This document shows, piece by piece, positions 1 through 38,528 of a stretch of 38,528 nucleotides of DNA; position 1 is the first letter of the stretch, and the number at the start of each line of letters is the position of its first letter. Position numbers and translations under genes: made by a program. This DNA is from a bacterium. GTDB lineage: Bacteria > Fibrobacterota > Fibrobacteria > UBA11236. The stretch is taken from positions 1 to 38,528 of the forward strand of contig OMJM01000029.1 of NCBI GenBank assembly GCA_900299345.1, in the 5' to 3' direction. The notes under the pieces were generated by a model. That model searched no databases. It had not been told where the DNA came from and worked only from the letters and a program-made list of their open reading frames with translations.

Positions 1-95
1 AATTCCGGTGGCGGCGGTGGCGGCGGATGCGGACAGCCAACCACCATCAAAGCAATGCCTCCGAGGCCCAACAAGCTCAGCTTTTTCAAGTTCAT
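1..95 (-). CDS. pal: Peptidoglycan-associated lipoprotein Pal, N-terminal fragment (runs off window)
   Basis: Only the first 31 codons are in the window. They encode a short basic N-terminus, a hydrophobic stretch and a lipobox VVGC with the lipidated Cys at residue 21, followed by a proline-rich linker. A GAGGAG ribosome-binding site lies 9 bases before the ATG. The gene follows tolB on the same strand after about 94 bases with no visible gene. The order tolQ-tolR-tolA-tolB-lipoprotein is the usual tol-pal order, so the OmpA-like peptidoglycan-binding domain is expected beyond the window edge. The lipoprotein signal is seen directly; the Pal identity is inferred from position. Confidence 0.8.
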   Translation of the reverse strand, partial: MNLKKLSLLGLGGIALMVVGCPHPPPPPPPE

Positions 96-189
96 GGAGT
101 GATTCTCCTCTTAATTCCAAGTGTTGTTGTAAGTCGTTCGCTAAACTACACAAATACACCTGTGATTTCAAAAAAACAGCGGGGATTTT

Positions 190-1470
190 TCAGAAATCGG
201 ACCAGGAAGGCATGGAATTTCCACCTGAAAAGGTGATGCGACGGGGTTCAGACCCATCTGCGCCCATGACAAAGATTTCCGGAGAACCGGTACGCGTGGA
301 CATAAAGGCAATATGACGTCCATCAGGGCTCCAAGTGGGGCTTTCGTTGCTGCCGGAGTTGGTGGTGAGCTTGGCGGGATCTTTCCCTTCGGGTCCAACC
401 GTATAAATGTTGAAGTTGTTGCCTTCATCCAGAGCCACGAAGGCGATTTTGTCTCCTTTGGGAGACCAGACCGGGGAACCGCAGTAGCTGAAGTCGAAGG
501 TGATGCGCCGAAGATTGGAGCCGTCCCGATCCATGATGTACAGCATGGGCGTTCCCGTGCGATCGGACATGAAGACGATTTCATACCCGTTGGGTGACCA
601 GCTCGGGGAGGTGTCGATGCCTTCCGAAAAGGTAAGACGTGTCGCCTTTCCACCATCCACCGTGCGCCGATAGATTTCGCTGTTGCCGTCCGCCGTCGAG
701 GCATAGGCGATTTCCTTGTCCATCCTGTTGTAGCTGGCGGCGCTGTTCATTCCAGCTGAGACGAAAACCTTGGCGCTTTTGGCCGCAGTCACGTCGGCTT
801 GGAAGAATTGCGGCACACCGGCGGCGTAGCTGGTAAACAGGATTTTGTCCTTCGCGCCGAGGAAGATGGGGGTGAGGTTGATGGATTTGTTGGGCGCGAT
901 TTCCCGGGCGTTGGCTCCGTCATAATCCATGGCCGCGACTTCCTTGCCCGTGGAGCGCTTATTCACATAGGTGATGCGGGTCTGTGCGATTCCCTTTTCC
1001 CCGAAAAGTTGATACACTAGCTCGTCGGCGAACTGGTGGGCGGCGAGTCGCAATTGCTCCTTGGGCCCCTCGTAATGTTTCTTGATGATCGTGGTTCCCG
1101 AATCGATATCCACCAGTTCGCAGTCCAGTGTATAGCGATCTTTTTCCAGAGTGTAGCTGCCGCGGAGATAGGCGAGCGCTCCATCCTGTTTGAACAGTGT
1201 CTTGGTGCTGGTATCGAAGGTGGTCGCGAAACGCACGTTGAAGCGGCCGCTGAAATGGAGATCATCCACCAACACGGTTCCTGGTGGGGAGGACGAAGCT
1301 TTTGGATCCCCTTTGACACAGGGAAATTCGATATAGCCGAGCGCGATAACCTCAGTGCCCTTCTGTTCGGATGTAATCACCACGTCGGCGGCGAAAGCAA
1401 TGCCTGACATCGCCATCAGGCAGGGAAGAAGAAAGCGGAACAGTTTACTGGCCGTGGTAAATGAACTCAT
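190..1470 (-). CDS. tolB: Tol-Pal system protein TolB (periplasmic beta-propeller)
   Basis: TolB is the periplasmic part of the Tol-Pal system. It binds Pal and takes part in outer-membrane constriction at division. The 426-residue product has the family's usual length. A signal peptide ends near residue 27 (AFA). An N-terminal alpha/beta domain follows up to about residue 170, and then a beta-propeller whose blades repeat the PD40 pattern, such as PSWSPNG, PVWSPKG and PTWSPDG. The ATG lies inside the end of tolA, a 26-base overlap, which suggests translational coupling. The protein ends PSWSDF, a completed last propeller strand. Identification is firm. Confidence 0.96.
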   Translation of the reverse strand: MSSFTTASKLFRFLLPCLMAMSGIAFAADVVITSEQKGTEVIALGYIEFPCVKGDPKASSSPPGTVLVDDLHFSGRFNVRFATTFDTSTKTLFKQDGALAYLRGSYTLEKDRYTLDCELVDIDSGTTIIKKHYEGPKEQLRLAAHQFADELVYQLFGEKGIAQTRITYVNKRSTGKEVAAMDYDGANAREIAPNKSINLTPIFLGAKDKILFTSYAAGVPQFFQADVTAAKSAKVFVSAGMNSAASYNRMDKEIAYASTADGNSEIYRRTVDGGKATRLTFSEGIDTSPSWSPNGYEIVFMSDRTGTPMLYIMDRDGSNLRRITFDFSYCGSPVWSPKGDKIAFVALDEGNNFNIYTVGPEGKDPAKLTTNSGSNESPTWSPDGRHIAFMSTRTGSPEIFVMGADGSEPRRITFSGGNSMPSWSDF

Positions 1471-2164
1471 AACTTACCTGAATGACGTCCTCGGGGTAAT
1501 TCTCCGGAATCGGAGGAAGATGTTCCAGCCGGAGAATAGTGCGCTCGGCCAGTTGGTCCAGCAATACGTTGCCGGAGGTTTGCGAAACGCCCACTGTGGC
1601 GACGCTTCCGTCGCGGGACACCTGAAAACTGACCACCGTTTTGACCTGTCCTTCGACATCGATTCCCGTGGGAGGGCTCCACATGCTTTCAACGCGTTTT
1701 TTCACACGTCCGGCCCAGATGGAAAGCCGCGGATCCGAGGGAATGTTGGCGACCAAGGTGGTTGTAATTTCCGCAGACTGTTGAGGCACATCCTTGATCG
1801 GTTTGGTTTCATCCACCACGGGTTTGACCCGTTTGGGTTCTGGTTTGGAAACGGGAACGGGATTCTTGGGCTTCGATGTGAGTTTGGGAGCCTCGGGTGT
1901 GCGTGTTTCTTCCACGGGTTGTGGTGGAGGAGGCTCGGGACTTTTAGGAGCCAAGGGTCTCAACTTGGGTTCCACATTCACGAGTTCGAACACAGGAACT
2001 GCCGATGCTGGTTTTTTAGGAAAGGATTGGTAAAGCACGAAACCGGTCAGCAGAATGGCGTGAAAAACTCCCGACAGGGTCAACGCAAGACGGGGCTTGC
2101 CCGAATCCCAGCGAGCTTCTGGCCTGCGCGTCGGAGATGTCTGCACAGTGGACAAGTGTATCAC
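1445..2164 (-). CDS. tolA: TolA/TonB-like energy-transducing protein
   Basis: This is the inner-membrane protein that spans the periplasm and links TolQR to TolB-Pal. The frame is open further upstream, but I choose the GTG at 2164 because it overlaps the tolR stop as GTGA, giving 239 residues. One membrane helix lies near residues 27-46. A Pro/Lys/Glu-rich linker fills about 65-125, and a TonB/TolA C-terminal domain spans about 148-239. The protein is short for TolA and has a proline-rich rather than an Ala-rich helical middle, so it is as TonB-like as TolA-like. The operon position between tolR and tolB is what favours TolA. Confidence 0.88.
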   Translation of the reverse strand: MIHLSTVQTSPTRRPEARWDSGKPRLALTLSGVFHAILLTGFVLYQSFPKKPASAVPVFELVNVEPKLRPLAPKSPEPPPPQPVEETRTPEAPKLTSKPKNPVPVSKPEPKRVKPVVDETKPIKDVPQQSAEITTTLVANIPSDPRLSIWAGRVKKRVESMWSPPTGIDVEGQVKTVVSFQVSRDGSVATVGVSQTSGNVLLDQLAERTILRLEHLPPIPENYPEDVIQVSYEFIYHGQ

Positions 2165-2568
2165 GGTCCTCTTGAAGTCGGGTCGGTGAGGAACCCGAGG
2201 CGTTTGCCGCCCTGTCGCTGAATGGCGGCGACCACTTCCATCACCACACCATAAGGAACACCCTGATCGCAATTGACGATGATAGCCGTTTCCGGATCCC
2301 CGGTGAACACGTTGCGGAAATCCTTTTCAAAGTCCCGCATGTCCGAGGCGGTTTCGTCGATCAGGATTTCGCGATCCTTGGTGATGGTGACGGAGATGGC
2401 CTTCTTTTCTTCCAGGCTGCTGGCCTGTGCCTTGGGAAGTTCCACCTTCACGCCCTGACTCATGAGGGGCGCCGTGATCATGAACACCACCAGAATGGCG
2501 AAGATCACGTCGATGAGATTGATGAGGTTGAGCTCGGCGTTGACCCGGAGCGACTCGCGGCGGCGCAT
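2161..2568 (-). CDS. tolR: TolR/ExbD family proton-channel subunit
   Basis: TolR works with TolQ in the inner membrane, using proton flow to drive TolA. The 135-residue product has the family layout: a short basic cytoplasmic N-terminus, one membrane helix at about 16-36 containing the conserved proton-carrying Asp at residue 20 (NLIDVIF), and a periplasmic domain. It starts 6 bases after the tolQ stop, and its stop overlaps the proposed tolA start by 4 bases. Tight spacing on both sides marks an operon. ExbD is the alternative name by sequence alone; the tolB-pal context supports TolR. Confidence 0.94.
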   Translation of the reverse strand: MRRRESLRVNAELNLINLIDVIFAILVVFMITAPLMSQGVKVELPKAQASSLEEKKAISVTITKDREILIDETASDMRDFEKDFRNVFTGDPETAIIVNCDQGVPYGVVMEVVAAIQRQGGKRLGFLTDPTSRGP

Positions 2569-2574
2569 GTGGGA

Positions 2575-3270
2575 TTATCCCTGTTGCGCCGCGCGTTCCA
2601 GCGCCAGCAAATCGCCCCGCTTGAACGAACTGACGACCTCGGAACCGAAGGTGTACAGTGCGGATTCGGCGCGGCGGTTGAATCCCGCGAAGGCGTTGTA
2701 CCCCAGCGAGGCGGGAATGGCCACCAGCAGGCCGGAGAACACGGCCATGAGCGCTTCGGAAATTCCCGGCGCCACCACGGTGATGTTAGCAGAGCCCGTT
2801 TTTCCGATTTCAAAGAATGCGTCCATGATGCCCCACACCGTGCCGAGAAGGCCGATCAAGGGGCCGGTGGCGGTGCAGAAGGCGAGGTAGGTAAGCCCGC
2901 GTTCATTGCGATCCTTTTCGACGTCCACGGCGCGGTCGATGGATTCTTGCACGAGTTGGCCGCGGGAATCCAATGACTCGTAGGTGACGAGTTTGGACAA
3001 TCCCTCGATTTCGTGAAGCGCACTTTGCACCACCCGCCCCATGGGGGTGTCCGGCATGCCTCCGGCGATGCGCGCCATATCCTGAACACCGGGATTCACG
3101 CCCAAGGCCACTTCCCAGTTCGAGAACGATTTTTTTTTGCGGCGGTTGCCGAACCATTTTTGAATCAGCAGTGCCCAAACTCCGATGGACAACAGGAACA
3201 TGGTTCCCACGGTGACCCATGTGGAAGTGCCGGCGTGGCTGAGAATGCTGAGAAGCGCGGAATCATGCAT
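2575..3270 (-). CDS. tolQ: TolQ/ExbB family proton-channel subunit
   Basis: This is the polytopic inner-membrane subunit of the Tol motor. The 231-residue protein has three hydrophobic helices near residues 18-39, 126-152 and 170-194. A cytoplasmic loop after the first helix has a run of basic residues. The MotA/TolQ/ExbB signature region is seen as TGPLIGLLGTVWGIM at about 135-149. A GGGGGA stretch lies about 12 bases before the ATG and is a weak ribosome-binding site. It is the first gene of the tol cluster and follows dnaA on the same strand after 62 bases with no terminator seen, so some read-through from dnaA is possible. Confidence 0.95.
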   Translation of the reverse strand: MHDSALLSILSHAGTSTWVTVGTMFLLSIGVWALLIQKWFGNRRKKKSFSNWEVALGVNPGVQDMARIAGGMPDTPMGRVVQSALHEIEGLSKLVTYESLDSRGQLVQESIDRAVDVEKDRNERGLTYLAFCTATGPLIGLLGTVWGIMDAFFEIGKTGSANITVVAPGISEALMAVFSGLLVAIPASLGYNAFAGFNRRAESALYTFGSEVVSSFKRGDLLALERAAQQG

Positions 3271-3332
3271 GGACGGAATTTCCCCCTGCGAACACCCATA
3301 AATTCAAAATTTGCAGGAGAAAATCCCAGCAA

Positions 3333-4814
3333 TCAGCCGAGTTGCGCGCGGATTTTTTCGATGCGCGTGCGGAATGCGGGATCCGTTTCCATCACCTGTT
3401 CCGTGCGCTTGATGCTGTGAATGGCCGTGGAGTAGTCGCGATTGAAAGCCAACCCTATGGTATACAGGGAGTTATCCGTCAATTGCCGCGCGAGATACAT
3501 GGCGGCGTGGCGCGGCTCTGCAACATTCTTCTTGCGAGTCTGCGAGGTCAGCAGGGCATGGGGGATTCCGAACTCCGTCGCGACAGCCTGGATGATGCTT
3601 TTCAGTGCGACGCCCCGGTTGTGGTTGCGCACCGTATCACCGAGAATTTCCTTGGCGATGGACACGGTGATGGGGGCGTGGATGAAATCGGCGTATGCGG
3701 AAAGCTTGATTAAAGTCCCTTCCAACTCCCGAACACTTGAGGTGACGTGGCCGGCCACATACGCAAGCACATCCTCATCCACGCAAGAACCGGGATCCAT
3801 CGCAGCTTTTTTCTGCAGGATGGCAAGTCGTGTTTCGAGATTCGGTGGTTGGAGATCGGCCAGAAAGCCCGTGTCGAAACGGGAAAGCAAGCGCGTGTGA
3901 AGTCCCTGAATCTGCGCCGGGGGGCGATCCGAGGTAATCACGATCTGACGGTTGAAAGATTGCAACGCGCTGAAGATGTTGAAGAATTCGTCCTGGGTAC
4001 CGGGTTTTCCGGCCAGAAATTGAATGTCGTCGAGCAGCAGGATATCGGCATCCTTGTACAGCTTGTAGAAGGCGCGGGAGTCCTTGTTGCGTTGCACGAA
4101 CTCGATGTATTCCCGCGTGAATTCCTCGGAGGTGCGGTAGACAATCTTCCGCACGGTCTCGTTTTCCAGGCAGAAATGGGCGATAGCTTGCAGCAGGTGG
4201 GTTTTGCCCATGCCTGTCCCACCGTAAAGCACGAGTGGATTAAACTTGTTCCTGCCAGGAGATTCTGCAACGGCCATGCAGGCGGCATGCGCCAGCTGGT
4301 TGCAATCCCCGATCACGAAGTCTTCGAAGGTGTTTCCTGCATAGAGCGGCACCGTGGCATTAACAGTGACGGTGGATTTTACGTGTACCGAACTGGCGGG
4401 ATTTTTTTCCGAAGCGTCGGGATGGAATGCTTCCGCAATTGCAGCCGGTTTGATCGTGAAGGACACGGGCAGGAATGTTCCGAGGATCTCAGAGACCGCA
4501 GCTTCGAGAACGGACTTATAATGATGCTCCACATATTCCAAAACAAACGTGTTGGGAACCCCCACGACTATCCGGCCGGATTCCATATCCGCGATGCTCA
4601 AGTGTGCGAACCACGTGTTGAACGCCGTCTCGGGAATGCGGTTCCGCAGCAGATCCAACAACCCATTCCAAAGAAACTGGGGTGAGTTTTTTCCGGGAAA
4701 CCCGGGTTGTATTTTCTCAATAGCACTCAAGGGACAGGATAAGGTAGTTTCGATTGCCGGGATCGGCTGAGATGAGGAAATTTTTTGAAAAGAAAGTTTT
4801 CCACCTTCATCCAC
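3333..4814 (-). CDS. dnaA: Chromosomal replication initiator DnaA, with unusual domain IV motif
   Basis: DnaA binds DnaA boxes and opens the origin. Up to 493 residues are encoded. Domain I starts near residue 44. The AAA+ domain has Walker A GGTGMGKT at 198-205, Walker B LLLDD at 259-263, the Arg-finger box LLSRFD at 309-314 and a sensor-2 RELEG at 362-366. Domain IV covers about 400-493. The recognition motif reads FNRDYSTAIHS, where most DnaA proteins have FGGRDHTT/ST followed by a conserved His: one residue is missing and His is replaced by Tyr. The GTG at 4814 gives about 45 residues before domain I; a TTG at 4730 is an alternative start. The genes around it are tolQ and manA, not dnaN, recF or gyrB. 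Confidence 0.95.
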   Translation of the reverse strand: MDEGGKLSFQKISSSQPIPAIETTLSCPLSAIEKIQPGFPGKNSPQFLWNGLLDLLRNRIPETAFNTWFAHLSIADMESGRIVVGVPNTFVLEYVEHHYKSVLEAAVSEILGTFLPVSFTIKPAAIAEAFHPDASEKNPASSVHVKSTVTVNATVPLYAGNTFEDFVIGDCNQLAHAACMAVAESPGRNKFNPLVLYGGTGMGKTHLLQAIAHFCLENETVRKIVYRTSEEFTREYIEFVQRNKDSRAFYKLYKDADILLLDDIQFLAGKPGTQDEFFNIFSALQSFNRQIVITSDRPPAQIQGLHTRLLSRFDTGFLADLQPPNLETRLAILQKKAAMDPGSCVDEDVLAYVAGHVTSSVRELEGTLIKLSAYADFIHAPITVSIAKEILGDTVRNHNRGVALKSIIQAVATEFGIPHALLTSQTRKKNVAEPRHAAMYLARQLTDNSLYTIGLAFNRDYSTAIHSIKRTEQVMETDPAFRTRIEKIRAQLG

Positions 4815-4852
4815 ACTCTTTCACCCTTGTTCCACAGAGGCCTTGGGGATAA
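4807..4852. promoter_or_regulatory. Cluster of degenerate DnaA boxes at the dnaA start
   Basis: Three 9-base sites resemble TTATCCACA: TCATCCACA at 4807-4815 (one mismatch), TGTTCCACA at 4828-4836 (two mismatches) and TTATCCCCA on the minus strand at 4844-4852 (one mismatch). They sit in and just upstream of the proposed dnaA GTG and before the divergent manA. Autoregulation of dnaA through upstream boxes is well known. An origin function cannot be claimed from so short a region, and no AT-rich unwinding element is evident. Confidence 0.5.
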
Positions 4853-4861
4853 CTTTTTCTC

Positions 4862-5926
4862 ATGACGCGCAAGTCTCTTCCATTGCTCAAATTTCAACCC
4901 ATCTTGTTGCCCAAACCGTGGGGAGGTGATGGACTTTGGCGTGTTTTGGGAAAAGGGCGGCAAGAAGATGTGAATATCGGCGAGTCTTGGGAATTGTCAG
5001 CGAGATCCGAAGCTTTGACCCAAGTGGTGGAAGGGCCATTTGCGGGTAAGAATCTGAAAGATATTGTCGCATTGAATGGCGAAGAACTGTTTGGGCAACC
5101 AGCTTCTTCGAGCGTTTTCCCCCTCCTTTACAAGTTTATCTATGCCCGTGAAAAACTATCGGTACAGGTTCACCCCGATCCTGGATCTGCATTGGGTGAA
5201 TCCAAAACGGAATGCTGGTACGTGGTTGATGCCGCGCCGGGTGCGGAATTAATCGTGGGGGTTTCTCGTCATGGCCGAAGTCGAGAGGACATTCTGGCCG
5301 CCTTGAAATCTTCCCACTGTGAAGAAGTTCTGCGCCGTTGGCCCGCCAAGCGCGGTGACGTGTTCTTCATCCCCGCAGGCACGGTTCATGCCATCACCGA
5401 AGGATTATTGCTTTACGAAGTCCAGCAGAATTCCGACACAACGTTTCGCCTCTACGATTGGGGGCGCGTGGACGGACAGGGGAATCCGCGTCCGTTACAT
5501 GTGGAACAGGCTGCGGAAGTCGCCGACTTGGAAGAGCGTGAAGGCTATAAGATCGAACCTTTGCGCGTGCTGCGGGAAAGTCATTCCGAGGGCTATCTGG
5601 TGGCATGTCCTTATTTTGCATTGGTGAAATGGCACGGTTTCCGGGAGCGGGCGTCATTGGAAATGCCACGGAAATTTTGTGTCGTGAGCGTGGTGTCGGG
5701 AAGTTTTGAAGCGACTACGGAAGATGGACAAGGTACTGCGTTGCAGTTGGGCGACACAATGTTGATTCCGGCATCGCAAGAACGCATTCACCTTGAGCAG
5801 ATGATGCCTCATTCCGAATTGATACTCAGTTTTGTTCCAGATTTGCAAACAGATATACGAGCGCCGTTGCAGACGGCTGGTTACTCGGATGGCCAAATAC
5901 AAAGGATTTTCGGCCCGAAAATCTGA
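4862..5926 (+). CDS. manA: Mannose-6-phosphate isomerase, class I
   Basis: The enzyme interconverts mannose 6-phosphate and fructose 6-phosphate in the cytoplasm, feeding GDP-mannose and surface polysaccharide synthesis. The 354-residue product has the short class I length. Zinc ligands are visible: Gln102 and His104 in VQVHPD, Glu117, and His176 in GTVHAITEG. The signature FRLYDWGR lies at 195-202. The N-terminal PKPWGG is typical of the Bacillus-type enzymes. It is divergent from dnaA with only about 47 bases between the starts, and it ends just before a strong terminator. Nothing is missing, so it should be functional. Confidence 0.95.
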   Translation: MTRKSLPLLKFQPILLPKPWGGDGLWRVLGKGRQEDVNIGESWELSARSEALTQVVEGPFAGKNLKDIVALNGEELFGQPASSSVFPLLYKFIYAREKLSVQVHPDPGSALGESKTECWYVVDAAPGAELIVGVSRHGRSREDILAALKSSHCEEVLRRWPAKRGDVFFIPAGTVHAITEGLLLYEVQQNSDTTFRLYDWGRVDGQGNPRPLHVEQAAEVADLEEREGYKIEPLRVLRESHSEGYLVACPYFALVKWHGFRERASLEMPRKFCVVSVVSGSFEATTEDGQGTALQLGDTMLIPASQERIHLEQMMPHSELILSFVPDLQTDIRAPLQTAGYSDGQIQRIFGPKI

Positions 5927-5937
5927 GAAGCCTAAAC

Positions 5938-5968
5938 AAAAAAGCCCGCCGGATCGGCGGGCTTTTTT
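5938..5968. terminator. Bidirectional intrinsic terminator between manA and the 5982 gene
   Basis: A perfect 14-base inverted repeat (5938-5951 with 5955-5968) with a three-base GAT loop. It has a GC-rich core and is flanked by A and T runs, so it gives a U-tail in both directions. It sits between convergent manA and the small exported protein gene. Confidence 0.93.
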
Positions 5969-5981
5969 GGGATTTATTAGG

Positions 5982-6455
5982 CTAGAACAGAATTTTGAAA
6001 GCAGCGGCTCCAACGATGCTGACGCCAGAGCCTTGCGTATTAATTTTGAAATCCGGGGACAAGGGAACAAGGAAACCGAATCGTGTCGACAATGCGATGT
6101 GCTCCAGAACTGTGACTTCCGGTTGCAGACCACCCAATAGTGCCACGGTGTTGTCGGCGCCACCGAGTGGCTTGTTGAAAATGCCGCCAGCGGCGAAATA
6201 GTTGTCCACGGGTCCCCAATGCTGCAGATGGCCCAGATAAAAGGCCGAAAGACCTAAGGCAAGATTATCGCTGGGTAGGCTCCCGTCGTAGTTGACGGCA
6301 CCACCAACATCCAAGGCAGCGTTGGGGCCGATACCGCCGAGACGCACCACCACGTTGTTTAGTACCACATCATAGCCAATGCCTTTGATAGCGATCTGGG
6401 AGTGAGCGGCGACCGCCAATCCGAGGGCCGCGACGAATGGGATAAGTTTTTTCAT
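5982..6455 (-). CDS. Small exported, probably outer-membrane beta-barrel protein, unknown function
   Basis: No family recognised. The frame opens further upstream, but the ATG at 6455 has an AAGGAGA ribosome-binding site and begins a clear signal peptide (MKKLIPF, then a hydrophobic stretch, cleavage near AHS-Q). That gives 157 residues. The mature protein is rich in Gly, Ala and alternating hydrophobic residues and ends in Phe (AAFKILF), consistent with a BAM-assembled barrel strand; this is inference from pattern. It lies 46 bases after the Cys-rich lipoprotein gene on the same strand and before a terminator, so the two are probably co-transcribed and may act together at the cell surface. 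Confidence 0.72.
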   Translation of the reverse strand: MKKLIPFVAALGLAVAAHSQIAIKGIGYDVVLNNVVVRLGGIGPNAALDVGGAVNYDGSLPSDNLALGLSAFYLGHLQHWGPVDNYFAAGGIFNKPLGGADNTVALLGGLQPEVTVLEHIALSTRFGFLVPLSPDFKINTQGSGVSIVGAAAFKILF

Positions 6456-6501
6456 GGAGTCTCCTTGACTGGGTTGAGTGATTGACGTGGCATGTGGAAG
6501 A

Positions 6502-7098
6502 TTATTGAAGCTCTGTTCCGGTAAAGTTGCTTGTCCCCACATTTGTTGAGGTTCCGGTAAAATTCCCTTCTCCCGCCGCAGTGGTGGAGCCGTTGAAGCT
6601 TCCTTGTCCGGCGCTGGTGGAGGAACCCGTAAAGTTACCGGCAGCTGCGTTGGTCGATGAACCAGTGAAAGTGCCGGAGGCAGGGAGGTCGACTGTGACA
6701 CCGCCTGAGGCTTCTATGGAAGCGTCAGCACCACTCGATTCGTCTCCACATAGGCAGGATACGAAGTGCTTCGCTTCATCCGCATCTTCAAGGTGTTCGG
6801 CGAATTCCATCTGAACGTTGTACCAATCACTGAGGGTTTCGGGTGGAATGAGATCCATGCATTCAAAAATGGGATCCCATATATCGAGGAGGTAGTCATA
6901 GCACGACTCTGCTCCATTGCCGGCTGTGGCACAGGTCTGCAGCTTGGAGGCATAGCTTTGGATGAAGGAGATGTATTTGGGGCAACCAGTTTGAGCCGCC
7001 GTCTTGATCAAGGCGGGCTTGGTGGCAGTTTCATCGGATTTCTGATCCACCTGCATGCAACCCCAGACCGCCACACAGGCGATTGCGGAAACTATCAA
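6502..7098 (-). CDS. Cys-rich lipoprotein with C-terminal 12-residue repeats, unknown function
   Basis: No family recognised. The 198-residue product has a hydrophobic start and a lipobox-like VWGC with Cys at residue 14. The mature part has seven more Cys (39, 56, 66, 80, 115, 117 and others nearby), which suggests disulfides in an exported domain. Residues 142-198 are about four and a half copies of a 12-residue repeat with core F-T/N-G-S/T. The TTG start at 7098 lacks a basic N-terminus and a clear ribosome-binding site. The frame stays open upstream and encodes FKKH just before, so the true start may be an unusual codon further up. The start is therefore uncertain; the gene itself looks real. 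Confidence 0.65.
   Translation of the reverse strand: MIVSAIACVAVWGCMQVDQKSDETATKPALIKTAAQTGCPKYISFIQSYASKLQTCATAGNGAESCYDYLLDIWDPIFECMDLIPPETLSDWYNVQMEFAEHLEDADEAKHFVSCLCGDESSGADASIEASGGVTVDLPASGTFTGSSTNAAAGNFTGSSTSAGQGSFNGSTTAAGEGNFTGTSTNVGTSNFTGTELQ
6505..6675 (-). repeat. Coding tandem repeat, 36-base units (12 residues)
   Basis: The 3' end of the lipoprotein gene encodes about 4.5 units of 12 residues. The unit cores read GTFTGSST, GNFTGSST, GSFNGSTT, GNFTGTST and SNFTG. The protein repeat is well kept while the DNA units differ in many third positions, so it is an old, selected repeat rather than a recent duplication. Ser/Thr/Gly-rich repeats with one aromatic per unit would suit a surface stalk or a beta-solenoid. 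Confidence 0.8.
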
Positions 7099-7154
7099 AT
7101 AGTGAGCTAGATGTTTTTTGAACGAGACCTGAATGACGATTCTACTTTTCCCAC

Positions 7155-7469
7155 ATGCAAAATCTTGAAAATCGGCTCTGGGTCACTGCCGTACAACAGG
7201 CCCGGATGGTTGGGATGGAATACTCCGTCCCCTGTTCCCGCAACGTCCATGATCTTATCGCTGCGGGCATAAACAATATGCGACGTCAGGGCCGTGTTTC
7301 CGAAACGGATCTGGAAACCGCGGACTCTAACTTGTCGCGTTTGATCAGCTCCATGATCAGTACCACACGCGACTTGGGCACAGGCGCAATTTCAGGGGAA
7401 AAAACAAAAATCCGGGAAGGCGCCTTGGTACAGGCCAAGGAACTTTGCCCGCTCTGGCCTTTCGGCTAA
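7155..7469 (+). CDS. Small hypothetical protein, 104 residues
   Basis: No family recognised. The product is soluble-looking and mostly helical in composition, with two Cys (one near residue 27, one near the C-terminus) and no signal peptide. No convincing ribosome-binding site precedes the ATG. It is read divergently from the Cys-rich lipoprotein gene, with about 56 bases between the starts. It ends 15 bases before an intrinsic terminator, which supports a real transcript. It could be a regulator or partner of the divergent pair, but nothing in the sequence proves that. Confidence 0.5.
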   Translation: MQNLENRLWVTAVQQARMVGMEYSVPCSRNVHDLIAAGINNMRRQGRVSETDLETADSNLSRLISSMISTTRDLGTGAISGEKTKIREGALVQAKELCPLWPFG

Positions 7470-7484
7470 TCTCCTCAGGAAAAA

Positions 7485-7516
7485 AACAAAACCCCGCTTC
7501 AAAGCGGGGTTTTGTT
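7485..7516. terminator. Bidirectional intrinsic terminator
   Basis: An inverted repeat of about 14-15 bases (7485-7499 with 7502-7516) has a CCCCGC core, a tiny loop, and A-rich and T-rich arms on each side. It serves the small plus-strand gene ending at 7469 and the minus-strand tRNA-Val/tRNA-Asp transcript. Confidence 0.92.
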
Positions 7517-7536
7517 GTGCGCGTTAGCGCCGATGT

Positions 7537-7613
7537 TGGCGGAATGGACGGGACTTGAACCCGCAACCCCTAGCGTGACAGGCTAGTACTCTAACCAATT
7601 GAGCTACCACTCC
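7537..7613 (-). tRNA. tRNA-Asp(GTC)
   Basis: The minus strand folds as a 77-base tRNA. The acceptor GGAGTGG pairs with CCATTCC, and the D arm begins TAGCTC. The anticodon stem CTAGC/GCTAG holds loop CTGTCAC with anticodon GTC, and the T arm has loop TTCAAGT. The discriminator is G and CCA is encoded. It lies 6 bases after tRNA-Val and before the terminator at 7485-7516. Confidence 0.97.
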
Positions 7614-7619
7614 GGAAAA

Positions 7620-7697
7620 TGGTGGGCGTTGTAAGATTCGAACTTACGACCTTCTGCGTGTAAAGCAGGCGCTCTAAACCAACTGAGCTAAACGCCC
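7620..7697 (-). tRNA. tRNA-Val(TAC)
   Basis: A 78-base minus-strand tRNA. The acceptor GGGCGTT pairs with AACGCCC, the anticodon stem CTGC/GCAG holds loop TTTACAC with anticodon TAC, the T loop is TTCGAAT, the discriminator is A and CCA is encoded. Its 5' end is one base after the stop codon of the small membrane protein gene, so it is probably cut by RNase P from a shared mRNA-tRNA transcript. Confidence 0.97.
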
Positions 7698-7698
7698 T

Positions 7699-7905
7699 TC
7701 ACGAATTCCGTTCGTCCTTCCCGGTGCTTTTCCACAGGCTCCAAGGGAGCACAACCAGATAGGCCAGGAGAAGAATGAACGGAGCCACGTTCAGGGCCAG
7801 CTTGTTGGTGGCCGGCTTCAACCCCAGCAGAAAGAAACCCACGACCAAGAGCACGACCGCAAGGGCAACTCCCAGATAGTTCTTTTTTCCGAAGAAAGTT
7901 TGCAT
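7699..7905 (-). CDS. Small two-helix membrane protein, DUF3098-like
   Basis: The chosen ATG at 7905 gives 68 residues; the frame is open further upstream to 8022, inside the end of phoH. The start FGKKNY and the two hydrophobic segments (about residues 10-28 and 39-57, the second containing APFILLLAY) resemble DUF3098 proteins known mainly from Bacteroidetes, whose function is unknown. This match is from memory of the family pattern and is tentative. No strong ribosome-binding site is seen before the ATG, and GTG/TTG codons a few residues upstream are possible. The gene lies between phoH and tRNA-Val on one strand. Confidence 0.66.
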   Translation of the reverse strand: MQTFFGKKNYLGVALAVVLLVVGFFLLGLKPATNKLALNVAPFILLLAYLVVLPWSLWKSTGKDERNS

Positions 7906-7996
7906 GCCAAGACCGCTTTCGAAACTTTGTACCACCAACGGTGATACGCCCAAAGCGGGATAAAGATACGCTCTAATCAGCCTTGAATCAAGGTGT

Positions 7997-8998
7997 TTAG
8001 TCCCTGACTCCGTGCCGTTCATAGGCCTGAATCACGTCCCTGACCAGTTTATGGCGCACCACATCTTCGAGTCCGAGTTCAATCTGGCCAATTCCGTCGA
8101 TGCCCGCGAGAATTTTGCGCGCGTGCACAAATCCCGATTTTTGGGAGCCTGTCAGATCCACCTGGCTTTCGTCCCCGGTCAGGATAACCTTGCTTCCCAC
8201 TCCGATACGGGTCAAGAACATCTTCATTTGTGAAACAGTGGTGTTCTGCGCTTCGTCAAGGATGATGAAGCTGCGGCCCAAGGTACGACCGCGCATATAC
8301 GCGAGGGGAGCAATTTCAATGGCGTTGCCGTCGGTGTGTTCACGGAGTTTCTCCGTGGCGAGCATGATGCTCAAAGCATCGTGCAACGGGCGCATGTAGG
8401 GTGCGATCTTTTCATTGATCATGCCGGGGAGAAACCCAAGGCTTTCTCCCGATTCCACGGCCGGGCGGCAGAGGATGATCCGATCGACCAGTTTTTTTTC
8501 CAACGCTTGAACCGCCATGGCTACGGCCAGAAAAGTCTTGCCCGTGCCCGCAGGGCCGGCGGCAAAGACCAGATCATACTGTTTGATCACCTGGATGAAA
8601 CGCGCCTGTCCCCGGGTTTTGGCCTGTACAGGATGGCCGAATCGGTCGATGAGCACGGGTTTTTCCAGTGTCGGTGAGGGTTCTGTTATCCCCGCCCCCG
8701 GTCTCGGCGTTGCCAGCAAATCGTCGATGTAAAATTCGGGAAGCAACTGGCCGGATCGCGCAGCTTCCGTCATTTTTTGCAGTAAATCCCTTGCACGGCC
8801 TGCATCGGCGGGGTTTTCGGCTTGGATGGTAATTCCCGGATTGCGTGTCAGCAAACGTACGCCAAGGGCTTTCTCAAGGCGGATGAAGTTTTGTTCGGCT
8901 TCGCCGCCCAGCCGGGTTTTTTCTTCGTCGGAGGAGGGTAGGTTTAAAGTGACCAAAGGTTTTCTTGGCGGGTGGTGGAAGGGTTGCTTATGTGCCAA
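7997..8998 (-). CDS. phoH: PhoH-like ATPase
   Basis: This is a cytoplasmic P-loop ATPase of the PhoH/PhoL family, linked in other bacteria to RNA metabolism and often encoded beside ybeY. Residues 148-155 are Walker A (GPAGTGKT), residues 244-252 are Walker B (FIILDEAQN), and a conserved TGD follows near 274-276. The roughly 120 residues before the ATPase core include the usual N-terminal domain. The TTG at 8998 is the longest start. A TATACT hexamer at 9001-9006 could be a -10 box, in which case a downstream start such as the TTG at 8956 is likelier. No ybeY is adjacent here. Confidence 0.93.
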   Translation of the reverse strand: MAHKQPFHHPPRKPLVTLNLPSSDEEKTRLGGEAEQNFIRLEKALGVRLLTRNPGITIQAENPADAGRARDLLQKMTEAARSGQLLPEFYIDDLLATPRPGAGITEPSPTLEKPVLIDRFGHPVQAKTRGQARFIQVIKQYDLVFAAGPAGTGKTFLAVAMAVQALEKKLVDRIILCRPAVESGESLGFLPGMINEKIAPYMRPLHDALSIMLATEKLREHTDGNAIEIAPLAYMRGRTLGRSFIILDEAQNTTVSQMKMFLTRIGVGSKVILTGDESQVDLTGSQKSGFVHARKILAGIDGIGQIELGLEDVVRHKLVRDVIQAYERHGVRD

Positions 8999-9114
8999 GA
9001 AGTATAAAAGGTTTTGGCGGGCCGGGGATCGGGATTTACGTTACCGGACGGACTTGAGGCGGAAGGCGGGGTTTAACTAATCTTAAGCTGTTGGTGACTC
9101 GCTGATTCTGTAGC

Positions 9115-9483
9115 ATGCAAGCCGATTTGCGCTCCATATTAGACACGGTAAAGGGGACCCTTGCGGGTACCGAATTACTCCATGATTCCGTGGATTTTGC
9201 CTTTGTCGGTTCCGATCTCAATGAACTGACCGATGATCTTGCCAACATCCTGCTGGTGACCAATCTGGTCCATACCCGTCTCATGGCCGTGGCGGAAGAA
9301 GTGGATATTGTGGCCATTCTCTTCACCAACAATCACATGCCTGCCGCCAAGGTTGTAGATCGGGCGCGTGAACTGGAAATCGATTTGATCACCACCCAGC
9401 TGACGCTGGAAGAGGTGCATCGCTTGTTGAAGTCGGAATTCGGTTCGGCTTTGGAAATCAAGGCGCGGTTGCAACCGCACTGA
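9115..9483 (+). CDS. Single-domain DRTGG-like protein
   Basis: The 122-residue protein has the alternating beta-alpha pattern of DRTGG domains: an N-terminal strand, then ANILLVTNLV, VDIVAILFT and IDLITTQLTLEEVHRLL. Such domains occur alone or with CBS or kinase domains and are thought to bind nucleotides or act in signalling; the role here is unknown. The assignment rests on pattern only. The ribosome-binding site is weak. Its stop codon abuts the yicC stop codon with no base between (9483/9484), so the two convergent genes share their ends with no terminator. The 116 bases upstream, shared with phoH, hold no other gene. Confidence 0.6.
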   Translation: MQADLRSILDTVKGTLAGTELLHDSVDFAFVGSDLNELTDDLANILLVTNLVHTRLMAVAEEVDIVAILFTNNHMPAAKVVDRARELEIDLITTQLTLEEVHRLLKSEFGSALEIKARLQPH

Positions 9484-10365
9484 TTATTCCACGTTCTGCA
9501 GCTGTTCCCGTATAATTTCGAGTTCTTCTTTCCATCCCACGCAGATCTGCTGGATTTCTGAGTGCTGGCTTTTGTTGCCCAAGGTGTTCACCTCGCGCAA
9601 CAATTCTTGCTGCAGGAACCCCAGTTTTTTCCCTGGAGCGGCATGATTCCGGAGTGCATCCAGAAAATGTCCGAGGTGCGCCTTCAACCGCACCAATTCC
9701 TCCGCCACGTCCAGACGCTCGGCCATCACACCGACTTCGGTTAACAGACGATCTTCAGCGATGGGCTGGCCATTGAACAGCTCGCGCATCCGTTCCCGCA
9801 TCTTGACAGCATAATCTGCGAGCCGTTGGGGAACCAGTGCTTCGACCCGATCCAAAGCAGGGTGAAATCCCTGAATCCTCTTTTCGAGTTCCCGCGCCAA
9901 GTCCCCGCCTTCGCGTTCGCGCATGGTTACGAGTTCGGCGCAGGCTTTTCGGAACACGAAAACGATTTTTTCCGTGATTGCCTCCGCGGATTCGGAGGAG
10001 CGATCCTGAATCACCATGTCTGGAATTTTCAGCAGGTCGGCCAGATTCACATCGGTCGTGGCGCCCATCTTGAGGGACATGCGCTCCAGAAGTCCGGCAT
10101 AGGCATGGAAGAGCGGTTCATTCAGGGAGATCTTCGCGGCCGCCGCATGGTGGGATTCATAATGCACGTGGCAAGTGACGGAGCCGCGATTGACGAAGGC
10201 ACCGAGTTCTTTGCGGAGTAAGGGTTCCAAATGCAACAAGTCGCGCGAAGCACGGCACTGAAAATCGAGGAACCTGTTGTTGACCGATTTGATCTCCACT
10301 GCCACGGAGTATCCCTGTCCGGATTCCTCGGCCCGCCCGTACCCGGTCATGCTTTGCAACGCCAT
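9484..10365 (-). CDS. yicC: YicC family endoribonuclease
   Basis: YicC proteins are conserved stress-linked endoribonucleases. The 293-residue product from the ATG at 10365 has exactly the family length. It begins MALQSMTGYGRAE, the signature start of YicC, and the ATG has an AAAGGA ribosome-binding site. The DUF1732-type C-terminus is seen, including GKKLGFLQQELLREVNTLGNKS. An open frame upstream to 10584 is rejected because it runs into the divergent xer gene. In many genomes yicC precedes gmk and rpoZ; neither is next to it here. Confidence 0.94.
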   Translation of the reverse strand: MALQSMTGYGRAEESGQGYSVAVEIKSVNNRFLDFQCRASRDLLHLEPLLRKELGAFVNRGSVTCHVHYESHHAAAAKISLNEPLFHAYAGLLERMSLKMGATTDVNLADLLKIPDMVIQDRSSESAEAITEKIVFVFRKACAELVTMREREGGDLARELEKRIQGFHPALDRVEALVPQRLADYAVKMRERMRELFNGQPIAEDRLLTEVGVMAERLDVAEELVRLKAHLGHFLDALRNHAAPGKKLGFLQQELLREVNTLGNKSQHSEIQQICVGWKEELEIIREQLQNVE

Positions 10366-10446
10366 GATGATTCCTTTCTCAGCGGGGATCAATGTAAAAC
10401 CCGCTGCGGAGTACCAGGTGGAGTAGATTTGGAACAGGTCCATTCC

Positions 10447-11379
10447 ATGCCTGCCACTGCGATTCCGGAACGCGCCGAGAGCATTCCCTTTGCCCGGGAA
10501 TATGAGGCCTATTTGCTGCTTGAGAATCGGCTTTCCAACAACACAGCTCAAAGCTACCTCAGCGATTTGCGGCTGTGCCTGCAATACCTGGGCAGCAGCG
10601 AAAATTCACTGAAGGCTCTCGAGCCCAACCGTCTGCGTGAATTTTTCTCGGCATTGCCGGAGATGGGATTCAGCCCTTCCAGCCTGTCGCGCTTCCTTTC
10701 TTCGTTGCGCAGTTACTGCAGTTGGTTGATGGATACGGGTCGTTTGACCGCGGATCCCTGCCGGGGCATTCGCGCGCCCAAGCAGCAGCGTTACCGGCCC
10801 CGGGGTTTGAGTTTGAAAGAAATGGAAGATCTGTACGCCCTGCTCGGTTCCCGGATTGTTCAAGAGGAGAAAGGCGCGCGGCGCGATTTGGCTCTGATGG
10901 AATTGCTCTACGGTCTGGGGCTTCGCATTTCCGAAGCCATTCAACTTCCGCTGGATGCCCTGCGTTTCGATGAACAGGTGGTGCTGGTGCAGGGTAAGGG
11001 CAACAAGCAACGCATTGTTCCCGTGGGTGCGAAGGTCATCGCTTCGTTGAAGGACTATCTCGCAACGGAGCGGATGGCGCTGGCCAAGCCCAAATGCGCC
11101 ACGGTCATTGTCAATAACCGGGGCCTGCCGATTTCGCGCATGGGCGCGTGGAACATTGTGCGCAAGTTGTGCCTGTCGGCGGGACTGGACGCTGAAGCGA
11201 TTTCGCCCCACTCTTTCCGCCATGCCTTTGCAACACATTTGATCGAAGCCGGTGCGGACTTGCGCGCGGTTCAGGAATTACTGGGTCACTCGGATATCAG
11301 CACGACGCAGATTTACACACATCCGGATCAGGATTATTTGCGGGAGGTCCATCAGACCTTTCATCCGAGGAATAGGTAG
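10447..11379 (+). CDS. Tyrosine recombinase XerC/XerD
   Basis: This recombinase resolves chromosome dimers at dif. The ATG at 10447 gives 310 residues, the usual Xer length. An N-terminal core-binding (SAM-like) domain covers about 15-105 and the catalytic domain about 120-300. Catalytic residues are all present: Arg160 (GLRISEA), Lys184 (GKGNK), His255 and Arg258 (HSFRHAFATHL), His281 (LGHSDISTTQ) and Tyr290 (IYTH). The length, and the absence of phage or transposon genes nearby, indicate the housekeeping enzyme rather than an integrase. Whether it is XerC or XerD cannot be decided from this window. It is divergent from yicC. Confidence 0.93.
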   Translation: MPATAIPERAESIPFAREYEAYLLLENRLSNNTAQSYLSDLRLCLQYLGSSENSLKALEPNRLREFFSALPEMGFSPSSLSRFLSSLRSYCSWLMDTGRLTADPCRGIRAPKQQRYRPRGLSLKEMEDLYALLGSRIVQEEKGARRDLALMELLYGLGLRISEAIQLPLDALRFDEQVVLVQGKGNKQRIVPVGAKVIASLKDYLATERMALAKPKCATVIVNNRGLPISRMGAWNIVRKLCLSAGLDAEAISPHSFRHAFATHLIEAGADLRAVQELLGHSDISTTQIYTHPDQDYLREVHQTFHPRNR

Positions 11380-11382
11380 CCA

Positions 11383-11447
11383 CCTCATCCCTAACCCTTC
11401 TCCATCGAGAGATGGAGAAGGGAAGGTCAATGCAGCTGGAGGTGAGG
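11383..11447. repeat. Palindromic intergenic element, copy 1
   Basis: Between the convergent ends of xer and purQ lies an element bounded by CCTCATCCC and GGTGAGG. Its core is a perfect 12-base stem (11395-11406 with 11411-11422) closed by a GAGA loop. The same layout and similar bases occur at 33651-33770. There is no U-run, so any terminator role would be weak. Confidence 0.7.
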
Positions 11448-11448
11448 C

Positions 11449-12243
11449 TCACCCCCGCAGGTAGTTGACAGCGTTTCTGAAAATCTGCAAACCATCGCCT
11501 TCGGCTTTGAGTCCGTTGCGATGCCAATGTGGATGTTGCGTGGGCAACACATGGGCTTCGGGGTGGGGCATCAGGCCGAACACCAATCCGTCCTTGCTGC
11601 AAAGGCCGGCCACATGCGCCGTCGAGCCGTTCGGATTTGCGGGAAATCCCGCCAGCCCTTCGGGCGGCAGCGAGCCGTCTTCCAGACAATAGCGCAGGCA
11701 TGTTTGTTTGGAGGCGTCGAGCGATTTCAGCAGTTCTGTGGAACCGGGAACAAATTTCCCCTCGCCGTGCCGCACTGGAAGATAAAGGTGTTCGATGCCT
11801 TTCAGCCACACGGATGAGGTTCCGGGTTCCACCTTGAGATGACACCAGCGATCTTCATACCGGCTGGAATCGTTGTAAGTCAACGTGCAGGTTTGCGTGA
11901 AGGATGCGGGCTCGGTGCCTGGCAACAGGCCGAGCTTCACCAGCACCTGAAAGCCGTTGCAGATTCCGATCATGGGAATCTTGCGTTCCCGCAGACGAAG
12001 CAAGGTATCGCCCAGCTTGTATCTCAGGCGGTTGGCAAACACACGGCCGCTGGCAATGTGATCCCCGAACGAAAATCCACCCGGCACGGCCAGAATGTCG
12101 AAGGTCTCCAGTTTGACTTTGCCATCGATGCAGTCGTGCAAGTGAACGCGTTCCGCCTGGCCTCCAGCAAGATTGAAGCTGTGCGCCAACTCTGCGTCAG
12201 AGTTGATGCCGTATCCCGTCAATATCGCCACGCGTGGTGCCAT
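11449..12243 (-). CDS. purQ: Phosphoribosylformylglycinamidine synthase subunit PurQ (glutaminase)
   Basis: PurQ hydrolyses glutamine and passes ammonia to PurL for conversion of FGAR to FGAM in purine synthesis. The 264-residue class I amidotransferase has the nucleophile Cys95 in GICNGFQVL and the His227/Glu229 pair in PHPE, with the PGGFSFGDH segment at about 54-62. It starts 6 bases after the purL stop on the same strand, so the two subunits are co-translated from one message. It is longer than Bacillus PurQ (about 227) and closer in length to the glutaminase domain of large PurL enzymes. Confidence 0.95.
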   Translation of the reverse strand: MAPRVAILTGYGINSDAELAHSFNLAGGQAERVHLHDCIDGKVKLETFDILAVPGGFSFGDHIASGRVFANRLRYKLGDTLLRLRERKIPMIGICNGFQVLVKLGLLPGTEPASFTQTCTLTYNDSSRYEDRWCHLKVEPGTSSVWLKGIEHLYLPVRHGEGKFVPGSTELLKSLDASKQTCLRYCLEDGSLPPEGLAGFPANPNGSTAHVAGLCSKDGLVFGLMPHPEAHVLPTQHPHWHRNGLKAEGDGLQIFRNAVNYLRG

Positions 12244-12249
12244 AACGCC

Positions 12250-15222
12250 TCAGAAGTTCAGCGGACGCTGCCATTTGTCCAGCGCCGCTTCCACAGTGGT
12301 TTCGATCAGTTTTTTGGTATCGCGAGTTGTGCGGATGGTATTGTCCTCGGACACAGAACCGACGCGCATGCAGGCGGAACCTTTCATCAAGGCTTCGAAT
12401 GCCGCGGCCTTTTCGGAAGCCACACTGACGGCAAAACGTCCCTGACTTTCGCTGAACAACAGCGCGATGTCGGACAGTCCTTCATCCTGCGGCACCAAAG
12501 CCAAATCCACAATGCATCCCAAACGTCCGGCCATGCACGACTCCGCCAATGTCACCCAGAGTCCGCCGTCGGAACAGTCGTGCACGGAACGCAGGAGGCC
12601 TTGCGCGATCGCAGCTGCGAGTTTTTGGTACAGCGCCAGATTCGCGGCCATGTCCACCTTGGGTACGCCATTACCAATGGCTCCAAGCATGTGGTAGTAC
12701 TCCGAGGCTCCCAGTTCATCGCGGGTCACGCCCAGCACATAAATTGCGTCGCCGGGCTTCTTGAAGTCCATGGTCACGGATTTGGAAACATCGTTCACCG
12801 GCGCGATGGCTGTGACCAGCAAGGTGGGGGGCACACTGATGCGATCCTTCCCTTTGCCGTAATCGTTCTTCATCGAATCCTTGCCGGAGATCAGCGGAAG
12901 GCTGTAGGCAAGGCAAATGTCATACAACGCCTGATTGGCGCGCACGAGCTGTGCCATCTTGTACTGGCCATCGGGCGTGGAAGAGGATTCCACCGGATCG
13001 GGCCAGCAGAAGTTGTCCAGCGCAGCGAGCTTGCCAGGTTCCGCACCGACGGCCACGGCATTGCGCACGGCCTCGTCCACAGAACATGCGGCCATGTGAT
13101 AGGCGTCGATGTCGCTGTAGCGCGGAGCCAGTCCGTGCGAAACCGCGATACCTTCCTTGCGGTCATACAAGGGACGAACCACTGCCGCGTCACTGGGCCC
13201 GTCGTTGTGCGCGCCCGTGAAGGGCTTCACCACGCTTTGGCCTTGCACTTCGTGATCGTATTGCCGAACCCAGGCTTCCTTGGAACAGATGTTCAGGCTG
13301 GACAACAGATTCAATGCGTCTTGGTTCAGATCACGGCTTGCCAGCACCGAAGCGGGAGGTTCGAGATGTTTTGGTGGAGTCCAATGTGCCTTCAGGTGCA
13401 GTTTGGGGTTTCCTTCGTGCAGGAATTCCATGTCCATGAGGCACACCGTTTTCTCATAGTAACGGCATTCGAAAAACCCGTTGTCGGTGAAGAGGCCGAG
13501 ATCAGAAACCTCGACGTCGCGGCGCTCAGCCAGTTCGCGGAAGGCGTTCCAGTTTTCCGGAGGCACCGCAAAGGACATGCGCTCCTGCGCCTCCGACACC
13601 AGGATTTCCCACGGATCGAGTCCCGCGTATTTAAGCGGAGCGCGATCCAGATGGAGTTCACATCCTCCGGACTCACGCGCCATTTCGCCGAGACTGCTGG
13701 AAAGTCCGCCCGCGCCATTGTCGGTGACGAAGCGATAAAGCCCCAAGTCGCGCGCCTCGAGCATGAAGTCGAGCAATTTTTTCTGTGTAATGGGATCGCC
13801 GATTTGCACCGCCGAGGTCGGAGAGGCCTCCGTCAATGCGGCTGAAGAGAACGTCGCGCCGTGAATACCGTCTTTGCCGATGCGTCCGCCTGCCATGATG
13901 ATGCGGTCACCGGGCGCGATGCTTTTTTGCCAGGACGGTTTGCCATGCAATTCCGACGGGATTAATCCTCCGGTGCCGCAAAACACCAGCGGCTTTCCGA
14001 GATAGCGATCGTCGAATACGATGCTGCCGTTCACCGTCGGAATGCCGGATTCGTTGCCGCCGTCCTTCACGCCGCGATGCACTTCCTTGAGCAAACGCTT
14101 GGGAGGATGAAGCTTGTCGGGAACAGGTTTGTCGTAGAACGGAGATGCAAAGCAGAACACGTCAGTGTTGAAAATCGGTTTACAGCCCATGCCGCAGCCG
14201 AGGATGTCGCGATTCACACCTACAATCCCTGTCATGGCGCCACCATAAGGATCGAGTGCCGAAGGACTGTTATGCGTTTCCGCCTTCATGGCCACGTCCC
14301 AACCCTCGCAAAAAGCAATGATGCCGGCGTTGTCAGTGAACACGGATTTCAACCAAGGGGTTTGGGGTTTTACTGCATCGGTCGCGGCTTTGACGAAGGT
14401 TTTGAACAACGAGCGGATGGTTTGTGTCTTGCCCAGATCATCCGTGTATTCCACATCCGCCGCGAAAATTTTGTGCTTGCAATGTTCGCTCCACGTCTGG
14501 GCGATCATTTCAAGTTCCACGTCCGTGGGAGAGGCTGGAAGTCCGCGCTTTTTGCGCTCCATCTGCCTCTGGGGATCCGCAAAGTGTGTGCGAACCGCTT
14601 GCATTTCTTCCAACGTCAACGACAGCAGTTTTTCATCCGATAGTTGCTGCAAGGCGTCTGCTTCCGGGGGTAATTCGATTTCGCGGACTGAAGGCTGATG
14701 CGGTACAAGGACCTTGCGCGAGACAGGAACAATCCCCGGAGAACGATTCCATTCCTCTCGTGAAACCACTTGCCAGGTTTCAATCAGATCATTTGCCAAC
14801 AGGGAGGTAGCGATGCGGATGGCATGCTCGCGATTCAGTGGGCCGCGGAGCAGAACCTGACGGCTGGTGTAGACCTGATCTTCATCGCCCAACTTGCGGC
14901 CCAAAGTATCGGCGATCCCCTCGCGCGCCGAGCGGCCTACATTATCAGTCACGCCGGGCTTAAATCCGGCCTCGATCAGCCAGTCGAACTCTCCGGCCAA
15001 AGGTTTGTCAACCGCGTAAATCTCAGTGATGGGGTCATGAAAAAGCTCGGTTCCCACGCGATCGAGCTCTTCGGTTCTTAAATCCATTTCCAGCGTATAA
15101 ACGCGAATCAGTGAGGCGCTTTCCGCTGGAATTCCGAAATCATCACGGACAATTTTCAGGATGCGGTGGGCGGGAGAATCTGTGTTCGGGCTTTTTTGCG
15201 AGACTTCGATGCGATGTAACAC
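12250..15222 (-). CDS. purL: Phosphoribosylformylglycinamidine synthase, long PurL with PurS-like N-terminus
   Basis: This is the ATP-dependent synthetase subunit of FGAM synthase. At 990 residues it is longer than small PurL (about 740) and shorter than the fused E. coli enzyme (about 1295). Residues 1-155 form two PurS-like halves, the linker motif TWSEHCKH lies at 243-250, and tandem AIR-synthase-type halves follow. The glutaminase domain is absent and is supplied by the separate purQ. So this is the large-enzyme layout split before the glutaminase, which explains why no purS is seen. The GTG start has no clear ribosome-binding site. Confidence 0.95.
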   Translation of the reverse strand: MLHRIEVSQKSPNTDSPAHRILKIVRDDFGIPAESASLIRVYTLEMDLRTEELDRVGTELFHDPITEIYAVDKPLAGEFDWLIEAGFKPGVTDNVGRSAREGIADTLGRKLGDEDQVYTSRQVLLRGPLNREHAIRIATSLLANDLIETWQVVSREEWNRSPGIVPVSRKVLVPHQPSVREIELPPEADALQQLSDEKLLSLTLEEMQAVRTHFADPQRQMERKKRGLPASPTDVELEMIAQTWSEHCKHKIFAADVEYTDDLGKTQTIRSLFKTFVKAATDAVKPQTPWLKSVFTDNAGIIAFCEGWDVAMKAETHNSPSALDPYGGAMTGIVGVNRDILGCGMGCKPIFNTDVFCFASPFYDKPVPDKLHPPKRLLKEVHRGVKDGGNESGIPTVNGSIVFDDRYLGKPLVFCGTGGLIPSELHGKPSWQKSIAPGDRIIMAGGRIGKDGIHGATFSSAALTEASPTSAVQIGDPITQKKLLDFMLEARDLGLYRFVTDNGAGGLSSSLGEMARESGGCELHLDRAPLKYAGLDPWEILVSEAQERMSFAVPPENWNAFRELAERRDVEVSDLGLFTDNGFFECRYYEKTVCLMDMEFLHEGNPKLHLKAHWTPPKHLEPPASVLASRDLNQDALNLLSSLNICSKEAWVRQYDHEVQGQSVVKPFTGAHNDGPSDAAVVRPLYDRKEGIAVSHGLAPRYSDIDAYHMAACSVDEAVRNAVAVGAEPGKLAALDNFCWPDPVESSSTPDGQYKMAQLVRANQALYDICLAYSLPLISGKDSMKNDYGKGKDRISVPPTLLVTAIAPVNDVSKSVTMDFKKPGDAIYVLGVTRDELGASEYYHMLGAIGNGVPKVDMAANLALYQKLAAAIAQGLLRSVHDCSDGGLWVTLAESCMAGRLGCIVDLALVPQDEGLSDIALLFSESQGRFAVSVASEKAAAFEALMKGSACMRVGSVSEDNTIRTTRDTKKLIETTVEAALDKWQRPLNF

Positions 15223-15312
15223 GGCGAAGCAAATGTAGCCTTGTCGCGTTACAGGCAGGGCGGATTTGGTAATTTTGGCTCCCCGTTATTGGTCGAGTCG
15301 GCATTTCTTTGT

Positions 15313-15388
15313 GTTCTCGTAGCTCAACTGGATAGAGCCGTGGTTTCCTAAACCGCTGATCCCCGTTCAAGTCGGGGCGAGGACACCA
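15313..15388 (+). tRNA. tRNA-Arg(CCT)
   Basis: A 76-base plus-strand tRNA. The acceptor GTTCTCG pairs with CGAGGAC, the D arm begins TAGCTC, the anticodon stem GTGGT/ACCGC holds loop TTCCTAA with anticodon CCT, and the T arm is CCCCG/CGGGG. The discriminator is A and CCA is encoded. It lies 44 bases before the lipoprotein gene at 15433. No partial tRNA copy marking an integration site was seen downstream. Confidence 0.95.
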
Positions 15389-15432
15389 TTTCTGTGTCGA
15401 CTGCCTGCGCGATTGGGTAGATTTCCGTAGGG

Positions 15433-17007
15433 ATGCCCGTGAGTCGTCGCAGCAATTTTTTCAGCGTTTCAATTATCTTCGGCGGAGTTTTTTCGCTGTT
15501 CGTGTTGTTTTTTTATTCCTGCTCCTTTGATTCCGGAATTCTTGAGCCTGGACCAAGACCTTTGGGAGATTTTCATGGAGTGGTTGAAGGGGGAATAAAA
15601 ACCACTTACAAGAGTCCCAGGCTTGCGGTCATGTGGCTCTCCATTTATGGCGGGACATCTCTTTGGGAGATCGGTGCAGCGAAGATTGATACCAGTGTGC
15701 CTGGTCGCGCGAGTTTCACGGGAACATTTTCGCATTTTCCCGATGACAGCATCGTGAATTCTGACGAGTTCATTCTGGGTGGTTTGTGGCTCTACGACGA
15801 TTCCAACGGCAATGGCCGTCTCGATTGGAATCCGCCGGCAGAGTACTCGAACACATTGAAAGCCATCCGGCAGGTCAAAACCAGCCTTCTGGCGGACCGA
15901 AAAACACTTTTGAATTATGCCGACACGGATTCCGTTGCCGTTGCAAGTCCAGACACTTTTTTGATCCGGACGGGTCGGCTTTTTTCAACGGGATCCACCT
16001 CAGCGGAAATTTCCAACACCGATTCGTCAGGGAAAGTATGGGATTGGAAGACTCTCTTGGGAGCCCGATTTAGGGTGTTATTCCGGCCAAACAAATGGGA
16101 GCGTTTTTTCAACCCGGATGGCAAATTGTCTTCCGGGGATTTCCTGTATACGAACAATGGACTCGATACGCTGGTCACTGCCTGTCAACTCCGACGTTAT
16201 CGAGTCCGTGCCGCATCCAAAGGCGATTTTGCGCAAGCTTTGGAAAAAGCGACGTTACACGAAGCGTTGCTCGATTCCCTGACGAAACTGGCTCAAACGC
16301 AAATAAGCGCATTTTGGCGGGATAACAGGAGCAACTCCCTTTCCGAAAACATCTTAGGTCGTTCGGATGAGGATTATATTACTTACTTCCAAAGCGGTAT
16401 GCCTTTGCAAGCGATCCAGGAAGCGGAGAAAGCAAGTGCCTTTTCCTTTTCAAAAAAGGACGGTTTGGGCGTTGGTTTTAATCTGATCGTGTGTACAAAA
16501 GACGGAAATTGCGCCTCCAAACAATGGGACGCAGGTGTTGTGGTGAAGGATTACGTTGCGCCTGTTTTTAGTCTGCCAGGGACCGCAATCCTTCTTTCAT
16601 TTGATGGTATTAAAACTAAAGTGGATTCTTCCATTAGCTTGAGTATATACCAGAATAAATATGATTGTGCATGTGACGACAGGAAGGCTTTAACTCTTGT
16701 TTCACCTACCAACACGGAATTGGGGTTGTGTTCCGCCGCTTATGGAACATTCAAACTGACTACGATCGACAGCGCATCGTTTTCGTATTCCACGGATACT
16801 CTTTCCATGAGAATCCGCTTTGTATTGCTTTCAAAAGCTACGGAATCAATACCGACGAAATACAAGCTCCTGATGGATGTTGCTGACAGACGGACCAGTC
16901 ATCCGGATTCCATGCGCTATTATGCCACTCCCAGCGAGGCAAGTGGATTCGATTTTGAACCATCCCTTAATGCCTTTCCTGATACTGGCCGCGAAAGCTT
17001 TAGGTGA
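15433..17007 (+). CDS. Large putative lipoprotein or exported protein at head of sigma/caspase locus
   Basis: No family recognised. The 524-residue product has a basic start, a hydrophobic segment at about 9-27 and a possible lipobox FYSC with Cys30. The -3 residue is not typical, so simple secretion or membrane anchoring is also possible. Residues 122-131 (DDSNGNGRLD) match a calcium-loop pattern. Two Cys pairs lie in the C-terminal half. The rest is beta-rich and Ser/Thr/Asp-rich, as in envelope proteins. It ends 4 bases before the GTG of the ECF sigma gene, so both belong to one transcript. It could be the sensor or the surface target of that regulatory unit; that is inference. Confidence 0.68.
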   Translation: MPVSRRSNFFSVSIIFGGVFSLFVLFFYSCSFDSGILEPGPRPLGDFHGVVEGGIKTTYKSPRLAVMWLSIYGGTSLWEIGAAKIDTSVPGRASFTGTFSHFPDDSIVNSDEFILGGLWLYDDSNGNGRLDWNPPAEYSNTLKAIRQVKTSLLADRKTLLNYADTDSVAVASPDTFLIRTGRLFSTGSTSAEISNTDSSGKVWDWKTLLGARFRVLFRPNKWERFFNPDGKLSSGDFLYTNNGLDTLVTACQLRRYRVRAASKGDFAQALEKATLHEALLDSLTKLAQTQISAFWRDNRSNSLSENILGRSDEDYITYFQSGMPLQAIQEAEKASAFSFSKKDGLGVGFNLIVCTKDGNCASKQWDAGVVVKDYVAPVFSLPGTAILLSFDGIKTKVDSSISLSIYQNKYDCACDDRKALTLVSPTNTELGLCSAAYGTFKLTTIDSASFSYSTDTLSMRIRFVLLSKATESIPTKYKLLMDVADRRTSHPDSMRYYATPSEASGFDFEPSLNAFPDTGRESFR

Positions 17008-17011
17008 ACCT

Positions 17012-17589
17012 GTGACGCGCATTCAATCGCCACCCCTCCTTTCTTTGCCGGTTGATACTCCTTCAGCTGGTGAAGATGGCTTGGAAGAGCTCTTCCGGAA
17101 ATATTCCAGCATGGTGTTCCGCATTTGTCTGCGCTACACCAAGAACAGGGAAGATGCCGAGGACATGGTCTCTGAAGTGTTCATGAAGGTCAGTCGCGGC
17201 ATGGAAGATTACCGGGGTGACGCAAAGCCCATGGTATGGATTTACCCCGGATTGCGGTAAACCATTGCTTGGATCATCTTCGTGGGCGGAAATCCAAGAA
17301 TGAGCTGGATCTTGAAGACTTGGACACTCAAGCGTTGCACACGTTGGACGCTCACGGTGACCGGTGTCTTGCGAAGGTCACTCTGGAGCGTATTCTGGGG
17401 AAAATCAACCCAAATACGCGAAAAATTCTTTTTTTGAGCCATGTTGAGGGTCTCACACATGGCGAAATTGCGAAAATTCTTGGAGTTACTCGTGAGGCTG
17501 TAACGAAGAAGTTGCACCGGTTTTCGGAAGAGATGAAAAAAAAGGAAAAAAATTGGGTTGATGCAGGCGAAATAGCACGATCCGGTTGA
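17012..17589 (+). pseudogene. ECF sigma factor interrupted by a frameshift in region 2
   Basis: Two overlapping frames together make one ECF sigma-70 factor. The first, from GTG 17012 with TAGGTG as ribosome-binding site, encodes region 2 (LEELFRKYSSMVFRICLRYT, then DAEDMVSEVFMKV) and stops at 17260 after MVWIYPGLR. The -1 frame resumes with RIAVNHCLDHLRGRKSK, the expected end of region 2, then region 4 with a helix-turn-helix (LTHGEIAKILGVTREAVTKKL), ending at 17589. The break is at a run of four C near 17244-17247. Removing two bases or adding one restores a normal factor. It may be an assembly error, a real mutation or a slip site. Confidence 0.85.
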
Positions 17590-17693
17590 TAGGATGGCTT
17601 TTTGAACGGAATTCGCAAATAAAAATCCCGATGAAGTGTCCCTTTTTGGCGAAAACAATCGTCTTAGTCAGTTAGGGAACAAAAGGATCTATC

Positions 17694-18437
17694 GTGAAAA
17701 AAAGACCTTCATTCTTTAAAATTGAACAGTATTTGGCAGGTGAGCTGAATGCTGCTGAAGTACGTGAATTTGAGATCCAACTTGAGACCGATCCTGGTCT
17801 AAAGAGGTATGTGCAACTCCAAAAAGGGTTGCGCTACGATGCTTCGACGACCATTGTGCAAACTCAGTTGCGCCCAGCTATGGGAGGCTTTGTTTTATCC
17901 AAGGCATGGAAGCGCATTGGTGAGAGATTGTCCCCTGTTTTCCCCCCTCAAGTGGCTTGGGCCATGGGGCTGTGTCTTTTGGCTGGTGCCGTTTTAGTTC
18001 TTTTCAGGCCTGAGAGTCTCTCAGTAGATTCTTCGGAGTCGGATTTTACGGCGAAAGGTGCCAGTGTTCCCTTTTTCCTCACTGTCGGTGGGAATGATAT
18101 TCAACCCGATCAATCAGGAACCGCGAGTGCTGGTGATACAATGAATTTTGTCTATCGCAGCTTGGCGGGACTTCATGTGCAGATTTGGTATCAGGATGAT
18201 GGCGGAGCATTGCAGTCTTATCTGGCTCCGTCCAATTCTTCGTCTTCATGGAAGGCCGCTTCCGCGTGGCGGGAAGCCAATCAGAAGGTGGTCCTTTCGT
18301 CCGACTGGAACAAGGAGTCCGTCTGGATCGTGTGGTCGGATCATGGTTTTACCTCTCAAGAGGCCAAGAAGGCACTTGAGGGTGGCCGTGCAGATGGAAT
18401 CCAAAAGACTGTGTTTCATTTCACACGGAGCCGGTAA
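17694..18437 (+). CDS. Membrane-anchored anti-sigma-like protein
   Basis: The GTG at 17694 follows AAGGA. The 247-residue product has a cytoplasmic N-terminus whose start (FKIEQYLAGEL, then FEIQLETDPGLKRYV) resembles the helical anti-sigma domain but lacks the His-Cys-Cys zinc ligands. One membrane helix spans about 87-104. A periplasmic domain of about 140 residues follows with conserved-looking GDTMNFVYRS and QIWYQDDGGALQSYLAP. That domain recalls those next to caspase genes in other bacteria; this is from memory and unproven. Its position right after an ECF sigma gene supports an anti-sigma role. It starts about 104 bases after the sigma gene and ends 11 bases before the caspase gene. Confidence 0.7.
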   Translation: MKKRPSFFKIEQYLAGELNAAEVREFEIQLETDPGLKRYVQLQKGLRYDASTTIVQTQLRPAMGGFVLSKAWKRIGERLSPVFPPQVAWAMGLCLLAGAVLVLFRPESLSVDSSESDFTAKGASVPFFLTVGGNDIQPDQSGTASAGDTMNFVYRSLAGLHVQIWYQDDGGALQSYLAPSNSSSSWKAASAWREANQKVVLSSDWNKESVWIVWSDHGFTSQEAKKALEGGRADGIQKTVFHFTRSR

Positions 18438-18448
18438 GGATTTTTGTG

Positions 18449-20059
18449 ATGAAAACAGTTTTGCGCATGCTTTTGATCGGCGTGGCGGTGTTCGTGGCAT
18501 CGCCCGCGTGGTCCAGTGTGCAAAGGCTGGCGCTTCTTGTTGGGAGCGACAGGGGCCTTCGCGGCGAACCCGTTCTTAAGTATGCAGATAGGGATGCCCG
18601 GCAGTTGGCCGAGGTATTGGGAAATTCAGGCACCTTCGACAAGGACGGGATTTATATCCTGCCGAATCCTTCTTTGGGAGAAGTGCGGTCGACGCTTCAA
18701 GAGGTCCGGGATCGCATTCACAAGATTGCCAAGTCTGGAAACGAAAGCGTGCTGCTGGTCTACCTCTCTGGGCACGGTCGAAGTGGTTCCGTTCATATTT
18801 CAGGACAGCGTTTGACCATCGATGAAATACGTGAGTACTTGGGTTCGTTGGAATCCGGTTTGAAAATTTTGATCGTGGATGCCTGCGAATCCGGTGATCT
18901 ACTTCGTCAAAAGGGCGGTCAGGTTGTGGAAACCCGCCAGGTTGAAGCGGACGATCGTCTTGAGGCCCACGGTACCATAGTTTTGAGCGCGAGCGCTCAA
19001 GGTGAAGAGGCTCAGGAGTCTGAAAAATATCAGGGGTCTGTTTTTACGCACCATATCATCAATGGTCTGCAAGGCATGGCCGACTATAACGGTGACAAGG
19101 AAGTTTCCCTGTGGGAAATGTTCCACTATGCGCGTGCCAGCACGCAAGCTGAAAAAATTCTGGGTCAACAGGGGCGCCAGAACCCGAGTTTCGATTTTGA
19201 CGTTGTGGGGCGTTCTGATTTCCCCATCGCGTATCTGTCGAAAAACCGGTCTCGTTTAGTGCTGCGTGATTTCCCCAGCGTGCCGCTGGAAGTTTATTCT
19301 GCGGGCGGCATGGAGTTGAAGAATCAGTTGTGGCTTACCGGACGAAAAGAAGTGGTGTTGCAACTGCCTTCGAACGACTATATCCTCGCCTTCGACGACG
19401 GCGACCAGGTGCGTCTTGCAGAAGCGGATCTTTCCCACTCTTCCGAAAAGGTTTTGACTCCCAAGGCGTTTCAAGCCAAGCAACGTTCCTTGGTTTATTC
19501 AAAGGGCGGTCGCGCCCTCAGTGATCAGGGGATTCAGGCCACGTTGGGTGACAATAATCCGGCGGGAGATGGCGTGTCCATGTTCGGAGGCGTGGACTAT
19601 GTGTATCGTGCGGGCAAGTACAAGCAGCTTGCCGGCATCGGTTATGGGACTGGAACTTTTGCGAATTCCGACTTGCAGATCGACCGCAAGTTCTTTTCCG
19701 CTTCTTATGGCGTAGAGCGGTCTTTGTTTCGGAAAATCCGCTGGCAGATGCTGGCAGGACCGCAATTCAAATATTTCTTCGTAAAGCAGCACATGGTGAA
19801 CAAGGTTTTGGAAGGACAGCCTGAAGAGATCGCCAAATCCTATGGCCAGATTAGCACGTCCTCCTATTCCCAGATTTTCCAATTGTCCATGCCGCTCGAA
19901 TTGGAAACCGAGATTGGCGGACGCATCCCTGCGTGGTTGTCTGTTTCTGTTTCCCCGTTCCATCAGGTTTGGTATAAGGATGCTGGTTTACAACTACAGT
20001 CGCATTTGAGTTTCCAACCGTTGGTGAATGTGTCTTTGGGCAAGCACTTCGGTTTCTAG
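18449..20059 (+). CDS. Exported caspase-like (C14) protease fused to a C-terminal beta-barrel domain
   Basis: The ATG at 18449 (after AAGGA) gives 536 residues; a GTG three bases earlier is possible. A signal peptide covers residues 1-23. A caspase p20-like domain spans about 24-260 with the catalytic dyad His109 (LSGHGRSG) and Cys146 (IVDACESGD), and the acidic ADYNGDKEVSLWE that follows in this family. A linker of beta-rich sequence covers about 265-350. The last 180 or so residues alternate polar and hydrophobic residues and end GKHFGF, like a barrel protein with a BAM signal. So the protease would sit in the periplasm or at the cell surface, tethered to the outer membrane. It is followed by a terminator. 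Confidence 0.85.
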   Translation: MKTVLRMLLIGVAVFVASPAWSSVQRLALLVGSDRGLRGEPVLKYADRDARQLAEVLGNSGTFDKDGIYILPNPSLGEVRSTLQEVRDRIHKIAKSGNESVLLVYLSGHGRSGSVHISGQRLTIDEIREYLGSLESGLKILIVDACESGDLLRQKGGQVVETRQVEADDRLEAHGTIVLSASAQGEEAQESEKYQGSVFTHHIINGLQGMADYNGDKEVSLWEMFHYARASTQAEKILGQQGRQNPSFDFDVVGRSDFPIAYLSKNRSRLVLRDFPSVPLEVYSAGGMELKNQLWLTGRKEVVLQLPSNDYILAFDDGDQVRLAEADLSHSSEKVLTPKAFQAKQRSLVYSKGGRALSDQGIQATLGDNNPAGDGVSMFGGVDYVYRAGKYKQLAGIGYGTGTFANSDLQIDRKFFSASYGVERSLFRKIRWQMLAGPQFKYFFVKQHMVNKVLEGQPEEIAKSYGQISTSSYSQIFQLSMPLELETEIGGRIPAWLSVSVSPFHQVWYKDAGLQLQSHLSFQPLVNVSLGKHFGF

Positions 20060-20079
20060 AGAACTCTCGGATCCACTTT

Positions 20080-20111
20080 AAAAAGACCTTCTCAAACGAG
20101 AAGGTCTTTTT
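20080..20111. terminator. Bidirectional intrinsic terminator after the caspase gene
   Basis: A perfect 14-base inverted repeat (20080-20093 with 20098-20111) with an AAAC loop and A/T runs on both sides. It lies between the convergent caspase and Wzi-like genes and closes the transcript that includes the sigma factor locus. Confidence 0.93.
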
Positions 20112-20149
20112 ATTTATGCACCCGTAATGTGATTTTGAAATGGGAGCTT

Positions 20150-21802
20150 CTAATATCGGAAGCGGACTTCGCCGAATGCTGTTGGAGTGGCGAGTGACGT
20201 GCCGGGTTTGCCTTTCCAGTTGTCCACCCACAATCCACCGGCCCCACCCTTGAGCTGAACGAACCGGTGCCATGACCAATTCGCTGAAAGCATCAGCTCA
20301 TGACGGTTTTCCACATCCAGATCCAGGAATTTTTTGAGATCGCTATCTGCCTTCGAGTCATGCACGTCGAAAATGGAACTTCCGGGTGATTTCAGGTCAC
20401 GTTGTCTAAAATGCCATTCAATTGTCCCTTCAATATTCCACGGCAAGGGGAAATTACAGGAGGTTGACACCGTCCGCGAGTTTGGCGGCAGCGAACTGCC
20501 CAGCAAAGCTCCATAGTTTTGCATGGCCGTGTTATGCCGGTGGTGTCCATAGACCCACGGGTCCACCTGGGCGTATTCGAAGTGCCATTCGGAAGGAAGA
20601 GCGAAAGGATCCTGCCACGAACCGCCCGCTACGAACGAGAATTTGTTGCCCCAGAAATCCAGCGGTGGGCCGCTGAAATCGTCCAGCAAAAACTCCCCGT
20701 AGAGCCGACCACGTCCCCTCCAGATCCACTCTGCATCCAAGGACAGGGCGGAATTGTCGAGATCCCCTCCCGCGTGTTCCGCGAATTTCAGCGGCACGGC
20801 GGGGAGAAAGATCGCCCACTCCGGTGTGCGCGTTCCGATGGTGAGTATTTCCGTGGCTCCCAGCCGGAATGCACCAAGGCGTACTTGCAGGCGGTGTGCG
20901 ACCAATAACGCCGCGGAATCACTCCACATGCCTTTGCGCTGGGCGATAAGCTTCACATATTCCCATCGTCCTGCAGTGACCCTCAGGCGTATTTGCGGCA
21001 AAGGAGGGCCTTCTCCGGGATAGCGGTATCCTCGCCGGTAACCGCGGGGGAACGTGGAATCCGAGCCGTTAAATCCCACCGTATCGCTTTTAGCGAGTGA
21101 GTCTGCAACCCAGAAAAAGGGATGATTACTCAAAGTGGTGTGCTGCCAGTAGCCTGGTCCCCACACGTTCCAATCTTGTCCCACTTCCAGCTTGAGGTGT
21201 TGTTCACCCACGCCTGCCACCATGCGGAAGCCATCAAAAGTGCTGACGGTTTGGGGAATGCCCTTTTGTCCCTCACGATTGGTGTTGTAAGGCAGGCCGT
21301 GCTGCGGGTCATACGTGGCGAGAAAGCGTGGCTCAGGGCTGCGCTCCATGCCAACAGTGGCGCTAGTAGTGACATAGGCCCAATCGTCGTAAGTGGCTTG
21401 CGCATTCGGCGTGAAACTTCCGAACGCGTAGAGTTCCGACGAAGGGAGGGAGTCCCGGTAATAGACTCCGGTGAAATATTCCGCCCCACCAAGTACGGTA
21501 AACGACGAATCCTCGTAATGCAGCCTTGTCCCTTGGCGCTTGCGGACGGGATCGAACTCGTTCAGAAAATGGTTCAAACGGGAGCGATCCCAGGAGTTTA
21601 GCAAGGAATCTTTTTGCCGGGCCTGTACGAGCACTTCGGCAATCTCGGATGCATCGCGTGGCAAGGTGCTGAGGAATCCGGGTGTCACCAGGCCTTTTTC
21701 TTCCAATCGGCGCAGGAAGTTCGTCACGGGATGCGAAACTTCAACTGGCATGCCGAAAAGGGCACGGCAGAGGAGCAGTAAAGCAGCGGTTTTAAGGCGC
21801 AT
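20150..21802 (-). CDS. Capsule-assembly Wzi-like outer-membrane protein
   Basis: Wzi-like proteins are 18-strand outer-membrane barrels that bind surface polysaccharide in Gram-negative bacteria. The 550-residue product has a signal peptide (residues 1-17) and the characteristic QDWNVWGPGYWQHTTLSNHP block near residue 205, with many aromatic, alternating strands, and it ends FGEVRFRY as a barrel should. The family call rests on this pattern. No capsule gene cluster is adjacent, so its ligand is unknown. It is convergent with the caspase gene across a terminator and divergent from hemE with about 76 bases between the starts. Confidence 0.75.
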   Translation of the reverse strand: MRLKTAALLLLCRALFGMPVEVSHPVTNFLRRLEEKGLVTPGFLSTLPRDASEIAEVLVQARQKDSLLNSWDRSRLNHFLNEFDPVRKRQGTRLHYEDSSFTVLGGAEYFTGVYYRDSLPSSELYAFGSFTPNAQATYDDWAYVTTSATVGMERSPEPRFLATYDPQHGLPYNTNREGQKGIPQTVSTFDGFRMVAGVGEQHLKLEVGQDWNVWGPGYWQHTTLSNHPFFWVADSLAKSDTVGFNGSDSTFPRGYRRGYRYPGEGPPLPQIRLRVTAGRWEYVKLIAQRKGMWSDSAALLVAHRLQVRLGAFRLGATEILTIGTRTPEWAIFLPAVPLKFAEHAGGDLDNSALSLDAEWIWRGRGRLYGEFLLDDFSGPPLDFWGNKFSFVAGGSWQDPFALPSEWHFEYAQVDPWVYGHHRHNTAMQNYGALLGSSLPPNSRTVSTSCNFPLPWNIEGTIEWHFRQRDLKSPGSSIFDVHDSKADSDLKKFLDLDVENRHELMLSANWSWHRFVQLKGGAGGLWVDNWKGKPGTSLATPTAFGEVRFRY

Positions 21803-21878
21803 GGGAGCTTATAAGGTAACTCCCCATATTGGCCAAAAAACGCAGATTTGAAGTCGATAATCGCTACATTGCGTTTCC

Positions 21879-22949
21879 ATGACTTCTTCGCTTTCACAGT
21901 CGCGGCCATCCCGTGCTGAAGGTTTTGTCCATCCGTTTTTGGAAGCGGCCCAAGGCCGCGCCCCCGCGCGGCCCCCGGTGTGGATCATGCGCCAGGCCGG
22001 GCGCTATCTGCCCGACTACCGTCGCGTTCGCAAGTTGTTTCCCAGCTTCCTCGATTTTTGCCGCTCACCGGAACACGTGGCCGAGGTTACGGTACAACCC
22101 GTGGATCAAATCGGTGTGGATGCGGCGATACTCTTTTCCGACATCCTCGTGCTGCTTCCCCCCATGGGATTGCATCTGGAATTCGTGGAAGGCGAGGGAC
22201 CGGTGGTGCGCAATCCGGTGCGCGATGCCGCCGCGATTGATGCCATGCCGGATCGAGATGTGAATGCGGAACTCAACTACGTGTTTCGCGGCATTCAAAT
22301 GACCTTGCATGATCTGGCAGGTTACGTGCCCTTGATCGGATTCGCGGGCGGGCCATTCACGGTGGCCTCCTACATGGTAGAGGGTGGCTCTTCAAAGGAA
22401 CTGGCGAAACTCAAAGGATTGATGTTCTCCAATCCCAATGCTTATCACCGCCTGTTGGAAAAACTGTCCGCGATCACAGGCGCGTATCTCTGCGAACAAA
22501 TCCGGCAGGGTGTTCACGCGGTGACGATTATGGATTCATGGGCTGGGTATCTGAGCCCAAAGGATTACCGCGAATTCGTGCAACCACATACAAGGTCGGT
22601 GATCGCCTACGTCAAGGCGCAATTCCCCAACGTACCCGTGGTTCACTATGCCAATGGCGCGCCGACGTTGCTTGACGATTTTGTGAAATTAGGCGTAGAC
22701 GTGGTGGGGTTGGATTGGCGGGTGGAACTGTCTCGCGCTTTCAAGGCGCATCCCGGACAAGTGTTCCAGGGCAACCTCGATCCCTGCTATTTGTTTTCTT
22801 CGCCGGAGAAAATTGCGGCCAAAGTGGGGGAGATGAAAACCGAGATCGGGAATCGTCCCCACATCTGGAATCTCGGCCATGGTATCCTGCCAGAAACGCC
22901 GGTGGAAAATGCCCGCGCTTTCGTGCAAGCCGTGCACGGCGAGTTATAA
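21879..22949 (+). CDS. hemE: Uroporphyrinogen decarboxylase
   Basis: HemE removes the four acetate carboxyls of uroporphyrinogen III to give coproporphyrinogen III in heme synthesis. The 356-residue product has the usual length. The family signature PVWIMRQAGRYLPDYR is present near residue 34, with the second motif GFAGGPFTVASYMVEGG near 163. No strong ribosome-binding site precedes the ATG, and only about 76 bases separate it from the divergent Wzi-like gene. The last codons overlap the queA stop by 6 bases on the opposite strand. No other heme gene is in the window. Confidence 0.97.
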   Translation: MTSSLSQSRPSRAEGFVHPFLEAAQGRAPARPPVWIMRQAGRYLPDYRRVRKLFPSFLDFCRSPEHVAEVTVQPVDQIGVDAAILFSDILVLLPPMGLHLEFVEGEGPVVRNPVRDAAAIDAMPDRDVNAELNYVFRGIQMTLHDLAGYVPLIGFAGGPFTVASYMVEGGSSKELAKLKGLMFSNPNAYHRLLEKLSAITGAYLCEQIRQGVHAVTIMDSWAGYLSPKDYREFVQPHTRSVIAYVKAQFPNVPVVHYANGAPTLLDDFVKLGVDVVGLDWRVELSRAFKAHPGQVFQGNLDPCYLFSSPEKIAAKVGEMKTEIGNRPHIWNLGHGILPETPVENARAFVQAVHGEL

Positions 22950-24011
22950 AATCAACATCGCGTCGCCATAACTGAACAGGCGGAAGTCACGTCGGATGGC
23001 TTCGGCATAGGCGGCCTTGGCCCTTTCCAAGCCGATGAGCCCGCTGACCAGCATGAACAGCGTGGAACGCGGCCAGTGAAAATTGGTCAGCAACGCGTCC
23101 ACCGTTTTCCACGAATAACCGGGCCGGATATACAACCGGGTTTCCCCGCTTTGCGCGTGCAGAACACCGCGCTCGTCCCCGCAGGTTTCCAGCACGCGGG
23201 AGGCGGTGGTGCCGACCGCGAAGATACGTCCACCGGAGGCATGGACCTCGTTGAGATTTTGTGCGGACTGCGAGGAGAGCGAATACACCTCCGAATGCAT
23301 GGGGTGATCTTCGGCCCGTTCGGTCTGCACGGGGCGGAATGTTCCCGCCCCGACATGCAAGGTCAGCTTGGCGATTGTCACTCCGTTCTTCTCTGCTTGC
23401 TCCAGCATTTCGGGAGAGAAGTGCAGTGACGCCGTGGGTGCAGCCACGGAACCCAAATTTTCCGCAAAGATGCTTTGATAGCGTTCCGCATCCGTTGTAT
23501 CCGGGGTTCTGCGGATGTAGGGCGGCAGGGGGATTTCGCCGTGTCTCTCGAGTTGAGTAAAGAAAGCTTCGCCGCTGCAATCGAAACGGATGACTCGCTC
23601 GCCTTCTGGCAGAATTTCCACGACTTCGGCGGTGAAATCTGGTGAAAATTCGATCTGTTTTCCGACTATCAGTTTGCGTCCGGGTTTTGCCATGCATTCC
23701 CAAACAGCAGCTTCATGGGTTCTTGGTTTCAGGAGGAGTAACTCGCATACCGCTCCACCCTCGATGCGGCCGTGCAAGCGTGCCCGCAAGACCTTGGTGT
23801 CGTTCAGGGCCAGCGCATCACCGGGTTTGAGTATTCGGATCAAATCCTTAGTCTGTCCGAACGCCCAGCCTTCGGGTTCCACGGGCAGGGGAAAATCATC
23901 CGGCAGTTTCCCTTTTTTGGCGATGACCATGAGCCTTGCCTCACCACGTGGGGCAGGATGGAGCGCAATTTGGCTTTCCGGAAAGGAAAAGTCGAAATCG
24001 GAGGTCAGCAT
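22944..24011 (-). CDS. queA: S-adenosylmethionine:tRNA ribosyltransferase-isomerase QueA
   Basis: QueA adds the cyclopentenyl-type ring to preQ1 in tRNA, forming epoxyqueuosine. The 355-residue product has the family length. It has the typical start DFDFSFPESQIALHPAPRGEARLMV in shortened form, the LNDTKVLRARLHG block near 84-96, the HVGAGTF motif and a C-terminal TNFHWPRSTLFMLVS. It is convergent with hemE, with the two stop codons overlapping, so their messages are antisense at the ends. The other queuosine genes are not in this window. Confidence 0.97.
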   Translation of the reverse strand: MLTSDFDFSFPESQIALHPAPRGEARLMVIAKKGKLPDDFPLPVEPEGWAFGQTKDLIRILKPGDALALNDTKVLRARLHGRIEGGAVCELLLLKPRTHEAAVWECMAKPGRKLIVGKQIEFSPDFTAEVVEILPEGERVIRFDCSGEAFFTQLERHGEIPLPPYIRRTPDTTDAERYQSIFAENLGSVAAPTASLHFSPEMLEQAEKNGVTIAKLTLHVGAGTFRPVQTERAEDHPMHSEVYSLSSQSAQNLNEVHASGGRIFAVGTTASRVLETCGDERGVLHAQSGETRLYIRPGYSWKTVDALLTNFHWPRSTLFMLVSGLIGLERAKAAYAEAIRRDFRLFSYGDAMLIL

Positions 24012-24078
24012 GGGGTTGGAAAACTAGCAGGAGCCAAGGCTGTGCAGGGATATATTTGAAGTGTACCGGAGGTGTCCT

Positions 24079-25179
24079 ATGCAGGCGTTCCGAGATCTCG
24101 CAACAACGGGTTTTGCTCTATCGTTGTTCGCATCTGTGGCCTTTGCTCAAAGTGTGGTCGAATTGCCGGCGAACCTGGCTGATCCCGGAACGCAAGTGGT
24201 CAATGTGCTCACCCAAGATCCGCGCGCCGGACAGAACAACCGCAATATCGGATTTTCAGAAGGCCCGGCTGTGGATTCCGCGGGCAATCTGTATTTCTCC
24301 GAAAATGTCGTGTCGGAACTCAACTCTCCCAAGATTTGGAAGGTGACGCCCACGGGAACCGCGAGTGTGTTGTACGAATCCTCAATCGCAACTAATGGGT
24401 TGGAATTCGATCCGCAGGGACGGTTGCTGGCCGTGGCGAACGGCATGGTGCTTCGTTTCTATCCCAACGGAACCCGCGACACACTTATTCGGAATAATAT
24501 TCTCGTCAATTTGAACGATTTGTCCATCAACTCTTCGGGATACGTTCTGCTCACCAATTACACCGGGAACAAATTGTTTCTGCTGGCACCCGGGGGTGTT
24601 TTTCGGGACAGTATCACTATTCCCGGCAATCCCAACGGGGTAGAGTTCGTAGAATCCTCTGCGAACAACAACACGATCTATCTCAATCTCACATCCTTGG
24701 GGAAAGTTGTCCGGTTCAATTGGAGTTCTGCTGCATCTGCAGCTTTCAGCTTCTATGCTGGCACCCGCACCGACTTCATTCCGCGCGTGGCCAACCCCGA
24801 CGGTATCACGGTGGATTCACTGGGAAACTTTTACATCGTCTCCAATTCCATCGGCACAGTGGTGGTGTACAGCCCGGCAGGGGATTCCATCGGTCGAATC
24901 ACGGTGAAGGCGCGCAGTTCGCTCAACGCCACCAACTGCACTTTCGGCGGGCCGGGGAATAGGACGCTGTTCATCACGGGAAATGGTGGGGCCTATAAGG
25001 TGCAGATGAAGGTGCCGGGACGCAAAGGCCCGGGCATCACCACGGCCATTCATTCCGATAGGATGATTCGTCCTCTGAATCGCAGGGTTTTCAATGTTGC
25101 GCCCTTCGACGCCCTTGGCCGTGACATCACCCGGTGGCGGATAACAGGCGCCGAGAAGATTCGGATTTTGAGGGAGTAA
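24079..25179 (+). CDS. Secreted SMP-30/gluconolactonase-like beta-propeller protein
   Basis: The ATG at 24079 is preceded by GGAGG and gives 366 residues. A signal peptide runs to about residue 25 (AFA-QS). The body has six-bladed-propeller repeats of the SMP-30/NHL kind, with turns such as GPAVDSAGNLYFSE, GLEFDPQGRLLAVAN and GITVDSLGNFYIVS. Substrate or ligand is unknown; some members are lactonases, others only bind. The last 45 or so residues (from about 320) leave the repeat pattern and end DALGRDITRW then KIRILRE, like a short sorting or anchoring tail. It is convergent with tRNA-Glu with 5 bases between. Confidence 0.8.
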   Translation: MQAFRDLATTGFALSLFASVAFAQSVVELPANLADPGTQVVNVLTQDPRAGQNNRNIGFSEGPAVDSAGNLYFSENVVSELNSPKIWKVTPTGTASVLYESSIATNGLEFDPQGRLLAVANGMVLRFYPNGTRDTLIRNNILVNLNDLSINSSGYVLLTNYTGNKLFLLAPGGVFRDSITIPGNPNGVEFVESSANNNTIYLNLTSLGKVVRFNWSSAASAAFSFYAGTRTDFIPRVANPDGITVDSLGNFYIVSNSIGTVVVYSPAGDSIGRITVKARSSLNATNCTFGGPGNRTLFITGNGGAYKVQMKVPGRKGPGITTAIHSDRMIRPLNRRVFNVAPFDALGRDITRWRITGAEKIRILRE

Positions 25180-25184
25180 AAAGT

Positions 25185-25260
25185 TGGCGTTCCCAAGGGG
25201 ATTTGAACCCCTGTTACCGCCGTGAAAGGGCGATGTCCTAGGCCACTAGACGATGGGAAC
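25185..25260 (-). tRNA. tRNA-Glu(TTC)
   Basis: A 76-base minus-strand tRNA very close to the usual bacterial tRNA-Glu. The acceptor GTTCCCA pairs with TGGGAAC, the anticodon loop CTTTCAC carries TTC, the T loop is TTCAAAT, and CCA is encoded. Its 3' end is 5 bases from the stop codon of the convergent propeller gene, leaving no room for a terminator of its own. Confidence 0.97.
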
Positions 25261-25325
25261 GTTTCGCCGAAAACCGGCGGAAAAGCGGCTCGAAGGGCCG
25301 AAAAAGCTAGTAAGATTTCCGGGTC

Positions 25326-25796
25326 ATGAAAATACGCCTGATATGCATCGGGAAGATGAAAAACGCCCCTCTTCAGGCTTTGGCGGCAGATTACGCGGGT
25401 CGCATCAAACACTTTACCCCGTTCGAAATCGTCGAGTTGAAGGACGGCAAGGCCTCGGATGCCAACGTTCGTCTGACCGAGGAAGCCAAGGCTATTCGCC
25501 AAGCACTGGAGGCAAAGGGCGGCATCGGGGCGGGTGCCGTGCTTTGGGATGAAAAAGGCGACGCCTTGGACACCGCCGGGTTCGCGAAGTTTCTGGAGCG
25601 TGAGGCCCGGCGCGGGGGAACGTTGAATTTCATCATCGGCTCTTCCCACGGTGTCGAAGCCGAATTGAAGAAAGAGATTCCGAAGAGTCTGCGCTTGAGT
25701 GCCATGACTTTGACACACGAATGGGCGCGGGCACTCGCATTGGAGCAGATCTACCGCGCCTTTTGTCTCACACGTGGCTTTCCATATCATCACTGA
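25326..25796 (+). CDS. rlmH: 23S rRNA pseudouridine-1915 N3-methyltransferase RlmH
   Basis: RlmH is a SPOUT methyltransferase that modifies helix 69 of 23S rRNA on assembled 70S ribosomes. The 156-residue product has the normal length and start (MKIRLICIGKMK). The SAM-binding knot is seen as FIIGSSHGVE and the C-terminal LTHEWARALALEQIYRAF with a final YHH, both typical. It lies 65 bases after the divergent tRNA-Glu and 24 bases before the oxidoreductase gene, so these plus-strand genes probably form one operon. Confidence 0.97.
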   Translation: MKIRLICIGKMKNAPLQALAADYAGRIKHFTPFEIVELKDGKASDANVRLTEEAKAIRQALEAKGGIGAGAVLWDEKGDALDTAGFAKFLEREARRGGTLNFIIGSSHGVEAELKKEIPKSLRLSAMTLTHEWARALALEQIYRAFCLTRGFPYHH

Positions 25797-25820
25797 GGGC
25801 GAGCTACCTTTGTCCCTGCC

Positions 25821-27401
25821 GTGAGCAACCGCTACATCGTCCGTGAAATTCCCCTGCCGGTGCAGGCCTCCGAAGAGAAGGAATTGCCCAAGGCCGTTGC
25901 CGGGTATTTGCGGATTTCGGAAAAATCGGTGTCGAAGGTGCGCATCCTCCGCAAGTCATTGGATGCCCGCGCCCGCAATCGGCCCGTATGGCGTTATGCC
26001 GTGGAATTCACCTCGCCCATTGCGTTGAAGCACCCGCGCGTGACTGTGTCCAAGCCGGAACAGCCGGTCGGATCCGAAACCCAATATCCGTTGCCGGGTG
26101 TTACTGTGGCCGTGGTGGGTAGCGGGCCTGCAGGTTTGTCCGCTGCGTTGGGATTAGCGCGGAAGGGATATGCCGTCACTGTGTTTGAGCAGGGGCGTCC
26201 CGTGGGGCCGCGCTTTCGCGACATCCGCCTGTTCATCAAGCAGAATCGCTTCGACGCCAAATCGAACATTCTCTTTGGCGAAGGCGGAGCCGGAACCTTC
26301 AGCGACGGCAAGCTCACGGCGCGGACCCGGAACGAATACACGGACGAATTCCTGCGCGAACTCGTGGCCAGCGGCGCACATGAATCCATCCTCTATTTGC
26401 ATCATCCGCACATTGGCACAGATCGGCTTCAGTCCATCATCAACGCCTTCAAGTTGCGCTGCGAAGAGGCGGGCGCGAAGTTCCGCTTCGAAACCGAAGT
26501 CACGGATTTGGTGTTGGAGAACGGACAGTGCAAAGGGTTGGTCGCGGAAGGGAAGCAGATTCCCTTTGACGCCGTGGTGCTTGCGCCGGGTCTGTCGGCG
26601 GATCGTTTATACGAAGCCCTGGAAGCCCGTGGCGTGACCTTGCAGCGCAAGGAGTTTTCCGTGGGTGTGCGCGTGGAGCATCCGCAGCAGCTCATCAACC
26701 AGCGCCAGTTGGGCGACAAGGTGGATGTGAAGCTTGCAGGCGTCGCGGAATATTTTCTGACGTGGCAGGGCGAGAACAAGGCGAGTGCCTATTCCTTTTG
26801 CATGTGTCCAGGCGGTGTGATTATCCCGTGCGCGGATCAGCCGGACGCCTTGTTCACTAACGGCATGAGTTATTCCAACCGCGCCACCGCCTTTGCCAAT
26901 TCCGCCATTGTCGTGCCGGTGGATATCGAAGCGTTGTCGGGCGGCATGCTGGCGGGCGTGGCGTATCAGCGGAAGCTGGAGCAGGACGCGTTTCGTCTGG
27001 GCGGAGGAGACTTCACCTATCCAGCGCAAAGCATCGCGGCGTTTCTGGAAAACCGTGCCGACAAACCGCCTTTTCCCAAAACTTCTTTTCTAAAGCCCTT
27101 GAAGTGGGTCGATCTCCACGCGTTGTTCGAACCCGCCGTGTCCGATGCCATGGCCGAATCGTTCCGCGCCTTTGAGCGCAAGATTCCGGGATTCATCCGC
27201 CACGGTGTGATGATCGGGCCGGAGTCGCGTACGTCTTCGCCCGTGCGTATTCTTCGCAACACGGAAACCTTGGAGTCGGTGAACACGAAGGGGCTGTATC
27301 CCATCGGCGAAGGCGCGGGATATGCCGGTGGCATCGTGTCTTCCGGCGCGGATGGATTCCGCCTCGCCGCAGTGACGGCTCCCTGTCCGGCGCGGAGCTG
27401 A
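25821..27401 (+). CDS. FAD-dependent oxidoreductase of unknown substrate (COG2509-like)
   Basis: The GTG at 25821 gives 526 residues. An N-terminal domain of about 90 residues precedes the Rossmann dinucleotide site GSGPAG at 100-105. A second FAD region includes LFGEGGAGTFSDGKLTAR near 150, and the C-terminal GLYPIGEGAGYAGGIVSSGADG closes the flavin site. This layout is that of the widely conserved uncharacterised FAD dehydrogenases of COG2509. No substrate can be named. It sits between rlmH and an RluA-type gene with a one-base gap to the latter, so translation of the three may be coupled. Confidence 0.9.
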   Translation: MSNRYIVREIPLPVQASEEKELPKAVAGYLRISEKSVSKVRILRKSLDARARNRPVWRYAVEFTSPIALKHPRVTVSKPEQPVGSETQYPLPGVTVAVVGSGPAGLSAALGLARKGYAVTVFEQGRPVGPRFRDIRLFIKQNRFDAKSNILFGEGGAGTFSDGKLTARTRNEYTDEFLRELVASGAHESILYLHHPHIGTDRLQSIINAFKLRCEEAGAKFRFETEVTDLVLENGQCKGLVAEGKQIPFDAVVLAPGLSADRLYEALEARGVTLQRKEFSVGVRVEHPQQLINQRQLGDKVDVKLAGVAEYFLTWQGENKASAYSFCMCPGGVIIPCADQPDALFTNGMSYSNRATAFANSAIVVPVDIEALSGGMLAGVAYQRKLEQDAFRLGGGDFTYPAQSIAAFLENRADKPPFPKTSFLKPLKWVDLHALFEPAVSDAMAESFRAFERKIPGFIRHGVMIGPESRTSSPVRILRNTETLESVNTKGLYPIGEGAGYAGGIVSSGADGFRLAAVTAPCPARS

Positions 27402-27402
27402 C

Positions 27403-28338
27403 ATGTTGCTGGAAATCCCCATCGGTTCCAACGACGCGGGGCAGCGTGCGGAGCGCTTTCTGCGCAAGTATCTGCCGTCCATCGGGCTGAGCCGCCTGCA
27501 TTCGCTGTTTCGCCGCAAGGAAATCAAGGTTGCGAAGAAGGCTGTCGAGCGCGGCCATGTGTTGCGCGCGGGAGATGTGTTGCAGGTTTACGGGTTGAAG
27601 CCTGAAGAGGCGCAGCGCCCCGATCCCGCGCAACCCGTGCCGATTCATTCCGATCCGGTTCCGGTGGTGTATGAGGATGATGAAATCCTCGTGGTGAACA
27701 AACCCGCGGGCGTGGCCTCGCATCCGGGCACGGGGATTGAACCCGGCGCTTCGTTGATTGAACGGGTGCTGGCGCAATTGGGTGGAGCCAAGGAACAATG
27801 GTCCGGCGAAGTGTTCTCCCCTTCGCTCGTGCATCGCCTCGACAAGGAAACATCCGGAGTTTTGCTCATCGCCAAGACCGGGCCGCGTCTGCGCGAATTG
27901 ACAGCGGCTTTGCGCAACGGGGAAATTCGCAAGCGGTATCTGGCCTTGGTGGTCGGTCACCCGCAACCCGCGTCCGGAGAAATCGATGCGCCGTTGGAAC
28001 GCGGAGACAGCGCTTCCGGCGCGAAATCCCGCATTGAAGAAGGCGGCCGCCGCGCTTTCACACAGTATCGCACGGTGAAAACGGTGGGGGATTACGCCCT
28101 GTTGCAAGTCGTCATCGAAACCGGGCGTATGCACCAGATCCGCGCGCACCTGTCGCACATCGGGCATCCCATCGTGGGGGATACTCGGTATGATAAACCC
28201 GCCGATGCCCGCCGTCATTTGCGGGAGTTGGGGTTGAAGCGGTTGTTCCTCCATGCAGAGGAATTGGCGTGGGAGGAAAACGGAAAAATGAGAACCTTTC
28301 GCGCGCCCTTGCCGGAGGATTTACAGAAGATTGTTTGA
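27403..28338 (+). CDS. RluA family pseudouridine synthase with S4 domain
   Basis: The enzyme converts uridine to pseudouridine in rRNA or tRNA. The 311-residue product has an S4 RNA-binding domain at about 14-62 and an RluA catalytic domain from about 90, with the catalytic Asp147 in HRLDKETSG. The C-terminal GRMHQIRAHLSHIGHPIVGD is typical. Its ATG follows the oxidoreductase stop by one base. RluC/RluD-type specificity cannot be decided from the sequence alone. The gene is followed by a 254-base spacer of palindromic sequence before ilvD. Confidence 0.93.
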   Translation: MLLEIPIGSNDAGQRAERFLRKYLPSIGLSRLHSLFRRKEIKVAKKAVERGHVLRAGDVLQVYGLKPEEAQRPDPAQPVPIHSDPVPVVYEDDEILVVNKPAGVASHPGTGIEPGASLIERVLAQLGGAKEQWSGEVFSPSLVHRLDKETSGVLLIAKTGPRLRELTAALRNGEIRKRYLALVVGHPQPASGEIDAPLERGDSASGAKSRIEEGGRRAFTQYRTVKTVGDYALLQVVIETGRMHQIRAHLSHIGHPIVGDTRYDKPADARRHLRELGLKRLFLHAEELAWEENGKMRTFRAPLPEDLQKIV

Positions 28339-28345
28339 AACCCCA

Positions 28346-28533
28346 CCCTTCGACAGGCTCAGGGCATCGCCATTTGCTTTTTCCCCTTGGAGGGGAGGAA
28401 GTTTCACATGTGTTCCCTTTGTTGTCATTGGGTTTCATTCAAGACAGAGACGAAAAAGAATTTGGGTTTGAGAAATGTGCTGGCAATGTGTTGTGACCGC
28501 GGTGAAACCCCCTCCCTTCCTGAGGGGAGGGGG
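28346..28533. repeat. Palindromic sequences in the spacer before ilvD
   Basis: The 254-base spacer 28339-28592 has no credible gene. It holds a CCCTTCGACAGGCTCAGGG motif at 28346-28364, a small hairpin at 28383-28395 (CCCCT, three-base loop, AGGGG) and a larger one at 28508-28533 in which CCCCCTCCC pairs with GGGAGGGGG. The last resembles the GAGAGGGG-type elements at 11383 and 33651. No U-run follows, and no leader peptide or riboswitch is recognisable. Confidence 0.55.
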
Positions 28534-28592
28534 CAAACGGGAGGGGTGATTTTCTACCTTCCCTCCCTCTTCCCAAAACCGGATTTATCCCC

Positions 28593-30266
28593 ATGAAACT
28601 CAACAAATACAGCTCCCGCCTCACCGAAACCATCTCCCAGCCCGCGTCGCGGGCGCAGCTCTTCGCCATCGGCCTGACCGAAGCGGACATGCACAAGGCG
28701 CAGGTCGGGATCGCCAGCACCGGATACGACGGCAATCCGTGCAACATGCACCTCAACGATCTGGCCAAGCACATCAAAGAGAGCGTCAACGCCGAGGACT
28801 TGGTGGGTCTGATGTTCCACACCATCGGCGTCAGCGATGGCATCTCGATGGGCACCGAGGGCATGAATTACAGCCTGCAGTCGCGCGATCTGATCGCGGA
28901 CTCCATCGAGACCGTGACCCGTGCCATGTGGTACGATGCCAACGTCTCCGTGGTCGGCTGCGACAAGAACATGCCGGGATCCGTGATGGCCATGGCCCGC
29001 TTCAACCGCCCCAGCATCATGGTGTACGGTGGAACGATCCTGCCGGGATATCACGAGGGACGCAAGCTGGACATCGTGTCCGCCTTCGAAGTTTACGGAG
29101 AATACGTCGCGGGCAAGATCACCGAGACACAGATGAATGCCGTGATTGAGCGCGCCTGTCCGGGGCAGGGAGCCTGCGGCGGCATGTACACGGCCAATAC
29201 CATGGCCTCGGCCATCGAGACCTTGGGCATGGCGTTGCCGTACGATTCCTCGTCGCCCGCCGTGAGCGACGAGAAGTTCCGCGAGTGCCGCAGCCTCGGC
29301 AAGGCCGTACGCATCGTTCTCGAGCAGGATATCAAGCCGCGTGACGTGATGACGCCGAAGTCTTTCGAGAATGCCATCACTATGGTCATCGCTTTGGGCG
29401 GTTCCACCAATGCTGTGCTGCACCTCATCGCCATGGCCAAGGCCGCGGACGTGAAACTGACCATCGACGACTTCCGGCGCATCAGCGACAAGACGCCGTA
29501 CCTCGCCGATCTCAAGCCGAGCGGCAAGTATGTGATGGAAGATTTACACGGCGTGGGCGGTGTGCCTGCGGTGCAGAAGATGCTGCTCAAGGAAGGCTTC
29601 CTGCACGGCGATTGCCTCACCGTCACCGGAAAGACCTTGGCGGAGAACGTGGCCGATCTTCCCGGGCTCAAGGAAGGTCAGAAGATCGTGTTCCCCGTGT
29701 CCGAGCCCATCAAGAAAACCGGGCACATCCGCATCCTGTATGGCAACCTCGCCAGGGAAGGCGCCGTGGCCAAGATCACGGGCAAGGAGGGCCTGTCCTT
29801 CACAGGCCCTGCCAAGGTGTACGACTCCGAGGAGGATTGCCTGCACGCGCTGGAGGGCAAGGAAATCCTCGCGGGTGACGTGGTGGTGATCCGCTACGAG
29901 GGTCCCAAGGGCGGACCGGGCATGAGCGAAATGCTGACCGTGACTTCCGCCATCATGGGCGCGGGTCTCGGCAAGAGCGTGGCGCTGATTACCGATGGCC
30001 GTTTCTCCGGCGGCACGCACGGATTCGTGGTGGGGCATGTCACGCCCGAGGCGCAGGAAGGCGGCCTGCTGGCCGTGTTGCGCAATGGCGACGTTGTCAC
30101 CATCGACGCGGAGAACAATACGATGGATGCGGATCTCACCGAGGCGGAGATCGCCTCGCGCTTCAAAGGCTGGAAGGCTCCGCCTTACAAGGTGACGCAG
30201 GGCACGCTGTACAAGTACATCAAGACGGTGAGCACGGCGAGTGAGGGGTGCGTGACGGACGCGTGA
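28593..30266 (+). CDS. ilvD: Dihydroxy-acid dehydratase
   Basis: IlvD dehydrates dihydroxy acids in isoleucine and valine synthesis and also serves CoA synthesis. The 557-residue product is full length. The three Fe-S cluster cysteines are at 50 (GNPCNMH), 123 (VGCDKNMPG) and 195 ([12 protein letters not shown]), and the C-terminal [11 protein letters not shown]-type motif is present as [12 protein letters not shown]. The three-Cys pattern fits the 2Fe-2S class. No other ilv or leu gene is adjacent. The stop codon lies inside an 11-base tandem repeat. Confidence 0.97.
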
Positions 30267-30277
30267 CGGACGCGTGA
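30250..30277. repeat. 11-base tandem repeat over the ilvD stop
   Basis: The unit GCGTGACGGAC occurs at 30250-30260 and 30261-30271 and is followed by a partial third copy at 30272-30277. The first copy encodes the last residues of IlvD; the second supplies the TGA. It looks like a recent slippage duplication. Confidence 0.75.
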
Positions 30278-30327
30278 GAAGGGTTAGGTCGCACCGCACT
30301 CGGCAGAGCCGACCGAACGTGCATCCC

Positions 30328-30777
30328 TCAGAAATTATGGTTGAACAGGCGCCACTGTCGTTGGTACTTCTCCGTATTGGTCCAGTAGAACCGCGATAGA
30401 TCACCGTCTTTCATTTCCGGCTTTTCAAGCACAGTCCCGTCTGTTCCACGAAACTCGCACTTCCAGTTTTTGTCGTCGAAGACCTCACAGGTTGAGCCGG
30501 GATCGTCTCCGTAAGTGCTGATTTGTCGATCAGTAACCCCGAGAGCGTCCTCAGCGTCCTGCATCCACGTAACGACCTTGCTCGCCGGATCAAGCTGGAT
30601 TCTCACAGTGAAGGCAATGGGTGCCTTCATAGCAAGCCCATCTTCGTGCTGTACTCGCGTGTATACCGTCTCTACGGTGCAGCCGCCAAGGAGCCCGGCA
30701 GATATGAGAGCAAGTGCAAGACTTCGAAATCGTGCCCCGGGTTTCGGAAGCCATTGGTGAGTTTCATATCGCTGCAT
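30328..30777 (-). CDS. Putative lipoprotein, unknown function
   Basis: No family recognised. The 149-residue product has a basic, unusually long n-region and a lipobox LLGGC with Cys33. The mature part is small and hydrophilic, with a Cys pair near 96 and 106 and a Trp/Tyr-rich C-terminus (FYWTNTEKYQRQW). It is convergent with ilvD across about 60 bases that include a small TCGGC/GCCGA hairpin. It lies about 60 bases after the start of the VOC gene's downstream end on the same strand; co-transcription is possible but not shown. Confidence 0.6.
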   Translation of the reverse strand: MQRYETHQWLPKPGARFRSLALALISAGLLGGCTVETVYTRVQHEDGLAMKAPIAFTVRIQLDPASKVVTWMQDAEDALGVTDRQISTYGDDPGSTCEVFDDKNWKCEFRGTDGTVLEKPEMKDGDLSRFYWTNTEKYQRQWRLFNHNF

Positions 30778-30835
30778 GTTTGCTGCCTAACAATACTACT
30801 GAACAGATCTAGTTATAACAGATTGCATTCGAGAT

Positions 30836-31321
30836 TCAACCGCGACGTGCCGCCTCGATCGTGACTATGTCGATTTTTTGCATCTCCATCATTGCATCGA
30901 ACGAGCGTTTGGCCGCCGCCGGATCGGGATCGGCGATCGCCTGCATCAAGACCGCCGGTGTAATCTGCCAGGATAGGCCCCACTTGTCCTTGCACCAGCC
31001 GCATTGGCTCTCTTCGCCGCCATTGCCGACGATGGCGTTCCAGTAGCGATCGGTTTCGGCCTGGTCGGCAGTTGAGACCTGAAACGAGAACGCTTCGCTG
31101 TGCTTGAACGTGGGTCCGCCGTTGATCCCGAGGCAGGGAATGCCCATCACGGTGAACTCGACCGTCAATGCGTCTCCTTTCTTGCCGTCCGGAAAATCTC
31201 CCGGGGCGCGGAATACCGTACCGACGGAAGAATCGGGAAAGGTTTTGGCGTAAAACCGCGCCGCTTCCTCGGCGTCGCGATCGTACCAAAGGCAAATTGT
31301 GTTCTTGGCGGGGTTCTTCAT
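30836..31321 (-). CDS. VOC family protein, PhnB-like
   Basis: The 161-residue product has the vicinal-oxygen-chelate fold pattern of the PhnB-like group once annotated as 3-demethylubiquinone methyltransferases. It has CLWYDRDAEEAARFYAKTF near the start, GINGGPTFKHSEAFSFQV in the middle, and the CGWCKDKWGLSWQITP block typical of this subgroup. The ATG has a strong GAGGAGAAA ribosome-binding site. The reaction is unknown; these proteins occur singly in many genomes. It is followed by the unknown lipoprotein gene and preceded on the same strand by the PPOX gene. Confidence 0.88.
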   Translation of the reverse strand: MKNPAKNTICLWYDRDAEEAARFYAKTFPDSSVGTVFRAPGDFPDGKKGDALTVEFTVMGIPCLGINGGPTFKHSEAFSFQVSTADQAETDRYWNAIVGNGGEESQCGWCKDKWGLSWQITPAVLMQAIADPDPAAAKRSFDAMMEMQKIDIVTIEAARRG

Positions 31322-31390
31322 GTTGTTTCTCCTCGGCAGTTTTATTCAGACAAATGAAATACGAATTTGGAACGCCGAAACGCTAAAAAC

Positions 31391-31987
31391 TCACTGCAAC
31401 CGCGCCGGATCGTTCGCAGGAAGCGCATCCCTGGCCCATTCGCTTTGTTTCCATCCGGGAACCGGAGTCGGTTCGTTGGGGCGTGGAACGAAGGGGGATC
31501 TTTCGACAAGTTGATACTTGTGAATATAGCGCGGGCAATTCGGGTAAATCCTTCTTGCCTCCACCCGCACCATGAATTGGGCCTCGGGATAATCCGCGAG
31601 CAGGGGATCCTCGAAATCCAGCCGCGCGATGCCATCCACGCGCATCCGGCGCTGTCGTTCGAAGTCAATGAACAGCAAACCCACGCCGCGCGTTTCCGAT
31701 AGGTTTCCCATGGACAAGAACATCCCGTTTCCGTCGTAGTTGGGAAACGCGAGCGTTTGGCCGTCCACGACCCGCACGAAACCCGGGTCGCCGCCCTTGT
31801 AAGAGCAGGTCGGCTGGCCGGCATTGTCGACCGTGGCGAGAAAGAACATGTCGAGCCGTGCGATAAATTCGCGGTCCTCGGATGTGAATCGCTCATGCAC
31901 TTTTACTTCCGCCAAGCGGTCGGCGAGACGACGGGCGTCGAAACGATCTTGCAGGGTGCGGGATCCGGCCGAATATTGTAATGGCAT
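31391..31987 (-). CDS. Pyridoxamine 5'-phosphate oxidase-like flavoprotein
   Basis: The 198-residue product has the split-barrel FMN-binding fold of the PPOX-like group: FIARLDMFFLATVDNAGQPTC in shortened form near residue 40, a GDPGFVRVVDG turn, and SMGNLSETRGVGLLFIDF near 92. These proteins usually act on unknown small molecules rather than pyridoxamine phosphate. It begins 68 bases from the divergent aminotransferase start and lies about 70 bases before the VOC gene on the same strand. The Pro-rich C-terminal tail is usual for this subgroup. Confidence 0.86.
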   Translation of the reverse strand: MPLQYSAGSRTLQDRFDARRLADRLAEVKVHERFTSEDREFIARLDMFFLATVDNAGQPTCSYKGGDPGFVRVVDGQTLAFPNYDGNGMFLSMGNLSETRGVGLLFIDFERQRRMRVDGIARLDFEDPLLADYPEAQFMVRVEARRIYPNCPRYIHKYQLVERSPFVPRPNEPTPVPGWKQSEWARDALPANDPARLQ

Positions 31988-32055
31988 GGGACCCTCTCGA
32001 GGTTTGGGTGGATTGGGAAGTATACGATCTTGTGTTTTTCTATGGTTTTAGGCCC

Positions 32056-33258
32056 ATGAAACCGTTGTCCTCCCGTGCGCTTGCGATTTCCCCGTCGCCC
32101 ACCGTGGCGATGGACGCACGCTACAAGGAATTGCTGCTGCGCGGCATGCCGGTCCTGAGCCTCGGAGCGGGCGAGCCGGATTTATCCATGCCCGCCGCAG
32201 GCATTGATGCAGCCATCGACGCTTTGCGCGAGGGCAGGACGCGCTATTCGCACATGGCGGGATTGCCGGATCTGCGCGTGGCGCTCAGCCGCAAGTTTTC
32301 CGAAGAGAACCACATTGCGTACGCCCCGGAGGAAATCCTCGTCACCTCCGGCGCCAAGCAGGCCGTGTTCACAGCCTTGCTGGCCTTGCTCGATCCCGGC
32401 GATGAGGTCGTCATTCCGTCTCCGTACTGGGTGACTTATCCAGAAGCCGTGCGGTTGATCGGCGGCATTCCCGTCATCGCGCAAACGCGGTTCGAAAACG
32501 GATTCAAGCTCACGCCTGAGGAATTGCGCAAGGCCATCACGCCGAAAAGCAAGTTGCTGATTTTGAATTCGCCGTGCAATCCCACGGGCGCGGTTTACAG
32601 CCGTGCCGAACTGGAAGCCTTGGCGGCGGTCATCGTTGAGAAGGATCTGTACGTTCTCTCCGACGAGATTTACGAACACATCCTCTTTGGTGACACGCAA
32701 GTCGTCAGCCTCGCTGCGTTGAGCCCGGCTATGCGTGAGCGCACCGCCACGGTGAACGGATTTTCCAAGGCCTTTGCCATGCAGGGGTTGCGGCTCGGCT
32801 ACATCGGCGCTCCCGCATCCTGGGCCAAGGCCATGATTGCGACGCAGAGCCATGCCGCGCATCATCCTTCCACCATCAGCCAGTACGCGGCGTTGGGTTG
32901 CTTGAATGCATCAAAGGAAATTTTGCCTGCCATCAAACCGCATTACCAGAAGACCCGAGATTACACGCTCTCCCGTCTGAAGAAAATTCCGGGTGTGGCT
33001 TGGAACGATCCGCAAGGCGCCTTCTACGTTTTCCTGTCCGTGCAAGCGTTGCTTCCTTCTCGCGTCGGGACCCGGAAAATCGAAGGTTCACTGGCCTTGG
33101 CGGAGTATCTGCTCGAGAAACACAACCTTGCCACGGTTCCCGGCATCGGGTTCGGATGCGAGGGCTATTTGCGCTTGTCCTTTGCCAATGCTCTCGCAGA
33201 CCTTGAGAAGGCGTTGGATCGTCTGGAGCAAGGCCTGCGCGCGCTGACTCCCGGTTGA
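32056..33258 (+). CDS. Class I pyridoxal-phosphate aminotransferase (aspartate-type)
   Basis: The ATG at 32056 gives 400 residues; the frame opens further upstream but that part overlaps the divergent PPOX gene. The fold type I residues are present: Asn175 in NSPCNPTG, Asp203 and Tyr206 in SDEIYEH, the PLP Lys238 in NGFSKAFAMQGLRLGY, and a C-terminal substrate Arg in YLRLSFAN. The sequence is of the Bacillus/Thermus aspartate aminotransferase subgroup, but a neighbouring specificity cannot be excluded. It ends 2 bases before yraN, so the two are co-transcribed. Confidence 0.93.
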   Translation: MKPLSSRALAISPSPTVAMDARYKELLLRGMPVLSLGAGEPDLSMPAAGIDAAIDALREGRTRYSHMAGLPDLRVALSRKFSEENHIAYAPEEILVTSGAKQAVFTALLALLDPGDEVVIPSPYWVTYPEAVRLIGGIPVIAQTRFENGFKLTPEELRKAITPKSKLLILNSPCNPTGAVYSRAELEALAAVIVEKDLYVLSDEIYEHILFGDTQVVSLAALSPAMRERTATVNGFSKAFAMQGLRLGYIGAPASWAKAMIATQSHAAHHPSTISQYAALGCLNASKEILPAIKPHYQKTRDYTLSRLKKIPGVAWNDPQGAFYVFLSVQALLPSRVGTRKIEGSLALAEYLLEKHNLATVPGIGFGCEGYLRLSFANALADLEKALDRLEQGLRALTPG

Positions 33259-33260
33259 GC

Positions 33261-33650
33261 ATGGAAAACCACATCGACGCCGGCCGTCGCGGCGAATCCC
33301 TGGCGCTCGATTACCTCCTGCATCTGGGTTACCGCCTGCGCCACCGCAATTTCCGATTTCACCGCGGCGAACTCGATCTGGTGATGGAAGCCCCGGACGG
33401 CGATTTGGTTTTCGTCGAGGTGAAATCCTCGCGGCAGGACATGGCCGGAGATCCGGCGGCGTGGGTGACACCGGCCAAGCAACGGCAAATCCAGAAAGTC
33501 GCCCGCGATTACTGCGCGGTGCATGGCGAAGCGGATCGCGCCATGCGCTTCGACGTGGTCAGCGTGGATCTCGTCCCCGGGTTTTCCGGAAAGGCGGAAA
33601 TCCGCCACATTCCCAACGCTTTTTTACCCGACATGGGTGGCTATTTTTAA
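33261..33650 (+). CDS. yraN: YraN/UPF0102 family nuclease-like protein
   Basis: Small proteins of this family have a restriction-endonuclease-like fold and are conserved near rnhB or in DNA repair neighbourhoods; their role is unsettled. The 129-residue product from the ATG at 33261 has the family motifs AGRRGESLALDYL, RGELDLV and VFVEVKS with the expected Asp, Glu and Lys. A TTG two codons earlier overlaps the aminotransferase stop and is less likely. It is followed directly by a palindromic element and then yciO. Confidence 0.93.
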   Translation: MENHIDAGRRGESLALDYLLHLGYRLRHRNFRFHRGELDLVMEAPDGDLVFVEVKSSRQDMAGDPAAWVTPAKQRQIQKVARDYCAVHGEADRAMRFDVVSVDLVPGFSGKAEIRHIPNAFLPDMGGYF

Positions 33651-33770
33651 CCTCACCCCCAACCCCTCTCCATCCGAGATAGAGAGGGGGGCAGAAAAGA
33701 TGATTTTTTACTTCAAATATTATGGACCTTCCCCTCTCCACGTATTCGTGGAGAGGGGCTAGGGGTGAGG
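33651..33770. repeat. Palindromic intergenic element, copy 2 (composite)
   Basis: Outer inverted repeats CCTCACCCC (33651-33659) and GGGGTGAGG (33762-33770) frame two hairpins: CCCCTCTC/GAGAGGGG at 33663-33670 and 33682-33689, and a perfect 12-base stem at 33731-33742 with 33747-33758. Between them is an AT-rich core. The element fills the whole space between yraN and yciO, starting right after the yraN stop. It shares design and bases with the 65-base element at 11383. Confidence 0.8.
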
Positions 33771-33771
33771 T

Positions 33772-34374
33772 ATGAGACTCTCGCTTCATCCCATCACGCC
33801 CGAGTCGCGGTTGATGCGCAAGGTTCTCGAGGTTTTCGCGAATGGCGGCGTGATTGTGTACCCGACCGATTCCGGTTATTCGCTGGGTTGTGATGCGTTG
33901 AACAAGGCGGCAGTGAACAAACTGTACCACCTCAAGCGCGAAATCAAGAAGTATTACATGGCCCTCATGATGCTCGACTTCGGGCTGGTCACGGAGTTCG
34001 CGAAGGTGGATACCACGGCGTTCCGCTACATGCGGAAGCTGGTTCCGGGGCCGTACACCTTCATTCTTCCGGCTACGACGCACGGCAAGAAGGTTCTGGA
34101 TGTGAAGCGCGCCGAGATCGGCGTGCGCATGCCGGACTGTCCCTTCGGGCATGCCCTGTCGCTCATTAAACCCGATTTTGTCCTGCTCACGACGGCGGCG
34201 AAAATCCGGGAGGACGAAAACTTCACCGATCCCGTGGAGATTGATTCTGTGTTTGGCAACGACGTGGATTTGGTGGTGGACATCGGCCCGGTGGCTGTGA
34301 ATCCCACGACCATCATCAGCCTTGTGAACGGTCAGCCAGAAGTGATACGCGAAGGGGCGGGGGAGATACCTTAG
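33772..34374 (+). CDS. yciO: YciO-type threonylcarbamoyl-AMP synthase family protein
   Basis: TsaC/Sua5/YciO proteins make, or are related to those that make, threonylcarbamoyl-AMP for the t6A tRNA modification. The 200-residue product matches the YciO branch: NGGVIVYPTDSGYSLGCDAL near residue 25, PGPYTFILPAT near 91, IGVRMPDCPF near 115 and the late FTDPVEIDSVF. YciO itself has weak or uncertain synthase activity, so the gene may not be the only t6A enzyme of the cell. Its ATG lies directly behind the palindromic element, with no clear ribosome-binding site other than GGGTGAGG. Confidence 0.9.
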   Translation: MRLSLHPITPESRLMRKVLEVFANGGVIVYPTDSGYSLGCDALNKAAVNKLYHLKREIKKYYMALMMLDFGLVTEFAKVDTTAFRYMRKLVPGPYTFILPATTHGKKVLDVKRAEIGVRMPDCPFGHALSLIKPDFVLLTTAAKIREDENFTDPVEIDSVFGNDVDLVVDIGPVAVNPTTIISLVNGQPEVIREGAGEIP

Positions 34375-34398
34375 TTATTTCATTGGCTAGACTAACCA

Positions 34399-34809
34399 TT
34401 AGCCGATGTCTTTAATATTCGTTCTAAGTGCTTGTTTTTGCTTTTCTGCATATTCTGGGTCAATAACTTTCATTTCGGTTAGTACATCGATGCTGTCGTC
34501 GAATATTTTCTTAAGATCGTTGCCCGGCCCTAAGGGGTGAATCATTCCACGATAAAGGTGAAACTGGCCAGATTCTAACATGGTTCCTGCCGTATTTGCG
34601 ATATGGCTATAAACCCATTCTCGTGGATTTCTTCCTTTACTCGTTCGAATGCTCTCGGCTATACCATTAGGATCATTAAGGAGTCTGCGCTCAATAACAG
34701 GTCGAACTAATTCAAATCCTCGATTCTGGTACCGATATGTTGCTTCATCAAGCACGCCGAATACCGCTTTAATTTCTTTTGGTGTAAATAGTTTCTTCAA
34801 AAATTTCAT
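34399..34809 (-). CDS. Hypothetical protein, AT-rich gene
   Basis: No family recognised. The 136-residue product is soluble, helical in composition, with no signal peptide or membrane segment. The ATG has a good AAAGGA ribosome-binding site 5 bases upstream, so the gene is credible. Its base composition is clearly richer in A and T than its neighbours, which suggests a later arrival. It sits between convergent yciO and the Ig-like lipoprotein gene, which lies 26 bases upstream on the same strand. Confidence 0.68.
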   Translation of the reverse strand: MKFLKKLFTPKEIKAVFGVLDEATYRYQNRGFELVRPVIERRLLNDPNGIAESIRTSKGRNPREWVYSHIANTAGTMLESGQFHLYRGMIHPLGPGNDLKKIFDDSIDVLTEMKVIDPEYAEKQKQALRTNIKDIG

Positions 34810-34835
34810 AAACGTCCTTTTATCTAATATGGTTT

Positions 34836-35237
34836 TTAACGATGCGCTTTTTTGGCACTTACAGGTGGGGCATTCACCCTCAAGTGCGAAACATCGCTGA
34901 GTTTGGTGTCCGGGATTTCCGGATAGTTCACCAGGCAGGTGTAAGAACCCGAATCCGCCTGTTGAATATTTGTTAGTACCAGTTCCGGGCCTGCGGAACC
35001 ATACATTGAAGAATTGTGATCAGTTCCTCCATCCACCAAATCCACACCGTCTTTCTTCCATTGATAGTAGAACGTGCCACAAGGCCCACCGCAATGAGCG
35101 TAAACCTTCAACGTCAGAGTGCCACCCACGACAATGGTCGTGTCGGAGGGTACAGGTCCACTCACATCCAATTCTTCGGGACTTTCGAAACAACTCGACA
35201 GGAAAATGGCGGCAAGAAGAATGAATAGTTGGCGCAT
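34836..35237 (-). CDS. Small lipoprotein with one Ig-like domain
   Basis: The 133-residue product has a short signal peptide with lipobox LSSC (Cys16). Residues 30-120 form one immunoglobulin-like domain with the classic core: a strand with VGGTLTLKVYAHC, the Trp of YYQWKKDG and the second-sheet ADSGSYTCLVNYP. Such domains bind surfaces or partner proteins; no ligand can be named. The gene follows the CE15-like esterase gene on the same strand after 25 bases, so the two may be expressed together, and the lipoprotein could hold the enzyme at the cell surface. Confidence 0.8.
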   Translation of the reverse strand: MRQLFILLAAIFLSSCFESPEELDVSGPVPSDTTIVVGGTLTLKVYAHCGGPCGTFYYQWKKDGVDLVDGGTDHNSSMYGSAGPELVLTNIQQADSGSYTCLVNYPEIPDTKLSDVSHLRVNAPPVSAKKAHR

Positions 35238-35262
35238 GGTTTAAAATAAACCGCGATTCGTG

Positions 35263-36780
35263 TTACGGTGTTTCAGGCAGCGCATACAGCACGGCGCGAT
35301 TGCCTTCTCTACGGATACGGATTCCCACATGCAATGCTGAACCCCGGACTTGAGGCAGCCACTTCCCGTCAATCGAATATACCGCTGCATCCGAACCTGA
35401 AAGCCTCAGCGATTTGCGAATGGGTTTCACGGAGGTCGAAACCGGCTTCAGCCGCAAATCAGCGAAACGGAGATATTGCGACCAGTCATACGCCGTTAGA
35501 TCGTGATTCCCCGTCCGCACATGATATCCTGTCTGTCCGCCGAACACAGGCTGATTGTATGCGGGCCACGTCACAGCCGGCAAAGTATCCTGACCCAAAA
35601 GACGATAAACGGGATCCGCGGCCTTGACGCCGAGAAACTCTCCTTTGGGATCGGAGTTCAGATCGTTCTGCGCGCTCGACGCGTAAAGGGGCCTTGGCGC
35701 AATCGCTGCCACCAGTTCGTGTTGATCGAAAGGCAAATTGGTTTCGTTGTTGCTGTATGTGTTGAAATTCTTCGCGAACCAGTGGGGGAAATGCGTCACG
35801 AGGCGGCACACGTCTTCGCCGAAAAGCCGTTTCGCCAGCGCGACCCCTCCCGCGCCGGATTCGTCGCTGATGACCATGGCGAAGCGTGGATCCTGCGCTC
35901 CGGCCCACACGGCGGTCTTGCCCATGCGCGACCAGCCGAACACCATCACCCGTTTCGAATCCACAGAGGTGTCGGTTTCGAGATAGTCCATCGCCCGGCT
36001 CAATCCCCAAGCCCATGCGCCGATGGCCGTGAAATTGTCGCCGCGTCCGCCTTCCAAATCCTGATACAACGCGTACACTCCAGTTTTGAACGCGGCAGTC
36101 ACTGCGGCCGCGCTGCTCGAGGTCATCAAGGTGTCGGGGTCAATGTCGTTGCGGGCGAAGGTCGCGAGTCCGTAGCCGTGATTGAACAGCGAGTCCATCG
36201 GGAATTGCGCGGAGTTGCTGCCACGACATGTGGCCGTGGCCCTGTGGTTTTGAACGCAGGAAGTCAGCGAAGGGTTGTAGCTCGACAGACCGGTTTCCAC
36301 GTAATTGGTGTTCAGGGTGATTCCCGTGTCTGCGTTGATCATCTCGTTGCCCCAAAAGTTGATTCCGAGAAAAACGGGAATGGGGGAGACGGCTTTGGGA
36401 TACAGGGCTTTGTTGGGTAGATAGATCAGCAGATCGAGTTTTGGCCCACTGGTCTGGCTGGTGAAATAAATCGTCACTTGTTTGCGGGTGGCTTTGCCGT
36501 TCAACGCCGAGGGGTTGTTGTCGTGGATCTGAAACGTCATGTTCGCCGGTCGACCGGGCGAACGCCCGTATTCGTAGTTGGCGAACAGTTCCATGAGTTC
36601 GGGTCGGCGCTGCGTGGTCCACTGATCCGCTGTGGTCACGGGAGTTCCGTTTTGCATTTGCAAGACATTGGGCAGGGTGTAGGTATTGACCTGCGATTCG
36701 TTGGTGGTCTGCGTGACGCAGTTCAGATTCTGGCCGAATGCGGTAGCCGCCAAAAAAAGAAAACCCCATGCGTAGCGCAT
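35263..36780 (-). CDS. Secreted CE15-like glucuronoyl esterase
   Basis: CE15 esterases cut the ester between lignin alcohols and 4-O-methylglucuronic acid of xylan. The ATG at 36780 gives 505 residues with a signal peptide to about residue 16; a GTG at 36813 is an alternative. Catalytic residues match the family: Ser284 in GWSRMGK, Glu308 in DESGAGG and His426 in RTGNHDLTAYDW. After about residue 448 a tail of some 55 residues follows (AAVYSIDGKWLPQ, then VGIRIRREGN), perhaps a sorting or anchoring segment. Upstream, a terminator-like hairpin covers the start codon. The Ig-like lipoprotein gene follows closely. Confidence 0.88.
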   Translation of the reverse strand: MRYAWGFLFLAATAFGQNLNCVTQTTNESQVNTYTLPNVLQMQNGTPVTTADQWTTQRRPELMELFANYEYGRSPGRPANMTFQIHDNNPSALNGKATRKQVTIYFTSQTSGPKLDLLIYLPNKALYPKAVSPIPVFLGINFWGNEMINADTGITLNTNYVETGLSSYNPSLTSCVQNHRATATCRGSNSAQFPMDSLFNHGYGLATFARNDIDPDTLMTSSSAAAVTAAFKTGVYALYQDLEGGRGDNFTAIGAWAWGLSRAMDYLETDTSVDSKRVMVFGWSRMGKTAVWAGAQDPRFAMVISDESGAGGVALAKRLFGEDVCRLVTHFPHWFAKNFNTYSNNETNLPFDQHELVAAIAPRPLYASSAQNDLNSDPKGEFLGVKAADPVYRLLGQDTLPAVTWPAYNQPVFGGQTGYHVRTGNHDLTAYDWSQYLRFADLRLKPVSTSVKPIRKSLRLSGSDAAVYSIDGKWLPQVRGSALHVGIRIRREGNRAVLYALPETP

Positions 36781-36785
36781 GGGGT
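36763..36785 (-). promoter_or_regulatory. Terminator-like hairpin spanning the esterase start codon
   Basis: The minus strand has a perfect 10-base stem (36785-36776 with 36772-36763) with a three-base loop, and then a run of mostly T (36762-36752). This has the shape of an intrinsic terminator, but it contains the ATG at 36780 and codons 1-9 of the esterase. It could attenuate transcription or hide the start codon. Confidence 0.6.
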
Positions 36786-36876
36786 GAATATAATGCCCGA
36801 GTGAAGTCTGCACAAAATCATTTGAGTTTTCCGTATTTACCCTCTATTCGAGTGATTTTCAGGTGGTCTCCAAAAG

Positions 36877-36892
36877 GCAACTAAATAGTTGC
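36877..36892. promoter_or_regulatory. Probable ArsR operator
   Basis: A perfect inverted repeat, GCAACTA-AA-TAGTTGC, lies 14 bases before the arsR-type ATG. Palindromes of this form stand before many ArsR/SRPBCC gene pairs, and the site overlaps where the promoter must be, so autorepression is expected. The remaining spacer toward the esterase (36786-36876) holds no gene. Confidence 0.75.
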
Positions 36893-36906
36893 ATATTTAA
36901 GCGCGG

Positions 36907-37224
36907 ATGGATGCCGTATTCAAAGCCCTCGCCGACGCGGGACGTCGCAAGCTGCTGGATGCGTTGCACCGGGAAAATGGACAGACCTTGAAGCGCCTTT
37001 GTGATCATTTGGATATGACGCGGCAGGCGGTGAGCAAGCATCTGTCCTTGCTGGAGGCGGCGAATCTGGTGGTTACGGTTCGTGAAGGTAGGGAGAAGCG
37101 GCACTTTCTCAATCCGGTCCCGCTTTACGCGATTTACACGCGTTGGATTGGAAAATATGAAGTCAATCGTCTCAGCGCGCTGAGCGATTTGAAGAACAAA
37201 CTGGAATCAAAACGAAAGGAATGA
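36907..37224 (+). CDS. ArsR family transcriptional regulator
   Basis: A 105-residue winged-helix repressor. It starts MDAVFKALADAGRRKLLDAL, the usual first helix pair, and the recognition helix region is MTRQAVSKHLSLLEAANLV at about 37-55, followed by the wing (VTVREGREKRHFLNPVP). The Cys ligands of metal-sensing ArsR proteins are absent from helix 3 (only Cys32 occurs), so it belongs to the SRPBCC-linked group that responds to other signals. It is coupled to the next gene: its stop codon lies just before the SRPBCC start. A palindromic operator precedes it. Confidence 0.93.
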   Translation: MDAVFKALADAGRRKLLDALHRENGQTLKRLCDHLDMTRQAVSKHLSLLEAANLVVTVREGREKRHFLNPVPLYAIYTRWIGKYEVNRLSALSDLKNKLESKRKE

Positions 37225-37226
37225 AA

Positions 37227-37667
37227 ATGGCAAAGAGTGAATTCATATACGTGACCTTCATCCGCACCACGCCGAAAAAACTGTGGCATGCGCTGACCGA
37301 TCTGGAATTTGGTCGCAAGTACTGGATGGGCGGGCATCAGGAAACTGACTGGAAGGTCGGTTCGCCATGGAAGCTCTTTTTCGAAGGACAACTCGCGGAT
37401 TCCGGTGAGATTGTCGAGTTCAAGCCTCCCAAAAGACTCGCCATCAAGTGGCGGCATGAGATGAATCCCAAGGCCAAGGCCGAGGGCTATGGACTGTGCG
37501 TGATGGCGCTGGAACCCATGAAAGGCATGGTGAAGTTGACGGTGACGCATTCCATCGCTCGCAAGGATTCCAAGCTGATCGAGGCCGTCTCGGGTGGCTG
37601 GCCATCGATCTTATCGAACCTGAAATCTCTGATGGAAACGGGGAAGGTATTGATGAAGACTTGGTGA
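37227..37667 (+). CDS. SRPBCC/AHSA1 domain protein paired with ArsR regulator
   Basis: The ATG at 37227 (AAAGGA about 6 bases before) gives 146 residues; another ATG at 37221 overlaps the arsR stop. The protein is a single START-like hydrophobic-cavity domain of the AHSA1 group, with IRTTPKKLWHALTD near the start, the SPWKLFFEG strand and the C-terminal helix (GGWPSILSNLKSLMETG). Such proteins bind small hydrophobic ligands or act on unknown substrates, and this gene order with an ArsR regulator is common. The ligand is unknown. Confidence 0.92.
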   Translation: MAKSEFIYVTFIRTTPKKLWHALTDLEFGRKYWMGGHQETDWKVGSPWKLFFEGQLADSGEIVEFKPPKRLAIKWRHEMNPKAKAEGYGLCVMALEPMKGMVKLTVTHSIARKDSKLIEAVSGGWPSILSNLKSLMETGKVLMKTW

Positions 37668-37671
37668 ATGC

Positions 37672-37701
37672 TTGGCCGGGAGGTGTCCGCCTTCCGGCCA
37701 A
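37672..37701. terminator. Hairpin between convergent genes, no U-run
   Basis: A 12-base stem (37672-37683 with 37690-37701, one G-T pair) with a six-base loop and a core TTGGCCGG/CCGGCCAA. It lies between the convergent SRPBCC gene and the small gene ending at 37712. It lacks a T-run, so it may only slow polymerase or protect the 3' ends. Confidence 0.5.
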
Positions 37702-37711
37702 CCACTCGTGT

Positions 37712-37960
37712 TCATTGCTTTCTGATTATTTCCACCCAAATGGACTGTTCATCCTCGTCATCCATTTTTCCCGAGATAAGCCAATATTGGTTTTCAAATA
37801 ACGTGTAGGCTTTCCCGGCGGCCCTGTTTTCAAACACTTCTTTCTGGATTCTTTCGATGATCTTCTGATCCAGGATGATTTGATAGACCTTCTTAACCTC
37901 GGCCGAGAACTTGTCTAACCCCGGATCGACGGGAATGAGTTCCAGAAATAGCGACTTCAT
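37712..37960 (-). CDS. Small hypothetical protein, 82 residues
   Basis: No family recognised. The product has no signal peptide; it is alternately helical and strand-like, with an acidic cluster MDDEDEQ near residue 66 and an aromatic FENQYWLI just before it. A GAAGG ribosome-binding site stands 7 bases before the ATG, which makes the gene credible. It starts 28 bases after the malate dehydrogenase stop on the same strand, so it is probably translated from the same message, but nothing links it to that enzyme's function. Confidence 0.62.
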   Translation of the reverse strand: MKSLFLELIPVDPGLDKFSAEVKKVYQIILDQKIIERIQKEVFENRAAGKAYTLFENQYWLISGKMDDEDEQSIWVEIIRKQ

Positions 37961-37988
37961 TTATTGGCCTTCGGCCGTGGTGGAGGCG

Positions 37989-38528
37989 TTACCCCGCCAT
38001 CTTCTTGTCCACCCAGGCAACGAGCGACTTCACAGCCTCCATCGAGGACTCGAAAGCCTTCTTCTCTTCTGCATCCAATTCCACCTCGATCACCTTCTCC
38101 AGACCATTGCCGCCGAGAATCACCGGCACACCGGCGTAAACGCCTTCGTAACCGTATTCTCCGTTCAGCATCGCCGCAGCTGTGATCACGCTGCGCTTGT
38201 CCTTCAGATAGGCGTCGGCCATGTGGATGGCGGAGAGCGCGGGGCTGTAAAAAGCGGACCCGGTCTTGAGCAAGGCTACGACTTCGCCACCGGCGTTGGC
38301 CGTGCGCTTGGAGATGGCATCCAGTTTTTCCTTTGAGAGCAGCTGGGTGACGGGAATGCCGCCCACCGAGCAGTAGCGGATCAACGGCACCATGGTGTCG
38401 CCGTGGCCGCCCATGACCAGCGCGGTCACGTCTTCCGCGGAGACTTTCAATTCTTCGGCGACGAGCGCGGCAAAACGGCCCGAGTCGAGCACACCGGCCA
38501 TGCCCACCACGCGGTTGGCCGGAAAGCC
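37989..38528 (-). CDS. mdh: Malate dehydrogenase, C-terminal part (runs off window)
   Basis: The last 179 codons of an NAD-dependent malate dehydrogenase of the LDH-like bacterial group. The window edge cuts inside [19 protein letters not shown], which follows the substrate-binding region. The catalytic His is in [11 protein letters not shown], and the C-terminal half ([11 protein letters not shown], then [21 protein letters not shown]) is typical. The enzyme oxidises malate to oxaloacetate in the TCA cycle. The N-terminal Rossmann part lies outside the window. A small unknown gene follows closely on the same strand. Confidence 0.96.

Follow-up and report, generated by a model that had tools for sequence, protein, structure and literature searches.

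Why an exported caspase should be encoded beside an ECF sigma factor, and whether it might act on the membrane protein encoded between them, is the question raised by a locus in a Fibrobacterota genome. It lies in a contig of 38,528 nucleotides (OMJM01000029.1), and we call this whole analysed stretch of DNA the window. A preliminary description, made from the sequence alone, had proposed that the caspase could cut the periplasmic part of its partner or be an output of the sigma factor. Consistent with that description, four plus-strand genes run in order up to a strong terminator:

15433-17007, plus strand: accessory lipoprotein (524 aa, lipobox FFYSC), without known domain and found in only a subset of modules.
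17012 (approximately)-17589, plus strand: ECF sigma factor (Pfam), its regions 2 and 4 lying in different frames here, with a frameshift at 17245-17248.
17637-17666, plus strand: ECF-promoter-like pair TGTCCC-N17-CGTCTTA of putative function, 5′ of the anti-sigma gene.
17694-18437, plus strand: predicted one-helix anti-sigma factor, 247 aa (AF2 model; zf-HC2 and DUF4384-like matches in relatives).
18446-20059, plus strand: exported caspase-family (C14) protease with a C-terminal OmpA-like outer-membrane barrel (Pfam, AF2, Foldseek), 536 aa counted from the ATG at 18449.
20079-20112, plus strand: intrinsic terminator of the operon (15-bp stem, −23.6 kcal/mol, z −5.7).

The order of the last three genes proved to be widespread. 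The sigma gene, the middle gene, and the caspase gene followed one another at all 20 Fibrobacterota caspase loci examined, and across six phyla the sigma gene lay upstream of the caspase gene with the anti-sigma gene between them at 94 of 101 loci; the arrangement is therefore not unique to this genome. These counts support a conserved module of an ECF sigma factor, a one-helix anti-sigma factor, and an exported caspase. The lipoprotein, which had been described as part of the same group, does not belong to this core: homologues at the same place (one each in G002, G009, G005, and G010, and two in G006) accompanied only 6 of the 20 Fibrobacterota loci, all from the window's own family or order, and none was present in the Fibrobacter loci examined. 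Pfam gave no match for the window lipoprotein and nothing consistent for its family.

Upstream of the anti-sigma gene, where a sigma-type promoter had been suggested as worth seeking, the ECF-like pair occurs with identical sequence, spacing, and position in the same-genus relative G002, suggesting that it may serve as a promoter. The genome holds four copies of the pair versus none of a reversed control pattern. Because the three additional sites have no clear target gene, we claim no regulon. A scan of the region for consensus sigma-70 promoters gave matches at chance level only.

Pfam matches to region 2 (Sigma70_r2, 2.1e-11) and region 4 (Sigma70_r4_2, 3.1e-11), with no region 3, identify the product of the sigma gene as an ECF factor. 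For the middle gene, the AF2 model shows a helical cytoplasmic N-domain, one transmembrane helix at residues 85 to 103, a flexible juxtamembrane linker at 109 to 121, and an outside part of approximately 140 residues with a DUF4384-like Ig fold, in agreement with the helix and periplasmic domain reported initially. This topology, next to an ECF sigma gene, is that of a one-helix (class I-like) anti-sigma factor, and on the basis of the family we infer that the protein binds and inhibits the sigma factor. The zf-HC2 family exceeded its cut-off in two relatives (L037 and L039) and stayed below it in L045, and the window protein has no Cys motif of the zinc-binding HxxxCxxC (ZAS) type. DUF4384 reached at most 23.6 bits in relatives, below the Pfam cut-off of 27, and had no match in the window protein; no good structural neighbor of the periplasmic domain was found (best E value, 1.6e-3).

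The caspase matches Peptidase_C14 (2.1e-16, Pfam), and its AF2 model (pLDDT 84) resembles caspase-7/9 and OmpA in Foldseek, the barrel aligning with OmpA at a TM-score of 0.68 on the target (E value, 3e-7). A sequence search of the PDB returned metacaspases and, more weakly, legumains, and nothing else. The His/Cys dyad completes the C14 assignment, and an Asp two residues before the Cys, which we take to be the counterpart of the metacaspase S1 acid, is invariant. The export, the barrel, and the dyad, numbered from the ATG, were thus as first described, and the dyad was retained in all 35 aligned relatives. The motif below points to a basic P1 specificity, and cleavage after basic residues is described for orthocaspases in an earlier study (PMC6426788). 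The catalytic residues and the predicted cleavage sites are as follows:

18773-18886, plus strand: catalytic His109 (18773-18775), S1-type Asp144 (18878-18880), and Cys146 (18884-18886), invariant in 35 of 35.
18054-18059, plus strand: predicted cleavage site of the anti-sigma factor, TA-K121/G122, in invariant columns.
18911-18916, plus strand: predicted self-cleavage site 1 of the caspase, RQ-K155/G156 (Cys+9), in the inter-subunit loop; K and G invariant in 35 of 35.
19502-19507, plus strand: predicted self-cleavage site 2, YS-K352/G353, in the linker between protease and barrel; [KR] in 34 of 35 and G in 34 of 35.

A consensus (T)RxK-G is common to the anti-sigma factor and the Cys+9 loop of the caspase, and [KR]-G recurs in the barrel linker. 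K121 and G122 were the only two fully invariant columns of the anti-sigma factor, both among 25 representatives from six phyla and among 40 sequences. In an alignment of 140 non-redundant anti-sigma factors made independently of the motif, conservation was highest at the G column (135 G and 5 S). Arg was favored at P3 in both proteins (28 of 40 anti-sigma factors and 29 of 35 caspases). In 14 genomes, [KR]G stood at Cys+9 in 36 of 36 module caspases versus 2 of 12 other caspases (p = 1e-8). The sites also share their structural setting: K121-G122 ends the disordered linker just outside the membrane, and the only segments of the caspase model with pLDDT below 50, residues 155 to 168 and 348 to 356, each hold one [KR]-G site. 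Three reduced Fibrimonadales MAGs retain a caspase with KG, and no anti-sigma factor was found in them, indicating that the caspase motif does not need the anti-sigma factor, a point against the mechanism proposed below.

The P1 residues of the two proteins agreed as K or R in 121 of 129 pairs (K/K 70, K/R 2, R/R 51, and R/K 6). This covariation was considered as decisive evidence and set aside as supporting only, because the larger set showed that it mainly separates two clades, with exceptions; tested inside clades, the match gave p = 0.009 and p = 0.03. Among R-clade modules, six pair an R-caspase with a K anti-sigma factor, and in one the caspase (L265) has K and the anti-sigma factor R. 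A DNA-pattern search of Myxococcota for additional K-to-R switches gave chance-like matches only, so R-type modules were gathered by profile instead. Taken as sequence evidence, the alignments show an invariant [KR]-G motif in flexible loops of both the anti-sigma factor and the caspase across several phyla, which is new here. It lends specific support to the earlier proposal of a caspase cut in the partner's periplasmic part, a cleavage that we predict.

We propose that the module is a chromosomal trans-envelope signaling module, in which a Lys/Arg-specific exported caspase activates itself, performs site-1 cleavage of the anti-sigma factor, and hands over to RseP; we give this reading a probability of about 0.68. 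Conserved order, topology, the shared motif, and its placement in flexible loops are its basis in the sequences and models; from these we infer the cleavages and the order in which they occur, as well as the signal and the regulated genes. At rest, the cytoplasmic N-domain of the anti-sigma factor would hold the ECF sigma factor, as in its family, and the caspase would be a zymogen that its barrel keeps at the outer membrane. On a signal, for which the probable sensor is either the variable C-terminal barrel or the accessory lipoprotein, the caspase would cut itself after K155 in the inter-subunit loop and after K352, the latter releasing it from the barrel. The caspase would next make the site-1 cut in the anti-sigma factor, following K121 and close to the inner membrane on its periplasmic side, and an RseP-type protease would cut within the membrane to free the sigma factor. 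The genome encodes an RseP-type M50 protease (G000:C91:5479-6708, 1.5e-66) that could take this site-2 role.

The shared motif shows only that one specificity reads both proteins, and activation by another protease is known for some caspases. A different periplasmic protease with Lys/Arg specificity might thus cut both the zymogen and the anti-sigma factor, leaving the caspase as a co-substrate and the effector rather than the site-1 protease. We consider this quite unlikely, since His, Asp, and Cys, including the S1-type Asp144, are kept in 35 of 35 caspases, no other protease is encoded in every module, and the third site, inside the caspase, best fits self-processing. K121 borders the conserved periplasmic domain, immediately preceding its first strand, so that a structural role is possible, and this speaks against the proposed mechanism. 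Together with the ECF-like promoter 5′ of the anti-sigma and caspase genes, it would suit a motif that is structural in both proteins and a caspase whose gene is simply switched on by the sigma factor and that plays no part in activating it. That account appears very unlikely given that all three sites lie in or at the edge of low-confidence AF2 segments, that the same invariant dipeptide with a P3 Arg would be unexpected in two unrelated folds, and that, at Cys+9, module caspases are unlike the non-module caspases encoded in those genomes. An invariant motif in a flexible, membrane-adjacent segment, identical to that of the caspase loop, might also be an uncut pseudosubstrate or docking site by which the anti-sigma factor holds the caspase in check or is sensed by it. 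We regard this as the least probable of these accounts, because inhibitors usually keep such a loop rigid, whereas a flexible K-G has the form expected of a substrate.

The sigma gene itself could indicate that the module is decaying in this particular genome. Its ECF identity stood, but it is not one open frame, a break missed in the preliminary description: region 2 spans 17012-17257 and ends at a TAA stop (17258-17260), and region 4 spans 17236-17586 in a different frame. Relative to G002, two extra C lie within the CCCC run at 17245-17248; the frame is intact in G002 and other relatives, and the frameshift was seen in no other relative examined. The split frame in this assembly weighs against the mechanism and would be expected of a pseudogene. 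However, the differences from G002 fall by codon position as 7/7/34 and 12/6/57 in the two halves, and this strong third-position bias indicates either a very recent break, a mistake in the assembly, or frameshifting during translation. Purifying selection against G002 is strong on both halves and on the two downstream genes, the change falls within a homopolymer, and the assembly is a draft of 91 contigs, all of which make decay unlikely.

The excerpts available of Asplund-Samuelsson et al. (2012; PMC3501461) report sigma-70/metacaspase operons in Myxococcus, Anaeromyxobacter, Haliangium, Sorangium, Ralstonia, and Fibrobacter. These share the association of a sigma-70 factor with a C14 caspase and are very probably the same modules. 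In those excerpts, the sigma genes are named simply as the common denominator of the conserved operons, and the account contains no anti-sigma factor, export or anchor analysis, shared motif, or mechanism (PMC3501461). The proposed mechanism resembles regulated intramembrane proteolysis (RseA/DegS/RseP, RsiW, RsiV, and RsiP) in its one-helix anti-sigma and ECF sigma factors and in a juxtamembrane outside cut, predicted here, followed by a site-2 protease. Site-1 cleavage is performed by DegS on RseA (PMC10028731) and by signal peptidase on RsiP (PMC8844934), whereas here it would fall to an operon-encoded cysteine caspase tied to the outer membrane by a barrel. ECF54 loci likewise have protease genes (CHAT, subtilase, or carboxypeptidase) beside an ECF sigma gene and proposed to control it; however, they lack an anti-sigma factor, and the sigma factor itself is the proposed target of the protease (review, PMC8999054).

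The RNA-guided type III-E Craspase/CASP system (Cas7-11–Csx29–Csx30–CASP-sigma) employs a TPR-CHAT protease and Csx30 (PMC10028731). The comparison with it drawn at the outset holds only as an analogy, in that a caspase-superfamily protease cuts a sigma-factor inhibitor, a cut that is predicted here. Membership was rejected: the module has no CRISPR parts and no CHAT/TPR protein, no RAMP (Cas7-11) family match was found in this genome, the protease is a C14 enzyme with a signal peptide and barrel rather than Csx29, and its partner has a transmembrane helix, unlike Csx30. Metacaspases and orthocaspases share the C14 fold, the H/C dyad, the D-x-C acid, and, as the motif suggests, a basic P1, but differ from the module caspase, which is exported, is anchored by a barrel, has conserved [KR]-G both at Cys+9 and in the linker, and belongs to a sigma/anti-sigma operon. 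The EACC1-associated caspase family (NF047832) was rejected at 67.2 bits, under its curated cut-off of 140 bits, as was anti-phage defence, for which PADLOC gave only a weak generic caspase match (23 bits) and a marginal HTH match (14.7 bits).

To our knowledge, what most bacterial homologues of caspases naturally do is not known, and cell death is often assumed. We think it slightly better than an even bet that the module caspases, from Fibrobacterota, Myxococcota, Spirochaetota, Acidobacteriota, Aminicenantes, and Bdellovibrionota, form a class of self-activating proteases, tethered to the outer membrane, that make the site-1 cut in dedicated anti-sigma factors and among which C-terminal sensor modules are exchanged. 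The sequence evidence names a predicted substrate and cleavage site, directly testable with purified protein. If the proposal is true, anti-sigma factors would have a dedicated site-1 protease linked to the outer membrane, which would be a third general route for signals from the outer membrane to sigma factors beside DegS-type and TonB-receptor signaling. Caspase control of sigma factors would have arisen outside CRISPR as well, and bacterial caspases would have a function other than death, many of them being signaling proteases.

Gene calls and a terminator prediction bore out the four-gene arrangement of the preliminary description on this contig, the 29th of a draft genome of 2.24 Mb in 91 contigs that its relatives and the named scan matches assign to Fibrobacterota:

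15433 to 20059, plus strand, run of four genes encoding a lipoprotein, an ECF sigma factor, a one-helix protein and a caspase (gene calls)
20079 to 20112, strong terminator closing this run of plus-strand genes

The proposed catalytic residues, His109 and Cys146, are numbered correctly when counting starts from the ATG at 18449. Pfam matched the caspase domain and sigma-70 regions 2 and 4, which supports the ECF assignment, but the sigma gene is split over two frames. In an alignment with a same-genus relative (G002), the sole frame-breaking difference there was two surplus bases in CCCC (17245-17248). Counted by codon position, the first half differs from G002 by 7/7/34 and the second by 12/6/57; purifying selection still acts on both, and this bias indicates that the gene was coding until very recently or still is. 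The break most likely reflects an error of assembly or sequencing, or else a mutation of very recent date; alternatively, it may be bridged by a translational shift at CCCC. Beyond the terminator, a convergent minus-strand neighbor (20150-21802) weakly resembled the capsule assembly protein Wzi, with a sub-threshold score of 20 bits.

For the product of the middle gene by itself, the family search gave no significant match. Its relatives carry an N-terminal zf-HC2 anti-sigma domain, above the cut-off in two loci from other genomes (L037 and L039), and a DUF4384-like outer part, below the cut-off. The AF2 model of this contig's own protein comprises N-terminal helices, a further helix at 85-103, a flexible segment at 109-121 and a beta-sandwich, for which Foldseek returned only weak Ig-like matches. 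From gene position, topology and relatives, we class the middle gene's product as an anti-sigma factor. The caspase (AF2 model, pLDDT 84) begins with a signal-peptide-like segment, and Foldseek matched its N-terminal part to caspase-7 and -9 and its C-terminal part to an OmpA barrel. In Fibrobacter, the C-terminus differs and is longer, so this part looks exchangeable. Long INVA..VQVGAINVA-type repeats precede the C-terminus in two Fibrobacter caspases (L042:6669-8969 and L050:6443-8755), possibly forming a beta-helix that replaces the barrel.

The caspase query matched in 53 of 61 genomes. In all 20 loci fetched from these, an ECF sigma gene preceded the caspase gene on the same strand, separated from it by one gene or by more (e.g., L037). 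Of the four genes, the sigma-middle gene-caspase order was thus constant, but the lipoprotein was present in only 6/20 loci, all of the window's family or order. A different lipoprotein (LLLSACLEDHP) adjoins the caspase in L037:5988-7283, L038:5658-6617 and L039:4134-6179, with weak PKD and cadherin-like matches in L037. A caspase-domain profile scan over 84,980 species genomes gave 80 loci from Fibrobacterota, Myxococcota, Spirochaetota, Acidobacteriota, Aminicenantes and Bdellovibrionota; overall, the sigma gene lay upstream in 94 of 101 loci. Among the seven exceptions, two are truncated by contig ends, one (L116) has an anti-sigma gene with no sigma gene detected, and the remaining four belong to Fibrimonadales. 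In Fibrimonas, a sigma/anti-sigma pair bearing the motif described below sits on a separate contig from the caspase, and a search of three reduced Fibrimonadales genomes found no anti-sigma gene. Termite-gut Fibrimonadales (L131, L133, L137 and L138) have the caspase apart from the pair, or lack a detectable anti-sigma factor.

The two proteins share a [KR]-G motif. K121 and G122 were the only fully invariant anti-sigma columns among 25 representatives (<62% identity), as confirmed in 40 sequences. In the caspase, K155-G156 is invariant and lies nine residues past the catalytic Cys, within the loop at which processing of caspases and metacaspases commonly takes place; a second [KR]-G (34/35) occupies positions 352-353 of the linker that leads to the barrel. 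The usual context in both the loop and the anti-sigma factor is (T)RxK-G, with Arg two residues before the basic residue in 29/35 caspases and 28/40 anti-sigma factors. The only caspase segments under pLDDT 50, 155-168 and 348-356, hold the two sites, and the anti-sigma site ends a low-confidence linker (109-121). That invariant residues lie where the chain is disordered suggests that they are recognized by another active site and do not serve folding. K-S replaces K-G in four anti-sigma factors (L185, L282, L284 and L299), consistent with a small P1' residue. One module (L161) combines a degenerate caspase loop, LATCHSGG, with LKG sites in both proteins.

As a control, the full set of C14 caspases in 14 genomes was collected together with their neighborhoods, and those placed by caspase profiles were counted. 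[KR]G occurred at Cys+9 in 36/36 caspases with a sigma or anti-sigma neighbor versus 2/12 without (p=1e-8); one of these two (L173) sits at a contig edge. Adding Myxococcota modules of the R-type clade gave 209 anti-sigma factors, 140 after a 70% filter. In an alignment built without drawing on the motif, conservation peaked at the G column (135 Gly, 5 Ser), preceded by Lys or Arg in nearly all sequences. The basic residues of caspase and anti-sigma factor matched in 121 of 129 pairs (K/K 70, R/R 51, K/R 2, R/K 6), which is mostly a two-clade difference. Within the R clade, 3/4 K-caspases were paired with a K anti-sigma factor (p=0.009), three pairs that may share one event, and in the K clade L195 switched to R in both proteins (p=0.03). 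Since both p-values ignore relatedness, we treat this covariation as supporting evidence only.

An ECF-like promoter pair precedes the anti-sigma and caspase genes and is conserved in G002, which fits positive feedback without being proof of it. In Fibrobacter modules (L042, L044, L050, L070-L129), a conserved GTRACACTTTT...GTGTTAC element lies just upstream of the sigma gene, in 36 of 55 upstream regions and with a spacing of 16 in 36/36. It doubles as an inverted repeat (GTAACAC/GTGTTAC) whose loop contains CCTCC, and is a candidate promoter, operator or translational hairpin.

That sigma-70 genes and metacaspases occur together in Myxococcus, Anaeromyxobacter, Haliangium, Sorangium, Ralstonia and Fibrobacter was already described in 2012 (PMC3501461). 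A search of the open-access literature did not find a proposal that these caspases cleave an anti-sigma factor. Craspase (PMC10028731), to which the module had been likened, is a functional parallel built of different parts. Asp144 in D-x-C leads us to expect Lys/Arg specificity, which has been reported for orthocaspases (PMC6426788). On the simplest interpretation, the caspase would use this specificity to cleave itself at two sites and then cut the anti-sigma factor next to the membrane, after which the RseP-type protease encoded in the window's genome would take the next step; candidates for the trigger are the barrel and the lipoprotein.
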